Below are positions 1 through 64,000 of a stretch of 64,000 nucleotides of DNA, piece by piece. A program made the translations under genes and the position numbers. Every line of letters starts with the position of its first letter. Position 1 is the stretch's first letter. Source of the stretch: Fuerstiella sp. (GTDB lineage: Bacteria > Planctomycetota > Planctomycetia > Planctomycetales > Planctomycetaceae); the NCBI GenBank assembly GCA_022447225.1, contig JAKVAZ010000006.1:372001-436000 (forward strand), given 5' to 3'. A model generated the notes under the pieces. That model made no database searches. It saw nothing but the letters and a program-made list of their open reading frames with translations, and was not told where the DNA came from.

Positions 1-201
1 GCAGAGACACAAACATCACGGCCGATTTCCGAGGCTGCCCAAGGCGAAGATGCTGTAACCGGTTCGACAGAACTCGACGAAGGAAAGTCATCCCCGCGCA
101 GACGACGTCGCCGCCGCGGGCCGCGAAAGAAAAAGAAACCAAACTCCGGTAACGACAGCGGAGGTGTCGAATCGTCGCGACCGAACGGATCAAACTCATG
201 A
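1..201 (+). CDS. C-terminal basic tail of an unidentified protein (5' partial)
   Basis: An open frame enters from the left edge and stops with TGA at 199-201, giving 66 visible residues. The visible part is low complexity: an acidic stretch, then a strongly basic run of seven arginines followed by GPRKKKK, then a Ser/Gly/Asn-rich end. Tails like this occur on bacterial RNA-binding proteins such as RNase E/G, DEAD-box helicases and Rho. Nothing in view decides among them. The stop overlaps the next start (ATGA), which suggests translational coupling with the aminopeptidase gene. Confidence 0.6.
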   Translation, partial: AETQTSRPISEAAQGEDAVTGSTELDEGKSSPRRRRRRRGPRKKKKPNSGNDSGGVESSRPNGSNS

Positions 202-1703
202 TCAGAATCACGACCGATTCTGCGGTTACCCTCGATCTCGACTGGCTGCTGCTTGTGAGTGCCGAGCATGAGTCACTGCCTGCTGATCTCAATCAGACAA
301 ATCGGCAGCTGAACGGAAAGCTTGCCTGTATTTGGAACAGAAAGGAGTTTGCCGGCAACTATTGCAGAACACTCAGCCTGCGGCAGCTGTCAGAAATCAC
401 TCCTGTCAATCTGTTGCTGACCGGTGTGGGTCCAACAGACGAATTGAGTGCAGAACGGCTGCGTCGCTCACTGATCACGAGCCTGCGAAAAATCAACGAA
501 CAACCAGACCTCCGAATCGGTGTCAGGTTTGCAGACCACCTGACCACCGCCTGGTCCGCAACAACACTCACAGAATTAGTCGCAGACTGTGTGACCGTGG
601 CCGCCGTGGATGCAGGAATCCACAAGCAAAAGCCCTCACGATTCGATTTTACCGACGTACAAATCGCGGTCGATCAGCCACCGACAAATATTGATGACTA
701 TATCGAGTCCGGAAGAATAATTGGCAGCGCGGTTGCCCGGACCCGCTGCATGGTCAATTGTTCGCCGTCTCACATGACCCCTGAACGTATGGTTGAGGAA
801 GCCGGCCAGCTGGCTGAGCAACGTGATCTCGAATTTCAGGTGTTGGGTGCTGCAGATCTTACCCGGGAAAACATGAATGCCATGCTGGCCGTGGCGCAGG
901 GCAGTCACCGTACTCCGTCGCTGGTGCGGCTGTCATGGCGCGGCAATCCGGACTGCACCGACGAAATTGCATTAGCCGGTAAAGGTGTCACTTTCGACAG
1001 CGGCGGACTTTCGATTAAGCCAGCTGAATCTATGGTTGCCATGAAGTCCGATATGGCTGGCGCGGCTACGGTCATGGAAGCCGTCGGGGCAGCTGCGTCT
1101 CTCAGACTTCCCGTGAATGTCACCGCCTGGCTCGGACTCGTCGAGAATATGATCAGCGGTCAGTCTTACCGACCGGGCGACGTCATCACGGCCCGAACCG
1201 GCACGACGATAGAAGTTCAAAACACGGATGCTGAAGGACGACTAGTCCTTGCGGATGTGCTGGCGTACGCGATTGACCACGGTACCACGCATCTCATCGA
1301 TCTGGCAACGCTGACGGGTGCCTGCGTTGTTGCTCTCGGCAAAGAAATCACCGGATTGTTTGCCGGATGTGAAGAATTGTCCGGAAGAATTCAGCAGGCG
1401 GCTTCTAATACCGGTGAAAACGTATGGCCGATGCCAATGCACGCGCATTTCGATGAATTACTGAAAAGCGATGTTGCAGATTGCCGAAACATCGGTCCAC
1501 GCTGGGGCGGTGCAGTCACGGCAGCCTGTTTTCTTCGCAAATTCGTGGGAACCACCCCCTGGGTCCATCTGGACATCGCTGGTCCGTCCTGGGCAGATAC
1601 TTCCACAGACTGGCGTGATTCAGGCGGGACGGGGGCAATGGTAAGAACACTTATCCGGCTACTCCGTCAGTGGCCGGTTGAGAGCCCTCCGGGGCGTTGT
1701 TGA
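198..1703 (+). CDS. pepA: leucyl aminopeptidase (peptidase family M17)
   Basis: This is a cytosolic di-zinc (or Mn) aminopeptidase that removes N-terminal residues from peptides in protein turnover. At 501 residues it has the usual family length. The C-terminal catalytic half carries GKGVTFDSGGLSIKP, the MKSDMAGAA segment with metal-binding Lys/Asp residues, and the family signature NTDAEGRL. The N-terminal third is the variable macro-like domain. The ATG at 198 overlaps the upstream stop codon (ATGA), so the gene is probably translated from the same message as the preceding basic protein. Glucose-6-phosphate isomerase follows 34 bases later. The identification is firm at family level; substrate preference cannot be read from sequence. 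Confidence 0.95.
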   Translation: MIRITTDSAVTLDLDWLLLVSAEHESLPADLNQTNRQLNGKLACIWNRKEFAGNYCRTLSLRQLSEITPVNLLLTGVGPTDELSAERLRRSLITSLRKINEQPDLRIGVRFADHLTTAWSATTLTELVADCVTVAAVDAGIHKQKPSRFDFTDVQIAVDQPPTNIDDYIESGRIIGSAVARTRCMVNCSPSHMTPERMVEEAGQLAEQRDLEFQVLGAADLTRENMNAMLAVAQGSHRTPSLVRLSWRGNPDCTDEIALAGKGVTFDSGGLSIKPAESMVAMKSDMAGAATVMEAVGAAASLRLPVNVTAWLGLVENMISGQSYRPGDVITARTGTTIEVQNTDAEGRLVLADVLAYAIDHGTTHLIDLATLTGACVVALGKEITGLFAGCEELSGRIQQAASNTGENVWPMPMHAHFDELLKSDVADCRNIGPRWGGAVTAACFLRKFVGTTPWVHLDIAGPSWADTSTDWRDSGGTGAMVRTLIRLLRQWPVESPPGRC

Positions 1704-1737
1704 CCGTCGCCTGTATTCAGATTTTGAAAGGATTCCA

Positions 1738-3147
1738 TTGACGAATCTCGTCACTTACGACCCTTCTGCCGCCTTGGCAATCATACCGGACAATCGTTTT
1801 GCAGGGTTAGCCGGTGCACTTGAAGCCGCACGTAACGAGGTTCTGGCAGACGTTGAACTGTTCAAATCAGGCGAATCCGTGCCCAATGATAAACAGCCTC
1901 TTGACGCCGGATTTGTTTCCTGGCCGGAAGATCTGCTGCACGACATGAATCAGAACGGAGCAGACAGTCTGATTGCCCGGATCGAACGATGTGCCGAGCG
2001 TCTGAGACAGACTTCAGATTCGGTAGTCATCCTTGGAATCGGTGGTTCTTACATGGGAATGCGGGCCATGTTTGAAGCACTGTGTGATCCCTTTCACAAC
2101 CAACTCAGTCGACAGGATCGCAGGGGAACTCCAAGAATCTACTTTGAAGGCTGGAACGTGGATTCGGATCATCAGACGGCCCTGCTGCGTCTACTCGATC
2201 AACGGGCCGCACAAGTCTCGGCCGAGAACCCGGAAGGTCGGTCTTCTGTAATCGTGATCAGTAAGTCCGGAGGGACACTGGAAACAGCCATTGCGTTTCG
2301 CCACTTCCGAAGTTTGCTGGAACGGCGATTTCCTGAAGCCGTCCAGGATCTGATCGTACCGATCACCGGAAACACAGGTCGGCTGCGGGATTTATCCACA
2401 GCAGCGGGCTTCCGAGATGTGTTCTCGATCCCCGATGGAATTGGAGGACGTTTCTCGGTACTGACCCCCGTGGGTTTACTTCCGGCCGCCGTTGCCGGAA
2501 TCAATATCCGCCAACTTCTGCTGGGGGCTGCCAGCATGACAAAACACTTCCGTACTGGAGAATACGGCCAGAACGCTGTCCTGGACTTCACAGCGGTCGC
2601 ACATCTGATGGAAACAGACCACGACATGACCACACGTGTACTGTCAACGTGGGGCAGCCACATGGAGGCGGTTGGTTTGTGGTACGATCAGCTTCTGTCG
2701 GAGAGTCTCGGAAAACGTGAAAAAGGAGCCACACCGATCACAGGAGTCAACACGCGTGACCTGCACAGTCGGGGGCAGCAACACCAGCAGGGACGACGAG
2801 ACAAACTGATTACGAATCTGCTACCAGGACGTCCTCGTCACAACGACCTGGAGATCCCGTTCCGAGATGATGATTTTGACCAGCTCAATCAGTTTGCGGG
2901 GGTTAAGGTCTCCAGCGTACTGAATGCGGCAATTGGCGGAACCAATCAGGCGTATGCCGACGACCGTCGCCCGACCGCTGATTTACAGCTGGACGGTGTT
3001 GACGACCATTCAATCGGTCAGCTGTTTCAGTTGCTGATGCTGTCCACAGTGGTTGAAGGCCGGCTGATCGGTGTCAATCCCTACGGACAACCTGGCGTGG
3101 AAGCCTACAAACAAAATATGAATGCGATTTTGAAAAATCCCGGGTGA
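1738..3147 (+). CDS. pgi: glucose-6-phosphate isomerase
   Basis: Interconverts glucose-6-phosphate and fructose-6-phosphate in glycolysis and gluconeogenesis. Visible family motifs are GIGGSYMGMRAMFEAL and SKSGGTLETA (phosphate-binding SIS loops), GGRFSVLTPVGLLPAA, the TRDLHSRGQQHQQG segment, and the C-terminal GVEAYKQNMNAIL with the catalytic lysine. I chose the TTG at 1738 (about 469 residues) because an AAAGG ribosome-binding site lies just upstream and homology-like sequence starts there. The frame is open further up to a TTG at 1678, which would overlap pepA. The length fits the shorter Bacillus-type enzymes. The start codon is less certain than the function. Confidence 0.93.
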   Translation: MTNLVTYDPSAALAIIPDNRFAGLAGALEAARNEVLADVELFKSGESVPNDKQPLDAGFVSWPEDLLHDMNQNGADSLIARIERCAERLRQTSDSVVILGIGGSYMGMRAMFEALCDPFHNQLSRQDRRGTPRIYFEGWNVDSDHQTALLRLLDQRAAQVSAENPEGRSSVIVISKSGGTLETAIAFRHFRSLLERRFPEAVQDLIVPITGNTGRLRDLSTAAGFRDVFSIPDGIGGRFSVLTPVGLLPAAVAGINIRQLLLGAASMTKHFRTGEYGQNAVLDFTAVAHLMETDHDMTTRVLSTWGSHMEAVGLWYDQLLSESLGKREKGATPITGVNTRDLHSRGQQHQQGRRDKLITNLLPGRPRHNDLEIPFRDDDFDQLNQFAGVKVSSVLNAAIGGTNQAYADDRRPTADLQLDGVDDHSIGQLFQLLMLSTVVEGRLIGVNPYGQPGVEAYKQNMNAILKNPG

Positions 3148-3239
3148 CACTCATCACCACATCAGCAGCAAACACTCCATAAGAAAATCCTCCGTCGCAA
3201 TCTCTTTACATGTACCGGGAACAGCCTGAGGTACGATGA

Positions 3240-3929
3240 ATGCCAACTTCTGTCAAATTCCTTGGGCACGCATGCTTTCAAATCCAAACCCGCCGTCATC
3301 GACTGCTGATCGATCCGTTTCTCACCGGCAATCCTCAGGCCTGCACGACAGCTGACAAAATCGAAGCTGACTTCATTCTGGTGACGCACGGTCATGAGGA
3401 TCATGTTGCCGATGTGGAATCCATTGCCAGGAGAACAGGCGCCCTTGTCATTGCAAATTACGAAATCGCGACATGGTTTCAGTCAAAGGGAATCGAAAAC
3501 ACGCATGCAATGCATATCGGCGGTCAGCATTCATTCGAATTTGGAGCGGTGAAACTCACGATTGCCCATCACGGTTCGATGCTTCCCGACGGCAGTAACG
3601 GGGGAAGTCCGGCTGGCATCATTCTCAAAACGGACGAAGGCAATATCTATCATGCCGGTGATACGGGACTGTTCTCTGACATGCAGTTGATTGGCAACGA
3701 AGGAATCAGAATCGCCATTCTTCCAATTGGAGACAACTTCACCATGGGACCGGACGATTCGATCAAAGCAATCCGGTTCCTGAATCCAAACATAGTCATT
3801 CCAGCTCACTTCAACACGTGGCCACTCATTGAACAGGACGCGACTGCATGGAAACATGAGGTCGAATCTTCAACGTCAGCTCAGCCGGTCGTGCTCGCTC
3901 CCGGCGACGTCTGTCCTCTTGAAAAATAA
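3240..3929 (+). CDS. UPF0173-type metal-dependent hydrolase (metallo-beta-lactamase fold)
   Basis: A 229-residue cytoplasmic protein of the compact MBL-fold UPF0173 family (YtkL-like). The metal-binding motif HGHEDH sits near residues 55-60, followed by AHHGSM, HAGDTGLF and a final PAHFNTWP that supplies the last histidine. The N-terminus VKFLGHACFQIQ is typical of this family. The physiological substrate is unknown for most members. The ATG at 3240 is preceded by GAGGT at about 8 bases. The gap to pgi is 92 bases and the phosphatase gene follows closely, so it may be part of a housekeeping run of genes. Confidence 0.85.
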   Translation: MPTSVKFLGHACFQIQTRRHRLLIDPFLTGNPQACTTADKIEADFILVTHGHEDHVADVESIARRTGALVIANYEIATWFQSKGIENTHAMHIGGQHSFEFGAVKLTIAHHGSMLPDGSNGGSPAGIILKTDEGNIYHAGDTGLFSDMQLIGNEGIRIAILPIGDNFTMGPDDSIKAIRFLNPNIVIPAHFNTWPLIEQDATAWKHEVESSTSAQPVVLAPGDVCPLEK

Positions 3930-3981
3930 CCCGACACTCCCTTCGGAAATTGTTCAGCATGAAACTACAGGACAGGAATTG

Positions 3982-4740
3982 ATGTCAATCAGCCACCTCC
4001 CAACCAGTATTGACGGGCCCGTCGCTGTGATCGGCGATGTACACGGTCAGTCAGTTGAGCTGCGCCGGATTATTCATCAGCTGGAACACACACCGGATAT
4101 CCATAGTCGCTGGATTGTCTTCGTCGGTGATCTTGTCGACCGGGGGCCCGACACCAAAGGTGTACTCGATCTGTATTGTGATTTGTCAAAACAGCATGAC
4201 AAAGTGACATGGATTTGTGGAAATCATGAACTTGCAATGGCGGCATCGCTGGAGCTGATCCAGGCACCGGATTACCTCGACTGGGAAACCAGTTGGCTGC
4301 GGGTTTATTCTGCAGAACCCACATTCGAATCCTACGGTGTTAAATTCGGGGATATTAACAAGCTGCGATCGGCAATGCCCGAAGAACATATCGCGCTGCT
4401 GAGTAACCTTCCCTGGCGTGTCGAACATCCGCAGTACCTGTTTGTCCACGCGGGACTGGATCCTGACCTGCCGTTTGATATGCAGGTCCAGATTCTGCGG
4501 CAACCCGACTACTCTCTGGGCCAGCCACCGTGGTTGTTCAGTAGAACATTCATTTGGGGACCGGTTCCGCAAGGATGCCCGGTAACCGTCGTTCAGGGAC
4601 ATGTGCCGTTACAGGAAGTGCATTTTGGAGATCGGATCATTGGTACCGATACAACAGGTGGCGTGAGTGGCGATCTCAGCTGCGTTTTGCTTCCGGAAAA
4701 TATCGTACTGACATCGGGCAATTTTGCCCCGCCGGATTAA
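3982..4740 (+). CDS. PPP-family metallophosphatase (serine/threonine phosphatase-like)
   Basis: A 252-residue calcineurin-like phosphoesterase. The three diagnostic PPP blocks are present: GDVHGQ near residue 20, GDLVDRGPDTKG near residue 50, and GNHE near residue 82; a later LFVHAGLDP and GHVP supply further metal ligands. Such bacterial enzymes hydrolyse phosphoprotein or dinucleoside polyphosphate (ApaH/PrpA-like) substrates, and the sequence does not separate the two. The ATG at 3982 was chosen because it begins just before the conserved core; the frame is open further upstream but overlaps the previous gene. There is no signal peptide, so it should act in the cytoplasm. Confidence 0.82.
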   Translation: MSISHLPTSIDGPVAVIGDVHGQSVELRRIIHQLEHTPDIHSRWIVFVGDLVDRGPDTKGVLDLYCDLSKQHDKVTWICGNHELAMAASLELIQAPDYLDWETSWLRVYSAEPTFESYGVKFGDINKLRSAMPEEHIALLSNLPWRVEHPQYLFVHAGLDPDLPFDMQVQILRQPDYSLGQPPWLFSRTFIWGPVPQGCPVTVVQGHVPLQEVHFGDRIIGTDTTGGVSGDLSCVLLPENIVLTSGNFAPPD

Positions 4741-4982
4741 ATTCGCAGAAGGAAACCCTTCTCACCCGCAGGAATCTCCGGGGGAAAGGAAAAAACACCA
4801 TCAGGCTGGTCATGCCGCAGTGGTCGCCTGCTGAAAAGCACACTATTCTTGGTGACAGGTGCATGTTCGGCAAGCCCGCGGCCGATGATGAAAAACGGTT
4901 GATTTGTTCCGGACGTGGTCCATGCAGTTGCCTGAGGTCATCCAGTGTGAGTTGCTGAGACCTCCTCAAAGCAGGTGAACAC

Positions 4983-5603
4983 ATGACGATTTCAATGACT
5001 GAGTACTTCAAGACCCGCAAATCGGATCGCAAGAAGGAAACTCGGTATCTGAACGTGATCAACAAGGACAGCTGCACGTCCTGTAATTCGTGTGCATCTG
5101 TTTGTCCGGTGGACTGTATCTATGAAGTGGTAAGTCCGATTCCATCGGAAAGCTACCACCAGATTGATACCAGTCGGTGCATCGGCTGTCAGATGTGTTA
5201 TCGGTCTCCTAGTGACAGCAGCGATTACTACCAGCTGACGATTTGTCCGTGGAATGCCATCGACATGCTTCATAATCCCAGTGTGAAGCCGGCTCCCGCG
5301 TCCGTGCTGCAACCATACTACCGCGGCTCCTCCAGTGACATAATATGGCCGAAACTCGAGGAATACGCCTATCAATTGTTTCTCGACGGTGAAGTTTTCA
5401 TTCCCGCGGATAACACTGATCTGCATCAGATCCTCGCGTATCTCCAGGAAGATGCGTGGATGTACAGCGAAGAAGACAATATCCGACTGGTGGAAACAGA
5501 AACGGAATCAGGAGATGGATTCGTACGTTATCGCGCAACCGAACCGGCACGTGATCTGATGGATGTGATGTTCCAGGACTACCAGCGCATCTTCATGGAC
5601 TGA
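4983..5603 (+). CDS. ferredoxin-like 4Fe-4S protein with unusual second cluster motif
   Basis: A 206-residue cytoplasmic protein. Residues about 31-45 hold a canonical 4Fe-4S motif, CTSCNSCASVCP, followed by DCIYEV. The second motif begins normally with CIGCQMC, but 15 residues instead of the usual 3 separate the third cysteine from the final CPW. The C-terminal 110 residues are acidic, contain no cysteine, and resemble no family I recognise. The start at 4983 has AGGTGA 7 bases upstream. The protein probably transfers electrons, but no redox partner gene is adjacent. Whether the second site binds a 4Fe-4S cluster, a 3Fe-4S cluster or none is open. Confidence 0.75.
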   Translation: MTISMTEYFKTRKSDRKKETRYLNVINKDSCTSCNSCASVCPVDCIYEVVSPIPSESYHQIDTSRCIGCQMCYRSPSDSSDYYQLTICPWNAIDMLHNPSVKPAPASVLQPYYRGSSSDIIWPKLEEYAYQLFLDGEVFIPADNTDLHQILAYLQEDAWMYSEEDNIRLVETETESGDGFVRYRATEPARDLMDVMFQDYQRIFMD

Positions 5604-5791
5604 TCCAGAGAATCGTCGTTATCGTTAACTGCCCCACCTAAACAATTCAGGTGCGTAGGTTGCAGGTCACGCAAAAGCGTAAACAGTCACCAGGAAGCCC
5701 CGCGGAAATCCCGCACGCAGACCGTTGGAGTCAAACCGAACAATCCGCGGTGATCAGGCAGTCTCACGTTTCCCGCTTATCACCTCGTTCC

Positions 5792-6736
5792 TCAGCGTCT
5801 GTCGGGCAGAATCACCAGGCCCCTGTTGCCGGGAATCAGACGAAACAAACCGCCAGGACCCGACTTTAAAGCTCCTGTGATGAATAACTGATCCATGTTC
5901 GGACCGCCGAATGCCACGTTACTGGTCCTCAGATTTCCACCGTCATACTGACGAATCAGTATGCCGGTCGGGTCAATCACCTGCACCTGCTTCATCCCGT
6001 AATGAGCGACATATAAATTTCCGGCAGCATCCAGGCACATACCATCAGGTTGGTTATCAATCTGTCCCTGGTCAGCATTCTTTGTCGGCAGTTCTGCAAA
6101 CAGATTTCGAGTACTGACTTTCCCCGGTGCGGTCACTTCGTACGCAAGAATTCGGTTCTTCTGACTCTCGGCAACCAGTAGCGTCTTACCGTCCGGTCGA
6201 ATGACGATTCCGTTCGGGAAAGCCAGCCCGTTGTCCAGTTGATGTGTCCTGCCGTTTTTGTCGACGTAGTGCACCGTACCAATTAAATTTTCAAGATCGC
6301 TGTCGCCCGGATCAGTAAAGTAAAAACCTCCATTGGGGGTATCGAGTGAAAGATCGTTTGGACCTCGAAGCGGTTTCCCGTCACATTCACTGGATGCCGG
6401 TTCCAGTATTCTGCCGTCGGCCGACAGATGAAGTACAGCGTGATGACTGGCATCACAGACCAGATGAGTACCGTCTGAAAGCACTTTATGACCGTTCGGC
6501 TCACCCGTCACCGCCCACGGTGTGGACTTCCCGTCGAGATCAAACGTGGTGATTGTCGTACCATGCGAGATATAACCGTGACCTTCGTGGTCGAATGCGA
6601 CTCCTTCGCAGTACTCGGGTACCGTCAACAACTGCACAGTCCGGACGTCTGACGAATCAAACAGTTCACCTGCAGGTAAACTGTTGAAGGCAAAGATCAC
6701 CACAAGGAAACATATTGACCGGCAGCGCATGACCAT
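5792..6736 (-). CDS. secreted SMP-30/gluconolactonase-like beta-propeller protein
   Basis: A 314-residue protein with a cleavable-looking signal peptide (residues 1-22, hydrophobic ICFLVVIFAFNSL). The mature part matches the six-bladed SMP-30/gluconolactonase/LRE propeller: YCEGVAFD, RGPNDLSLD, GFYFTDPG, LAFPNGIVIRPDGKTL and QPDGMCLDAAGNLYVAHYG. In the family the Glu, Asn and Asp of these loops bind a divalent metal, and members hydrolyse sugar lactones or related esters. The start at 6736 has AGGAGA a few bases upstream. It is divergent from the DUF1501 gene. The protein probably acts in the periplasm; the substrate is unknown. Confidence 0.85.
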   Translation of the reverse strand: MVMRCRSICFLVVIFAFNSLPAGELFDSSDVRTVQLLTVPEYCEGVAFDHEGHGYISHGTTITTFDLDGKSTPWAVTGEPNGHKVLSDGTHLVCDASHHAVLHLSADGRILEPASSECDGKPLRGPNDLSLDTPNGGFYFTDPGDSDLENLIGTVHYVDKNGRTHQLDNGLAFPNGIVIRPDGKTLLVAESQKNRILAYEVTAPGKVSTRNLFAELPTKNADQGQIDNQPDGMCLDAAGNLYVAHYGMKQVQVIDPTGILIRQYDGGNLRTSNVAFGGPNMDQLFITGALKSGPGGLFRLIPGNRGLVILPDRR

Positions 6737-7158
6737 CAGTTCTCCTGAAAATTAATAACTCAGGGGCGTCAACCCGGATTGTAAAGTCTGTTTGCAGTGT
6801 CTGGCGAGTATAAAGACATCTAAACGGCCCGCGAACCAGATCAGACATCCGAACTGTGAAACCCAAACACCTCCGGATCCGTACCCGCGCCTGTTAAAAG
6901 AGACGTCGCGGATCAAGTTCGATTGCCCGGCCTGATGTGATCCGTCCGATCGCGACCGGGAACACAGAAACATCCGACCGGATTCCTGGCTCCATTTCCT
7001 GTCCATTGAAAAACCAAATTGGATTGTGGTCAGCAAATCGACTAAGATTTAGACATAAAGAGGCATCATTTGCGGATGGTGATCGGTCACGACATTCATT
7101 CGTAGTCCTGCGAAGTCGGCACCTGTTTCGAACGGATTCGTTGCAAAAGAGGTATACG
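6737..7158. other. divergent intergenic region
   Basis: About 420 bases separate the minus-strand SMP-30 gene from the plus-strand DUF1501 gene, so both promoters should lie here. The DUF1501 frame is open through much of the right half, but I see no good upstream start. I see no convincing promoter hexamers, hairpins or repeats. Confidence 0.4.
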
Positions 7159-8580
7159 ATGGGCGGCAGAATTAATATTCCGGCATCAGCTTTCACGAGA
7201 CGCGGCGTGATCAGGGCAGGTGGAATTGGCCTGGGACTGGGTATGGCCGAGATCTCCGGATTGCAGGCTCTGGCCGGCAACCCCGAATCAAAAGCCAAAT
7301 CGGTCATCTTTGTTTTTCTCACAGGCGGGCTCTCGCAGCATGACAGCTTCGACATGAAGCCCGAAGCGCCCGACGATATCCGCGGCGAATTCAAGCCCAT
7401 CGACTCGCGAACACCAGGACTGCAGGTTTGCGAACATTTGCCGCTACTCGCCCAACGCAGCCACCGCTATGCACTCGTCCGTTCCATGCAGACGGCCAGC
7501 AACGGTCATGAACCGGCCTGCCACATGCTGCTGACCGGTCGCCTGGATCTTCCAGCCGGGTTTTCTTTGGCCAAAATCCCAAGTCCTAATGAATGGCCGT
7601 CGATTCCGGCGATCGTGACTTATGCAAAACAGCACCATCGCGGCAAAATGCCTCCGGCCGTTGTTCTGCCCGAACCCAGCGTGAACGAAGCCAACAGAGT
7701 TCGACCAGGTCAGTACGCCGGCAAACTTGGAGATCACTGGGACGCCTGGCACATCGATATTGCGGCAAAGTGCGCCAAGGGCAACGGAGCCTGCCCCGAA
7801 TGTTTTCGGTTTGACGGATCTGAATTTAAACATGGTTCAAAAACAGTATTTGAAACTCCCACACTCATGCTGCCGGACGGCGGTCGACACCGACTCAGCG
7901 GTCGCATCGAACTACTGGCAGAAGTCCAGCGCCAGCAGCGGACCCTGGAACGATCTGCTGACAGCTTTGACGGGCAGCGTCAACAGGCCATCTCAGTCCT
8001 GACCGACTCCACGGTTAGCAGTGCCTTTGACGTGGAGAACGCAGATCCACGAGTGGTTGAACGCTATGGGGCCAACAAATTCGGACTCTCACTGCTGATG
8101 GCAAAACGACTTGTGGAAAGTGGTGTCAAACTGGTTCAGGTCAACCTCGGTAAAAATTCCTCCTGGGACACTCACAGCAGAAACTTCGTCAATCTCAAAG
8201 ACAACCTACTGCCGCCTCTGGACCGCTGCGTGTCAGCACTGCTGGATGACCTAACCTCATCCGGAATGATCGATGAAACGCTGGTGATTGTGACCGGTGA
8301 ATTCGGCCGCACACCAAAGATCAACAAAGATTCCGGTCGGGACCACTGGGGCCCCGTGAATACAATGCTGTTTGCCGGAGCAGGAGTGCGTGGAGGAAAT
8401 ATCATTGGCGCCTCCGACCGGATTGCAGCCGAACCGACCCGTGACCGCCAGACCCCGGAAAATTTTGCCGCCACGATTTATGACGCACTGGGAATTCCGC
8501 GCGAGGCAAAATGGGTGGACGTCGATGGTCGACCACATCACATTTATATGGGTGATCGAATCGAAGGACTCTACAGCTAA
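7159..8580 (+). CDS. DUF1501 protein, Tat-exported sulfatase-fold family
   Basis: A 473-residue member of the DUF1501 family, which is very abundant in planctomycetes and related to alkaline phosphatase/sulfatase folds. The N-terminus has a Tat-like signal (TRRGVIRAGGIGLGLGMA). Diagnostic segments are FLTGGLSQHDSFDMKPEAP, RGEF, the histidine in NGHEPACHMLLTGR, SSWDTH, and the C-terminal TGEFGRTPKINKDSGRDHW. The ATG at 7159 follows AAAAGAGG at about 8 bases and begins just before the Tat motif; earlier in-frame starts would bury the signal. Enzymatic activity is unproven for the family. It precedes the DUF1592 and DUF1552 genes on the same strand and probably acts outside the cytoplasm. Confidence 0.9.
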   Translation: MGGRINIPASAFTRRGVIRAGGIGLGLGMAEISGLQALAGNPESKAKSVIFVFLTGGLSQHDSFDMKPEAPDDIRGEFKPIDSRTPGLQVCEHLPLLAQRSHRYALVRSMQTASNGHEPACHMLLTGRLDLPAGFSLAKIPSPNEWPSIPAIVTYAKQHHRGKMPPAVVLPEPSVNEANRVRPGQYAGKLGDHWDAWHIDIAAKCAKGNGACPECFRFDGSEFKHGSKTVFETPTLMLPDGGRHRLSGRIELLAEVQRQQRTLERSADSFDGQRQQAISVLTDSTVSSAFDVENADPRVVERYGANKFGLSLLMAKRLVESGVKLVQVNLGKNSSWDTHSRNFVNLKDNLLPPLDRCVSALLDDLTSSGMIDETLVIVTGEFGRTPKINKDSGRDHWGPVNTMLFAGAGVRGGNIIGASDRIAAEPTRDRQTPENFAATIYDALGIPREAKWVDVDGRPHHIYMGDRIEGLYS

Positions 8581-8851
8581 ATCACCAGGTGCGATTCTCG
8601 AACAGAATTATGAGTGGATCATCCGAGGATTCACTGTCAGAAGCAGTAATACCAACGTCCCACAGAATCATCTCAACCTGAGAAATCGTGTCCACCCGAA
8701 CAACACCGCAGACACACCGGAATCAGGGCGCGTGTCTTAATTCTGGACGTCCGGGAATTTGCCAGGTAGACTACAGTTCCTGCCATTCACGTTATATTCC
8801 TTCCAGTCAAACTCTCCAGGATCCCTGCCTGCCGCTGCAGAGACTTTCGGT

Positions 8852-11170
8852 ATGCTGCGTCCTCGCTTCCATTTTACCTCGGCAATGATCTGGCTGCTGA
8901 CATCGTTCACTGGTGTGGCCCTGCATGCTGATCAAACAGACAGCGATCAACAGACGCTGATGGAACCGCTCAACTCATACTTCAACAACTACTGCATCGA
9001 ATGCCATGGTGCTGATGAACAAATGGCCGGCATAGCGGTTCACAAAACCGGCTCTCAGCACGAATTGCTGAAACAGCGTCAATCATGGCAGCGCGTCCTC
9101 AAAATGGTCCGCCTCGGTGCCATGCCCCCCGAAGACGTGACACCACGGCCCTCCACAGAGGAAAACCAGGTGGTAGCGGATATTCTGGAAGATCTTCTGT
9201 TCGATTTTGATTGCCGGCAGCTGGCCCGGCCAGGACACCCCACCATCCGGCGACTCAACCGCGTCGAATACAACAACACCGTTCGCGACCTGTTCGGTAT
9301 TGACGTAACTCCGGCCGATGATTTTCCTTCAGACGACGTTGGTGAAGGATTTGACAACATCGGTGACGTATTGAGCGTCTCTCCGCTGCTGATAGAAAAA
9401 TATCTTGCGGCAGCCGAACAGGTGACCGAAGCCGTAATCGACACCACCGATTATTCAATGCCACAGGAATGGTCAACCCCGTCTGACAGTCTCGAAGCCA
9501 GCCACGACGATATTGAGGACTTCCAGGGACTCAGATACCTGAATCGCACAGGGAATCTCGCGTTCCGGCAGCAGGTGCCGGTGAAAGCACGCTACGAAGT
9601 CGTGTTCGATGCCGTAACACTGCCGCTGAATGAACAGGACATTGAATTCACATTGAAAGTTGACGGCGTTGAATCCAAAGTCTTTCATCTGAAACAGCGC
9701 GCCAGTCCAAACAAACTCAGACACGAATTCACACTCACGTCAGGCTTTCACCGGTTTGTATTTGAACTGAATGATGGTGACTCAGAACAGGACGAATCGA
9801 AAAGACCACGACTGGGGATCGGACGTGTGGTGATCCACGGGCCGGTCGGAGATGCAGAACCAGAGTACACTGAAGCCCATCGCCGGATCGTTGGTTCCGG
9901 CCCGGTCGACGATATCACTGTCTCCGATGCAGCCACACAGGTGGTGTCTCCACTTTTATACCGAGTCCTGCGACGCCCGGTCACCGAGACAGAAATCAAA
10001 CGCTACACAGATCTGACATCCGCCGTCTTTCAGCATAACGGACAGAACTGGGAACGAGCAGTCGCTGCCACGATCCAGGCCATGCTGGTGTCTCCCGAGT
10101 TTCTGTTTCGTATGGAACAGGACCCGCAGGACGGTGAGCCGGAACGCGCACTCAACGATTATGAACTGGCAACAAGGTTGTCCTATTTTTTTTGGAGCAG
10201 CATGCCCGACCCGGAACTGTTTCGGGTTGCCCAACAGGGCCGTCTGCATGAGCCGGATATTTTAATTTCCCAGATTCACCGCATGCTTCGGGACGAGAAA
10301 TCCACCGCAATTGCGGACAACTTTGCAACACAGTGGCTTAACCTGCAGCTCCTTGAACGCTCTCAGCCGGACGATCAGGTCTTTAATGAATTTGACGAAG
10401 AACTGCGTCAGGCCATGATGCAGGAAACCAGGCTGGTGTTTCGCAGCGTTATGCAGCAGGACCTGAATATTGAAAAACTGCTAACCGGTCGCTTTACATT
10501 TGTGAATCGTCGACTCGCTACTCACTACGGAATCGAGGGTGTAACGGGAGATCAGTTTGTTCGGGTCAAACTGGACAACGGTCATCGTCGCGGGATACTG
10601 ACTCATGCCAGCATTTTAACACTGACCTCTTATCCCCGGCGCACCAGTCCCGTACAGCGAGGTAAATGGATACTGGAAAATCTGCTGGGAGACGCTCCTC
10701 CACCTCCACCTCCCGACATTCCGGAACTGGAAGAGGCGGACTCGAATTCAAAATCAATATCAATCCGTGAGCAAATGGCGGCGCACCGCAGCAATCCCAC
10801 CTGTGCATCCTGTCACCGGCTTATGGATCCCCTTGGTCTGGGACTCGAAAACTTCGACGGCATTGGTCGCTGGCGAGACGAAGAACACGGCCAGCCTGTG
10901 GACGCCAGTGGAGAGCTTCCTGGAGGCAGAAAATTCAGCGGACCGCAGGAACTGGTTGAGATTCTGTTGAGTCGCCGCGACGATTTTGTCAGGAACCTGG
11001 CAAAGAAAATGTTGATCTACGCAACCGGTCGTGGCTTAGACTATTATGACAAGTGTGCCATCGACGATTGTGTCCAATATATGCAAAAGCGTGACAATCG
11101 GTTTTCTTCGCTTGTTGAGTCGATCGTTTTGTCTGACGCCTTTTTGAAACGGGGGCATTCAGAGCACTAG
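8852..11170 (+). CDS. secreted DUF1592-family protein with cytochrome c motifs (DUF1587/1592/1588/1585)
   Basis: A 772-residue planctomycete-type multidomain protein. A signal peptide (residues 1-25) is followed by a planctomycete cytochrome motif CIECHG near residue 48, a DUF1587 block (RRLNRVEYNNTVRDLFG), a carbohydrate-binding-like beta region, DUF1592 (EFLFRMEQDP and YELATRLSYFFWSSMPD), DUF1588 with a second CASCH near residue 651 and DPLGLGLENFD, and C-terminal DUF1585 (YATGRGLDYYD). The two CxxCH sites imply covalent haem. The ATG at 8852 opens directly on the signal peptide. The DUF1552 gene follows 97 bases later, a pairing often seen in this phylum. The biochemical role is unknown; an extracytoplasmic oxidative or degradative function is inferred. 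Confidence 0.9.
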   Translation: MLRPRFHFTSAMIWLLTSFTGVALHADQTDSDQQTLMEPLNSYFNNYCIECHGADEQMAGIAVHKTGSQHELLKQRQSWQRVLKMVRLGAMPPEDVTPRPSTEENQVVADILEDLLFDFDCRQLARPGHPTIRRLNRVEYNNTVRDLFGIDVTPADDFPSDDVGEGFDNIGDVLSVSPLLIEKYLAAAEQVTEAVIDTTDYSMPQEWSTPSDSLEASHDDIEDFQGLRYLNRTGNLAFRQQVPVKARYEVVFDAVTLPLNEQDIEFTLKVDGVESKVFHLKQRASPNKLRHEFTLTSGFHRFVFELNDGDSEQDESKRPRLGIGRVVIHGPVGDAEPEYTEAHRRIVGSGPVDDITVSDAATQVVSPLLYRVLRRPVTETEIKRYTDLTSAVFQHNGQNWERAVAATIQAMLVSPEFLFRMEQDPQDGEPERALNDYELATRLSYFFWSSMPDPELFRVAQQGRLHEPDILISQIHRMLRDEKSTAIADNFATQWLNLQLLERSQPDDQVFNEFDEELRQAMMQETRLVFRSVMQQDLNIEKLLTGRFTFVNRRLATHYGIEGVTGDQFVRVKLDNGHRRGILTHASILTLTSYPRRTSPVQRGKWILENLLGDAPPPPPPDIPELEEADSNSKSISIREQMAAHRSNPTCASCHRLMDPLGLGLENFDGIGRWRDEEHGQPVDASGELPGGRKFSGPQELVEILLSRRDDFVRNLAKKMLIYATGRGLDYYDKCAIDDCVQYMQKRDNRFSSLVESIVLSDAFLKRGHSEH

Positions 11171-11267
11171 GTCAGGGCACAAGAACGAGTCACTGCTATT
11201 GTCAGCAGGCCGAGCGTGATATGCTGATTGCTGTGCTGTGTGAGTCGAGTTCAGAGGAGGTCATCAA

Positions 11268-12596
11268 ATGTCATCAGATAGAATCAATCGCCGAACCGTC
11301 CTTCGAGGTATCGGAGCCGGACTGGGTTTGCCGCTGCTGGAAGTCATGCAGCCGGCAAACGCACTGGGCCAGACGGTTCCGCAACCGCCACTCAGAACAG
11401 CATTCATTTTCTTTCCGAACGGTGTGATCCTGGATCCGTGGCGTCCCGTTGGCGAAGGACATGATTTCGAGTTCGGTGCCACAATGGAGTCACTCCAGCC
11501 GTTTCACGATGACCTCATCATTTTTACGGGGCTCGCGCAGCATCATGCTCGCCCCAACGGCGACGGGGCCGGTGACCATGCCCGCAACGCCGGCGCCTAC
11601 CTGACCGGAGCCCAACCTCGCAAGACATCCGGCGCTGACATTTCAGTCGGACAGTCGATCGACCAGGCAATAGCCGGTAGTATCGGCAGAGCCACACGGC
11701 TCCCGTCCCTAGAGCTTGGAATCGAACGCGGACGCGGCGCAGGCAGCTGCGATTCCGGCTACAGTTGCGCCTATTCTGAAAACATCAGCTGGAGAACCGC
11801 AACGACGCCAATGGCCAAAGAAGTCCACCCCCGCCTGGCATTCAATCGGCTGTTTGGTATTCGCGAAAACTCACAGGATCAAAAACAGCGTGACGCCGGC
11901 CGGGCCAGCATTCTGGACTTTGTATCAGGTGACGCAAAGCGACTGATGAAGACTGTGAGCGGCAGCGATCGAGCTAAGCTCGACGAATACTTTAACAGTG
12001 TAAGAGAAATCGAACAGAGGATCGAACACGCCGCAAACTTTGTTCCGCCTGACGTTCCGGAAATAGAACTTCCGGACGACCTTCCAGGCGAATTTCAATT
12101 GCACGTCAGAATCATGTACGAACTGCAACTGCTGGCGTTCCAGACCGACTCAACACGGATCACATCGTTTATGCTCGGACGTGCCGGGTCGAATCGCACA
12201 TTCCCCGAAGTTGATGTACGAGACGGTCATCACGGCCTCACACACCACCAAAACGATCAGGAAAAAATCGAACAGATAAAAAGAATTGACAAGTATCAGG
12301 TCGAACAATTTGCCTGGTTCCTGGAACGAATGAAATCCGTGACAGAGGGTGATTCCACTCTCCTGGACAACTGCATGATCCTGTATGGCAGCGCCATTTC
12401 AGACGGGAATCGACACAATCATGACGATCTGCCGGTCATTCTGGCCGGAAAGGGAGCTGGCTCCATTGAGTCCGGTCGGCATATCAAACTGGAAACAGAA
12501 ACTCCTCTGAACAATCTGTTCCTGTCTCTCAGCCAGCGTATGGGAGCCGGTATTGATGAGATCGGGGACAGCACGGCAGTCCTGCCGCTGAGTTAA
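11268..12596 (+). CDS. DUF1552 protein with Tat-like signal
   Basis: A 442-residue DUF1552 family member. The N-terminus INRRTVLRGIGAGLGLPLLE is a Tat-type signal typical of the family. Later family segments include FIFFPNGV, GLAQHHARPNGDGAGDHAR, LPSLELG, SENISW, FNRLFG and the C-terminal HDDLPVILAGKGAG. The start has a strong GAGGAGGT site 7 bases upstream. DUF1552 proteins are nearly always encoded beside DUF1592 cytochrome proteins in planctomycetes, as here, so the two products probably work together outside the cytoplasm. No catalytic mechanism has been assigned to the family, as far as I know. Confidence 0.9.
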   Translation: MSSDRINRRTVLRGIGAGLGLPLLEVMQPANALGQTVPQPPLRTAFIFFPNGVILDPWRPVGEGHDFEFGATMESLQPFHDDLIIFTGLAQHHARPNGDGAGDHARNAGAYLTGAQPRKTSGADISVGQSIDQAIAGSIGRATRLPSLELGIERGRGAGSCDSGYSCAYSENISWRTATTPMAKEVHPRLAFNRLFGIRENSQDQKQRDAGRASILDFVSGDAKRLMKTVSGSDRAKLDEYFNSVREIEQRIEHAANFVPPDVPEIELPDDLPGEFQLHVRIMYELQLLAFQTDSTRITSFMLGRAGSNRTFPEVDVRDGHHGLTHHQNDQEKIEQIKRIDKYQVEQFAWFLERMKSVTEGDSTLLDNCMILYGSAISDGNRHNHDDLPVILAGKGAGSIESGRHIKLETETPLNNLFLSLSQRMGAGIDEIGDSTAVLPLS

Positions 12597-13560
12597 TCCG
12601 CATGTCTCACGGCGCCGAGGAAACGTGTGCGATGACGGTTTTGTGAATCAGGAAAGTTGTTGATCGGCCAAACAATGCCCCGTCCGGCTGTGCGGTAGGT
12701 TCAGACAAATCGTTTTATCCGCAAATCACACAGTGTCCTCTCTTTGTTGATTAAGTCGCTCAGACATTCCGTTACACACTCCCTGTCGGACACCGCGGAT
12801 GGAACGGCTGATAGCGGAGTCTCACACTGTTTTGTCAGCGATGATCAGCACACCAGTTTTTTGTGCTGCGATGATCGCGGGAGATACTGGTCCTGTTTGA
12901 GAAACAGGCACCGGCAAATAGCCCTTTACGGTGAGAGTGAGTGCACAGGCACAGCGTCAGCGAGAGGCGTGCCTCAACCAGGGACCGTAACGGATCCGAC
13001 AAAACGTGCACGTGGTAAAATCGGACTCAACGTTGGAGCCGCCTGTTCGTGTCGTAATTCCGAATCGTTTTCCGTGTCCCGCCGATGCGATCCTGCCGGA
13101 TTGCGAGCATTGTCTTCCTCGTCTTCCAGGCGGTAGCCACATTCACTCCGGCCGGAGATCTCCCGAAACAGAACTCCGTCTCCGTCCCGTCATTAAACAT
13201 GATCACACCAGGGACAATAATTTCATTGACGCGAACGGAATGATCTTTGCTGGGATGGATTAGTCTCCGATCACCTGAGAGCACTGAACCACAGCAGCTC
13301 ATGGTCAGATACGTACTTTTGGCAATTTAACCAGCCTGTGTGGAATTCGCAGTGATTAGAGCCACAAGTCACTCAAAACCCTCGTTTCTCCTATTATTTT
13401 GGGGAAATTGCCGCGTGCTTCGGGTATCTCCAGAGTCTGACACCGTTGTCAATCGTCAAACTGGCGGAACAATTCAGCGGACAGTTCTGCATAGAAAGCG
13501 TAAGCCACAATTCCAACTCCTTCAAACACCGACGCTCAACTCTGCGTATCTCAGAGTGCT
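12597..13560. other. long intergenic region without a convincing gene
   Basis: About 960 bases between the DUF1552 gene and the sigma factor. Short open frames occur on both strands, but their translations look non-coding (rich in Arg, Cys and Ser with no hydrophobic core pattern) and none has a ribosome-binding site. The promoter of the sigma gene should lie near the right end. I see no clear terminator or repeat. Confidence 0.4.
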
Positions 13561-14241
13561 ATGCCGGTCAAAACGCTGCACATGACTGATTCCGATTCAG
13601 TTTTCAATTCATCCGACTTGGATCCGGATTCTGACGAATCCGGCCTGACGGTCGTTTCTGATGCGCGTCTGGTAGACAGCGCCCGACGTGGAGACAGTGA
13701 ATCTTTTGGCCAACTGGTCCTGCGTTATGAACGGCGTGTGATGCGAGTCATCCGCCGCTTTATGCCGGACGACCAAATGGCTCAGGATTTGACTCAGGAG
13801 GCTTTCTTAAGAGCGTTCGAACGACTTGAACAATTTGATCCTTCAAGGCGATTCGGACCGTGGTTATTTCGAATTGCTGTGAATCTGACCTATGACCATC
13901 TGCGCCGGGTAAAACGTCGGGGCAAATGGGCGTTGTTCAGTGAATCAAGTCAGGAACGAACACCGGATCCAGCCACCGCAGATCCCCGATTGAACCTGGA
14001 TCTGTCACAGGAGGTCCAGATGGTCATGGCGGATGTCCCGGAAGCCTACCGCACCGTGTTGATTCTTCGGGATCTTGAAGGCTTCTCAACATCCGAAGTT
14101 GCAGCTGTGACAGAACGTAGTGAAGCCACGATTCGATGGCGACTGGCGGAAGCCCGAAGAATGTTTCGTGAGGCATGGGAAAGACGCGAACGAACTTTTG
14201 AAGGTCGGCAGGCGGATGAATCGTCGGCCGCAGAAAGGTAA
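13561..14241 (+). CDS. ECF-type RNA polymerase sigma factor
   Basis: A 226-residue sigma-70 family protein with only regions 2 and 4, the mark of extracytoplasmic-function sigma factors. Region 2 spans roughly residues 50-120 (FGQLVLRYERRVMRVIRRF, DLTQEAFLRAFERLEQFD, GPWLFRIAVNLTYDHLRR). Region 4 spans about 150-210 (VPEAYRTVLILRDLEGFS, then an HTH with EVAAVTERSEATIRWRL). The acidic 45-residue N-terminal leader is unusual. The start may be ATG 13561 or ATG 13582; neither has a strong ribosome-binding site. The stop is 7 bases before the putative anti-sigma gene, so the two form an operon in which the membrane partner should hold the sigma factor inactive. Confidence 0.9.
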   Translation: MPVKTLHMTDSDSVFNSSDLDPDSDESGLTVVSDARLVDSARRGDSESFGQLVLRYERRVMRVIRRFMPDDQMAQDLTQEAFLRAFERLEQFDPSRRFGPWLFRIAVNLTYDHLRRVKRRGKWALFSESSQERTPDPATADPRLNLDLSQEVQMVMADVPEAYRTVLILRDLEGFSTSEVAAVTERSEATIRWRLAEARRMFREAWERRERTFEGRQADESSAAER

Positions 14242-14248
14242 TTACACG

Positions 14249-14842
14249 GTGAAGTGCTCCGATGTCCGACATTTGATCCATCTGTCTGTTGGTGATGACA
14301 ACCTTGCTGATGAAGAACAGCTGCTTGGAGAGCACCTCCATCAGTGTTCGGAGTGCCGGTCGTACAACGCGGGCATGGTGGATGCCATGCAGGTTCTGTA
14401 CGATTTTCGAGACAACACCATGATGGAGTCAGACCTGTCCGTCTGGGCTTCCGTGGAACGACGGATTGAAGATCGTCGCAGTCTGGCACGAGCATCCGAA
14501 CGCCCGCAACGGCAGTTCCATGGCGGTATCATTGCTCTGTGTGCATGTTCCCTGGTGCTGGCGTTTGTGACCATCGTTAATAACCTGCCGGTCAATCATG
14601 AAATGGCGGACTCGTGGGATCCAAATGGCAGGCTGCCCCAACTGAATATTACTCCGGTCAATCTGAGTTCAGTGAACGGCGTGTTGAACGGGCAGGGAAT
14701 ACCGAAGACTCAGGGACTTGTGCGACTTGTCGATCCTGAAAGTGGTAAAATTTGGCTGCAGGACCCGGTCACCAACAGAGTGTTTGAAAATGCAGTGAGG
14801 TCACGAATGATTCCCGTTGACAGTGGCGCACAAAACTGGTGA
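14249..14842 (+). CDS. putative zinc-binding membrane anti-sigma factor
   Basis: A 197-residue protein starting at GTG 14249 with AAAGG upstream, directly after the sigma gene. Residues 29-36 form H-x3-C-x2-C (HLHQCSEC), the signature of ZAS-type anti-sigma domains. One membrane segment lies at about 92-112, followed by an extracytoplasmic C-terminal part of about 85 residues with no recognised domain. The expected role is to bind the sigma factor in the cytoplasm and release it on an envelope or redox signal. The gene order and the HxxxCxxC motif are seen; the partnership is inferred. A strong terminator ends the operon. Confidence 0.8.
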   Translation: MKCSDVRHLIHLSVGDDNLADEEQLLGEHLHQCSECRSYNAGMVDAMQVLYDFRDNTMMESDLSVWASVERRIEDRRSLARASERPQRQFHGGIIALCACSLVLAFVTIVNNLPVNHEMADSWDPNGRLPQLNITPVNLSSVNGVLNGQGIPKTQGLVRLVDPESGKIWLQDPVTNRVFENAVRSRMIPVDSGAQNW

Positions 14843-14871
14843 GTTTTCGAGCACCTGATGAGATCTGTCAC

Positions 14872-14900
14872 AACCACCGGCATCCGCCGGTGGTTTTTTT
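14872..14900 (+). terminator. rho-independent terminator of the sigma/anti-sigma operon
   Basis: A perfect 10-bp stem (AACCACCGGC at 14872-14881 with GCCGGTGGTT at 14886-14895) with a 4-base loop is followed directly by a run of T residues. It lies 30 bases after the anti-sigma stop codon. Confidence 0.9.
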
Positions 14901-14970
14901 AGTGCCTGGCTATTTGCCGGTCACATGCATTAACTAACAACCATGTTCCAACTGAATTGCGAGAAGTTTT

Positions 14971-15873
14971 ATGGCAGCCCCTTCATTCTACGGCGTATGG
15001 CCCGCCATGATCACACCGTTCGACGAACAGGAACAGCCGAATCACGCCGCCATCGAACAACTCGTCGAACTGTTCGTCAGTCAGAAAGTTCCCGGCCTCT
15101 ACATTCTGGGTTCCACAGGTCAGTGGCCGCTTCTGTCACTTCAGCACCGCCGTGAGATTGCCGAGCGAGTCGTGAAGACTGCGGCCGGACGAATCACGGT
15201 CATGGTTCACGTCGGAGCGCTGGCTACAGACGACGCAGCGGATCTGGCCCGACACGCAGAATCAATCGGAGCAGACGCCGTTTCCGCAGTTGGACCGGTT
15301 TACTACTCCTACGGTGCTGAGGCCGTGTTTGAGCACTACCGGCGGATTGGGAGTGCCTCAAATCTTCCGTTGTATGTCTATCATCTGAGTCACGTCAATC
15401 AGGTTTCGATTCCCGCCGCTGACTACGCCCGCCGTGTCATGGATCTGCCCAACATCGGAGGCATGAAATTCACCGATCACGATCTTTATATTTTGAGTCA
15501 GATTCACGAAACCGCCCGTGAACAGCTGTTACTTTTCAGTGGTGCCGATCAGCTGCTGTGTCATGCTGCACTCAGTGGAGCTACGGGCGCCATTGGTTCC
15601 TTCTTCAATCTGTGGGCGGCTCCTGCACAAAAAGCCCGAGACCGGTTTGTCGCCGGCGACTTTGATGCAGGATATCGCTTCATGATGGCCCTTCAACATT
15701 CGATATCACGTGTCCTGGGCAGTGGTTCCGTCTGGTCATTTTTAACAGCGGCAATGCGTCTCCGATACGGTATCAACGTAGGAATGCCGCGCCGGCCACT
15801 GGGAGCCGGAGATACCGCATGGGATGATGATGTGGTCCGTCAGATCGTAGCCGCAGTTGAAGACGCAGTATAA
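14971..15873 (+). CDS. dihydrodipicolinate synthase/N-acetylneuraminate lyase family aldolase
   Basis: A 300-residue class I aldolase of the DapA/NanA family. The pyruvate-binding GSTGQWP motif is near residue 48, and the Schiff-base lysine is in IGGMKFTDHD near residue 165. The usual Tyr-Asn-x-Pro segment is replaced by VYHLSHVNQ, which argues for a non-standard substrate rather than lysine biosynthesis. The start is ATG 14971 in GAGAAGTTTTATG. The stop codon shares one base with the start of the PLP-enzyme gene (TAATG), so the two are translationally coupled, which suggests a shared catabolic pathway for a sugar acid, hydroxyproline-like or amino acid compound. Confidence 0.85.
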   Translation: MAAPSFYGVWPAMITPFDEQEQPNHAAIEQLVELFVSQKVPGLYILGSTGQWPLLSLQHRREIAERVVKTAAGRITVMVHVGALATDDAADLARHAESIGADAVSAVGPVYYSYGAEAVFEHYRRIGSASNLPLYVYHLSHVNQVSIPAADYARRVMDLPNIGGMKFTDHDLYILSQIHETAREQLLLFSGADQLLCHAALSGATGAIGSFFNLWAAPAQKARDRFVAGDFDAGYRFMMALQHSISRVLGSGSVWSFLTAAMRLRYGINVGMPRRPLGAGDTAWDDDVVRQIVAAVEDAV

Positions 15874-17075
15874 TGGGCTCCAATGCCTCCGACGATACAG
15901 GGACAGCATCGCCTCATGCACGAATCGCCGTCACAACGGAGGGTGTCTACGGCAAAGAATATTCCAAGGACGCCTCGGACGTTCTGAGCGAAAACGACTT
16001 CGTAAAAGCATACGAATTTTGCCGCCAACTCCCGGGTTACGCGCCGACACCACTGGTCAACCATCGGAATCTGGCAAATGAGTACCATGTCGGGTCCGTT
16101 CTGATCAAAAACGAAGGTCAGCGAATACCAACACACAGTTTCAAAACACTGGGTCCTCCGTATGCACTGGCAAATCAACTTCTGGCAAGAATCGGCCCCG
16201 AACAGGGTCGCCTTTCAGAAATCGCTCAGGGAAATCTGAAGCCGCTGGTCCGGCACATCACAACGTGCGCAGCAACATCCGGAAATCACGGCCGGGCACT
16301 GGCATGGGCTGCCAGGCAGTTCGGCTGTCAATGTCGCATCTATATGCCTGAAGCCACCGGAGCCTTCCGTGAGGAACAGATTCAGGGTTTTGGAGCGACC
16401 ACGATTCGTGTTCCCGGAACATTCGACGACTCGGTCGCTCGTGCCGTTGAAGATTCGAACATGTACGACTACATCCTGGCAGGAAACGGAGCCCCGCCTT
16501 ATTCAGCCGTGCAGCGCCAAATCGTGCATGGCTACTCTGTTCTTGGCGAAGAACTCATTGCCTCCCGCCCCCGTGACTTCAATCCAACGCATGTGTTCAT
16601 TCCTGCCGGAGGCGGATCGATGGCTGCCGCAGTGACGGGCCGCCTGTGGATGAAATACGGCCCTCATCGACCAAAAATCGTGATTGTTCAGCCTCATTCT
16701 GCTGACTCCGCCTATCAAAGCTGTCTGAAAGCCGCGCGAGTCCCGGCTCAGGGTGATATTTCGAGCCTGATGGACGGTTTGTCTGTTCGAATCCTCACAG
16801 AAGATGCGTGGGCAATCCTGCAGGGAGGTGCCTTTGGATTTTTGACGATTGGTGAAGACGTCGCACTGCAGACACTCAGGAAATTTGACACAGAAACGTC
16901 AATTGCGATTGGAGAAACCGGGATCACGGCCGTTGCCGGATTCATTGCAGCCGCCGATAACGTGAATGTGCGGAATCAACTGGAACTGGATGACAGCAGT
17001 CAGGTGATACTGGTTGCCAGCGAAGGCATCACCGACCCAGGCGTACTGAAACAACTGATTGGGAAGCCTGAATAA
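15873..17075 (+). CDS. PLP-dependent lyase, diaminopropionate ammonia-lyase-like
   Basis: A 400-residue fold-type II PLP enzyme. The PLP lysine lies in THSFKTLGPPYA near residue 90, the SGNHGRALAWAA phosphate/substrate loop near 135, and the glycine-rich PAGGGSMAAAV near 250. The overall pattern resembles diaminopropionate ammonia-lyase (YgeX/DpaL) more than threonine dehydratase. However, the catalytic Asp that precedes GNHG in DAPAL (TDGNHG) is Ser here, so the reaction may be a different beta-elimination or dehydration. The gene overlaps the upstream aldolase gene by one base. The dehydrogenase gene downstream is convergent. The exact substrate is unknown. Confidence 0.8.
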   Translation: MGSNASDDTGTASPHARIAVTTEGVYGKEYSKDASDVLSENDFVKAYEFCRQLPGYAPTPLVNHRNLANEYHVGSVLIKNEGQRIPTHSFKTLGPPYALANQLLARIGPEQGRLSEIAQGNLKPLVRHITTCAATSGNHGRALAWAARQFGCQCRIYMPEATGAFREEQIQGFGATTIRVPGTFDDSVARAVEDSNMYDYILAGNGAPPYSAVQRQIVHGYSVLGEELIASRPRDFNPTHVFIPAGGGSMAAAVTGRLWMKYGPHRPKIVIVQPHSADSAYQSCLKAARVPAQGDISSLMDGLSVRILTEDAWAILQGGAFGFLTIGEDVALQTLRKFDTETSIAIGETGITAVAGFIAAADNVNVRNQLELDDSSQVILVASEGITDPGVLKQLIGKPE

Positions 17076-17152
17076 CTTTGAACGGGGCTGGGCCATGGCC
17101 ACTTAGATTTTCGGGTTGTTCGGGAACAGGATGAGTCTTTCGGGCCGACCTC

Positions 17153-18223
17153 TCACTCCAGATCACCTTCGGGAATCCCCGTGATCCGGGACCACTTGTT
17201 CCGAAAACTACTCCGTTCAAACAATTCCGGATTTAGAACTCCGTGTGCCCGCTTTCCGGCGGACAGATCCAGCATGCTTTGACAGGCCGTGCGGCCAATA
17301 TCACGAAACAGTTCTTCCGTCCAGGCAATGGAATGCGGAGCAAGGATCACGTTTTCCAGTTCACCAAACCGATGCGGTTCTGTCACCGGTTCGTTTTCGA
17401 AACAGTCCAGAGCAGCACCTGCGATTCGGGAACTCTGCAGTGCTTCGAACAGCGCCTGTTCATCCACAATTCCGCCGCGTGCGGTGTTCAGGATATAGGC
17501 ACCCGGTTTCATCCGACTGATCTCGGCCGATCCAATCAGCCCCCGGGTGTGCTCGTTCAACGGACAGTGAATTGACACAAAATCAGCCGTTGACAGCAAC
17601 TCCTGCAGTTCAACCGGACGTGCTCCCACAGATGCCGCCACGTCTGCCGGTACAAAAGGATCGAAGACAACGGGTTGCTGCATGCCAAACCCCTGCAGAA
17701 GTGACACCAGTGTTTTCCCGATCCCTCCCAGCCCCACGACCCCCAGTACCCGGCCTCGCAGTTCACAGCCCATGTACCGAGTACGTTCGTCCCATTGCCC
17801 GGTACGCACCAGTCGATCTTTTGTGAGCATGTGATGCGACAGCGCAATCATCCAGCCGACGGTCGCTTCCGCCACAGGCCGGTCCACTGCTCCCACAGTA
17901 ATCATCGCCAGCACGTCGCGTTCGGTGCAGGCATCCACGTCCACAGTGTCGTATCCCACTCCAAATCGCCCCACCGCCAAAAAATCATCAGAATCCGTCA
18001 GCGTGGCAGCGGTGACCCGTGCAGTCAGCACAATGACTCCGGCACTGTCGGCAAGTTGCTGCGACCTGATTTCCGGACAGTGCTCAGCAAACCTGGTGAC
18101 TCGAATGTGCTCATGTCCTTCAAAAACATTCAGTCCAAATTCGTTGAATTTTGGCTGGCCAGCGTCATCATAAAAATCAGCGGTCAGGGCTACCTGAAAT
18201 TCACGTGGCAGTGGTTTGGTCAT
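17153..18223 (-). CDS. D-isomer-specific 2-hydroxyacid dehydrogenase
   Basis: A 356-residue NAD-dependent dehydrogenase. The Rossmann motif GLGGIGKTLV is near residue 165, with the family segments VGRFGVGYDTVD, HCPLNEHTRGLIG, NTARGGIVDEQAL (the conserved Arg), a Glu in CFENEPV, and the catalytic His in LAPHSIAWTEE near residue 310. It resembles phosphoglycerate dehydrogenase-type proteins but lacks a C-terminal ACT domain. It is convergent with the PLP-lyase gene, 77 bases apart. It could reduce or oxidise a 2-keto or 2-hydroxy acid released by the neighbouring aldolase and lyase; this link is inferred from position only. Confidence 0.87.
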   Translation of the reverse strand: MTKPLPREFQVALTADFYDDAGQPKFNEFGLNVFEGHEHIRVTRFAEHCPEIRSQQLADSAGVIVLTARVTAATLTDSDDFLAVGRFGVGYDTVDVDACTERDVLAMITVGAVDRPVAEATVGWMIALSHHMLTKDRLVRTGQWDERTRYMGCELRGRVLGVVGLGGIGKTLVSLLQGFGMQQPVVFDPFVPADVAASVGARPVELQELLSTADFVSIHCPLNEHTRGLIGSAEISRMKPGAYILNTARGGIVDEQALFEALQSSRIAGAALDCFENEPVTEPHRFGELENVILAPHSIAWTEELFRDIGRTACQSMLDLSAGKRAHGVLNPELFERSSFRNKWSRITGIPEGDLE

Positions 18224-18455
18224 AAGTGCGCGTCCGGACCGTTAAATGAGGGTCACTGAAATCCCGAACCAGCTCTGAAATCTGCCGGTCATCTGTGAAA
18301 CGTTTACAGTCCGAAGGTTGTCTTCCGAATACGCAGCGACACTGCCGTCTGTCCCCGGAAGACGCCGATTCAAACTCCGCCTCACGGCGAGGATGGTTGT
18401 CGATTCGGTCAACCGGGTCAAGCAGGTGAATAACGGGTAAACGTCACTACGCTCG

Positions 18456-20285
18456 CTACAGCGACCTGAGGAACGCAATCAGATCCTGGACCTCCGCTTC
18501 GGTCAGACCACCGGTTCCCGATACCTTTTCCGGGCTGTGTAAATCAGTCACAACTCGCTCCAGTGAGCGGGCTCGGCCACTATGCAGCAAACGGACTTTA
18601 CGATAAACACCTCGCAGCGACGGAGTGTTATAACCTTCGTAAACGTCTCTGGATGATCCCAGTCCCACATCGTGAATTTGTCCATCCGTGTAATACGGAC
18701 CGCTGTGGCAGTCAGCACACGCGGCTCTGCTGCTCTGGAACACCTGTTTACCGCGCTGCGCGGCCTCACTCAGTGATCCATCCGCGTTTCGATGTGGATT
18801 CGGCGGGGCTTCCAGCTGGTCCAGATAAGCCAGCAACGCCCGAGTCTCTTCGTCGGCGGGAGGCTTACCGAGCATTGTGGATGTCAGTGACTTGTGGATG
18901 GCATTCTCAAGATTATCCTGCCATCCATGCCAGGTCCATGGCTGCGTCCTGCTCACATCATACAGCGGAAGTACGGTTTTCAACGTCATTTCGCTGCCAT
19001 CGTTCATCGTATCCATGGGCCGCGAATTGACACCACCGTTGCGGTGACACGAATGACAGCTGTACCACTGATCAAGACTGCGCTGCCCGTCGTGAAAAAT
19101 CGCCATTCCACGTCGAGCGAGTGATATCTGTTCGGGACCTCCGAGATCGATCTCATTTGTGACCTGCCTGTCGTCAAGACTGACGATCTGAATCGAGTCG
19201 CGCAGGTAGTTGGCAACGTAAACCGTGCTGTCATCGCCGGCAATGCACAGTCCCATGGGACGTCCACCCACTTCAATTCGGTGAAAACGATCAAAATCGT
19301 TTTCCAGCCGACGGTCGATCAAATCTCCTGGTCCACCAACTCCAACAAACGGCAGATCGGTAAGTCGATAGACCAGCAGTTCATGAGTCCCTGCCGCAGA
19401 CGCCACCAGCCTCTGTTCGTCAGTAGTCATTGCAATTCCGTGAGGGTCCGCAACAGCTTTGCCGGGGACATCCAGCGAGATTGCTTGACGGACCTGCGGA
19501 CCATCCAGGCGAACGCGACCAATCCGACTGGCAAGCAGCCAGCCTCGTCGAAGATTACCAACGTTGATGGGATTCGTACGATAGACCATCCATGTGAAGT
19601 AGGCGTACATGCCGTCCGACGATGGAACCATATGTCCAAGGTTGATTCCGTTAACCAGAGGTTCACTGTAAAGCGGATCACCACTTTGCGTATCAATCAC
19701 ATGAATGGTGCCATCCCCGCCACAGCCCACGGCAAGTCGTAACCCATCGGGAGAGACAGTGAGGTATCGCGGCCAGTTTCCAACTTCAAAACGTCGCCCA
19801 ACCCTCCTGGACTCCAGGTCGATTTCTGCAACCTGGGCTCCGGCGACAAGTCCGATGAATGCGCGGCTGCCATCCGGACTGATCACCAGGCCGGATGGTT
19901 CATATCCCACATCCACCACCGCATGCTGCCCGAGTCGCTGATCAGCAATCTGAAAAACACGCACATCGCCGGACCACGCGCAACTTACCACAACCGTTTG
20001 ACTGTCGGGACAAAACGCCACATCCGCAGGATGGTCACCACAACTCACTTCATCAACAACACACTGATCCTTCGTACTGATCAGAGACAAACTGTTGGAT
20101 GTTTCGTTGACAGTGACCAGCCAGAGTCCGTCCGGGGAAAGTGCCACATCCACCGGAGAACGATACAATGCGGCTGATTCCAGAGCCTCACCTGAGTTCC
20201 TGGCAGACTCAGCCGCCTGTCCGGCAGGCCGACCACAGGACAACGCCAACGTGAGAACGATCATGCTCATTAACGTTCGATGCAT
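18456..20285 (-). CDS. secreted beta-propeller/di-haem cytochrome c fusion
   Basis: A 609-residue protein. A signal peptide covers residues 1-25. Residues about 35-390 form a YVTN-type beta-propeller (repeated SPDG segments such as ALSPDGLWLVTVNE and VISPDGSRAFIG). The C-terminal third is cytochrome c peroxidase-like, with CHSCH near residue 407 and CADCH near 521, and the family-like TPSLRGVYRK segment with an LHSGRARSLE stretch. It is probably periplasmic and carries two c-type haems. It may oxidise or dehydrogenate an organic substrate or act as a peroxidase; the sequence does not say which. Divergent from the small redox-like protein gene. Confidence 0.83.
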   Translation of the reverse strand: MHRTLMSMIVLTLALSCGRPAGQAAESARNSGEALESAALYRSPVDVALSPDGLWLVTVNETSNSLSLISTKDQCVVDEVSCGDHPADVAFCPDSQTVVVSCAWSGDVRVFQIADQRLGQHAVVDVGYEPSGLVISPDGSRAFIGLVAGAQVAEIDLESRRVGRRFEVGNWPRYLTVSPDGLRLAVGCGGDGTIHVIDTQSGDPLYSEPLVNGINLGHMVPSSDGMYAYFTWMVYRTNPINVGNLRRGWLLASRIGRVRLDGPQVRQAISLDVPGKAVADPHGIAMTTDEQRLVASAAGTHELLVYRLTDLPFVGVGGPGDLIDRRLENDFDRFHRIEVGGRPMGLCIAGDDSTVYVANYLRDSIQIVSLDDRQVTNEIDLGGPEQISLARRGMAIFHDGQRSLDQWYSCHSCHRNGGVNSRPMDTMNDGSEMTLKTVLPLYDVSRTQPWTWHGWQDNLENAIHKSLTSTMLGKPPADEETRALLAYLDQLEAPPNPHRNADGSLSEAAQRGKQVFQSSRAACADCHSGPYYTDGQIHDVGLGSSRDVYEGYNTPSLRGVYRKVRLLHSGRARSLERVVTDLHSPEKVSGTGGLTEAEVQDLIAFLRSL

Positions 20286-20746
20286 TCGCCTGTCCGCTTA
20301 ATCGATTAACACAAAGGAGAAACAACCCCCAACTCCGGACGAATCGAGTTCCAGACAGACCCGAAATCCCTGCCATGATGTTCTCGATTCATTTGCAGCC
20401 TGTTCTCATATCTGCAGTTCGGCCGGAAGTTTAAGAATCCATAAAACTTCGTCCGGTAAAACCGAAGCGAAACCGTATTTTGCAGGGAGTGATCTCCCCG
20501 GATGCAATCTCGTTCACTTCTAACCAACTGTCGGACATTGTAGTATAGCCCGCACTGGAACAGGTAGACTGGTTGCTGTGAAATCATATTTGGTGGTGGA
20601 CGGTCAGTCTTAGTCAGGCGAAAATAATTCGGTGTCGGCATTGACCGAACGTCCGGCAGTCGTGTTTCAAAAATTGAAGAGCATACAAATCTCTGTTCGT
20701 GCCGCAGAGCACGGAGATATCAGCCCCCCTTGAACAGGAGCAAACT
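20286..20746. other. divergent intergenic region
   Basis: About 460 bases between the cytochrome-propeller gene and the 20747 gene, so promoters for both should be here. A 111-codon frame on the minus strand (20306-20641) has an unconvincing composition. I see no clear operator, hairpin or repeat. Confidence 0.35.
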
Positions 20747-21304
20747 GTGAGAAATCTGGTGATGTTTGGAATGGCCTTCGCTGTTACGTCCGCTGTAAGT
20801 GTTGGCGAGGATTTGAAAAGTGGTCCACAGGCCGGTGACAGGCTCGGTGCGTTCTACGTCACCAAATGTGCCGGTGCCGAAAAGGATGGCGTGAGAGAAG
20901 GCAAGTCACTTTGCTATCGCTGCAAAAACGGTTCAAAGCCGCAGGTTGTGATTTTTACGCGTTCGATTGACCCTCAGGTTGTTGAATTTGTTAAGCAGCT
21001 TGACAAGGCCATCAACAAAAATGCAGACGCAAAACTGACCGGCTTCGTTAACGTCCTGGCTGATGACAGGGACGATGCATCCGATGCTGCCCGCAAACTG
21101 GCCACCACAAGTGAAGCCACTCAGGTGCCTTTCGTTGTGCCCAACGAATTCGAAAACGGTCCCGACAATTACGGAATCAGCCCCAAAGCACAGGTCACGG
21201 TTATTCTGGCTGATCAAGTCAATGTTAAAGCCAACTTCGCTGTCAGCGACGTTAAAGAGCTGAAGACAAAGGAAATCATCGCGGACATCAAGAAAATCCT
21301 CTAG
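20747..21304 (+). CDS. secreted thioredoxin-fold-like protein of unknown function
   Basis: A 185-residue protein from GTG 20747 with AGGAG upstream; an earlier in-frame GTG at 20699 lacks such a site. Residues 1-20 look like a signal peptide. The mature part contains GDRLGAFYVTKCAGAEKDG, then LCYRC near residue 55, then alternating strand/helix segments (PQVVIFTRS, LTGFVNVLADD, VPFVVPNEF, QVTVILADQ) that resemble a redoxin/AhpC-like thioredoxin fold. CYRC is not placed like the usual thioredoxin CxxC at a helix start, so redox function is uncertain. The gene is monocistronic with its own terminator, suggesting independent and perhaps strong expression. Confidence 0.7.
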   Translation: MRNLVMFGMAFAVTSAVSVGEDLKSGPQAGDRLGAFYVTKCAGAEKDGVREGKSLCYRCKNGSKPQVVIFTRSIDPQVVEFVKQLDKAINKNADAKLTGFVNVLADDRDDASDAARKLATTSEATQVPFVVPNEFENGPDNYGISPKAQVTVILADQVNVKANFAVSDVKELKTKEIIADIKKIL

Positions 21305-21333
21305 ACGTCCTGCTGCTTTGTCTGACTCAATGT

Positions 21334-21372
21334 AACGCGACGCATGGTGAAAAACCTGCGTCGCGTTTTTTT
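21334..21372 (+). terminator. rho-independent terminator after the thioredoxin-like gene
   Basis: An 11-bp perfect stem (AACGCGACGCA at 21334-21344 with TGCGTCGCGTT at 21357-21367), a 12-base loop and a T run directly after it. It sits 30 bases downstream of the stop codon. Confidence 0.88.
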
Positions 21373-21547
21373 GCTGATCTGATAATGGCTTACATTTTCT
21401 GCTGAGCTGATCCAAAACAGCCCAATGCATGACCTAACCAGGCAGACCGACGAACGTCTTATCCTCCCGAATGAGGTTCAGCCGGTGCACTGAACGTAAG
21501 TCACAAATTCGATTCCATCAATACCGGCACGTAGCGTGTGAGCTGTA

Positions 21548-22927
21548 TTACTGTGGTCGTTCCAGGACCATCCCTTCTTTTTCCAGTCGCTGAAACATCT
21601 CACGAAATGCCGGTGTTCCATCCGGGTCCCAGTAGTCGGTGGCCAGCGGAGCGTCATAGCTGAGTGTCACCTCACGCCTTTTATCTGGCCGGACCATAAA
21701 CAAAGATCTTTGGGGATTGGCAATATTGTACATTGTGGTGCCGTTGGCATATTTAGTCCTGATAATCCACTTTGGATGTTCGGGCAGTGTGAGATTCTTC
21801 AGGCGATCCAGTTCGTCAGGGTCCAGGGTCACGCCCAGTCCTGGCCCCTCCGGAACGCGAAGCAGACCGTTGACCGGTTCAAGACGTTCTTTCACCACGT
21901 CAGCTTTCCATGTTTCGGTATCGTTGTTGAAGTGCAGTCGGGCCGTTTTGAACGCGGCATGCATGTGTGCGCACATAGCCCGGGTGATCATGCCACCCAC
22001 GTTTTGCAGTGAAAACGGAAGCTCAAGCTGTGCAAACAGCCCCGCCCGTCGAATCGCATCGCCAATTCGTGAGTGGCCGACAATATACCCGTCTGCAGCT
22101 CGCGACTGAGTTTCGAATCCGGCCCCCAGCGGGGAATGATGATAGTAGATCGGCAGGCGGCACTTCTTTCGCAGCTCGGCATGGCCTTCGATGTCTCTGG
22201 ACGGCAGCGGATCTTCGAAGCAACCTGCAATCGGATACCGTGAAATTTTTTCCAGCAGCTCGAACGTGTGGTCGTCAGAACCTCCCATCGTCAGGTCGTG
22301 GTGGATCCGGAATCCTTTTGGGGCCACCGCCTGCATCGCTTCCATCTGATCAATCACATTCTCGAACGGCGACAGGTGGTACTTCATCCACGTGTATCCC
22401 GCCGCCGCATACCGCTGAACCGCTGCAGCCATCCGCTGAGGATCTGTGGACACAGTCCATGATGCAACCGGCACCCAAGACCGATACTTTTGACCAAACA
22501 GTCTCCAGACGGGCACCCCGGCGGCCTGCCCCATCAGGTCATACATAGCTGTTCCCAGACCGAGACTTGTCTCATCCCCGATCCAGTGAAACGGACTGGA
22601 ACCAATGTACTGTTCCAGGACGGATTCTGCCTCCGGTGAACGTCCTCCCTCTCCCAGTCCGATCAGATCGCTGTTGGTACGAACCACATAGATGGTACGT
22701 CGAGTTGGTCCGTAATAGTGATTGAGCTCATATGCGATCCAGTCCTGATACGGAACTGCAATTTCGTGCGTTTCAATCCCGGTGATACGCAGACGGCCGT
22801 GCGTTTTCTCAGCCTGCTCCTGCGCCTGCAAAATCGAAAGAGGCCGAAGCGTTGATGCAGCCATAAGGGTTGCACCACCGGCCAGAAGATGACGGCGAGT
22901 GATTCTTTGCTGTGGTGTCTGACGCAT
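21548..22927 (-). CDS. Tat-exported mandelate racemase/enolase-superfamily protein
   Basis: A 459-residue protein with an N-terminal Tat signal (ITRRHLLAGGATLMAAST). The rest matches the enolase superfamily: N-terminal capping domain (RITGIETHEIAVPY, IYVVRTNSDLIGLGEGG), a barrel lysine in WMKYHLSP near residue 195, a metal ligand in IHHDLTMGG and a second in FEDPLP. The third metal-ligand region is atypical (ADGYIVGHSRIG). Superfamily members abstract an alpha proton from sugar or amino acid carboxylates. An exported enolase-superfamily enzyme is unusual outside planctomycetes and similar phyla. Either a degradative role in the periplasm or loss of activity is possible. Confidence 0.82.
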   Translation of the reverse strand: MRQTPQQRITRRHLLAGGATLMAASTLRPLSILQAQEQAEKTHGRLRITGIETHEIAVPYQDWIAYELNHYYGPTRRTIYVVRTNSDLIGLGEGGRSPEAESVLEQYIGSSPFHWIGDETSLGLGTAMYDLMGQAAGVPVWRLFGQKYRSWVPVASWTVSTDPQRMAAAVQRYAAAGYTWMKYHLSPFENVIDQMEAMQAVAPKGFRIHHDLTMGGSDDHTFELLEKISRYPIAGCFEDPLPSRDIEGHAELRKKCRLPIYYHHSPLGAGFETQSRAADGYIVGHSRIGDAIRRAGLFAQLELPFSLQNVGGMITRAMCAHMHAAFKTARLHFNNDTETWKADVVKERLEPVNGLLRVPEGPGLGVTLDPDELDRLKNLTLPEHPKWIIRTKYANGTTMYNIANPQRSLFMVRPDKRREVTLSYDAPLATDYWDPDGTPAFREMFQRLEKEGMVLERPQ

Positions 22928-23560
22928 TATTAATTATTAACCTTTTTTTGACAGAGCAGATCTGTCATGTGGATGATGATTCAAACAGAGACCAGTTTCA
23001 TGAAACTTCGCGGCATTCGACGTAAACGACATCCGTGTGGCGACACAGTCCGGGTTAACTCAACATACCAATAACCAATACATGCGTAGATCGGAACAGA
23101 AATCGGCTGACCGGTGTCTGATGCAAAACGACAGGTATGAATCGCATTATCCGTACCGGATTTAGAGTCCGAAACAAAGACAACAGACTCTTTCTCCGGA
23201 ATCGATACAGCTGCCATCCATAGTACTAAAGCCGTCATAATTCGTATGAGATCATTCCATTCGCAGACTGACTCACAAAAGCCAGCATTCGCACCCAGCC
23301 ACCGATCAGCCAGTCTAGTGAAAATCAGATCAGCCTGACACACAGTCATTCAGCCTGCAGGTTTTCCTCTGCAAAAAAATGTTGGCGATGAGTTTGTCTG
23401 TTGGCAAATACTGCACCACGAACTGAGCGGTCACGAAAGTTCGCCGGGCGAGTACAGGTCCTTCGAATAACTCAAACAAATCGATCTATCGGGAAGTAAG
23501 TGTTCGGCGTCACAATACCGCTTTCAGTCGGTCGGATCCGTCGGACGAGATTGTGAAATC
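22928..23560. other. divergent intergenic region with a doubtful small frame
   Basis: About 630 bases between the enolase-superfamily gene and the small membrane-protein gene. A minus-strand frame at 22981-23349 (122 codons) contains a hydrophobic stretch, but it has no ribosome-binding site and irregular composition, so I do not call it. AT-rich sequence near 22928-22950 could include the promoter of the enolase-like gene. Confidence 0.35.
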
Positions 23561-24007
23561 ATGCACGACTCAGAATCCGTTCAAAACCAGCGCCGCAGCA
23601 GCAGACTCCTGAGATGGGCCTGCGTGTTACCAGCCGCGATGCTGGCTGGCTGGTTACTGAAACACACAGGAGTCGTCTTTCACTCGCACCTCGGTCTGGA
23701 TCGACAGGGCTCAGGTTATTCAGCCTTTATTCTGCCGGTACTGCAAACTCTTCCCAATGGCATCGCGTTTACGCTGGCAGGTGCTCTGATGGCTCCTGGA
23801 TTTCGATCTTTGACCGCCACCGTCCTGGCAGCTTTGTGCATTCCCGTTTCAACCGCAATCCATATTTTTGCTCACCCCGGCCCAGGGTTGACCAACTACA
23901 TGTACACCACGGGTGAATCGCTCGGTGCCGTGATCGGTGTTGCCGGGGTACTTATCGGCGCGGCATTGTCAGACCCGGCAAACGCAAAACCATCAACCCA
24001 CGACTGA
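23561..24007 (+). CDS. small integral membrane protein of unknown function
   Basis: A 148-residue protein with about four hydrophobic segments (WACVLPAAMLAGWLLKHTG, SAFILPVLQTLPNGIAFTLAG, TATVLAALCIPVSTAIHIF, LGAVIGVAGVLIGAALS). It has a short charged cytoplasmic N-terminus with a cluster of arginines. Histidines occur in the predicted loops. I do not recognise the family. It stands alone between a divergent and a convergent neighbour, with no evident operon. The hydrophobic pattern and start make a real gene likely. Confidence 0.65.
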   Translation: MHDSESVQNQRRSSRLLRWACVLPAAMLAGWLLKHTGVVFHSHLGLDRQGSGYSAFILPVLQTLPNGIAFTLAGALMAPGFRSLTATVLAALCIPVSTAIHIFAHPGPGLTNYMYTTGESLGAVIGVAGVLIGAALSDPANAKPSTHD

Positions 24008-24506
24008 CACAGGGTGAACGGTGTTCCACCCACATTCGACCTCGTGCGGTGCTACTTCGGTTTCGGTACAGCCTCAAAGTCCTGACGGGTAAAAAGGTGC
24101 TACCTCGATGTCTCAACATCAATCACGATCAATGGTAAGTTTCCCATGCACCAATGATCGAAAAAGAAGCCGACACCTGGTGTTTGTTCTAAACTTTTGC
24201 GTACGGGTCGGGAAGGACATCAATGAACGAACGCGCGATTCCTCCGAAGACCAACCCACCGACGGACGCTCTTCCGAATATGCCCTCTTGCCAACATTCC
24301 GTTCTGACTATCGCTTTGTGTCAGTAGCCGTTCTCTGTGCACGGTCTCGCGGCAGTTCACCTGACATAGGCTGAATTGCCCGTTTCCAGCGACTACTGGT
24401 TTAGTCATCGGTCCTGCGTGTAAGCACACAGCCAGCCGAACACCACAAAAAGGTAAATTGGTTATCCGGCTGACTGCCCTGCGGCCATTTAGTCGAATGT
24501 GAAGAT
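24008..24506. other. convergent intergenic region, no gene seen
   Basis: About 500 bases between two convergent genes. A weak imperfect hairpin (GGGTGAAC...GTTCCACCC near 24013-24032) could end the upstream transcript, but it lacks a T run. Short frames on both strands have poor composition. Confidence 0.35.
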
Positions 24507-25256
24507 TCACACAGCCACAGCCGCACCCAGTTCGCTGTGCAGCTGCGCCACCCATTCCCTGACGCGGTCCGGCGTCTGTTCTGCTTCGCCATCTTCATCA
24601 ATGACAAGCCCGAGGAAGTGTGATTCGTCATACATACCTTTGGATTCATCAAAGGTGTAGCCGTCGGATGGCCAGATACCGATTAGTTCCGGACCACTTT
24701 CTTTCATGCGGTCCCACAGAATACCCATTCCATCGACGAAGGTATCCGGATAACCGGCGGCATCACCCAGACCGAAGATGCCAACCTTGATTCCGCTGTA
24801 ACTTTGGGCATGAATTTCGTCCAGTTTTTCTTCCCAGTTGTACTGAATATCTCCAATGTTCCAGGTGGAGACTCCCAACAGCAGGACGTCATGCTTCAGG
24901 AGGTCTGTTACCGGAACATCAGCAATATCCTGGCAGGCACTGACATTGCATCCCTGCAGCTGTTTCTCGATAGATTCAGCGATCTCCTGGGTATTTCCCG
25001 TTTCCGTACCAAAGTAAATCCCCACATTGGGTTCAGAGCCGGCTCCGGTTACGGCCGCCTCTAATTCTGTATATTCGGTGAGATCGAAGGCCGACAACTC
25101 AACAACACCGTGTCCATCAAAGTCCGCACGTACCATGGCATTTGGTCCCAACGTCAGCAGTAATCCGCGGACACCAATCAGGTTCGTATGCTTTTCATTT
25201 CCGGCAGGCACTGTGACGAAGTGTTCACCTTCAACGGGAATAAAACTGTCAGTCAT
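24507..25256 (-). CDS. flavodoxin with a 75-residue N-terminal extension
   Basis: A 249-residue protein. Residues about 77-245 are a long-chain flavodoxin: the FMN phosphate loop GTETGNTQEIAE, the LLLGVSTWNIGDIQYNWEE segment (aromatic residue stacking on FMN), and GIFGLGDAAGYPDTFVDG. Flavodoxins shuttle electrons and often replace ferredoxin under low iron. Residues 1-75 are additional and match no family I recognise; they look like a small beta-rich domain (LIGVRGLLLTLGPNAMVRADFD). The gene is alone. Its leader contains three exact 8-bp tandem repeats (see the repeat entry), which could affect expression. Function is firm for the flavodoxin part only. Confidence 0.85.
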   Translation of the reverse strand: MTDSFIPVEGEHFVTVPAGNEKHTNLIGVRGLLLTLGPNAMVRADFDGHGVVELSAFDLTEYTELEAAVTGAGSEPNVGIYFGTETGNTQEIAESIEKQLQGCNVSACQDIADVPVTDLLKHDVLLLGVSTWNIGDIQYNWEEKLDEIHAQSYSGIKVGIFGLGDAAGYPDTFVDGMGILWDRMKESGPELIGIWPSDGYTFDESKGMYDESHFLGLVIDEDGEAEQTPDRVREWVAQLHSELGAAVAV

Positions 25257-25273
25257 AATTCACTTGATTCTCT

Positions 25274-25297
25274 GGTTAAAGGGTTAAAGGGTTAAAG
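25274..25297. repeat. three tandem copies of an 8-bp unit upstream of flavodoxin
   Basis: GGTTAAAG is repeated exactly three times, head to tail, at 25274-25281, 25282-25289 and 25290-25297. The array starts 17 bases upstream of the flavodoxin start codon (gene on the minus strand), in the leader or promoter. Such arrays can change copy number by slippage. Confidence 0.85.
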
Positions 25298-25433
25298 GGA
25301 CTGTTGGCCGGCAACGCGATCTGTATTTTTGGGCTGCAGGACTGGACGCACGTCTGGCTATTAGTCATGAACAATCAGTCGAACTGACGATTTCCAGAAC
25401 TGGGTTCCTGTGCTGTAACTCCCGAAAGAAAGA

Positions 25434-26216
25434 TCAGCATTCGAATCCACAGCCTCGTAGCTGTAGCTCTACAAGTCGCTGTTGACACACGCCCTGTCGA
25501 CGACGATCCTTGGCACGGCGATACAACTGCACTAGTCGCTGCAGACAGCTGGAGCACGTCATGGCTTTAATACTTGTCATCCCCAAATCCCTCACCACCC
25601 GGTGAGCTTCTCTGCTCCGATCGGCTTTGCAGAGCAGACATGCCAGACCAATTTTGTATCGAGCATTACCAGAATCCAGTTTCAACGCCCGTCGCATCAG
25701 ACACTCAACAGTGGTAGACGGATAGCCGGACTTATCACAGTAATAACCCAGGTCGTAGCACGCCTGAGCACATTCCGGATCCGCCTGCAGAGCTTTACGA
25801 CAGGCGTGAATGGACAGGTGCGGTTGCCGGACGATGTACAGCCCCATTGCCAGCTGCAGATACTCATTCGCAGTCAGTGAATCGTTCTGCAACAACCGAA
25901 CTAAAATTCTTCTGGCCGGAGCGGTACGCCCCAGGTTGGCACAGGACAGGGCCAGCGAAATTCGACTGCTGTTTTCCAGGTAAACAATCCTGGCACCGCG
26001 CCGAAAGGCGGCCACTGCCAGAGGATAGTTGCCGGTGGAGTGGTGCACGTTTCCGTACAATTCCCAGGCTCGGCCATCACGTGGATTGCGGCGGACACAG
26101 CGCCGAAGGATACGTTTGGCAACTTTTGTATTACGACTGTGATACGCTTTTTCGGCTGCGCGATGCATACGCGCCACGTCCACTGTCAGGGTTGTCGTGT
26201 CTACAACGGCAATCAT
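25434..26216 (-). CDS. TPR-repeat protein, paralogue of the 26615-27364 product
   Basis: A 260-residue all-helical protein with several tetratricopeptide-like repeats (for example AWELYGNVHHSTGNYPLAVA and AQACYDLGYYCDKSGYPSTT). The end contains a CSSC pair near residue 228 followed by LQRLVQLYRRAKDRRRQG and a cysteine-containing tail. Its central and C-terminal parts align by eye with the TPR protein encoded upstream on the same strand. No signal peptide is seen, so it is probably a cytoplasmic scaffold or adaptor. A GGGATGG sequence lies before the start at 26216. Function unknown. Confidence 0.75.
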   Translation of the reverse strand: MIAVVDTTTLTVDVARMHRAAEKAYHSRNTKVAKRILRRCVRRNPRDGRAWELYGNVHHSTGNYPLAVAAFRRGARIVYLENSSRISLALSCANLGRTAPARRILVRLLQNDSLTANEYLQLAMGLYIVRQPHLSIHACRKALQADPECAQACYDLGYYCDKSGYPSTTVECLMRRALKLDSGNARYKIGLACLLCKADRSREAHRVVRDLGMTSIKAMTCSSCLQRLVQLYRRAKDRRRQGVCQQRLVELQLRGCGFEC

Positions 26217-26255
26217 CTAAACCATCCCGTGATTAATATTGAGCAGCACCGTGTG

Positions 26256-26534
26256 TCAGTCCCTGCTGTTATCGCGTGTTTGACGCTGTACAAAATGCTG
26301 TTCAAAACCACGGTCTTCAAACAGATGCGAATTTCTCACCGATCTGTTCGGCTTGGGCCGTTCGAAAGGACTCAGTCTGCGCGGGTGTTCTGCCTCCCGC
26401 ATTCGGCCAGCCGAGTTCAAAAACCGACGCAGGTCAAACATCAGCATTTCGATACACCAATTCACTCCGAAGATCAGTGCTGTCAAAACCACGATCAAAC
26501 CAAAAATTTTGAGATGTATGAAAATGAGGTGCAT
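26256..26534 (-). CDS. possible small membrane protein between the two TPR genes
   Basis: A 92-codon frame with a long hydrophobic N-terminal segment (residues about 3-32, including IFGLIVVLTALIFGVNWCI), then a basic and polar tail. It fits between the two TPR genes on the same strand, with gaps of 80 and 39 bases, so an operon is possible. I see no strong ribosome-binding site and no family. The hydrophobic helix and the position favour a real gene, but the arginine-rich tail could be chance sequence. Confidence 0.4.
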   Translation of the reverse strand: MHLIFIHLKIFGLIVVLTALIFGVNWCIEMLMFDLRRFLNSAGRMREAEHPRRLSPFERPKPNRSVRNSHLFEDRGFEQHFVQRQTRDNSRD

Positions 26535-26614
26535 GGTCCGAACCGGAATCCTGTTTTCAGCGGAGAAGTCCTGTCAATTCTGTCGAGTCCCTCGAACGTC
26601 TTTGTTTATCTGAT

Positions 26615-27364
26615 TCAGACAGATAATTTTTCCAGTTGCAGCATCCGCTGGCGGGCGATCACCGTACGTCGAAAGTCCTGTCTCCGTTCGTAAATACGCG
26701 TCATTTTTTCCATACAGCTGAGACACTCGATCGATTCAATCTGCTGATTGCTGAGTTCACTGATGAGTTCGTAGGCCTCCTCGTAACGTCTGTTTATGCA
26801 AAACAGCCCCGCCAGCCCCACCCGATAACAGATAACGTCAGGTGCCAGAGCAATGGCACGCCGGACCAGAGGAACAATGCGGTCCACCGATTTCCCCAGC
26901 CGTCCCAGATAGAATCCCTGGTCGTAAAAGGCCTGAGCGCAGTTTGAATCCCGTCGAGCAATCACCCGACAAAGCTGAATCGCCTCCTCAGACTGATTAA
27001 TCTGGTCCAGTCCGGTGGCGATCTGCAGCAGCAGACTGTTGGAAAGGGTGAGATTTTTACCCAGTTCGATCAATAGGTCATGCGATAGCTGCGTACGACC
27101 AATTTTTGCATACCCATGTGCCAGACAGACTTGGGCCACCGATCGCAGGGGCACCTGTGACGAAGCTCGTTCCAAACTGTTCACAGAACAGCCGTAATGT
27201 CCGGTGGCATACGTAGCCAGTCCCAGAAGTTCGTAACTTCTGGGATCCTCAGGCACCTGTTCAAAGCACTGCTCCAGCAACAGCAGGGCTTCCTGAAAGT
27301 TGGATGCCTCCAATTCATGCTGTGCAGCAGCACGCAGCGATTCCAATGGCTGTGAATCAATCAT
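26615..27364 (-). CDS. TPR-repeat protein with C-terminal CxxC
   Basis: A 249-residue helical protein with TPR-like repeats (for example SYELLGLATYATGHYGCSVN and AQAFYDQGFYLGRLGKSVD). The C-terminal segment IESIECLSCMEKMTRIYERR has the same CxxC position and layout as the paralogue downstream (25434-26216). The two genes probably arose by duplication and then diverged strongly. There is no signal peptide or membrane segment. The probable role is protein-protein interaction; the partner is unknown. The start ATG at 27364 has no strong ribosome-binding site. Confidence 0.75.
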   Translation of the reverse strand: MIDSQPLESLRAAAQHELEASNFQEALLLLEQCFEQVPEDPRSYELLGLATYATGHYGCSVNSLERASSQVPLRSVAQVCLAHGYAKIGRTQLSHDLLIELGKNLTLSNSLLLQIATGLDQINQSEEAIQLCRVIARRDSNCAQAFYDQGFYLGRLGKSVDRIVPLVRRAIALAPDVICYRVGLAGLFCINRRYEEAYELISELSNQQIESIECLSCMEKMTRIYERRQDFRRTVIARQRMLQLEKLSV

Positions 27365-28222
27365 CGTGTCTTACTTTCCGGACCAGTGACCTGCACCAAA
27401 ACCACAAATTCCGTTGTTTATGAGAACAGCACGCACAGCCGCTGCCGCGAATAGCCGCAATGTTCGATGGCTATGGTCGCTTTTCCCAGGGCCCTGCCTC
27501 GTCATCATTCTGTCCGGCCAATGAAAAACCTGGTCAATTGAACTCTGTATCGAATCACTTGAGGCAGCACTTATGGCTCGCCGTTTTCCTGATGAAACGC
27601 ACAAAGCCTGACAACACCCCACTGAGTTCCCCAACAAAACGATATGATACTGAGTCTCAGTCTCAGTTAATGTAGGCAGCTTCAGGCATGGATGCAATGC
27701 TCAAATTATTGTTTTTTTTGATGTGTCAATTTTTTGTGCTGCCGTCGAACGCACCCCGTCATCCGCCCAAGAACCGTCGACGCAGTAACGAAGCACCTCA
27801 ACCCGCGTATTCAGGGAGCGTGAAGCAGTGATGGATGACGGGGTGGCAGGTGGCAGAAAGAAATGCTGCTTAAGTGGCTGATTAACCTGCGCGGGCACTG
27901 TGGATCTCCACAAAGTTCTCCGTCGCGTTTAAGCCACTCCGGCGGGACCCACCGCAGAAGACATCTCACTCCTGTTGTTCGCACTGGCCCTGGTCTGCCT
28001 GGCAACTCAAGGTTTGTTGGCCGGGGCACCGACAATATTTCAAACTGTCGTCCGGTCCGGTTCATATCAATATCGCATGAAATCCAACGTTCGGGTTTGC
28101 GGTTTCATTCCCATGTTCTATTGGTGGTCGTCGTTCCGTAAAGAATGGACACCGGCCTGTTGTCGGTCCAACGTCAATTCCAGTCACCAGGTCACTCAAC
28201 TCACTTCCTCAAAGGCAGCTCC
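27365..28222. other. divergent intergenic region without a convincing gene
   Basis: About 860 bases between the TPR operon and the RraA-like gene. It contains a poly-T stretch near 27710, a short TCTCAG direct repeat near 27655-27666, and several short frames with unlikely composition. One frame at 27975-28226 starts with a signal-like hydrophobic stretch but soon loses protein-like character and could be a decayed gene. Promoters in both directions should lie here. Confidence 0.35.
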
Positions 28223-28933
28223 ATGACAAACGACGAAGCCCTGGCAGAACTGGCAAAGATCCGCACACCCATCGTTTATGATGCCCTCGAAAAATTCGAT
28301 CTTCGTCCACGCACCGAAGGTCTCATGGACACTTCCATCCGATCCGTTTCTCCGTCTCTGGGCCCGCTCGTCGGATACGCGGTGACCGGAAAGGTTGTCG
28401 GTGAATTACCACCGGCCGAAGGGGAACGAATTGTGGAATGGCAGCAAATGTGGGAATACGTACAAAGGGCCCCCGGTCCGAAGGTGATGGTTTCTCAGGA
28501 CATGGACCAGCCAGCGGCACGCAGTTGTTCCTGGGGCGACGTGGCCGCCAGTATCTTTTTGCGTCTGGGGGCGGTGGGAGCAATTACCAATGGAGGAGTG
28601 CGTGATCTGCCGGAAGTCGAACAGCTCGGTTTCAAACTTTGCGCACCGGCCGCGGTCGTGGGGCATGCCCACATTCGCTGGATAGAAATCAACACACCCG
28701 TGAAAGTTGGTGGTTTGGTTGTTTATCCTGGCGATCTCATCCATGCCGACGAACACGGTGTGATGACGATTCCTCAGGAAATTCCCCTCGACCAGCTGGT
28801 CTCCTTTATTCACAAATTTCTGGAATCGGAAAAGACGGTTGTGGACTATTGTCAGACAACAGAAAATTTTGACATCAACCACGTCGTGCAGTTGATGAAA
28901 GAACACGGCGAACGTACTCAGGCGCACATGTAA
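28223..28933 (+). CDS. RraA/HMG aldolase-like family protein
   Basis: A 236-residue protein of the RraA-like (formerly demethylmenaquinone methyltransferase-like) fold. Visible family features are TPIVYDALEKFDLRP near the start, the WGDVAASIFLRLGAVGAITNGGVRD-like core near residues 110-130 (the GGVRD loop carries the conserved Arg-Asp), and PGDLIHADEHGVMTIP near residue 180. Family members are either RNase E inhibitors or class II aldolases acting on 4-hydroxy-4-methyl-2-oxoglutarate or oxaloacetate; metal-binding acidic residues here favour an aldolase or decarboxylase. ATG 28223 was chosen because it opens on the conserved region. The next gene is 206 bases away. Confidence 0.82.
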   Translation: MTNDEALAELAKIRTPIVYDALEKFDLRPRTEGLMDTSIRSVSPSLGPLVGYAVTGKVVGELPPAEGERIVEWQQMWEYVQRAPGPKVMVSQDMDQPAARSCSWGDVAASIFLRLGAVGAITNGGVRDLPEVEQLGFKLCAPAAVVGHAHIRWIEINTPVKVGGLVVYPGDLIHADEHGVMTIPQEIPLDQLVSFIHKFLESEKTVVDYCQTTENFDINHVVQLMKEHGERTQAHM

Positions 28934-29139
28934 ATGATTATGGTGCGACGTGCTGAAGTGTTACGGATGGTCGAAGACATTCGATGCAACAAGGGCTGAC
29001 CGGTTTGTCAGCCTGCACCCCGTCTGGCTCTGCAGTGACAGCATAGCCAGACATTGAATGTGAGTCCGGCTCCGGTCACAATATCAGGGTTTCGAGTCAG
29101 CGTTTCGAACAGTGTCTGTTTTCATGGTTTGGGTCTTCA

Positions 29140-32100
29140 ATGCGACGTGCGAACAATATTCCAACGGATATGGCGATATTGATCGGCCGGCTCTTAGTGG
29201 GGCTGTTGGCGGTTACGGCTACGGTGTCGGCAGAGCAACAGCCGATCACGGCTGAGCAACAAGCGTTTGTTCAGAACAAAGTGATCCCGCTGCTGCAGGC
29301 GCGATGCTTCGAATGTCACGCGGGGACCGCCAAGCCGAAAGGGGGGCTGGTACTGGTCAACCGCGAACTGTTGTTGAAAGGCGGAGACAGTGGCCCGTCG
29401 ATAGTACCGGGGAAACCTGATGAAAGCCTGATGATTGAAGCCGTTCGATACGAGGGACTGGAAATGCCCCCCAGATCGAAAATGCCTGAAGCGGAAATCG
29501 GGATTCTGGTCGACTGGATACGAATGGGTGCTCCATGGCCGCAAGGTCTTCAGGCTTCCCAAACGCCTATCACCCCCCCCGTAGCGTTTCCGTTAAAAGA
29601 ACGCCGGGACGCGCACTGGTCCTGGCAACCCATCCAAAATCCTCAGCCGCCCAACGTCCGGAATTCGACGTGGCCGACTGATACCATTGATCGTTTTATT
29701 CTGGCTCGCCTGGAAGACGCAGACCTGCCGATGGCCGGGGACGCCGATCGACAAACACTCATTCGTCGCCTTTATATCGACATCATCGGACTGGTTCCGA
29801 CACCGGAAAATATCCGGCGATTCACTGATGATCCGGCCGATGACCTGACTGCGACAGCAACGGTGGTTGATCGGCTGCTGGCTTCACCTCAGTTTGGTGA
29901 ACGTTGGGCCCGGCACTGGCTGGATGTGGTCCGTTATGCTGAAACACTGGGACATGAATTCGATTATCCTCTGCTGCACGCATGGCAGTACCGCGACTAT
30001 GTGATCAGAGCATTCAATGCAGACGTGCCCTGGGACGACTTTACCCGCGAGCACATCGCCGGCGACCTGCTGCCGGAGCCTCGCCGTCATCCGGTGGAAA
30101 GCTACAACGAATCTTTGATTGGCACCGGTTTTTGGTTCCTGCATGAAGCCAAACACTCACCGGTGGACGTGGAATATGAAGAATCCGTCAAGATCGACAA
30201 TCAGATCGATGTGTTTGGCCGCGCATTCATGGGACTCACCGTGGCCTGCGCCCGGTGTCACGACCACAAGTTCGATGCGATTTCCACCCGGGACTATTAT
30301 GCTCTGTACGGTATCCTGCAAAGTTCGCGGCGACGAACCGGATGGCTGGACCCGGGAAACAGCATTGGCCGAACAACTGCAGAACTGAGCAAACTCAGAA
30401 GCCAGGTCGACAGGCTCGTCGCCACGTTACAGCAACAGGATCTGAAATCCGGAACGGCCCTGCGTTATGCCGGCGCAGCACTGGACGTCTTCCGCGGTCA
30501 GGCACAGCCTGGCGAACAACCTTTTGCTGAAGCAGTCGGTGCCCGGCGCGGAATCACGGCGGTTGCTGACGAATTCTCCTGTGATCCGGATCTGTTGCGG
30601 CTGTGGGTGGAAAAACTAGGGCAGGCCGAATCGCGAAAAATCCCGGACCCGGTTTCTTTGCTGGCTCAAGTGGCCCAGTCACCGCCACAGGAAGATATTG
30701 GCAGTGTTGTTCAGCGGTGGCAGGATGAAGTGCGGCAGGCGCTGCAATCCGAATCCTCTGTTGAAAAGTATGCTGATTTCAGCAACGGCCTGCCGGACGG
30801 CTGGTCGGTAACAGGCCCGGCCTTTGCAGGGTCACCAAGAGCGAAAGTGGCCGCCGGTGCGAATCAGCATCGTGTGGCACATGCAGGGTTCAGCTCGGGA
30901 GATCTGTCCAATCAGTTTGGAGGTCATCTGTACAGCCCCACATTCGAAATCACGCACCCGGAGATCCTGATCCGTGTTGCCGGCGAACGCGCACGGGTTC
31001 GTCTGGTGATCGAAGGTTATGTGATGTCTCACTTCAACCGACTTCTGTTCAGTGGAGTTGATCAGAAGTTCGATACCGGAGGAAAATTCCAGTGGATACG
31101 GATTGCCGGCGACACTCATCGCTATCTCGGTAATCAGGCTTACCTGGAAGTGATCGATGAAGGTGACGGCTGGTTCGTGATCGACGAAGTTCACTTTGTG
31201 GAACACCAAAACGGAGCACCACCCGCCGTTGACGTTCCTGCACCGGTTCGTCAGCTTTATCAGGCGTTACAGACTGATTCCGGGACCGATCCGATTGCAG
31301 GTGCGGTGAAGTACGCATGGCCTGACCTGTTTGCACAGAGCCTGCTGCCCGCGTCGTCGGATGAACAGTGGACTCAACTCCAGACAGCCTGGTCCGAACA
31401 GTCAACACACGCTGCTCACGCAGTACCGGTACAGGCCATCACCGATGGAACGGGGGAAGATCAATACATTTTCACTCGAGGCAGTCACCGCAATCCGGGT
31501 CCTGTGGCATCACGGTCGTTTCTGGAAGCAATTGCCGGAGAGGACCAGGCACCGATTGAATCAGGCAGCGGCCGCCGTGAACTGGTTCAACGCCTGCTGG
31601 CTGCGGACAATCCGTTTCCGGCCCGTGTGGCCGTCAACCGGATCTGGCACCATCTGTTTGGTCGGGGCATCGTGGCTTCCACCGACGATTTCGGCGTGCT
31701 GGGTCAACGTCCGAGTCATCCCGATTTACTGGATCACCTTGCCAGGCGCTTCCGGGAAAACGGATGGTCGGTCAAACAACTGATCCGACTGATTGTCTTG
31801 TCCCGTACTTACAGAATGAGCAGTCTTGGCAGCGTGGCTGCTGCGGAAAAAGATCCGACTAACCGCTGGCTGCACTGTGCGCGTGTCCGCAGACTGCAGG
31901 GTGAGGTCATTCGTGACACCATGCTGCAACTGGCAGGACGTCTGGATTTGAAGCCGTTTGGTACTTCGGTACCGGTGGCACTCACCGACTTCATGCAGGG
32001 CCGCGGAAGACCGGAAGGCGGTCCACTGGACGGATACGGGCGTCGAAGTATTTACATCTCTGTGAACCGAAATTTTTTGTCACCGTTTATGCTGGCGTTT

Positions 32101-32445
32101 GATACTCCGGTCCCCATGTCTGCTCGCGGTCGACGCGCAGTTTCAAACGTGCCGGCTCAGGCGCTGATCATGCTCAATGATGAATTCGCACACCAACAGG
32201 CAGCACGCTGGGCAGAACTCCTGATTGACCGCTCACCAACGGTGAATGACGCCATCGTGGGGGCGTGGCAACAGGCACTGGGACGTCAGCCGGTCAGACA
32301 GGAACTGGCTGCCATTCAAAGCTTTGCCCGGACACAGGCCGAACAACACACCGAAGTGCTGTCAGAAACAACCATTGGGAACAAGACCATGCAGGACGTG
32401 TGTCACGCGATCATGAATACCAAAGAATTCATCTATCTTCGATGA
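29140..32445 (+). CDS. PSD1 and planctomycete cytochrome c domain protein (DUF1549/DUF1553)
   Basis: A 1101-residue exported protein. A signal-like segment (residues 11-30) is followed by the planctomycete cytochrome motif CFECHAG near residue 56 and a PSCyt1 block (PGKPDESLMIEAV, MPPRSKMP). DUF1549 follows (DRFILARLEDADLP, RLYIDIIGLVPTP, FGERWARHWLDVVRYAET), with a second CARCHDHKFD near residue 370. After an insert of about 300 residues, which probably holds a beta-sandwich, comes DUF1553 (VNRIWHHLFGRGIVAS, SRTYRMSS, RRLQGEVIRD, SNVPAQALIMLND). The family is a planctomycete signature without an established reaction. It usually pairs with a DUF1501 gene, but the next gene here is a peptidase. 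The start may be ATG 29140 or 29170. Confidence 0.9.
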   Translation: MRRANNIPTDMAILIGRLLVGLLAVTATVSAEQQPITAEQQAFVQNKVIPLLQARCFECHAGTAKPKGGLVLVNRELLLKGGDSGPSIVPGKPDESLMIEAVRYEGLEMPPRSKMPEAEIGILVDWIRMGAPWPQGLQASQTPITPPVAFPLKERRDAHWSWQPIQNPQPPNVRNSTWPTDTIDRFILARLEDADLPMAGDADRQTLIRRLYIDIIGLVPTPENIRRFTDDPADDLTATATVVDRLLASPQFGERWARHWLDVVRYAETLGHEFDYPLLHAWQYRDYVIRAFNADVPWDDFTREHIAGDLLPEPRRHPVESYNESLIGTGFWFLHEAKHSPVDVEYEESVKIDNQIDVFGRAFMGLTVACARCHDHKFDAISTRDYYALYGILQSSRRRTGWLDPGNSIGRTTAELSKLRSQVDRLVATLQQQDLKSGTALRYAGAALDVFRGQAQPGEQPFAEAVGARRGITAVADEFSCDPDLLRLWVEKLGQAESRKIPDPVSLLAQVAQSPPQEDIGSVVQRWQDEVRQALQSESSVEKYADFSNGLPDGWSVTGPAFAGSPRAKVAAGANQHRVAHAGFSSGDLSNQFGGHLYSPTFEITHPEILIRVAGERARVRLVIEGYVMSHFNRLLFSGVDQKFDTGGKFQWIRIAGDTHRYLGNQAYLEVIDEGDGWFVIDEVHFVEHQNGAPPAVDVPAPVRQLYQALQTDSGTDPIAGAVKYAWPDLFAQSLLPASSDEQWTQLQTAWSEQSTHAAHAVPVQAITDGTGEDQYIFTRGSHRNPGPVASRSFLEAIAGEDQAPIESGSGRRELVQRLLAADNPFPARVAVNRIWHHLFGRGIVASTDDFGVLGQRPSHPDLLDHLARRFRENGWSVKQLIRLIVLSRTYRMSSLGSVAAAEKDPTNRWLHCARVRRLQGEVIRDTMLQLAGRLDLKPFGTSVPVALTDFMQGRGRPEGGPLDGYGRRSIYISVNRNFLSPFMLAFDTPVPMSARGRRAVSNVPAQALIMLNDEFAHQQAARWAELLIDRSPTVNDAIVGAWQQALGRQPVRQELAAIQSFARTQAEQHTEVLSETTIGNKTMQDVCHAIMNTKEFIYLR

Positions 32446-32676
32446 TTCGCTGCGTAACAATCAATCGCTCCGAATGGTGTGACCACACGGTAAAAATGCT
32501 GTATTTCCGGAACACAGACAAAAAACGGCTACAATTCTGTATTGTCGGATCCACAATCTGCCAAGCAGGACAATTGATCGAACGTGGACGTTCTGCCCGA
32601 ATCACCACGCCCTCACCAGATCTGTTTGTCCGCTGCGGTCCCCACCTTTCTCACCAACAGCAACAGCGACGTTCAA

Positions 32677-35600
32677 ATGATTCTTCGCCCCGTCTTACTG
32701 TCATTAACCTGCATTACGGCTGCTGCCCTGGCACAGGATGCTGATATTTCAGAATCCGATCCAGTGACAGCCGCGGCTTATGAAGCCAGGTTTCTGACCA
32801 GAATACAACAGCTCACGATTGAAGGCCGCCGAGCCGGTGAAGGATATTTCAGCGCCGACGGACGGCAACTGATTTTTCAAAGCGAGCGTGACCCACAGAA
32901 TCCGTTCTTTCAGATCTTTCGACTGGATCGGAACACCGGAGAAACGACGCGAATCTCTCCGGGACACGGCAAGACAACCTGTTCATGGATTCATCCCGAC
33001 GGTCAGCGTGTTTTGTTTTCGTCGACGCACAGTGATCCTCAGGCGATTGAAAAACAAAAGGAAGAACTGGCACTTCGGAAGTCCGGACAGCAGCGACGTT
33101 ATTCATGGGACTACGACGAGTATTACGACATCTATGAGTTCGATCCGACCGACGGCAGTTACCGCAACCTGACTGACGAACGCGGCTACGACGCGGAAGG
33201 ATCGTACTCTCCCGACGGCAAACTCATCGCCTTCGCTTCCAACCGCTTCGGATACACGGATCTCAGTGATGAAGACCAACAGAAATTTGACCTGGATCCG
33301 TCCTGGGCCAGTGAAATCTGCATTATGAATGCAGATGGTTCGGGACTGCGTCGGCTCACCAATACTCCCGGTTATGACGGTGGTCCGTTTTTCTCACCGG
33401 ATGGTCATCGACTGTGCTGGCGCCGATTTTCAGAAGACGGAGCAACCGCCGAAGTGATGACCATGAACATCGACGGCACCGACCAGCGCCAACTGACCTC
33501 ACTGAGCGCAATGTCGTGGGCTCCTTTTTTCGATCCGTCCGGACGCTACATCATCTTTGCCACCAACGTACACGGGTTCGCAAATTTTGAGCTGTATCTG
33601 GTGGATGCGGCCGGGCAGCATGAACCGGTACGGGTGACTCATACCGCCGGTTTCGACGGCCTCCCGGCATTTTCCCCGAACGGCACACAGCTGGCATGGA
33701 CATCCAATCGGACGGCCAACAAAAAGTCACAGATTTTTATCGGCAACTGGAATTCTTCGGCAGCGCTGCAGGCCCTGGGTCTTGAAGATGCGCTCAAAAC
33801 GTCAGAAGGAGATTCCCTGCAGACGACCGCCCGTGCTCCGTCGCGCAGAACCGGATACGCCCCGGCGGATGCGGTTCGTCATGTGGAATATCTGTGTCGA
33901 CCTCAGCTGCAGGGGCGTCTGACCGGTACACGAGGGGAAAAACTGGCTACTAATTATGTAGCTCTGTTTTTTGAAACACTGGGACTGGAACCGGCCGGAG
34001 TTGATGACGGCTGGTTTCAACCGTTTGATTTTACATCCGGAATTTCCGCAGGGGACGGCAATGCGCTTCGATTCAATGACACATCCCTGGAATTGAACCA
34101 GGACTGGCGTCCTCTGGCGTTTTCGGCCACCGGTGAATTTCCGGAAGCAGACGTCCTGTTTGCCGGCTATGGAATCCAGGCGCCTGCCGGTGAGGGCTTC
34201 GACGAATACGACTCATTCGTGCACCTCGATGTGAAGGACAAATGGATTCTGTGTTTTCGATTTATGCCGGAAGACATATCAGCTGAGCGTCGCCAGTATC
34301 TGGCTCGATTCAGCAGCCTGCGGTTCAAAGCAATGAATGCCCGTGACCTGGGAGCCAAAGGCCTGATTCTGGTCAGTGGCCCGACCTCAGAAGTCAGAAA
34401 ACAGCTGATTCCCCTCAAATTCGACGGTTCCCTTGCGGGAACCAGTCTGCCTGTGCTGAGTATTACCGACGACCTTGCCTCCATGTTGCTGTCAGGTTCA
34501 GACAAGGGTCTTGAACAGTTACAACAGAGTCTTGATGACGGTAGTCCGGCGATGGGGTTTCCGCTGAAAGACGCCCGACTGGCGGCAACGGTTGATATCC
34601 GACAGGAACACAGACAGGGACGAAATGTTCTGGGTCGACTTCAGGTTGCAGAACATCCTTCACATGAAATCGTGGTTGTTGGCGCGCACATCGATCATCT
34701 TGGAGCCGGTCCGAGTGCCGGGTCGTTGGCGCGGGACAACGAGTCATCACAGATTCATTTTGGTGCCGATGACAACGCATCCGGCGTGGCCGCGATGCTT
34801 CAGATGGCCGAAGCTCTGGCAGCGGCCAGAGACAACGGTACGCTGCAGGGCCACAGGGACATTGTGTTTGCGGCCTGGTCCGGTGAAGAACTTGGTCTGC
34901 TGGGTTCCAGTCACTACGTCAAAGATCTGGAAACCATGCTTGCGCAGCATGCGGCTGACGCGTCGGCTGCACTGGAGATTGATTCCGATGACCAGCCTGT
35001 GGAAAACAATCCCCACGGAAAAGACGAGCCCGCACAGAATGAAGACGACAAACTCTCCGGTCCGACCACCGGCGGACTGCACATGTACATTGCCGCCTGT
35101 CTCAACATGGACATGGTTGGCAGACTGCAGGAACGCGTGGTGCTTCAGGGACTGGGTTCGTCCAACGACTGGAAAAAAATCGTCGAGCAGATCAACGTGG
35201 TCGCCGGTCTGCCCGTGACCCTGCAAAATGACAGCTACATCCCCACAGACGCCAGTGTCTTTTTCATGCACGGCGTTCCCATTCTATCGGCTTTCACCGG
35301 GACTCACAGCGAATACCACACCCCGCGGGACACTCCGGAAAAACTGAACTATGAAGGAATTTCTGAAGTTGCTCAATTCATGGGACGGGTCTGTCAGGCC
35401 CTGGTGAGTCGAGACCGCATGCCGGTTTATGTGGCTCAGGTACGTCCGGACGACGGACAGCGGCGGGCCAATCTTCGGGCCTGGCTGGGATCAATTCCGG
35501 ATTACGCCGGATCCGATGTCAAAGGGGTGCTGCTGTCAGGAGTGGCAAACGGGGGCCCCTGTGACAAAGCCGGTGTTCGCGGAGGAGATGTGATCGTCGG

Positions 35601-35742
35601 CCTGGCCGGCAAAAAAATCGAAAACATCTACGACTACACTTATGCAATTGAAGCACTCAAAATCGGACAGGAAATTGAGATCGTTGTTCTGCGAAAGGAT
35701 CGTGAACTGAAACTTAGCGTCACTCCTGGTTCGCGAGACTGA
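32677..35742 (+). CDS. secreted M28 zinc peptidase with TolB-like propeller and PDZ domain
   Basis: A 1021-residue exported protein from ATG 32677, where a signal peptide (ILRPVLLSLTCITAAALA) begins. Domains in order: a TolB/PD40-like propeller at about residues 45-370 (YSPDGKLIAFASNR, FSPDGHRLCWRR, FSPNGTQLAWTSNR); a protease-associated-like region at about 420-620; an M28 aminopeptidase domain at about 650-900 with zinc ligands in GAHIDHLG, GADDNASG, WSGEELGLLG, NMDMVG and SEYHTPRDTPEK; and a C-terminal PDZ domain at about 945-1015. It should degrade peptides in the periplasm or outside the cell. A strong terminator shared with the convergent ThDP-enzyme gene lies just downstream. Confidence 0.9.
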   Translation: MILRPVLLSLTCITAAALAQDADISESDPVTAAAYEARFLTRIQQLTIEGRRAGEGYFSADGRQLIFQSERDPQNPFFQIFRLDRNTGETTRISPGHGKTTCSWIHPDGQRVLFSSTHSDPQAIEKQKEELALRKSGQQRRYSWDYDEYYDIYEFDPTDGSYRNLTDERGYDAEGSYSPDGKLIAFASNRFGYTDLSDEDQQKFDLDPSWASEICIMNADGSGLRRLTNTPGYDGGPFFSPDGHRLCWRRFSEDGATAEVMTMNIDGTDQRQLTSLSAMSWAPFFDPSGRYIIFATNVHGFANFELYLVDAAGQHEPVRVTHTAGFDGLPAFSPNGTQLAWTSNRTANKKSQIFIGNWNSSAALQALGLEDALKTSEGDSLQTTARAPSRRTGYAPADAVRHVEYLCRPQLQGRLTGTRGEKLATNYVALFFETLGLEPAGVDDGWFQPFDFTSGISAGDGNALRFNDTSLELNQDWRPLAFSATGEFPEADVLFAGYGIQAPAGEGFDEYDSFVHLDVKDKWILCFRFMPEDISAERRQYLARFSSLRFKAMNARDLGAKGLILVSGPTSEVRKQLIPLKFDGSLAGTSLPVLSITDDLASMLLSGSDKGLEQLQQSLDDGSPAMGFPLKDARLAATVDIRQEHRQGRNVLGRLQVAEHPSHEIVVVGAHIDHLGAGPSAGSLARDNESSQIHFGADDNASGVAAMLQMAEALAAARDNGTLQGHRDIVFAAWSGEELGLLGSSHYVKDLETMLAQHAADASAALEIDSDDQPVENNPHGKDEPAQNEDDKLSGPTTGGLHMYIAACLNMDMVGRLQERVVLQGLGSSNDWKKIVEQINVVAGLPVTLQNDSYIPTDASVFFMHGVPILSAFTGTHSEYHTPRDTPEKLNYEGISEVAQFMGRVCQALVSRDRMPVYVAQVRPDDGQRRANLRAWLGSIPDYAGSDVKGVLLSGVANGGPCDKAGVRGGDVIVGLAGKKIENIYDYTYAIEALKIGQEIEIVVLRKDRELKLSVTPGSRD

Positions 35743-35770
35743 ATCGCCGAACGTCCGGTACTCAACAGTC

Positions 35771-35806
35771 AAAAACCCCGGCTGTTATCAAACAGCCGGG
35801 GTTTTT
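35771..35806. terminator. bidirectional terminator between convergent genes
   Basis: A perfect 16-bp inverted repeat (35771-35786 and 35791-35806) with a 4-base loop ATCA. The stem core is ACCCCGGCTGTT, and A and T runs lie at its outer edges, so it can terminate transcription from both the M28 peptidase gene (+) and the ThDP-enzyme gene (-). Confidence 0.93.
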
Positions 35807-35851
35807 CAATCGCTCCTGCCATCGTGGCGTGCGTGATTTTCGGTCGACGGG

Positions 35852-37477
35852 TTAGCGGACTGCCATATCGGGTTCTTCACACGTGATGAATTCCAGCAGT
35901 GCCGGACGACCTTCACGCGTGGCTGCTATGCCGCGGTTGATCGCCGGAATGATGTCAGCCGGCTGTTCAACCCGTTCGGAAAACGCGCCCAGACCTCGGG
36001 CGACTTCGGAGTAATTACCCGACAGGTATTTCGTTCCATAACGTTCAGTCGCTTTGGGTATGTGCTGTTCGTAGTTACCCATCGCCGAGTTATTGAGCAG
36101 CATTGTCAGAATTGGAATTTTCTCCCGAACTGCGGTTTCGACATCCATCCCGACCATGCCGAAGGCGGCATCACCCAGAAAATTGACCACCAGTTTGTCG
36201 GGCTCCGCAAGTTTGGCTCCCATGGCGGCTCCCAGAGAAAAACCAAGCTGAGTCGAATGGCCCCAGCCAATGTAGCCCCGCGGGGTGACGGACTCGTACA
36301 GCGGAACAAGTTGATCGCGCGGGTTACCGGAATCGTGAGTCACGATGGCTTCGGCCGGATCGACCGTTTTCATGAAATCGCCGATGACGCGGTATGGATT
36401 GATGGGGGTTTCGTCTGAGGTGAGTTTCGGGTTCCAGCGAGCTTTCCATGCCTGACGAATTTCACCAACGTGCGCTTCGACTTCGGCTCGCACTGCCTGC
36501 CCGGTCGATGTTCCAATTTCCTCAAGCAGTTGCCCCAGAACAAGTTTCGCATCACCAGTAAGCGGAACATCCGCCGCGTAGTCCTTATTGATGTCCTGTG
36601 GATCGACGGTTGCGTGAATGATTTTTTTACCTGCTGGAATCACCGGCGCAAAGGTTGTGCGTGTGAGGCTGGCACCAATTGAGAAAATGACGTCGCAGCG
36701 CTCCAGATAGTCCTTCAGCATCGCCGTATCCGTGTAGGACCCCGTCCCCAGCGAAAGCGGATGGCGTTCGTTAAACGCACTCTTGCCCAGCAGGGTGGTC
36801 ATGACCGGTGCACCAAGGCGTTCAGCCAGTTGAGTCAACTCATCTGTGGCTTCGGCGTAAAGCACCCCCTGCCCGGCCCAGATCATTGGTCGTGAGGCGG
36901 ACAGCAGCAGGCGGGCCGCGTCGCTGATCCGGGATGGATCCGCCGCCGTTCGTACGTCTGAGACAGACTTATATTCCAGCGATCCTGTGAAATCCTCTTT
37001 GCAGACATCCACCGGTGTCTCCAACATCACCGGCCCTGGACGTCCGGAACGGAGAGCCGTAAATGCACGTCGCATCCGCTGAGGAATACTGCCGACTGAC
37101 GGAATCATGTCGGCCCATTTGGTGGTGGATCTATAGTGGGGTACCGAGTCGAAAGTGGGAGGAACTCCGACCAGTTCTCTGCCCGGATGACCGGGAAGAA
37201 ACAGAATCGGACTGGAATCGGTGCGAGCATGGGCGATGCCGGCAAATGCGTTTTCAGCGCCGGCGCTTTGCTGCACAGTCACGACTCCCAGTTGCCGCCC
37301 ATTGGTGATGCGTGAGTAAGCGTCGGCCATGTTCTCGGCCACGCGCTCCTGCCGAGCAACAATAATTCGAATCCCTTCCTCTGCCAGTGCTTCGATAATC
37401 GGTGTGAACGGAAAACAAAAGACCTGATCAACTCCTTCGGCCTTGAGAATTTTTGCAATGACATTGCTGCCCTTCAC
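35852..37477 (-). CDS. ThDP-dependent enzyme (acetolactate synthase/oxalyl-CoA decarboxylase-like)
   Basis: A 541-residue three-domain ThDP enzyme. The N-terminal PYR domain has the catalytic Glu in VARQERVAENMADAYSR near residue 43. The C-terminal PP domain has the metal/ThDP motif GDAAFGMVGMDVETA near residue 430, ending LLNN about 24 residues later. GDA-AFG-GM resembles the GDSAFGFSGME of oxalyl-CoA decarboxylase and 2-hydroxyacyl-CoA lyase more than the GDG of acetolactate synthase. No signal peptide. It is convergent with the M28 peptidase gene. It probably decarboxylates or cleaves a 2-keto acid or 2-hydroxyacyl-CoA; the substrate is not determined. Confidence 0.85.
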   Translation of the reverse strand: MKGSNVIAKILKAEGVDQVFCFPFTPIIEALAEEGIRIIVARQERVAENMADAYSRITNGRQLGVVTVQQSAGAENAFAGIAHARTDSSPILFLPGHPGRELVGVPPTFDSVPHYRSTTKWADMIPSVGSIPQRMRRAFTALRSGRPGPVMLETPVDVCKEDFTGSLEYKSVSDVRTAADPSRISDAARLLLSASRPMIWAGQGVLYAEATDELTQLAERLGAPVMTTLLGKSAFNERHPLSLGTGSYTDTAMLKDYLERCDVIFSIGASLTRTTFAPVIPAGKKIIHATVDPQDINKDYAADVPLTGDAKLVLGQLLEEIGTSTGQAVRAEVEAHVGEIRQAWKARWNPKLTSDETPINPYRVIGDFMKTVDPAEAIVTHDSGNPRDQLVPLYESVTPRGYIGWGHSTQLGFSLGAAMGAKLAEPDKLVVNFLGDAAFGMVGMDVETAVREKIPILTMLLNNSAMGNYEQHIPKATERYGTKYLSGNYSEVARGLGAFSERVEQPADIIPAINRGIAATREGRPALLEFITCEEPDMAVR

Positions 37478-37754
37478 GAGATCACCCTTATTTTCCGCGT
37501 TAATTAAAACTTGAACTGAAGCTGAACGTGATGTGTGAATAGTATCACTGGACGTGTCAGGTCAGAAGTAACAGCGTCCGGTTCGACAAATTTCACTCAA
37601 TCCTCTGTGAACAACGTGTCGGCATCCGTTGGTTTATTGTTTTGCGGCACCAACTGCCGGCCGGTCTGCCGATTGCCAGACGCTGTTCCAGTGTCCATAA
37701 TTGGGCCTCGGTTACGTTTCCGGTTCCGCTTCTCTGACACAGGGAATCTCAACA

Positions 37755-40739
37755 ATGTCACAAATCTGGCGACTGGCGTTGTGTCTGTCCATCGGAGTTT
37801 TCTCTGTTCAGTTGAAGGCTGACGACGTTCGGGTCCGGAAGGCACTGTCACTGGTCAAAGGCGATCGGGGCGTTGTGGCCGTTCTGGGACTTCCGTCAGA
37901 CGACGCTCAGTTTGTGACTCAACTGGCTGCTGATCGTGAACTGATGATTTATTTTCAGGCCGAAACTTCGGAGCAGGCCGGTGTCGTTCAAAAGCTGGCG
38001 GACGATGCGGGTCTGCTGGGCCGACGTGTGTTCGTGGATTTCGGCGATCTGAGTTCGATTCATCTGTCTCACAATCTGGCCGACGCAGTGATCGTAGATC
38101 CGTCCGTGTTGGACCGGACATCGGAAGAAGAAGTTCTGAGAGTGCTGAACCCGAATTCCACCGCACTGATGGGAGATCGTCGACTCACCAAAGCGGCACC
38201 GAGCGGTTCAGATGACTGGAGCCACCCCTACCATGGTCCGGACAACAATCCTCAGTCAGAGGACCAGCAGGTGCGGGGCAATTTTCAGACTCAGTTCATC
38301 GGAACTCCGAAATTCAGCCCGATGCCGGAACAAAGTGTGATTGCCGGAGGTCGAATCTATAAGGCCATGGGACATATCGCCCACAAAGCCAACCAGAATG
38401 AGATGCTCAATACACTGCTGTGCATCAACGCCTGGAACGGAACCATCCAGTGGAAGCGGCCTTTGACGGAGGGTTTTCTGATCCATCGAAACACAATGGT
38501 CGCCGCAGATGATGCATTGTACATGGGTGACCATGAGTCCTGTAAGGTGATTGATCGTGACACCGGACAGGTTCGTCGTGAAATCAGAATCCCCAAAGAA
38601 ATCAGTGACGGCCCGGTCTGGAAATGGATGGCTCTGCAGGACGACATTTTGTACGCCCTGGTGGGAAATCTGGAGGTCAAGGTAGAAACGATGCGTTCCA
38701 ATCGCCCCGGCCTGGGACACTGGCCGTGGGGAATGTGGAAGGGGCACGACTATACCGATCCACGCACTGCATTTGGATTTGGACGAACGGTAGTGGCAAT
38801 CGATCGGGGTACGGGTGAGATTCTGTGGCATTATCGCGACGAAGAGTTTCTGGATGCACGGGCCGTGTGCATGAAGAACGGAAAGATTTTCTGTTTTTGT
38901 GCGGAGAGGTTTCTCGCCTGCATCGATGCAACCAACGGGGAACTGCTGTGGAAGAATTCAGACAGCGATTTGCTCGAGGCGATCGGCCCCAACGAACGTG
39001 CTCAGCACTACACCACAGGCTACGCAACGACGTGCTACATGAAGTGCACAGACAACCATGTGTTCTTCGCGGGTCCTCAGCGTAAACAGACGGTGGCAGC
39101 CTCCACCCGCGACGGCAGCCTGCAATGGACTCATGATGTTGGAAATCTGCAGCTGGTTCTGCGTGAGGACGCGGTGTATGCCGCAGGACCTCAAAGAACA
39201 ACCGGAGTCAAGCTTGACCATCAGACAGGTACGGTGCTGTCCAGTTTCCCCGGCCGTCGGGCCTGTACACGCGCCACAGGTTGTGCAGACAGTATTTTCT
39301 TTCGGGCCTCCGGCGGAACAGTCCGCCTGATGACGAAAGAAAATCGAGCCGAGCACATTTCTCCGATGCGACCTCCGTGTCAGGACGGGGTACTCGTATC
39401 AAACGGCCATCTGTACTGGGGACCGTGGATGTGCGGGTGTCAGCTTTCCCTGTACGGAAACATCGGACTGCGCCCTATCGGTGATGATACGGTCAGCCGA
39501 AGGAACAACGCCGTTGTCGAACAGGAATCACTGGTTGTTCATTCTGACATCACTGTGGCAACAGGGCTTCCGGTGAAGACCACGGACTGGCCGGCGTATC
39601 GAGGTGGCAACGACCGGTCCGACACAACCGAAGCAGGTTTAGCTCAGTCGATTAATCACGCCTGGACTGTTTCTGTGGTGCAAAATGAGCTACCCACAGC
39701 TCCGGTCGCAGCCGGGAACCAGGTCTTCGTAGCTGATCGCACGGGAGCTGTCCGAGCCTACGATGCTGATGGTAATGAAAAATGGAAATCGTACGCCAAT
39801 GGCGCTGTCTACTATCCACCATCGGTTGCTCATGATCGTGTGTTCGCGGGCTCAGCGGATGGTCGCGTATACGCTTTTGAAGCAGCCACCGGACGACTGC
39901 TGTGGACCTACCGTGTTGCTCCCCAGGATCGACGAATTTCTGTCTTCGGAAAACTCGTCTCGCGGTGGCCGGTTGCCGGAGGAGTGGTGGTGCAGGATGG
40001 AACCGTGTATGCGGCTGCCGGTATCACTCACTATGACGGCACCTACATCGTGGCTCTTGATGCTGTCACCGGACAGTTGAAAGCACGCAACGACGGATCG
40101 GGAGTACTGTCAGAATCGGTCAACAGTGGCGTGAGCATGCAGGGTAATTTGATGATCGTGGACAACGAACTCAGATTTCTTGGCGGTGGGGTTTACGAAA
40201 CGGCCCGTTTCGATCTACAAACGCTGGAGTGCAGAAATGAAGCCAAACATCAGGTAACCTCGCAGTACCGAACAGCGTTCTATCCATGGTATCCTGCATA
40301 TGGCAAATATGTCTCTCTGGAACACAAATGCGGCGACGGAAACACATTGTGCCACGATGCCAGCTACGAAGGCAGCATGTTTGGCAATCTGGGTCTGGAG
40401 ACCCCTTTACCATCAGGTACAGAGCGAATCAACAAGGACGCCGCACGCGACTTTCTTCGCCGTCGCGGCAAAGACCAGAAGCAACCGCAGCATGTGTGGC
40501 AAGACAATCTAAATCGACGATTTACAAGTTTTGTGGTAAGTCAGGAACAACTGCTGGCAACCGGACATTCAGAAACAACACCGGACCAGCCGTTCCTCGT
40601 AGCCATCAGCATTGCAGATGGCAGTGATCTGTGGAAGAAAAACCTGCCCGTGGACGCGGTAAAAGGGGGCACGGCCGTGGATGCCACCGGTCACGTCTTC
40701 GTAAGTCTGGAAGACGGCCGGTTGATGTGCTTTAAATAG
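37755..40739 (+). CDS. secreted PQQ-like beta-propeller protein with degenerate methyltransferase-like N-terminus
   Basis: A 994-residue protein with a signal peptide (residues 1-22). Residues about 25-150 look like a class I methyltransferase-type Rossmann domain (GLLGRRVFVDFGDLSSI, EEEVLRVLNPNSTALMGD) that has lost the glycine-rich SAM motif. The WSHPYHGPDNNPQSED segment then leads into a long run of PQQ/BamB-like propeller blades (for example LLCINAWNGTIQW, VVAIDRGTGEILWHY, RVYAFEAATGRLLWTYRV, FVSLEDGRLMCF). This architecture is frequent in planctomycetes. Whether it binds PQQ is unknown, and it may be a scaffold or sugar/alcohol dehydrogenase-like protein. ATG 37755 was chosen for the signal peptide. 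A candidate terminator follows. Confidence 0.83.
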   Translation: MSQIWRLALCLSIGVFSVQLKADDVRVRKALSLVKGDRGVVAVLGLPSDDAQFVTQLAADRELMIYFQAETSEQAGVVQKLADDAGLLGRRVFVDFGDLSSIHLSHNLADAVIVDPSVLDRTSEEEVLRVLNPNSTALMGDRRLTKAAPSGSDDWSHPYHGPDNNPQSEDQQVRGNFQTQFIGTPKFSPMPEQSVIAGGRIYKAMGHIAHKANQNEMLNTLLCINAWNGTIQWKRPLTEGFLIHRNTMVAADDALYMGDHESCKVIDRDTGQVRREIRIPKEISDGPVWKWMALQDDILYALVGNLEVKVETMRSNRPGLGHWPWGMWKGHDYTDPRTAFGFGRTVVAIDRGTGEILWHYRDEEFLDARAVCMKNGKIFCFCAERFLACIDATNGELLWKNSDSDLLEAIGPNERAQHYTTGYATTCYMKCTDNHVFFAGPQRKQTVAASTRDGSLQWTHDVGNLQLVLREDAVYAAGPQRTTGVKLDHQTGTVLSSFPGRRACTRATGCADSIFFRASGGTVRLMTKENRAEHISPMRPPCQDGVLVSNGHLYWGPWMCGCQLSLYGNIGLRPIGDDTVSRRNNAVVEQESLVVHSDITVATGLPVKTTDWPAYRGGNDRSDTTEAGLAQSINHAWTVSVVQNELPTAPVAAGNQVFVADRTGAVRAYDADGNEKWKSYANGAVYYPPSVAHDRVFAGSADGRVYAFEAATGRLLWTYRVAPQDRRISVFGKLVSRWPVAGGVVVQDGTVYAAAGITHYDGTYIVALDAVTGQLKARNDGSGVLSESVNSGVSMQGNLMIVDNELRFLGGGVYETARFDLQTLECRNEAKHQVTSQYRTAFYPWYPAYGKYVSLEHKCGDGNTLCHDASYEGSMFGNLGLETPLPSGTERINKDAARDFLRRRGKDQKQPQHVWQDNLNRRFTSFVVSQEQLLATGHSETTPDQPFLVAISIADGSDLWKKNLPVDAVKGGTAVDATGHVFVSLEDGRLMCFK

Positions 40740-41089
40740 CCCGACCGGTCGACTCAGAAAAGCGGGAGCCGGATCGGAGTCGGTCTCTGCTCCTGTCGTG
40801 TTATGCATCACACGCAACACCTTCACGTGTGATGTTTTGTTACTCCAAGACAATAAACGGTCACGATTGATATCACAGAATCCGGTCTTTTTTTAACCGC
40901 TGACTTCCGGTGCCGTTGGAGGTGTCAAACAGCAGCCCAACAAAGCCAGGTAAGTCACACAACGTTGAACACTGGCGAAAGCACCGCGGTCCGCGCGTAA
41001 TTTTGGGGCGTTCTCGTGGAAGGCGGCTGTCCCGAATATCAGCTAAGCGCCAGCACTATGTTCAACAGCGATTCATAAGCAGTCCGGAA
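40740..41089. other. convergent intergenic region with a terminator
   Basis: About 350 bases between the PQQ-propeller gene (+) and the small lipoprotein gene (-). It holds one candidate terminator (40806-40840). The rest shows no gene. Confidence 0.45.
40806..40840 (+). terminator. candidate rho-independent terminator after the PQQ-propeller gene
   Basis: A 9-bp perfect stem (CATCACACG at 40806-40814 with CGTGTGATG at 40826-40834), an 11-base loop, then TTTTGTT. It lies 67 bases after the stop codon. The T tract is short, so the call is moderate. Confidence 0.65.
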
Positions 41090-41497
41090 CTATAAATGGT
41101 CTGCAATCTCGATATCGATCCTGTTGACTCCTGATTTGATCTCAATCGTCAGCGGCGTGGAGACAGGACTTCCAAATATTGACGGAATCTGAGGGCCACC
41201 GGTCGTGTCTTCGTAATTTGTCATTACGACCTTATGCATCGCAGGCTGAGCACCGTCTCCTTTATCATATGTCGACAGAGTGTACTCACCATCGACGATC
41301 CGCCCGGCGGAGTTCTTCATCGGAACTCCCTCCGGGAGATTCTGGGGATATGTTAAAATCTCGCCCTTTCCAATCGGCTTACCCTCAAAAGTCACTCTTC
41401 CGGAAACCCGCCCCGTCTCCGGGTCGCAACCGGAAAACAACAACAGGCCGGTCGCCATCAAAATCAAGGATCTGCTGCTCAAATTGCTTTTCGCCAT
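41090..41497 (-). CDS. small lipoprotein with a transthyretin-like/carboxypeptidase regulatory-type fold
   Basis: A 135-residue protein with a lipoprotein signal (LILMATGLLLFSGC, lipobox cysteine near residue 24). The mature part begins GRVSGRVTFEGKPIGKGEIL, the pattern of the small beta-sandwich proteins (Big/transthyretin-like) that are numerous in planctomycetes. It ends with IEIKSGVNRIDIEI, typical of the last strand. The start at ATG 41497 places the signal correctly; an in-frame ATG at 41518 is also possible. Expected location: the membrane, facing the periplasm. Specific function unknown. Confidence 0.8.
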   Translation of the reverse strand: MAKSNLSSRSLILMATGLLLFSGCDPETGRVSGRVTFEGKPIGKGEILTYPQNLPEGVPMKNSAGRIVDGEYTLSTYDKGDGAQPAMHKVVMTNYEDTTGGPQIPSIFGSPVSTPLTIEIKSGVNRIDIEIADHL

Positions 41498-41916
41498 CGG
41501 TCTGTCCGCAAAAAACATCGATTGTCAACGCAGGGCAACTGCAACGAAAAAACCGGGAAGACTGCAGCATCCGAACTGTCGAATAATCACATATCAATCA
41601 ACCGCAGTATGGCCACAGGCTCCAGGAACAGGTCAGATCTGTATTCGCAATTAAGAACCGGACGTGACCATCGTCGGTCGGACACAACCATCGACCTGTA
41701 TGACAATGGCCGGAAACCGCTCCACTTTTACGGTGTACCATAAACTTACGCGAAGTACTAACTGCACTAGAGAGTCCCGCTCAGCAAATTCAACAACACC
41801 GTTGTATGGCAGGAATCTAATGTACAGAAACGGTCGTTGATCAATTGCCGCGGCAGGTCACAGGACGTCCGTAGCGAAAAACCTGATCAATCCCGGATAA
41901 ACACGTCGTTCAGAGG
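41498..41916. other. intergenic region, no gene seen
   Basis: About 420 bases between two minus-strand genes. It should hold the lipoprotein gene promoter. I see no convincing coding frame, hairpin or repeat. Confidence 0.35.
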
Positions 41917-43620
41917 TTATTCACCATAATTCAGTCTGCTGCCAAGTTCCCTGCTGACGTCGACATCCAAAAGGACGGGCCTGTCAGTGTTGATCGCCTG
42001 AGTCAGCTGTTCACTCAGCTGGTCAGGTTCGGTGATTCTGCGTGCTTCAACGCCAAATGACTCCGCCAGTGACACGAAATCAATCTCAGGTCCCACCAGG
42101 TCCATTCCTTCGAACTGGCGCTGACCGGCCGAAGGCAACTGCATCCCCTGGGCGCCAATCTTGAGAATGTGGTACTGAGCATTATTACAGATCACGAACG
42201 AAACCGGCACATTGTATTTCGCAGCTGACCACAGTCCCTGGATTCCATACAAAGCTGCACCGTCTCCAATGATTCCCACAACCGGCCGGTCCGGCCAGGC
42301 CATCTGAGTTCCAATGGCCACATTGAGCCCCCAACCGAGCCCCCAACCCCGGTGTCCAAAATAACCTGTCGTATTCCTCAACGCCCCAAGTCGCTCGATC
42401 GTGGTGTTGGTGGTTGTCACGGCTTCTTCAACGATTGCCACGTTGTCAGGAAGGACTCGTGCGATGCTGTCCATCGCACACAGCGGGGTCATTGGCCGAA
42501 CGTCCTGTTGCTGATCGATTTCGTGCTGCAAACGGTTTCGCACGTGGTTGTGATGACGCGTGAGTGAATTCGAACGCTGGCGGACAATAGCCCGCAGTTC
42601 GTCAGTCATTCGTGATTCCAGCTCTCCGTTTAATTCCTCCAGACTCACTCGAGTGTGTCCCCATATCCCGACGTCAACCGGAAAATTCCTACCCAGCTGC
42701 AGGGGATCTTCATCGATCTGAATCACCCGGAGATGTTCCGGTACGGCCAAATCCGGTTCAAAGTAAACGTACAATCGAAACAGATCCATGCCAGTAACAA
42801 TGATCAAATCATGACCTTCCAGCCGCTGGTGGATTTCAGGTGCCCAAAGCGGAAGTCCCTGGCCATACAGAGGATGGTTACTGGGAAAAGGACTGCGTCC
42901 ATGTGTCGTTCCCGGTTCACTCACGACAGCAACGCCAATCGTTTCAGCCAGTCTGACCAGCGCTTCGCCGGCACCACGGTCCGTCACGCGACTTCCGGCG
43001 ATAATCAGTGGGTTCCGTGCAGTCAAAATCATCTCCGCCGCAGAGGTGACGGCCTGCCGAGGTGGACGAATCAATGGATTCGGAATTGAGATCGGAGTCA
43101 CGTTCAGGGATTCAGCACATTCCATTTGCAGGTCAACCGGCAGCGACAGAAAGACGGGGCCAGTCGGTGGAGTGAGCGCAATCCGGGCCGCCCGCTGAAC
43201 GGCACCCGGTAAATCCTCAATTCGATTAACTTCAAACGACCATTTTGTCCACGGCCGAGCCACAGCAACCATCTCACCTCCCAGGATGGGTTCGCTGAAT
43301 GCAAGCCGTCGATCCTGTTGTCCCGCCGTAACCAGAATGGGTGTGCCTTCCCGATAAGCGTTGTAGAGCATGCCCATGGCATTTCCGAGACCAGGACACA
43401 CGTGAACATTGACCACAGACAGATTTCCCGAAGCCATGCTGTAGCCGTCGGCCATGGCCATCACCGGAATTTCCTGGAGCCCCAGGATGTACCGGAACCG
43501 ATCGTCACAGACCAGAGCATCGTTCAGCGGTAACTCAGTCGACCCCGGATTACCAAAGATTCGATCCACTCCGAATTCAGCGAGCATGTCCAGAAAAATG
43601 TGGATACCGGTGGTGCTCAT
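41917..43620 (-). CDS. benzoylformate decarboxylase-like ThDP enzyme
   Basis: A 567-residue ThDP enzyme related to benzoylformate decarboxylase. The N-terminal FGNPGSTELPLND carries the active-site Ser, LGLQEIPVMAMADGYSMAS the catalytic Glu, and VNVHVCPGLGNAMG the first active-site His. The ThDP motif GDGAALYGIQGLWSAAKY...NN is canonical near residue 450. The second catalytic His of benzoylformate decarboxylase (in FRYHQY) is Tyr here (FRLYVY), so the substrate or reaction may differ. ATG 43620 was chosen because STTGIHIFLDMLAEFGV aligns with the family start; the frame is open 42 bases more upstream. It probably decarboxylates an aromatic or branched 2-keto acid in the cytoplasm. Confidence 0.83.
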   Translation of the reverse strand: MSTTGIHIFLDMLAEFGVDRIFGNPGSTELPLNDALVCDDRFRYILGLQEIPVMAMADGYSMASGNLSVVNVHVCPGLGNAMGMLYNAYREGTPILVTAGQQDRRLAFSEPILGGEMVAVARPWTKWSFEVNRIEDLPGAVQRAARIALTPPTGPVFLSLPVDLQMECAESLNVTPISIPNPLIRPPRQAVTSAAEMILTARNPLIIAGSRVTDRGAGEALVRLAETIGVAVVSEPGTTHGRSPFPSNHPLYGQGLPLWAPEIHQRLEGHDLIIVTGMDLFRLYVYFEPDLAVPEHLRVIQIDEDPLQLGRNFPVDVGIWGHTRVSLEELNGELESRMTDELRAIVRQRSNSLTRHHNHVRNRLQHEIDQQQDVRPMTPLCAMDSIARVLPDNVAIVEEAVTTTNTTIERLGALRNTTGYFGHRGWGLGWGLNVAIGTQMAWPDRPVVGIIGDGAALYGIQGLWSAAKYNVPVSFVICNNAQYHILKIGAQGMQLPSAGQRQFEGMDLVGPEIDFVSLAESFGVEARRITEPDQLSEQLTQAINTDRPVLLDVDVSRELGSRLNYGE

Positions 43621-44443
43621 GTTGTCATGAAGCTTGAGAAAGCAAATTGAGGAAGCGGACAACGGTTACAGCCAAGTATCCGGCCCGTTACAGGCATTTG
43701 CAAGTTGATGAAAACCACTGCCGCTCTTCGGACAATCATGCTCGACCGATGATGCAGTCAAGACTGTTATACGAAAAATTGAACGTGAAACGCTGTGATC
43801 CAAAGTAGTCATCACAATCTGTTTCACGACGAGGTCGATGAGGCAAACCAGTGTTTTTCCGGGTTCCCATCCCGATCAATTGGCCTGAGTTTGGTGGACC
43901 ATCTGCACTCTGAAGTGCCGCGGATCAGTTCCGAAACCGACGGATTCGATTCCGAAGCTGAAACGGCACGGTCCTCTCTGAATCTGACATTGTTGACACA
44001 TTCACCGGATTGCCCTCAACACTGTACATCGGCAATGCCGGTGGATCATTGGACGACACGGAATATTGCAGGGCGCATATTCCTGGTTTCTTTCGGCTTG
44101 CCGGTTATTGCTTATTGCGCCGTGGACGGGGTAAACGGTTGAATTGAGCCCCCAACATCGCTGACGGAAGCATTATGCGACTCTCAATTCGGCTGAGATA
44201 TGTTCCAGGAAGCGGCACTTCCTGGAACATCTGTGTTGGGACTCTTGATTAGCAGCAGATCCTGATCAATACTTCGCGAATGTTTGATTTTTTTTCCGGA
44301 TCGGAAGACGTCCGGCAACGGACCGAATGGCGGTTCCACCTTCCGGTGACCCGGCCAACTGACCGTAAGTGACTGACGACTGTGTGAAGTCCAGTCTCCT
44401 CGTGTGTGTACTTTCTTGGTTTTGCAGTGAGGTATGCTGTCAA
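43621..44443. other. divergent intergenic region with a palindrome
   Basis: About 820 bases between the minus-strand ThDP gene and the plus-strand ABC-transporter genes. It contains a perfect 13-bp palindrome at 44200-44230. A 115-codon plus-strand frame at 43795-44142 has poor composition and is not called. Confidence 0.4.
44200..44230. repeat. perfect 13-bp inverted repeat upstream of the ABC operon
   Basis: ATGTTCCAGGAAG (44200-44212) pairs perfectly with CTTCCTGGAACAT (44218-44230) across a 5-base CGGCA loop. No T run follows, so it is not a standard terminator. It lies 214 bases upstream of the ABC ATPase start and could be an operator, attenuator hairpin or dispersed repeat. Confidence 0.8.
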
Positions 44444-45190
44444 ATGGCTGAAAACAACGGCCAGCCGATGATCGAAGCCCAGGGACTTAGTAAGTTCTAC
44501 GGCAACTTTGCCGCGGCTAATGAGGTGACATTTTCGGTTCCCAGAGCACAGGTCTGTGCGTTTCTGGGGCCGAACGGCGCTGGAAAATCGACAACAATGA
44601 AGATGTTGACCGGTTTTTTGGCTCCCAGTGAGGGAAGTGCCAGCATCGGTGGCCATAACGTGGCCACTGAACGGATCAAAGCTTCCGAAATGCTGGGATA
44701 TCTGCCGGAAAACGGGCCCCTGTACACGGAAATGACACCGGAAACCTTTCTGAGGTATGTGGGCGATACCCGAATGATGTCCGGCCCGCGACTGCGGGAA
44801 CGAATGACGTTCGTAGCTCAGCAATGCGGTCTTGGCGAGGTCTGGGGCAAGGCCATCGGCAAATTGTCTCGCGGATATCGTCAGCGTGTGGGAATGGCTC
44901 AGGCTCTGCTGCACGACCCCGACGTGCTGATACTGGACGAACCAACCAGCGGGCTGGATCCAAATCAGGTCCGAGGTGTTCGCGATTTGATTCGTCGCAT
45001 GGGAGAAACAAAAACGGTTTTGCTGTCGACTCACATCCTGCAGGAAGTACAGGCAGTCTGTGATCGAGTGATACTGATCAATAACGGCCGGATTGTGTTT
45101 GACGGTCCAACCAGTGAACTGGGCAGTGAAGGATCAGCTATGGAACAGAAGTTCCACGAACTCACCGGAGACAATCCGGCTGCTGCGTGA
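44444..45190 (+). CDS. ABC transporter ATP-binding protein, GldA-like
   Basis: A 248-residue ABC ATPase. Walker A is GPNGAGKST near residue 40, the signature motif LSRGYRQRVGMAQAL near 140, Walker B DVLILDEPTSGLDPNQ near 160, and the switch His in LLSTHILQEV near 195. It matches the CcmA/GldA type that drives ABC-2 permeases. ATG 44444 was chosen because the conserved core begins about 10 residues later; an upstream extension would add an unrelated hydrophobic stretch. The permease-GldG fusion and a DUF4340 gene follow in the same direction, so the three form a transporter operon. Confidence 0.9.
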   Translation: MAENNGQPMIEAQGLSKFYGNFAAANEVTFSVPRAQVCAFLGPNGAGKSTTMKMLTGFLAPSEGSASIGGHNVATERIKASEMLGYLPENGPLYTEMTPETFLRYVGDTRMMSGPRLRERMTFVAQQCGLGEVWGKAIGKLSRGYRQRVGMAQALLHDPDVLILDEPTSGLDPNQVRGVRDLIRRMGETKTVLLSTHILQEVQAVCDRVILINNGRIVFDGPTSELGSEGSAMEQKFHELTGDNPAAA

Positions 45191-45330
45191 CAGGCGGCCA
45201 CCCTTTATCGTCATCCCCAAAAGACGGCCGTGCGGGTACCAGGGCTGCAACTCACCGTTCCCTGATCCTCGCCCGACGGTTTTCTGACTTGAACCACTCT
45301 TAGCAATCGATTCATCGAGGACATTCAACC

Positions 45331-48078
45331 ATGACGCTTCGCAGCCAGGTTGTGCTCTCTATCTTCAAACGCAATTTCTCCAGCTACTTTTCAGGAGTTC
45401 TGGGCTACCTGTTTATCATTGTGTTTGTAGTGGCTGGTGCCGCTCTGGCATTCAATGCCGAATTTTTCACATCCAACGTGCCGACCCTGGACCAGCTGAC
45501 AGAAGGTTTCCCTTTACTGCTGCTGTTCCTGGTACCCGCCATCACCATGACCGTGTGGGCTGATGAGCGTAAGCTGGGAACTGATGAACTACTGTTTACC
45601 CTTCCGATCACCGACGTCGAAGTTTTGTTGGGCAAGTATCTGGCCGTTGTTGCCGTGTATTCCGTTAGTCTCATTTTTTCCCTGGCCTATGTCGTGGTGC
45701 TTGAGTTTTTGGGTGATCCGGACTGGGGGTTGCTGTTCACAACGTATTGTGGCTACTGGCTTGCCGGATCAGCGATGCTCAGCGCGGGAATGCTGGCATC
45801 CGTACTGACCAATGCTCCAACCGTCGCCTTTATTCTGGGCGTAGTCATTGCCGGAATCCCTGTGTTCTTCGCCTATGTAGGTCGACTGATTGAGATCGTT
45901 GTGAGTTTCCTGGAAGGAATCGGCGTTCTGGGAATATTCGGCGTCGGAGACAGTTCCGCTGTTCAGTTCAACAGTGTCCGCCAGCTGTTTTCTGAGTTAA
46001 GCCTTCAGGAGCAGTTTCGCGATTTTGGTCTGGGGGTCATTCCTCTGTCAGGCGTGCTGTACTTTGTCGCGTTTACGGTGTTGATGCTGTATCTGAACCT
46101 TGTTTTTATTACCAAACGGCACTGGAGTGCCGGACAGACAGTCGGAACAGGAATCCACTATTCCGTGCGTACCGTATGCCTGGCAGTCATTGTCATGAGC
46201 TGTACCGCCTGGGCGGGATATGCGGCTGTGAGGGTGGATGCCACAGCCGAACAACTGTTCAGTCTTTCGCCATCCACGAAAGACGTGTTGAATGAAATCG
46301 AGTCAGACCGACCGATTGAGATTCAGGCCTTTTTAAGTCCTGAAGTCCCCAGTGAATATGTGGACACCCGCCGAAGCCTGGTTGGTTTGCTCCGTCAGTT
46401 CGATCAGATCGGAGGCACCAACATCGAAGTTCGGTACGTAGATGTAGAAGAATTCAGCAAGGAAGCAGACGAAGCAGAGCATTTCGGCATCCAGCCTGTC
46501 CGCCTGCTGTCTGAAGTGGAGGGACGGCGTACAGAAGTTGAAGTCTACCTCGGAGCCGTTGTCATCAGCAGCTACGACAAGGTTGTTGTGCCGTTCTTCG
46601 GTAAAGGCCTGCCGATCGAATACGAGTTAACACGGTCAATCCGTACCGTTGCCACGGAGGATCGGCATACCGTCGGTATTCTCACAACAGACGCAAACGT
46701 ACTGAATTTCTCACAGGAGTGGCAGATCGTCACCGAGCTCAAGAAACAGTACGACGTTGAAACGGTCTCCGCAGATTCACCCATCGATGCAGAAAGTTTT
46801 GATGTGCTGATGGCCGTCATGCCTTCTTCGCTGACCGCGGAGCAGATGCCGAATCTTGTCAACTACGTTCGGGCCGGTCATCCCACACTTATTTTTGACG
46901 ACCCGTTCCCGATCGCCATGAGTTCCGGTATGGGAATCACCAGCGCTCCGCGGCTTCCCAAACCTCAGCCCAATCATGGAATGGGCGGTATGTTTGGAGG
47001 CGGACGGCAGCCCCCTCCACCGCCTAAAGCAGACGGAGGACAGGCCACATCGCTGCTGAATGCTCTGGATATTCAGTGGGTCTACGATACGGTCACCTTC
47101 GACATGAATAATCCGCACCCGCAATACGACTCGCTTCCGGCGGAATACGTATTTGCCACTCGCGATGGAAATCCGGACGCCTTCTCAACAGACAGCGGTG
47201 TCAGTCGAGGTCTGCAGGAAATTCTGTGCATCTATACCGGAACCGTCAGGAAAAGAGATACACCCGGTCGTGAAACAAAGTTCGTGGAGCTGCTCAAGAC
47301 CAGTGGTAAAAGCGGGTTGCTGGGCTGGGAACAGTTCACGGATTCGAATTTCAATCCGTTTGCCGGTGGCCAGACCGTGGTCCCCAGACCCCCCAACATG
47401 CTGAATCGCGTGATCGACGGTTACGCGCATGTGCTGGCAGCTCACATCACCTCCGATCAGGATGGTGACTCCCGAAATGCAGTCTTTGTTGCAGATGTAG
47501 ATATGATTTCCGACTTTTTCTTTCAGTCACGAGTCCGCGGTGATTTGGATATCAGTCTGGATAATGTGACATTCGTACTCAATGCCGTTGACGTACTGGC
47601 AGGCGACGAGACATACGTACCGCTCCGCAGCCGTCGGGCAAAACACCGCACTCTGGCACGTCTGGAACGTCAAAAGAACGAATTCCTCGCAGAGGCTAAC
47701 AAACGAGAGTCTGCCGCTGACGAAAAGGCTGACGAGGAACTCACGGAGCGCCAGAACCAGTTGAAAAAACGAGTTGAAGAAATCCGCGCAAACGAAGACC
47801 TCGACCCGATCGCCAAACAACAGATGATTGACCAGGCAGAGCAGGCTGAGTCAACGAGGTTGAGCCTGGCCGAAGCCCAGATTGAGCAGGATAAAAACCG
47901 TGAAATCAAGAAGATCCGGGCAGAAACGAATCGAAAGACACGTTCTGTGGAGATCCAGACACAGATCGCGGCCATTTTTCTGTCACCACTGCCCGCAATC
48001 CTGCTGGGTCTGATGGTCCTGGGTAAAAGATTGAGTGACGAAAAACGGATTGTGGTCGACAGTCGACGAAGAAATTAG
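45331..48078 (+). CDS. ABC-2 permease fused to a GldG-like domain
   Basis: A 915-residue membrane protein. Residues 1-310 hold about seven transmembrane segments of an ABC-2 permease (GldF-like: YLFIIVFVVAGAALAF, FPLLLLFLVPAITMTVWADE, LFTLPITDVEVLLGKYLA). After FSLSPSTKDVLNEIESDRPI begins a GldG/ABC-auxiliary extracytoplasmic domain to about residue 750. It includes a Gly/Pro-rich insert (GGMFGGGRQPPPPPK). A charged, predicted coiled-coil region of about 95 residues (Glu/Lys/Arg/Gln-rich, about 775-870) leads to a final membrane helix (AAIFLSPLPAILLGLMVLG). In Bacteroidetes GldF and GldG are separate gliding proteins; fusion is common elsewhere. The substrate is unknown. Confidence 0.88.
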   Translation: MTLRSQVVLSIFKRNFSSYFSGVLGYLFIIVFVVAGAALAFNAEFFTSNVPTLDQLTEGFPLLLLFLVPAITMTVWADERKLGTDELLFTLPITDVEVLLGKYLAVVAVYSVSLIFSLAYVVVLEFLGDPDWGLLFTTYCGYWLAGSAMLSAGMLASVLTNAPTVAFILGVVIAGIPVFFAYVGRLIEIVVSFLEGIGVLGIFGVGDSSAVQFNSVRQLFSELSLQEQFRDFGLGVIPLSGVLYFVAFTVLMLYLNLVFITKRHWSAGQTVGTGIHYSVRTVCLAVIVMSCTAWAGYAAVRVDATAEQLFSLSPSTKDVLNEIESDRPIEIQAFLSPEVPSEYVDTRRSLVGLLRQFDQIGGTNIEVRYVDVEEFSKEADEAEHFGIQPVRLLSEVEGRRTEVEVYLGAVVISSYDKVVVPFFGKGLPIEYELTRSIRTVATEDRHTVGILTTDANVLNFSQEWQIVTELKKQYDVETVSADSPIDAESFDVLMAVMPSSLTAEQMPNLVNYVRAGHPTLIFDDPFPIAMSSGMGITSAPRLPKPQPNHGMGGMFGGGRQPPPPPKADGGQATSLLNALDIQWVYDTVTFDMNNPHPQYDSLPAEYVFATRDGNPDAFSTDSGVSRGLQEILCIYTGTVRKRDTPGRETKFVELLKTSGKSGLLGWEQFTDSNFNPFAGGQTVVPRPPNMLNRVIDGYAHVLAAHITSDQDGDSRNAVFVADVDMISDFFFQSRVRGDLDISLDNVTFVLNAVDVLAGDETYVPLRSRRAKHRTLARLERQKNEFLAEANKRESAADEKADEELTERQNQLKKRVEEIRANEDLDPIAKQQMIDQAEQAESTRLSLAEAQIEQDKNREIKKIRAETNRKTRSVEIQTQIAAIFLSPLPAILLGLMVLGKRLSDEKRIVVDSRRRN

Positions 48079-48230
48079 CTGCAGGCGCCACCAATCACAG
48101 GGTGTCTGCATCGCGCACGGCAACCCTCGGTTGCAGCATGCACATTCAATTGTGAAACAGATGATTTGAGAATGCTTCGTCGCGAACCGATGCGACGACT
48201 AACATAAAACAGCTGACTGAGGTATGACGC

Positions 48231-50177
48231 ATGTCAACGGGCACTCCACACAGCGCATCTGCAGCAACAACGAATCCGGGCGGTCGCACGCTCCTGTTTG
48301 TGGTCGCTGCGGTCGGCTGTCTGGCGATCACGACCGGTTTTGAATACGCGGGGCGACCTGCTCCGATTGAGGAATTTGGTCGCGTCGGTCAAACATTCTA
48401 TCCGGATTTTGAAGATCCGACACTGGCATCTGCGCTGGAAGTCTTCGCCTTCGATGCCGAAGAAGTTCTCCCGCAGGAATTTATCGTCGAACGTCTGGAA
48501 AACGGTCGCTGGTCGATTCCGTCGCATCACAACTATCCGGCGGATGCCGAAGACCAGTTGGCGAAGACAGCATCCTCGATCATCGGTATCAAGCGGGGAG
48601 CAATGGTCACCCGCTGGCCGGCAGATCACGCCAGATACGGAGTGATTGACCCAAATCAGGAGTCGCTGAACGTGTCTGAGGTTGATGGCGTTGGTAAGCG
48701 ACTGATTTTGAAAGCAGAGGATGATGCCGTCCTGGTGGATTACATCATCGGCAACACTCCGGACTCCGACAAATCCGACGAATACTACGTGCGAAAACCG
48801 GATGAGGACGAAGTGTATATCGTGTCACTCAGCATCGATCTGTCCACAAAATTTGCTGACTGGATCGACACGGATCTGTTGCACATTAGTCAGCAGGAAA
48901 TGCGGCAGATTACGATCAATGATTATTCGTTTAATGAGCTTCAGGGCACGATCACCAGAGGTGAAACGAGTGTGCTGAACAGGGAAAACTCAAGTGATCC
49001 CTGGGTTCTTGATGGACTGGAAGACACAGAAGAAGTTGACAAGGATGCTGTCGGGGACGTGACCAATGCCGTCGCCGACATGAAAATTGTTGGTGTGCGA
49101 AAGAAACTCCCGGGACTTACACCGGACCTGAAACTTGACCGTTCAGCACTGAAATCCCAAAACGACCTGTCACGACTGCAAAATGACCTGTTGTCAAAGG
49201 GATTTCTGCTGCAGCAGGACTCTGAGCCGGACTCGTTGAAACTGGTTGCTCGTGAAGGCGAACTGTATTCAGCAACTGATGACGGTCTGCTATATCGAAT
49301 GTACTTTGGCCGGGCATTCACCGGGTCACTGCAGGAACTGGAAGTCGAACTAAATTCCGGCGAAGAATCCGACCGTAATGCCGAAAAAGAGGATGCGTCG
49401 GATGTCGACGGAAACGATGATGAAGCCGAAGTGGAAGACGACAACCAAAGTCAGACGGGCCGGTACGTATTCGTGAGAGTCGACTTTGCCGAAGAGAATC
49501 TCGGTGACAGACCCGTTGAACCGGTAGCTCCTCAAATGCCTGAAGAACTGAAGCAGGCAGAAGAAGACAAATCCGAAGAAGAACAGTCGGCCGAAGATCT
49601 GAACGCCACAGAGGATGCCGTCAGCGACGAAGACGCCGGATCGGATGATTCCGCTGAAGAAAATGAAGAGGAAGACCCGCTGGCAGAACTGCGTGAGACC
49701 TATGAATCCGCCAGGACGCAGTACGAAACAGATCTAAGATCATACAATACCGATCTGGAAGACTTCGAAAAGAAGGTCACGGACGGAACTGAAAAGGCCG
49801 AAAAACTCAATCGTCGTTTCGCCGACTGGTACTACGTGGTTCCCGGTGAAACTTTCGACAAGTTAAAACTGTCCCGCACAGATATCGTGAAAGCAAAAGA
49901 GGCAGAAAAAGACACAGACGAATCGGCAACGGATTCCGCCGATACTGTACCTCCTCAGGTTCTTGTCGACCCGGTTGAAGAATCGTCCTCTGATGCCACA
50001 GAGGAGGTTTCTGACGAGGAATCAGCAACTGAGGAGCCGGCTGACGAAAATTCCACCAGTGAAGCAACGCCCGTCAATGATTCTGCTGAAGAACAGGCCG
50101 CAGACGACGAAGCTGGTGTTAAGAATGCAACTGAAACGTCTGCGGGTGATGCTGTCGATCCCGCTCAGACAGAATAA
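48231..50177 (+). CDS. DUF4340-family membrane-anchored protein with acidic repeats
   Basis: A 648-residue protein. One membrane segment (TLLFVVAAVGCLAITTGF, about residues 23-41) anchors a large extracytoplasmic part. Residues about 70-330 match the DUF4340 pattern usually encoded after GldG-type permeases (WSIPSHHNYPADAEDQLAK, ADHARYGVIDP, YIIGNTPDSDKSDEYYVRKP). The rest is very acidic and low complexity: Asp/Glu-rich stretches near 375-410, 430-490 and the C-terminal 80 residues. It lies 152 bases after the permease gene on the same strand and probably works as an accessory subunit of that transporter. The extracytoplasmic acidic regions could bind cations; that is inference. Confidence 0.82.
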   Translation: MSTGTPHSASAATTNPGGRTLLFVVAAVGCLAITTGFEYAGRPAPIEEFGRVGQTFYPDFEDPTLASALEVFAFDAEEVLPQEFIVERLENGRWSIPSHHNYPADAEDQLAKTASSIIGIKRGAMVTRWPADHARYGVIDPNQESLNVSEVDGVGKRLILKAEDDAVLVDYIIGNTPDSDKSDEYYVRKPDEDEVYIVSLSIDLSTKFADWIDTDLLHISQQEMRQITINDYSFNELQGTITRGETSVLNRENSSDPWVLDGLEDTEEVDKDAVGDVTNAVADMKIVGVRKKLPGLTPDLKLDRSALKSQNDLSRLQNDLLSKGFLLQQDSEPDSLKLVAREGELYSATDDGLLYRMYFGRAFTGSLQELEVELNSGEESDRNAEKEDASDVDGNDDEAEVEDDNQSQTGRYVFVRVDFAEENLGDRPVEPVAPQMPEELKQAEEDKSEEEQSAEDLNATEDAVSDEDAGSDDSAEENEEEDPLAELRETYESARTQYETDLRSYNTDLEDFEKKVTDGTEKAEKLNRRFADWYYVVPGETFDKLKLSRTDIVKAKEAEKDTDESATDSADTVPPQVLVDPVEESSSDATEEVSDEESATEEPADENSTSEATPVNDSAEEQAADDEAGVKNATETSAGDAVDPAQTE

Positions 50178-50493
50178 GCGACTATCCCCTTCACGACTCT
50201 CATTCGGCCCCACAACCGGGAGACGGCTCAGACGATCCTCCATGAGGATTCACTGATTCGCGGCCGGCTGGGTTTTCCCCGCGAGAGAGTCGATTTGTAA
50301 TCCGTTTTCAGCGAAGACGGACGAGTGAAGGAGGACTGGTACATCAGCCGCGCCCGTCACGATTTTCGGGAAGAGCAATTACCGACGCGCGGCTTACCCC
50401 CGTTTGACAGGTAAAAAATCCGTCAGGTGTTTTCGTGGTCAATTTATTGTCGGGTTCATTCTGTGCTGCCACTGAATCCCGTAGACTTTTGAA
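50178..50493. other. intergenic region, no gene seen
   Basis: About 315 bases between the DUF4340 gene and the symporter gene. It presumably contains the symporter promoter. No clear hairpin with a T run, no repeat and no convincing frame. Confidence 0.35.
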
Positions 50494-52128
50494 ATGAACG
50501 ATCAACAACGGAGGAGCAGATGGCCCCTGCACTGGCAGATTTTGGCGGCGATGGTCGCCGGCAGCCTGATTGGAATCCTGGCCAATACTGGTGACCAGCC
50601 TTTACCCAACAACGTTCGTGTTGCTGTAACACGCGGTACCAACAGAATTTCAATCGAAGAATTCGTTTCGCGCGCGGATGCAAAGGTTGTGTTGTTTCGC
50701 GCCGAGTTCGATGGAAGAAATGCTCAGCTGAAAAATGCCTTTCCTGCACTGTCAAAGGCGCTCGGCAACAGGAATCAAATCGAACTGACCGCAGAAAATC
50801 CGCGTGTCCGGATTCTCAGTACGATGGCAGGCTATTCGGTCGTCTGGCAGAGAACACATAACGGTGTGCCGGCTGTCAGTCGTTTGAAGTCCGCGCAGGC
50901 ATCCGGATTGCCGGGATACTGGACACAATGGATCAACGAACATCCCTCCGGGATCCGAAGTCGTATCACGACCATTGCCAAAAGCATCGGTGATCTTTTT
51001 CTGCGACTGCTGAAGATGGTCACAATACCGTTGATTCTGACATCACTGGTCACGGGTGTGACCGGACTCGGCAGTCAGGGTCGTTTTGGAAAGATGTTCG
51101 GACGGACACTTGCTTATTACCTGACGACCAGCTTTCTGGCGATTTCAGTCGGCCTGATGATGGTCAATCTGATTCGTCCAGGCTCGGGCGCCACACTACC
51201 TGGAGGCGGGGAGATCGTTCAAACGGCCGACAGATCACTCACAGAGGTCATCTATGAACAGCTGCTGCGGCTGGTTCCGGCGAACCCTTTTGCAGCCATC
51301 GCCAATGGTGAATTTTTGTCTTTGATTTCTTTTGCAATCATGGTGGGAACGTTCATCAATTTTGTCGGAGGAACACATGCCAAACGTCTGAGTGAGCTGT
51401 TTGAATCAGCGTTTGCCGTGATGCTGAAGATGACCGGTTGGGTCATCAGCCTGGCACCTGTCGGTGTCTCCGCGTTCATGATTTACGCAACCGCCACTCA
51501 GGGACTGGACGTATTTGCCACGCTGGCAAAATATATGATTACGGTGTTCCTAGCACTGGCAATCCACGCAGTCGTCGTGCTTCCGGTAATCGTCATGATG
51601 GTCGGACGACGCTGCCCGCTGGCGTTCTTCAGCAATATGAGCCCGGCTCTGCTGACGGCGTTCTCAACCGCATCGTCGAACGCCACACTTCCTTTAACAA
51701 TTTCGTGCGTGGAAGACCGCGCAGGAATTTCAAACCGCACCAGTTCATTCGTGCTGCCGCTGGGAGCCACGATTAACATGGACGGAACAGCGTTGTACGA
51801 AGTGGTCGCCGTGTTATTCATCGCGCAGGCGACGCCAGGTGTGGATCTTAGCTTTGTCCAGCAGGTCACGGTTGCATTCACGGCCCTGATTGCCAGTGTC
51901 GGTGCTGCAGGAATCCCTCACGCGGGACTGGTGATGATGGCCATTGTGTTGCAGGCTGTTGGTTTACCTGTCGAGTCGCAGGGGATCATTATTGCGGTTG
52001 ATCGGGTGCTGGACATGTGTCGAACGTCTGTCAACGTCTGGAGCGATTCGTGCGGCTGTGCGGTCATTGATCGACTCACAAATGACTCAAACACAACTGT
52101 CGATTCTGCCGGGCAGCCGTCTGTCTGA
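50494..52128 (+). CDS. dicarboxylate/amino acid:cation symporter (DAACS) with a large first-loop insertion
   Basis: A 544-residue secondary transporter. TM1 is at about residues 12-30. The conserved DAACS core starts near residue 163 (IGDLFLRLLKMVTIPLIL) and includes the HP1 serine-rich loop TASSNATLPLT and the TM7 cation/substrate motif PLGATINMDGTALY, then HP2 (SVGAAGIPHAGLVMM) and a TM8 DRVLDMCRTSVNV block that carries the substrate-binding Asp/Arg-type residues. Between TM1 and TM2 lies an additional soluble segment of about 115 residues (about 35-150). Typical family members have a short loop there and total about 420 residues. It probably imports glutamate, aspartate or C4-dicarboxylates with Na+ or H+. 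Confidence 0.9.
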   Translation: MNDQQRRSRWPLHWQILAAMVAGSLIGILANTGDQPLPNNVRVAVTRGTNRISIEEFVSRADAKVVLFRAEFDGRNAQLKNAFPALSKALGNRNQIELTAENPRVRILSTMAGYSVVWQRTHNGVPAVSRLKSAQASGLPGYWTQWINEHPSGIRSRITTIAKSIGDLFLRLLKMVTIPLILTSLVTGVTGLGSQGRFGKMFGRTLAYYLTTSFLAISVGLMMVNLIRPGSGATLPGGGEIVQTADRSLTEVIYEQLLRLVPANPFAAIANGEFLSLISFAIMVGTFINFVGGTHAKRLSELFESAFAVMLKMTGWVISLAPVGVSAFMIYATATQGLDVFATLAKYMITVFLALAIHAVVVLPVIVMMVGRRCPLAFFSNMSPALLTAFSTASSNATLPLTISCVEDRAGISNRTSSFVLPLGATINMDGTALYEVVAVLFIAQATPGVDLSFVQQVTVAFTALIASVGAAGIPHAGLVMMAIVLQAVGLPVESQGIIIAVDRVLDMCRTSVNVWSDSCGCAVIDRLTNDSNTTVDSAGQPSV

Positions 52129-52645
52129 CGCCCCGGGACTGATGTGATGATGAACCTGATTTACTTCCGTTCGCCAGGCCGGAAACAGTCTTTGCCTGGT
52201 GATTTTCTGTCGATCACTTTGCGTATGCTGCAGGAATCGGCCGGTCGTTGAATTCCGGCGCGGACTCCCAACATTACCAACTCAAAAGAGCAGTCACCGC
52301 GGACTCCTGTACCGGCCGTGGGCCCATTCCCCCACCTCAGACAGTGCCGACAGTGTACTGATCGCCACCTCCTGATGTCTGCAGCCAGAATTCGCATCGT
52401 CCGGCGTCACATGGAACAAAATCCATGGATCAACCGAGCGGGCGGATCACCCAAATAGGTCCATCCCGGAATCCCGAAGTCATCATCGACGGGCCTGATC
52501 ATTCCGATCATAGTGGATACGGGAGTTCTAACGAATGTGATGATGCCAAACAGCATCCTTTTGCGGGAGGATCAATTTCGCTGCAGGAATGCGAGCTAGC
52601 CTTCCTGAATGTCCCCCCCCGTCTCAAAACGAGTTGGATACCGAG
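52129..52645. other. intergenic region before the HD-GYP gene
   Basis: About 515 bases. The HD-GYP frame is open back to an ATG at 52589, so up to 57 bases here may be coding. A run of eight C residues lies at 52613-52620 in that stretch. No other gene or clear hairpin is seen. Confidence 0.35.
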
Positions 52646-54232
52646 ATGTCTGCGGATACTCAAAACAACCCACAAGCTGTTCTGGATGAGTTGAGCGCCA
52701 CCATCGCTTCACTGGAAACTTTTCGTCAGTCTGTTGAGGATGCTGCTGAAACACAGCGTTCAAAGGATTCAACGGTTGCGACGGTCACCGGCAGCAGTCA
52801 TCGACGTGAACACACTGAAGCCAGTCCTGCGCGCACTGCGGCAGAAAGGTCAGACTCAGCCATCAGGACTGCAGATACAGCCCGACAATCACCTTCACAA
52901 ACCGTCGGACATCCGGAGAGGTCGTCTGACGTTGACGAGTTCCGGGATCTCACAGATCAACCCGTGATTGCGAGCGACTCGAATTCACCCGCTTCTGAGT
53001 CAGCAACTCCGATCACCAGGAAACATGGTGTTCTCCAGCAGACCAATAAGCTGGCACGCATCATGCTCGTCGATGACGAAAATCTGAACGTAATAAACTG
53101 TCAGCATCACCTTAAGCAGGCGGGTTATTCGGAGTTCATTACAAGCACTGAAACAATCGAAGCCTTACACCTGATTCGCAGTGAGAGTCCCGATGTTCTT
53201 CTACTGGAAATCAACATGCCGGAAGGCAGCGGACTGGACATTCTGCGAGTGATGGGACTCGATCCTGAGTTACAGCACATTCCGGTCATCGTGGTCACAG
53301 CGGCCAGGGATCCAAAAATACGCAGGAATGCGCTGGATCTGGGCGCAAACGATTTTCTGAACAAACCGGTTGATCCCAATGAGCTGCTGCCTCGCGTTCG
53401 CAATGCTGTCATCCTCAAACAGCACTTCGATATGATTGCCAGTGAAACGGCTCATCTGGAACAACAGGTTGAACGGCGCACACGGCAACTGGAAGCCACA
53501 CGTCAGCAACTGATCCTCAGCCTGGCCCGTGCAGCAGAACATCGGGACAACGATACCGGCAATCACGTGTTGCGAGTCGGGCGTTACAGCGCCATTATCG
53601 CCGAGCAGATCGGATATCCGGAACAGCATCTGCCAATGCTGGAACAGGCGGCCCAGCTGCATGACGTGGGAAAAATCGGCATTCCCGATTCCGTGCTCTT
53701 CAAACCTGGTAAACTTGATCCCGACGAATATGAACTGATCAAGAAGCACTGCGCTCTTGGCAAACAAATCATTGAACCCATCTCCGAACGGGATTTTGCG
53801 CTGCTGAAAACGCACACAGACACGGAAGAGTCACTGCCACATTTACGTTCATCACCACTATTGATACTGGCCGCTCGTATTGCGCAGACTCACCATGAAA
53901 AATGGGATGGCTCAGGATACCCGCTCGGACTGTCCGGTGCAGACATCCCCCTGGAAGGCCGAATCGTTGCTGTCGCCGACGTATTTGACGCTTTGTCAAG
54001 CGCCCGTCCGTACAAGCAGCCATTTTCAAGAGAGCAATGTTTTGAGATTCTGGAATCCGGACGGGCAAAGCACTTCGATCCCGATGTTCTGGATGCTTTC
54101 TTCGTACAATCCGAACAAATCATCGACACTCAGCTGCAGTTGATGGATGAAGTCCATCGAGTGACCGGCGATGAGTTCATTCCCGATGAACCGGCTCCAC
54201 CGTCTGAATCAACACCATCTCAGACATCGTGA
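52646..54232 (+). CDS. response regulator-like HD-GYP phosphodiesterase with Glu at the phospho-acceptor site
   Basis: About 528 residues from ATG 52646. Residues 1-130 are polar and probably disordered. Residues about 138-255 form a receiver domain (IMLVDDENLNV; acidic pair at 143-144; the conserved Lys in NDFLNKPVDPNE). The position of the phospho-accepting Asp holds Glu188 (LLLEINMPEGSG, codon GAA at 53207). A coiled-coil linker leads to an HD-GYP domain at about 295-480 with HRDNDTGNHVLR, LHDVGKIGIPD and HHEKWDGSGYP intact. Such enzymes hydrolyse cyclic di-GMP. The Glu suggests a permanently active-like receiver. No sensor kinase gene is adjacent. ATG 52589 is an alternative start. Confidence 0.87.
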   Translation: MSADTQNNPQAVLDELSATIASLETFRQSVEDAAETQRSKDSTVATVTGSSHRREHTEASPARTAAERSDSAIRTADTARQSPSQTVGHPERSSDVDEFRDLTDQPVIASDSNSPASESATPITRKHGVLQQTNKLARIMLVDDENLNVINCQHHLKQAGYSEFITSTETIEALHLIRSESPDVLLLEINMPEGSGLDILRVMGLDPELQHIPVIVVTAARDPKIRRNALDLGANDFLNKPVDPNELLPRVRNAVILKQHFDMIASETAHLEQQVERRTRQLEATRQQLILSLARAAEHRDNDTGNHVLRVGRYSAIIAEQIGYPEQHLPMLEQAAQLHDVGKIGIPDSVLFKPGKLDPDEYELIKKHCALGKQIIEPISERDFALLKTHTDTEESLPHLRSSPLLILAARIAQTHHEKWDGSGYPLGLSGADIPLEGRIVAVADVFDALSSARPYKQPFSREQCFEILESGRAKHFDPDVLDAFFVQSEQIIDTQLQLMDEVHRVTGDEFIPDEPAPPSESTPSQTS

Positions 54233-54458
54233 AGTTGCGATCAGAAAAACGGGTTCCGATTTACTCCCATCGCAGAACCGCCGTCACCGCACTATAATGA
54301 ACTAACGACGGAAAACATCAGTGTGTTTCATCGTCTTGTCCGCTTTTCATGAACACGAGTGGACGTCCTGCCGGCTGTGGCAGCAGAATACCACTGGAAC
54401 AACATTTGCCTGACGTGAGCCTGTTCGTTTTCCGGACCGATTTCAAAGGAGACTCGTC

Positions 54459-55436
54459 ATGTCATCATTGGATCAACTCAGGCAACGTACGATCGTCGTC
54501 GCGGACACAGGTGACATCGATGCCATTGCAGCACACAAACCTCAGGACGCCACAACGAATCCCTCGTTGCTCTGGAAAGCAGCACGGATGTCACAATATC
54601 GGGAACTGGTGGACGGAGCGATCCAGTCAGGAATCGCATCCGGTTCGACTGAGATGGATACCGTTGACGATGTAATCGATCACCTCGCCGTAGGATTTGG
54701 CTGCCGCATTCTGGAAATCATCCCCGGCCGGGTCTCCACGGAAGTTGATGCCCGACTAAGCTTCGACGAGCACGCCACAGTCGCCCGTGCTCAAAAACTG
54801 ATTCACCTGTACAGCAATGCGGGTATTGCCCGGGAACGGATATTGATCAAAATTGCCTCCACCTGGGAAGGAATCCGTGCCGCCGAACGACTGGAAAACG
54901 AAGGAATTCACTGCAATCTGACTTTGCTGTTCGGATTCGGTCAGGCTGTTGCCTGTGCAGAAGCGGGAGTAACCCTGATTAGTCCTTTCGTCGGACGGAT
55001 CTACGACTGGTATAAATCTGACCGTGGAGTTGAAGACATCCCCGCTGCCGAGGATCCCGGTGTCGCATCCGTCACACGTATCTACAACTACTTTAAAAAG
55101 CATAACTTCCACACAGAAGTGATGGGAGCCAGCTTTCGGCGGAAAGAACAAATCATCAATCTTAGCGGCTGCGATCTACTGACGATTTCCCCCACGTTGC
55201 TATCTGAGCTGGCTGCTTCGGACGAAAACGTTCCGGTACAACTGGATGAAGCGACGGCAAGGAATATGGATATCCCGGCGATTGACATGAACGAGTCCAC
55301 ATTCCGCTGGATGCTGAACGAGGATGCGATGGCCACCGAAAAACTGGCACAGGGAATCCGCGGATTTGCCGCTGACCTGGATCTTCTGCGTTCGTGGCTG
55401 TCAGAACAGTTAAAGACGACGGCCGCGACAGTGTGA
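54459..55436 (+). CDS. tal: transaldolase
   Basis: A 325-residue transaldolase of the TalB type. It moves a three-carbon ketol unit between sugar phosphates in the non-oxidative pentose phosphate pathway. Diagnostic segments are [13 protein letters not shown] near residue 30, VDARLSFD near 100 and the Schiff-base lysine in [17 protein letters not shown] near 130. The phosphate-binding [18 protein letters not shown] and [13 protein letters not shown] follow. The start has a strong AAAGGAG site 7 bases upstream. It is followed by kdsB on the same strand with a 78-base gap. Identification is firm. Confidence 0.95.
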
Positions 55437-55514
55437 TTACAGTGCACCGATGAATGCGGCGCCTTAGCGACCTGTATTCCGTCCGGCGTGACTGCCCCCC
55501 CCAAAAAAAATATC

Positions 55515-56261
55515 ATGAAAACGGTTGGAATCATTCCGGCGCGGCTGCATTCAACACGACTGCCGCGCAAGCTGCTGCTGGCAGAAACAGGGAAACCTCT
55601 CATTCAGTATGTTTGGGAGGTTGCCAACGCATGCCCGGAACTCGGCGACGTCATCGTCGCCACAGACAGCCATGAAATCGCTGAGGTCGTTCGAAGGTTT
55701 GGTGGTCGCGCGGAACTGACCGGCGATCATCCAAGCGGGACCGACCGCATCGCTGAAGTCGTGCGGCGCTGCTGTCCTGATGCAGACATTATTGTCAATC
55801 TGCAGGGGGATGAACCGGAACTTGAAACTGACACGATCACACGAATGTTGCAGGCACTGCAACATTCCTCCTGCGAAATGGCAACCATTGCAACGCCTTT
55901 CAGGAATGCAGACGACGTGCAGGATCCATCCTGCGTCAAAGTGGTACTCAATGATCACTCCGAAGCCTTGTATTTCAGCCGCCATCCGATTCCGTTCGCG
56001 CGAGACCATTCCGTCCAACAACTTCTGCAAAGCTCACCCGGCAGCTACATGCTGCATCTGGGGACATACGCTTACCGTAAAGAGTTCCTGCTGAAGCTCA
56101 CAGACATGCCGCCCGGCGAACTAGAACACATCGAGAAACTCGAACAGTTACGTGCCCTGCAGGCTGGAGCACGCATTGTTGTAGCAACGGTGCCTGCGGC
56201 CGCCATCGGCATCGATACCGTCGAAGATTACACAGCGTTTGTGACTCGCTGTCGGGGGTGA
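55515..56261 (+). CDS. kdsB: 3-deoxy-manno-octulosonate cytidylyltransferase
   Basis: A 248-residue CMP-Kdo synthetase, which activates Kdo with CTP for lipopolysaccharide inner core synthesis. Family blocks are IIPARLHSTRLPRKLL (nucleotide-binding), VIVATDSHEIAEV, TGDHPSGTDRIAEV, IIVNLQGDEPELE (metal-binding) and YFSRHPIPFARD; the end AIGIDTVEDYTAF is typical. I chose ATG 55515, which opens directly on the conserved start (MKTVGIIPARL). A run of eight C and eight A bases (55495-55510) lies immediately upstream and replaces a normal ribosome-binding site. Its presence supports a Gram-negative outer membrane with Kdo. Confidence 0.92.
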   Translation: MKTVGIIPARLHSTRLPRKLLLAETGKPLIQYVWEVANACPELGDVIVATDSHEIAEVVRRFGGRAELTGDHPSGTDRIAEVVRRCCPDADIIVNLQGDEPELETDTITRMLQALQHSSCEMATIATPFRNADDVQDPSCVKVVLNDHSEALYFSRHPIPFARDHSVQQLLQSSPGSYMLHLGTYAYRKEFLLKLTDMPPGELEHIEKLEQLRALQAGARIVVATVPAAAIGIDTVEDYTAFVTRCRG

Positions 56262-56415
56262 CCAAGCCCGCTGCTGTCAGTCAGTTGAAGAGAACTCAAA
56301 CCGGCAGACAGCAACTGGTTTTTGTTCCGGTGCCCGACGAATTTGCAATCCATTTGTCGGATCTTTAGTTTTTATTCTGGTGTAGCCAGACTTGTGGTCC
56401 GATGTAACCAGTATA

Positions 56416-56425
56416 CCATATTTTG
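56416..56425 (+). promoter_or_regulatory. NrdR-box-like site 1
   Basis: The 16-base element centred here (56413-56428) matches the NrdR consensus ACACWATATATWGTGT at 12 of 16 positions; the 10-base core CCATATTTTG matches 8 of 10. It lies just upstream of a -35 hexamer. Consensus from established knowledge, match counted by eye. Confidence 0.5.
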
Positions 56426-56427
56426 TA

Positions 56428-56455
56428 TTGACAGCTTATTCGCACCCACTATATT
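56428..56455 (+). promoter_or_regulatory. predicted sigma-70-type promoter of nrdA
   Basis: A perfect -35 hexamer TTGACA at 56428-56433 and a -10-like TATATT at 56450-56455, 16 bases apart. Transcription would start near 56462, giving a leader of almost 390 bases before nrdA. Confidence 0.65.
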
Positions 56456-56456
56456 G
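56447..56456 (+). promoter_or_regulatory. NrdR-box-like site 2
   Basis: The 10-base core CACTATATTG matches the NrdR core CWATATATWG at 9 of 10 positions. It overlaps the -10 element and begins exactly 31 bases after site 1, so both would face the same side of the helix, as known NrdR box pairs do. A bound repressor would block the promoter. Confidence 0.55.
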
Positions 56457-56847
56457 GGATTCTGTGTTAATTTTTGCGGAAGACACTGAAAAAATATTTT
56501 TCGGTTTTCATTCTGTAACGTGTTGTCCGACGGGCAGTTGAGTGATTCTGAGTCAGTGGTTTGACAGTTGCTTCAGTATCCTTATCTTGCTCTTCCGCAA
56601 GGAGGCCCCTAACTCGACAGGAAGTCGAAACGACCCATTATTTCTTTAGCCGATTGCAGTGCCGGCCTGCCTGTCGGTTTTCTGCTTCAGCGTGTGCCTG
56701 CTGAAAGACCCGGAGTAATCAGTCGATGGTTGCTGCGCGGTGAGTGGCTGAATCCGTTCGACGGGTTCTAAAGAGTATATACGGAGTGCCATTGCACGAA
56801 GCATGGCTGTTCATCTGGATGAAGACCAATCATGAGGAGACGTTCGA

Positions 56848-59742
56848 ATGATTCGAGCACAAACGGAATGGGTTATCCACAAACGCGATGGTCGTACAGT
56901 TCCATTCGATTCAGGACTGATTGGTCGAGCGATCGCAAACGCTTTTCGTGCTGAACTGAATCTGGCCGATCAGCAGCCGCTGGATTCAGAATCCGATCAG
57001 GAAATCCGCAGCATCACCGAAGATATCGTCGTCGAACTGTCGACGGATGCCGGTTCAGAGTCCGGCACCGATGTGGAACGTGTGCAGGACATGGTCGAAA
57101 TGCAGCTGATGAAGCGTGGCCATTTCCGAGTTGCCCGCCGTTATATCGTTTATCGTGCAGAACGAGCAAAAATCCGGTCATTGCAACCGTCAGACAGTCT
57201 TGATTCGCTGGAGGAACCGGCGACTTCGTCACTGCGCGTTCTTCTGGAGGATGATGTTCGCGTTGATTTCGACTCTGACAGAATTCGACGTCGATTTGAA
57301 CTGGCCTGCAGTGATCTCCCGAACTGTGAAGTCGATCAACTGCTCGAAGAAGTCATGAAGTCGGTTTACGACGACATCTCGGTCGCAGAGATCTATCGGG
57401 CGATGATACTGGCGGCACGTACGCGCATCGAACAGGATCCGGCCTTTGATATTGTTGCAGCGCGACTACTGAGAATGGTCATTGCCAGCGAATCGCTGGG
57501 AAATGCACCGGCTGTTCCGGAAGACTTTGAACGTCTTTATCGCAACCAGTTTGAACACTATGTGATTGACGGAATCGTTGCAGACCGTCTGTCTCCCGAG
57601 CTGCGTCAGTATGATTTGACCCGGATTGCCCAGGCACTGAAACCGGAACGCGACTCACTGTTTAAGTATCCAGGGCTGCAGGCCATCTACGATCGATACC
57701 TGCTGCACATTGAAGGTCGGCGGATTGAAATGCCGCAATACTTCTGGATGCGTGTCGCCATGGGACTTGCGATCAATGAACCGGATCGCGAGCAGCGAGC
57801 CATTGAGTTCTACGATATTCTTTCGTCAATGCGTTTCACATCTGCCACTCCCACACTGTTTAATTCAGCAACGAATCATCCTCAGTTAAGTTCCTGCTAC
57901 CTGTCGACGGTCAGCGACGATCTGGAACACATTTTCAAATGTGTATCAGACAACGCCAAACTCAGTAAATGGGCGGGAGGTCTGGGTAACGACTGGACCG
58001 GTATTCGCGCGACAAATGCTCATATCAAAGGCACGAATGGTCGCAGCCAGGGCGTTATTCCTTTCCTGAAAGTCGTCAATGACACTGCGGTAGCCGTGAA
58101 TCAGGGAGGAAAACGGAAAGGCGCTGTTTGTTCCTACCTTGAAACCTGGCATATGGACATCGAGGAGTTCCTGGAACTCCGTAAGAACACGGGCGACGAC
58201 CGGCGGCGTACTCATGATATGCATACCGCCAACTGGATCCCTGATCTGTTCATGAAACGGGTTCAGCTTAACCAGAACTGGACTCTGTTTAGTCCCGACG
58301 AGGTTCCGGATCTTCACGATCTGTACGGCAAAGCCTTTGAGGAACGCTATACGGAATACGAGCGGATGGCAGAGGAGGGGCGTATTCAGCTGAGTCGCAG
58401 TGTTCCTGCTGTGGAACTTTGGAGAAAAATGCTGACTCGTGTGTTTGAAACGGGACATCCGTGGATCACCTTCAAAGATCCTTCCAATCTCCGATCGCCA
58501 CAGGACCACACCGGAGTAGTTCACAGCAGTAATCTTTGTACAGAAATCCTGTTGAATACGTCCCCGGAAGAGACGGCTGTATGTAACCTGGGATCGATCA
58601 ACCTGCCTGCTCATATTGAGAATGGCCGGCTGGATCTCCGGATGCTGGAAGAAACAGTCGGAACGGCCATGCGGATGTTGGACAATGTGATCGATATTAA
58701 TTTCTACCCAACACAGGAAGCACGTGTCTCCAACCGGAAACATCGGCCTGTCGGTCTGGGACTGATGGGATTCCAAGATGCCCTGGCGAAGATGAATTAC
58801 AGTTACGCCAGCGAACAGGCCGTTGAATTTGCAGATCGCAGTATGGAGGCAATTTCGTGGTTTGCCATTATGGCCTCTTCCCGACTGGCAGCTGAGCGGG
58901 GCACATATGATTCTTACTCAGGATCCAAATGGGATCGTGGTCTGCTTCCGATCGACACTGTCGAACAACTCGAAAAGGAACGTGGAGTGCCGGTAGACGT
59001 CGATCGATCGACCTCCATGGACTGGGACATTGTTCGCAAAGTTGTGGCTGAAAACGGGATGAGAAACAGTAACTGTATGGCGATTGCTCCGACCGCCACA
59101 ATTTCGACGATCATTGGTGTGTCACAGTCCATTGAACCTATCTACAAGCATCTGTATGTGAAGAGCAATCTTTCCGGCGAGTTCACTCATGTGAATACAT
59201 CACTTGTCAATGAGCTCAGGGAACGTGGCCTGTGGGATGCTGAAATGCTGGATGCACTCAAATACTACGATGGAACGCTTTCTGAAATTGATCGAATTCC
59301 GGCTGACATCCGGGCTCGCTATCTCACATCCTTTGAAATCGATGCCAAATGGCTGATTGAATGTGCCTCACGCCGCCAAAAATGGATCGACATGGGCCAG
59401 TCACTCAATCTGTATATGTGCGAGCCCAGTGGTCGCAAGTTGCATGACATGTACTTTTTAGCATGGAGCAAGGGACTCAAAACAACCTATTACCTGCGAA
59501 CGCTGGCGGCGACTCAGATCGAAAAATCGACAGTCGACGTAAATAAATACGGAGTCCAGCCACGCTGGATGAAACACAGAAGTGCGTCCAGCGACATTAC
59601 AGTTGATCCCGGTCCGGATGCAGGTCAGCGTCAGGACGGCCCGGAAGAAGCTGTCGCTCGGCCTCATGTGGTACCAGCCACTGATATGTCATCCGTCAAA
59701 GCCTGCAGCCTGGATGACCCGGACTGTGACGCCTGTCAGTAA
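56848..59742 (+). CDS. nrdA: class I ribonucleoside-diphosphate reductase alpha subunit with two ATP-cones
   Basis: A 964-residue catalytic subunit that makes deoxyribonucleotides. Residues about 8-100 and 130-225 are two ATP-cone domains ([40 protein letters not shown]); the second may be degenerate. The barrel carries the active-site residues: LSSCYLST (first redox Cys), SNLCTEI (thiyl Cys with Asn and Glu), AVCNLGSIN (second redox Cys), and the radical-transfer tyrosines in [10 protein letters not shown]. The C-terminal tail ends in cysteines ([12 protein letters not shown]) that should relay electrons from thioredoxin. The start has GAGGAGA 7 bases upstream. nrdB follows after 139 bases. 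Two cones imply dATP feedback control. Confidence 0.95.
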
Positions 59743-59881
59743 ACGATCGTGGTCATCGATTTCCGGACGCTGGATGGTTGTCAACCGTCGGGAAGTCTCA
59801 CACCACGTCTGAACACTGTGTTCTGCTGTCCGGCCTCCGCAATTCTTATTTGTCAGTATCAAACCATTGAAAGGTGTCATG

Positions 59882-60943
59882 ATGACCACAACCGTTTCGA
59901 CCGAACAGGAATTTTCCACAGGAACAAACGGACGATTTCAGGCCGATGAAAAACGCCTGATTAACTGTGCACAGGTCGACGTCAATCAGCTGATGCCGAT
60001 CAAATACCAATGGGCCTGGGAACACTACCTGAATGGTTGCGCCAACCATTGGATGCCAACAGAAGTCCCCATGAATCGAGACGTCGAAACATGGAAATCC
60101 GACAGACTGACAGACGATGAACGTCGCGTCATCATGTGGAATCTGGGATTCTTCTCGACCGCAGAGTCACTGGTTGGCAACAATCTGGTGCTGGCAATTT
60201 TCAAGCATGTCACCAACGCAGAATGTCGGCAGTACCTACTCCGACAGGCATTTGAAGAAGCCGTACATACGCATACTTTTCTGTATGTCGTGGAAACGCT
60301 GGGGTTGAACGAAAGTGAAATCTTCAACATGTATCGTGAGATTCCAACGATCGCAAAGAAAGATGCCTTCGAGATGGAGCTCACCGCTGAAGTGCTCGAT
60401 CCCGACTTTGCCACCGAAACATTTGAAGGACGGCAGACATTCCTGAAAAACCTGATCGGCTACTATGTAATTATGGAAGGAGTGTTCTTCTACAGCGGGT
60501 TCGTGATGATGCTGTCGTTCCACCGTCGGAATCTGATGACAGGTATCGGGGAACAATTTCAGTACATTCTGCGCGATGAAACAATTCACCTGAACTTTGG
60601 CGTCGATCTCATCAACGGGATCAAGTCGGAGAATCCTGAACTATGGACATCAGATTTTCAGGAAGCCATGATTGAACGGGTCCGTACAGCTGTGGAACTG
60701 GAAATCGAATATGCAGAATCGTGTCTGCCGCGAGGTGTTCTTGGACTCAATGCAGCCTTGTTCCGGGACTACGTCCAGCACATCGCCGACCGCCGCCTGC
60801 AGCGTATCGGACTGCCGATTCAATACGGCTCATCCAACCCGTTTCCGTGGATGAGCGAAACGATTGATCTTTCCAAAGAGAAAAATTTCTTCGAAACCCG
60901 GGTCACCGAATACCAGGCCGGTGGTTCACTGAGCTGGGATTAG
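59882..60943 (+). CDS. nrdB: class Ic-type ribonucleotide reductase beta subunit
   Basis: A 353-residue radical-generating subunit. The metal ligands are Glu95 ([12 protein letters not shown]), Glu126 and His129 (EEAVHTHTF), Glu199 (IMEGVFFY), and Glu233 and His236 ([10 protein letters not shown]). The residue four after His129 is Phe133, where class Ia enzymes have the radical tyrosine. With the recalled Chlamydia trachomatis NrdB positions (Glu89, Glu120, His123, Phe127, Glu193, Glu227, His230) each is shifted by exactly six. This predicts a Mn/Fe cofactor without a tyrosyl radical. ATG 59882 has AAAGG at a suitable distance; ATG 59879 is an alternative. It should be co-transcribed with nrdA. 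Confidence 0.95.
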
Positions 60944-61104
60944 TATTCCGGCATGGAGTGCTCTGTGAGGGCGTTCTCCGCCGGCCCGATTGAGAAAGAA
61001 GGACGGCCCTGGTCGGGAAGGGGGCTTCATCAGGCGGAGCGTCTTCCGGTGGTTGTAAAATATTGAGTCCGGCCGAAGCAGTCTGTGAATTTCCGTAAAT
61101 CACA

Positions 61105-62919
61105 CTAAACATCAAGTCCCATCATCCGCATCAGTTCAATTGCATTACTGCGTTCGATTACTCCGTGACGAAGTTGATAATCGAACGTCATCGCACCGTC
61201 CGTAATCTGGTCCTCAAAGTGATAGTTTGCCGCGCGTCCGTCGAGTGAATCGACAATTCGGGTCAGTTCCAGATCGTGTGTGGTCACCAGCCCCAGCGCT
61301 CCGCGATCAAGCAGCGATCGAATGACGGCCTCAGCACCCCGGCGTCGGTCGTTCGAATTTGTTCCATTGAGGATCTCGTCCAGCAGAAACAGAACCGGAT
61401 GAGTGCCGTTGGTCAAATCGACGACCTGACGCAGTCGCCGAACAACACTAAAAAAAAACGAACGCCCCTCAATCAAAGAGTCACTGACGCGCATCACTGT
61501 CCCCATCCGAAACGGCGTTGTTGACATTGATCTGGCGTTGACCCGAGCTCCACACCATGTGAGGACGAGATTTGTTCCGATTGAACGCAGCAGCGTACTT
61601 TTTCCGGACATGTTCGACCCACTGATCAACATCAACCGCTTGTCCTGAGTCAGCTCAACATCATTGAGTACACATTCCTGGTTCGACAGCAGTGGATGGC
61701 CCAGGTCACGGGCAGCGATCCTAGGCGATCCGTCCGAAATCTCGGGAAGCGTTGTATCTGCATTGTCAAAACTCCAGGCCCCGATCGTAAGCAGTACCTC
61801 CAGTTCTGCCGATGCATCAATCCAACCGGGAATCAGTCCGCCATAGTGCACTCGCCAGCGTTCAATACGATCGGTCAGCAGTACGGTAAGTCCAAACAGC
61901 CAGGCGAACGGAATCAGAAACTGATTTCTCAGGCAATTGTTCAGCCAGCCAATCCGGTTGCTCAGTGAACGAATCCGTGTGGAAGCCCGGTGGCCACCAG
62001 TTTTCAGCACCTGCTGCAGTTCAACAACATGAGGATCGTCGAATGAATGAGATTCCAGTTCTGCAAGAATATGTGAAAGCTGCCTGAGTGCCTGATTCAC
62101 ACTGTCCACGGCAGCTGCCATGGCTCTGATCTGCGAACGAACCAGTAACATCAGCGGCATCTGCGCAAGCAGAACCAGCAACAATGTTGAATACCCCACA
62201 ACACCTGCTGCGGCCATCAAAAACAGGACGATTCCCGCAAACCCAAACACAGCCGAACAAAGCACAATCCACGTCGGCACAGTCCGGGCCGCTTCTGCCG
62301 CCCACCGATTCAAAGTTACTTCCGTATCACTCCAGTTGGCCGCATCATCAATGATGGCCAGACGTTCACGAAGATCCAGTTCATTGCGAAGAGACTCAGC
62401 CATCTGCTGACGGTGAATGATTGTTTGCGCTGCAGGCACTTCTGTCATCCAGCGTGCGAGCAGCCGACGAGACGGGAGAGTCCGACACTGGCAGAGTTTC
62501 TGAAACAACGATCCTGGACCAAACAGGTCAAGGTCACCGGACCAGGGATGTTCCGAACAAACAAATTCTTCACCGGATTCAGAAAGCTGCCTCCAGTGAT
62601 TGGTCAGTCGCTGCAGACACGAAGAATACCACCGCTGAATACGAACGGTTGATCTCAGACGCTGCAGAGTTGGCCGATGAACCACCATTGCCAGAACCAG
62701 AACAGCAGCCGTAATCGAGAACGGCAAAACGGCCCGGTGATCTGCAGTCAGCCACGTTCCCAGTACGATCAGCACCAGAAAAAGTGCTGTGCGAACACGC
62801 ACAAACCTGCGGTCACGACGCTGAAGTAACAGCACCTGTCGAGTGGCCAGCTTCAGTCGATGACGGTAGGTCTCGGCCGCTTCCTGCGAACCGAATTCAA
62901 TCGGTAATTCACCTTGCAA
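61105..62919 (-). CDS. membrane-associated MutS-like ATPase
   Basis: A 604-residue protein with a C-terminal MutS-type ATPase domain: Walker A SGSNMSGKSTLLRSIG near residue 432, Walker B FLLDEILNGTNSNDRR near 515 and THDLEL near 545. It lacks the mismatch-recognition domains. Two membrane segments lie at about 43-59 and 62-80, and another hydrophobic stretch near 215-255, so it is membrane-bound rather than a mismatch repair factor. The frame begins with TTG at 62919, 8 bases after the stop of the upstream GspE-like gene, indicating an operon; no ATG occurs before residue 78. The function of this subfamily is unknown to me. Confidence 0.82.
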   Translation of the reverse strand: MQGELPIEFGSQEAAETYRHRLKLATRQVLLLQRRDRRFVRVRTALFLVLIVLGTWLTADHRAVLPFSITAAVLVLAMVVHRPTLQRLRSTVRIQRWYSSCLQRLTNHWRQLSESGEEFVCSEHPWSGDLDLFGPGSLFQKLCQCRTLPSRRLLARWMTEVPAAQTIIHRQQMAESLRNELDLRERLAIIDDAANWSDTEVTLNRWAAEAARTVPTWIVLCSAVFGFAGIVLFLMAAAGVVGYSTLLLVLLAQMPLMLLVRSQIRAMAAAVDSVNQALRQLSHILAELESHSFDDPHVVELQQVLKTGGHRASTRIRSLSNRIGWLNNCLRNQFLIPFAWLFGLTVLLTDRIERWRVHYGGLIPGWIDASAELEVLLTIGAWSFDNADTTLPEISDGSPRIAARDLGHPLLSNQECVLNDVELTQDKRLMLISGSNMSGKSTLLRSIGTNLVLTWCGARVNARSMSTTPFRMGTVMRVSDSLIEGRSFFFSVVRRLRQVVDLTNGTHPVLFLLDEILNGTNSNDRRRGAEAVIRSLLDRGALGLVTTHDLELTRIVDSLDGRAANYHFEDQITDGAMTFDYQLRHGVIERSNAIELMRMMGLDV

Positions 62920-62927
62920 ATTCTAGC

Positions 62928-64000
62928 TCACTGTCTGTGACGTGGCCGTGGATTCACCGGACGGCGTTTGTCCTGTCCGCCACGCGGTGAGGTAAAAACG
63001 CGTTTGACTTCTTCCAGTGATGTCGTTCCGTTCACCACCAGACGTAGTGCGTCCCGCTGCATTGTCAGCTGTTTTTCAGTGTTCATCTGTTTGCGAATCG
63101 CTTTCACGTCACCACTTTCTGCGATGACTTCCTTCATTTCATCCGTCATTTCGAACACCTCATACGCAGCAACCCGTCCGTGATACGGACTTCCGTTACA
63201 CTTAGCGCAGAGTTCTTCCACTGACAAGGCTTCCGCGTGATCCTCCGGGGGTGGAACCGGAGCACGATACAGAACCGTGGTTTCCGGCGGCAGGCCCAGT
63301 TGCTTCAATAACTGAGGTCTTGGACGAAATGCCTGCTTGCAGTCTTTACACAGCCGCCGAATGAGTTTTTGAGAAATTACGGCCTTGAGTCCACTTAATA
63401 CTTTATCTGTACCGACCCAGTCGATCAGTTGCCTCACAGCATCTGCCGGCGTTCGAGCTGCCATCTCCCCAAAGAAGCACAGTCGGTCACAGTAATCAAA
63501 CACCAACTGAACCTGCTGCGGGTCATCAAACTTACCCAGGTAAACAGCATCACCTTCCCTGCGAATAACTCGATCCAGCCTGATTTCCAGATCAATTCCA
63601 GGTTCGTCATCCGAATCACTGACATTCACCAAGCGTTTTTCACCGACATCAGCAAAATTAAATACTGAGTACAAATACGGGTCCATGCAATGCATGGCCA
63701 CCAGCGACAACGACGTCACTCCTGATTCCGGACCTCCGCAGGACAGGATGATTCCGGATGCATCATCCCCGGGTGGAGGTGATGACATTGTCTGCAGTTT
63801 GGTTTTGAGCTGGGCAGGAAAACTAACTTCGGTGGGCGTAACGAATGACTCTCTGGGATCCTCCACGCGAATCCTCAACCGTTCCATTGCACCTTTGATC
63901 GGTAATGTGTCAACCAGCAGTCGATACTCCTGACCGTTAAACTCGGCCAGGATCCCGCCTTTTTGAGGTTTAACTCGTGACTGAACATCCAGCCCTGAGA
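62928..64000 (-). CDS. GspE/PilB-family protein with degenerate ATPase motifs (5' partial)
   Basis: The gene runs off the right edge; 357 C-terminal residues are visible. The fold is that of T2SS/T4P ATPases: R-rich N-terminal strand region (GGILAEFNGQEYRLLVDTLP), VISQKLIRRLCKDCKQ, and a zinc-type CKDC...CAKC arrangement with HGRVAAYEVFEMTDEM. The Walker A loop reads SCGGPESGVTSLS, so the essential Lys is replaced, and the Walker B/Asp-box region reads GDAVYLGKFDD rather than GEIRD. It therefore probably does not hydrolyse ATP and may be a structural or regulatory partner of a true ATPase. The membrane MutS-like gene follows 8 bases downstream. Confidence 0.8.
   Translation of the reverse strand, partial: SGLDVQSRVKPQKGGILAEFNGQEYRLLVDTLPIKGAMERLRIRVEDPRESFVTPTEVSFPAQLKTKLQTMSSPPPGDDASGIILSCGGPESGVTSLSLVAMHCMDPYLYSVFNFADVGEKRLVNVSDSDDEPGIDLEIRLDRVIRREGDAVYLGKFDDPQQVQLVFDYCDRLCFFGEMAARTPADAVRQLIDWVGTDKVLSGLKAVISQKLIRRLCKDCKQAFRPRPQLLKQLGLPPETTVLYRAPVPPPEDHAEALSVEELCAKCNGSPYHGRVAAYEVFEMTDEMKEVIAESGDVKAIRKQMNTEKQLTMQRDALRLVVNGTTSLEEVKRVFTSPRGGQDKRRPVNPRPRHRQ

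What the first reader, a model, noticed from the sequence alone, without database searches (positions are those of the whole stretch)
25434..27364. Tandem TPR paralogues with a shared C-terminal CxxC around a possible small membrane protein
Both TPR proteins align over most of their length, share (A)QA(C/F)YD.G.Y-type repeats, and end in I.C.SC followed by a basic helix. The conserved CxxC suggests metal or redox binding. A 92-codon frame with one strong hydrophobic helix fits between them in the same direction. The trio has no recognised function.
Basis: partly seen in the sequence, partly recalled or inferred. Interest (0 to 1): 0.52.

Follow-up and report, generated by a model that had tools for sequence, protein, structure and literature searches.

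The report
Planctomycete iron-starvation TPR operon
Two related scaffold-type proteins, a tiny one-helix membrane protein and a flavodoxin sit in one gene row behind what looks like the cell's iron-starvation switch, pointing to an undescribed membrane module for coping with iron scarcity in planctomycete bacteria.

Summary
In detail: two TPR paralogues (32% identity) flank a 92-codon one-helix frame on the minus strand; a flavodoxin follows. The CxxC is conserved (both Cys in 35 of 41 aligned family rows, the first in 41). The small frame is real: a one-helix gene follows a TPR gene in 14 of 40 loci, 13 of 14 carry a His early in the helix, and in three it is fused in frame to a PQQ-type propeller. 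The trio is not conserved; the pair TPR then one-helix protein recurs. The new result is regulation. A Fur-type box (TGATACTGAGTCTCA) lies 281 nt upstream of the first TPR gene. Such boxes lie upstream in 33 of 39 other TPR loci, against 2 of 20 control regions with any box. The same box precedes feoAB, bfd and an iron(III) ABC transporter. Neighbours elsewhere include kelch-DUF4198, PQQ propellers, ApbE-DUF2271, PepSY and flavodoxin. I read it as an iron-starvation operon in which cytosolic TPR adaptors dock on a one-helix membrane protein and link cytosolic reductant or iron handling to extracytosolic iron-acquisition proteins. Regulation is strongly supported by sequence; the mechanism is inferred. 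No matching description was found in the searches made.

The parts
26615..27364 (-). TPR-A, 249 aa, TPR solenoid without a signal peptide; CxxC (C214, C217) at 26714-26725
   Evidence: AlphaFold2 mean pLDDT 97; C214 just before and C217 at the start of helix 215-227
26256..26534 (-). one-helix membrane protein, 92 aa, His7 early in the helix (codon 26514-26516), basic C-terminal tail
   Evidence: 14-row alignment A4; His in 13 of 14; coding score
25434..26216 (-). TPR-B, 260 aa; CxxC (C221, C224) at 25545-25556
   Evidence: in the tree TPR-A groups with L104, not with TPR-B
24507..25256 (-). long-chain flavodoxin (FldA type) with an unassigned N-terminal extension of about 76 residues
   Evidence: Flavodoxin_1 E 2e-20; TIGR01752 180 bits, cut-off 147; flavodoxin also follows the TPR gene in L074 and L105
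27645..27665 (.). two overlapping 7-1-7 Fur-type boxes (27645-27659 and 27651-27665), 281 and 287 nt upstream of TPR-A
   Evidence: one of two perfect-match locations of the pattern in the 5.43 Mb genome, the other upstream of bfd

Best explanation
This is an iron-starvation operon, repressed by Fur when iron is plentiful. Shown by sequence: a Fur-type box upstream; TPR solenoid proteins with a conserved CxxC at a helix start; a one-helix membrane protein whose gene recurs directly behind TPR genes; a flavodoxin at the end of the row; and, in relatives, a recurring neighbourhood of extracytosolic genes, several of them iron-linked. Inferred: the TPR proteins are cytosolic, the one-helix protein sits N-out/C-in, its basic tail recruits the TPR protein to the inner face of the membrane, and its other side contacts extracytosolic partners (a PQQ-type propeller is fused to it in three loci). 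The resulting platform would join cytosolic reductant or iron handling (flavodoxin; CxxC thiols as a redox or metal site) to extracytosolic iron reduction or uptake.
For: Box: the motif was taken from the window and then tested elsewhere. 34 of 39 other TPR loci have a site, in 33 of them upstream of the TPR start within 7 kb; 2 of 20 control regions have any site. 33 of 39 against 2 of 20 gives p 2.9e-8; with seven near-identical loci counted as one, 27 of 33, p 2.8e-7; by genus 20 of 26 against 1 of 14, p 2.5e-5. 18 of 40 loci have one within 500 nt. The box is Fur's: in the own genome the perfect locations are upstream of bfd and of TPR-A, and a one-mismatch site precedes an iron(III) ABC transporter whose binding protein matches solved iron-binding proteins (E 2e-108 to 2pt1); in five of six relatives searched, perfect sites sit by feoA-feoB, bfd/bacterioferritin, DUF1559 genes or TPR loci, one site unassigned. 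The genome has two Fur-family regulators. A decayed TPR fragment lies between the box and that ABC transporter. Neighbours against control: kelch-DUF4198 20 of 40 vs 0 of 20 (p 3.3e-5), PQQ propeller 14 of 40 vs 0 of 20 (p 0.0013). ApbE-DUF2271, PepSY and DUF4198 belong to clusters tied to iron reduction and iron limitation (PMC8238504 and PMC7190382, passages). One-helix gene in 14 of 40 loci (13 of 19 TPR genes of one clade of the tree), His in 13 of 14, in-frame fusion to a PQQ propeller in L069, L071, L097.
Against: No expression or binding data. In the window the box is 281 nt from the start codon, and no sigma-70-type promoter was found nearby. The own genome has no DUF2271 and no PepSY_TM_like_2 match, so the flavinylated reductase cannot be the obligatory partner. 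ApbE-DUF2271 (4 of 40), PepSY (4 of 40), flavodoxin (3 of 40) and Rrf2 (5 of 40), each against 0 of 20, are not significant singly, and 11 of 40 loci have none of the six classes other than DUF1559. The DUF4198 part of the kelch proteins is weak: of six proteins scanned with a DUF4198 match, two reach Pfam's cut-off. The one-helix gene was found behind only 1 of the 22 TPR genes of the other clade (L107). Six of 40 loci (L069, L070, L071, L088, L104, L111) have no box upstream within 7 kb; L104's only site is 7.2 kb downstream; three of the six are on short contigs. No full-length member was found in the two other species of the genus searched, and only 20 of 40 listed genomes of the class have one. 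No interaction was tested.
Confidence: 0.5

Rival explanations
1. TPR plus one-helix protein is a dedicated export or assembly helper for the secreted products of the same operons (propellers, kelch-DUF4198, DUF1559), under Fur only because its clients are.
For: Propellers are the commonest neighbours after DUF1559 (kelch-DUF4198 20, PQQ 14, DUF1559 24 of 40 loci); the one-helix protein is fused to a propeller in L069, L071, L097. Fold relatives include the pilus factors PilF and PilW.
Against: In the window the only partner seen downstream is a flavodoxin, a cytosolic kind of protein, with no secreted client; a flavodoxin also directly follows the TPR gene in L074 and L105. The fold list is dominated by generic TPR proteins.
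Confidence: 0.25
2. The TPR protein is an iron- or redox-sensing regulator: the CxxC binds iron, an Fe-S cluster or a disulfide and alters binding to the membrane partner or a protease, by analogy with LapB/YciM and its rubredoxin domain.
For: First Cys invariant, CxxC in 35 of 41 rows, further Cys columns in 30 and 29 of 41; TPR plus membrane helix plus Cys site resembles LapB (PMC11025326, passages). Rrf2 genes in 5 of 40 loci.
Against: Only one CxxC, no rubredoxin match; six aligned rows lack the second Cys and L111 lacks both; no client known.
Confidence: 0.2
3. Plain chance neighbourhood: TPR genes are common in planctomycetes, and the box, flavodoxin and small frame are unrelated.
For: TPR genes are abundant (17 TPR_11 matches in the own genome); the box is 281 nt away; one 14-of-19 match to a generic Fur box is expected about once per window by chance.
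Against: 33 of 39 against 2 of 20; recurrence of flavodoxin in two families and of the one-helix gene in 11 further genera.
Confidence: 0.05

Closest known systems
PepSY-like flavinylated systems (PepSY_TM + ApbE + DUF2271 + DUF4198)
   Same: The same domain set occurs beside the TPR gene in L097, L101, L109 (ApbE-DUF2271 plus PepSY) and L104 (DUF2271 part plus PepSY), and DUF4198-like domains in many loci; linked to iron reduction (PMC8238504) and enriched under iron limitation in Alteromonas (PMC7190382).
   Different: The window's genome has no DUF2271 or PepSY_TM_like_2 match. In the main text of PMC8238504 a term search for TPR, tetratricopeptide and Planctomycet gave 0 occurrences.
LapB/YciM
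   Same: Cytosolic TPR solenoid tied to a membrane helix, with a C-terminal Cys site.
   Different: LapB has its helix in the same chain, nine TPRs and a rubredoxin domain (PMC11025326, passages); here the helix is a separate gene and there is a single CxxC.
Fur regulon members feoAB, bfd, FutA/FbpA-type iron(III) ABC transporter
   Same: Same 15-bp box nearby in these genomes.
   Different: The TPR family is not one of the iron genes known to me (recall).
MamA (magnetosome TPR protein)
   Same: Fold, and a weak NCBIfam match (TPR-A 33 bits, cut-off 200).
   Different: Far below cut-off; no magnetosome context seen in the loci read.
Cytochrome b559 subunits (PsbE/PsbF)
   Same: One helix with one conserved His near its start (recalled, no call).
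   Different: No sequence test made; heme binding untested.

Membership tests
TPR superfamily | TPR helix-turn-helix repeats forming a solenoid | tested here: met
   Pfam TPR_19 and TPR_14 over cut-off in both and TPR_16 in TPR-B; model mean pLDDT 97, Z 19.7 to the OGT TPR domain
LapB/YciM | C-terminal rubredoxin domain with paired CxxC motifs (pairing recalled) | tested here: not met
   single CxxC; no rubredoxin match in Pfam; LapB NCBIfam 23.8 bits against a cut-off of 363 for TPR-B
LapB/YciM | membrane helix in the same chain | tested here: not met
   helix is in a separate gene; the TPR-A model shows only the TPR-type helices
Flavodoxin (long chain, FldA) | curated model cut-off | tested here: met
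   TIGR01752 180.2 bits, cut-off 146.75
Fur regulon | Fur box upstream, shared with known iron genes of the genome | tested here: met
Fur regulon | iron- and Fur-dependent expression | not testable with these tools
   no expression data available
PepSY-ApbE-DUF2271 reductase system | DUF2271 and PepSY genes in the window's genome | tested here: not met
   0 matches for PF10029 and PF16357 in the own genome; PF03929 and ApbE not searched there
Cytochrome b559-like one-helix heme protein | heme bound by the helix His | not testable with these tools
   only the His conservation, 13 of 14, is known

The most novel reading that the evidence does not exclude
A lineage-specific trans-envelope iron relay: the one-helix protein uses its conserved early-helix His to bind heme or iron as a dimer and passes electrons or iron between a cytosolic TPR-CxxC/flavodoxin complex and an extracytosolic propeller, a minimal ferric reductase or iron gate under Fur control.
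Probability: 0.12. Interest if true: 0.85.

Novelty: new variant of a known kind. Interest (0 to 1): 0.6.

Why it matters
How planctomycetes acquire iron is little described in the papers that the searches listed. The box gives a sequence handle on a likely Fur regulon in this class, and suggests iron-starvation roles for TPR, one-helix, kelch-DUF4198, PQQ-propeller and some DUF1559 genes whose function is unnamed. It also makes a small membrane protein that annotation easily misses directly testable.

Tried and rejected
Trio as a conserved unit: rejected. Recent tandem duplication: rejected; TPR-A groups with L104 at 98/96, TPR-B elsewhere in the same clade. LapB membership: rejected. PDB sequence and fold searches returned generic TPR proteins in the rows shown. 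Flavodoxin N-terminal extension: the model is poor (mean pLDDT 55, most of the extension under 50), no conclusion. Named organisms: the alignment was not conserved enough for the search for related loci, and the single protein gave one hit of no use, so relatives remain unnamed; 'planctomycete' rests on gene content such as DUF1559 and on my recall, not on a named record. Sigma-70 scan: no promoter. The flavodoxin of G040 (L092) and that of G039 (L091) are not beside TPR-family genes. NCBIfam did not name the substrate of the ABC transporter (all matches below cut-off); solved structures did. Literature: searches; the motif text search listed only unrelated papers in its 10 rows of 17. The frame at 27371-27697 scores as non-coding.

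Full report
What is there. On the minus strand lie TPR-A (27364-26615), a 92-codon frame with one hydrophobic helix (26534-26256), TPR-B (26216-25434) and a flavodoxin (25256-24507). TPR-A and TPR-B share 32% identity over 233 residues without a gap, E 3e-43. Both match TPR models; the small protein matches nothing in Pfam or NCBIfam at the thresholds used; the fourth protein is a long-chain flavodoxin with about 76 extra N-terminal residues. The small frame scores as coding (0.139; 4 of 197 out-of-frame or antisense stretches reach that).

Family. Searches with each TPR protein over 59 genomes of relatives and with a 12-row profile over 392 genomes of the phylum separate a full-length family from generic TPR matches. 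In one search, 20 of the 40 listed genomes of the same genus, family or class score over 150 bits; outside the class the best is 80 bits (G185). I take the 219 unlisted genomes without a match to lie outside the class, as the list is ordered by kinship. The two other species of the same genus have only weak, generic TPR matches. I fetched 39 loci of relatives; with the window that makes 40 loci. The alignment A3 has 41 TPR rows; L088 (truncated) and L111 (distant) were left out of it.

CxxC. The first Cys is present in 41 of 41 rows, both Cys in 35. Rows without the second are L082, L084, L086, L087 and one copy each in L077 and L105; L111, not aligned, lacks the motif. A Cys directly precedes the second Cys in 17 rows, and Cys columns at position 132 (30 of 41) and 237 (29 of 41) recur. 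In the AlphaFold2 model (mean pLDDT 97) the motif sits at the start of helix 215-227. The fold is an ordinary TPR superhelix, Z 19.7 to the OGT TPR domain.

One-helix protein. A frame with a strong hydrophobic helix starts within about 330 nt behind the TPR gene in 14 of 40 loci: window, L069, L070, L071, L072, L073, L075, L076, L094, L096, L097, L101, L107, L109. The search looked only downstream and used a hydropathy threshold, so misses are possible. Thirteen of 14 carry a His early in the helix (all but L075). Among 133 distinct N-terminally hydrophobic frames of the TPR and control loci, 13 pass the same test, nine of them from this set; the other four carry the His in or near the charged start of a leader-like sequence. 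In L069, L071 and L097 the helix is in frame with a PQQ-type propeller (the L097 propeller was recognised by its likeness to the other two). Basic residues follow the helix, which suggests N-out/C-in topology (positive-inside rule, recalled). In the tree, 13 of 19 TPR genes of one clade and 1 of 22 of the other have it (with the list above).

Regulation. The window's upstream region holds TGATACTGAGTCTCA at 27645 and an overlapping second box at 27651. The pattern TGAKACTSAGTMTCA with at most one mismatch has six locations in the 5.43 Mb genome, the window counted once for its two overlapping boxes; the reversed control pattern has none. The two perfect locations precede a Bfd-type [2Fe-2S] gene (Pfam Fer2_BFD) and TPR-A. 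One more precedes a decayed TPR fragment followed by an ABC transporter whose binding protein matches solved iron-binding proteins (E 2.3e-108 to 2pt1). The other three are at a DUF1559 gene, inside a gene, and between pseudopilin-like and unassigned genes, and are unexplained. In six relatives, perfect TGAGACTNAGTCTCA occurs 2 to 3 times in five genomes and not at all in G040. The 11 sites adjoin feoA-feoB (L149), bfd with bacterioferritin (L151, L155), bacterioferritin (L147), DUF1559 genes (L150, L153, L156), TPR loci (G020, G105, G339) and one neighbourhood that I could not assign (L148). Pfam or NCBIfam confirm FeoA, FeoB, the Bfd and bacterioferritin proteins, and DUF1559 in L150 and L153; L156 was read by eye.

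Control. A relaxed motif (at least 13 of 14 positions) is present in 34 of 39 relatives' TPR loci, in 33 of them upstream of the TPR start within 7 kb; 2 of 20 control regions have any site. 33 of 39 against 2 of 20 gives p 2.9e-8; by genus 20 of 26 against 1 of 14, p 2.5e-5. The control regions, 14 kb each, were placed by me at round-number coordinates in genomes that have a TPR locus. Within 7 kb every site lies upstream of the TPR start except one 52 nt inside the longest frame of L077; 18 of 40 loci have one within 500 nt; most of the others lie ahead of further genes between box and TPR gene, often DUF1559 or kelch genes. L104's only site is 7.2 kb downstream. L069, L070, L071, L088 and L111 have none; L070, L071 and L088 are on contigs under 7 kb. 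The control regions are few and a mutated-motif control was not run on the loci.

Neighbours. Against the same 20 regions, by HMMs that I built from these loci: kelch-DUF4198 20 of 40 vs 0 (p 3.3e-5), PQQ propeller 14 of 40 vs 0 (p 0.0013), DUF1559 24 of 40 vs 4 (p 0.0034); ApbE-DUF2271 4, PepSY 4, flavodoxin 3, Rrf2 5 of 40 vs 0, not significant singly. Because the HMMs come from the loci, these counts favour the loci somewhat. Seven loci (L093, L095, L099, L102, L106, L108, L110) are near-identical and inflate them; by genus the two propeller classes together cover 15 of 26. Eleven of 40 loci have none of the six classes other than DUF1559. A larger PepSY protein in L072 and PepSY-like or Rrf2-like frames read by eye in L081, L078 and L079 are not in those counts. 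Flavodoxin follows the TPR gene in the window, L074 and L105, which belong to two families, each behind a box.

Literature. PMC8238504 (passages, part of the abstract among them): PepSY-like clusters frequently encode ApbE, DUF2271 and secreted DUF4198, and iron reduction is proposed. PMC7190382 (passages): DUF4198, DUF2271 and PepSY genes are enriched under iron limitation in Alteromonas. PMC11025326 (passages): LapB architecture. PMC6851166 (passages): Gemmata iron physiology, nothing on these genes in the passages shown. Searches gave no listing that describes a planctomycete Fur box or this TPR family; I judged listings by title and start of abstract.

Mechanism. Shown by sequence: the box, the gene order, the conserved CxxC and His, the fusions. 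Inferred: Fur repression, cytosolic TPR (no signal peptide seen in the sequence), N-out/C-in helix, and TPR docking on the tail. Speculative: electron or iron passage through the CxxC and His. The absence of DUF2271 and PepSY_TM_like_2 from the own genome means the flavinylated reductase is at most an optional partner; there the flavodoxin is the only redox protein seen in the operon.

Verdict. The finding is real and its context makes it more interesting than first written: a Fur-linked iron-starvation module, confined to one class in the sample, with an undescribed one-helix component. The fold and the kind of regulon are known; the combination is, as far as the searches above show, undescribed.

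Noticed in passing
L112 5418-5726 (own genome, contig C8): Decayed third TPR-family fragment between a Fur-type box (L112 near 5170) and an iron(III) ABC transporter.
   Followed up: partly
L150, L153, L156: DUF1559 pilin-like genes, two of them (L150, L153) followed by a small lipoprotein-type frame, directly behind perfect Fur-type boxes, without a TPR gene in the 3 kb seen.
   Followed up: partly
L072 around 7480: TPR frame of G003 has an in-frame TGA near its C-terminus, aligned to a Trp of L073.
   Followed up: no
L101 7177-7476: One-helix frame whose continuation resembles the start of the propeller fusion of L097 but stops at the leader-like segment.
   Followed up: no
window 24507-25256, residues 1-76: Flavodoxin with an unassigned N-terminal extension absent from its relatives in L074, L105 and L091.
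   Followed up: partly
own genome C24:9746 and C1:458426: Fur-type sites near pseudopilin-like genes and at a DUF1559 gene, unexplained.
   Followed up: no
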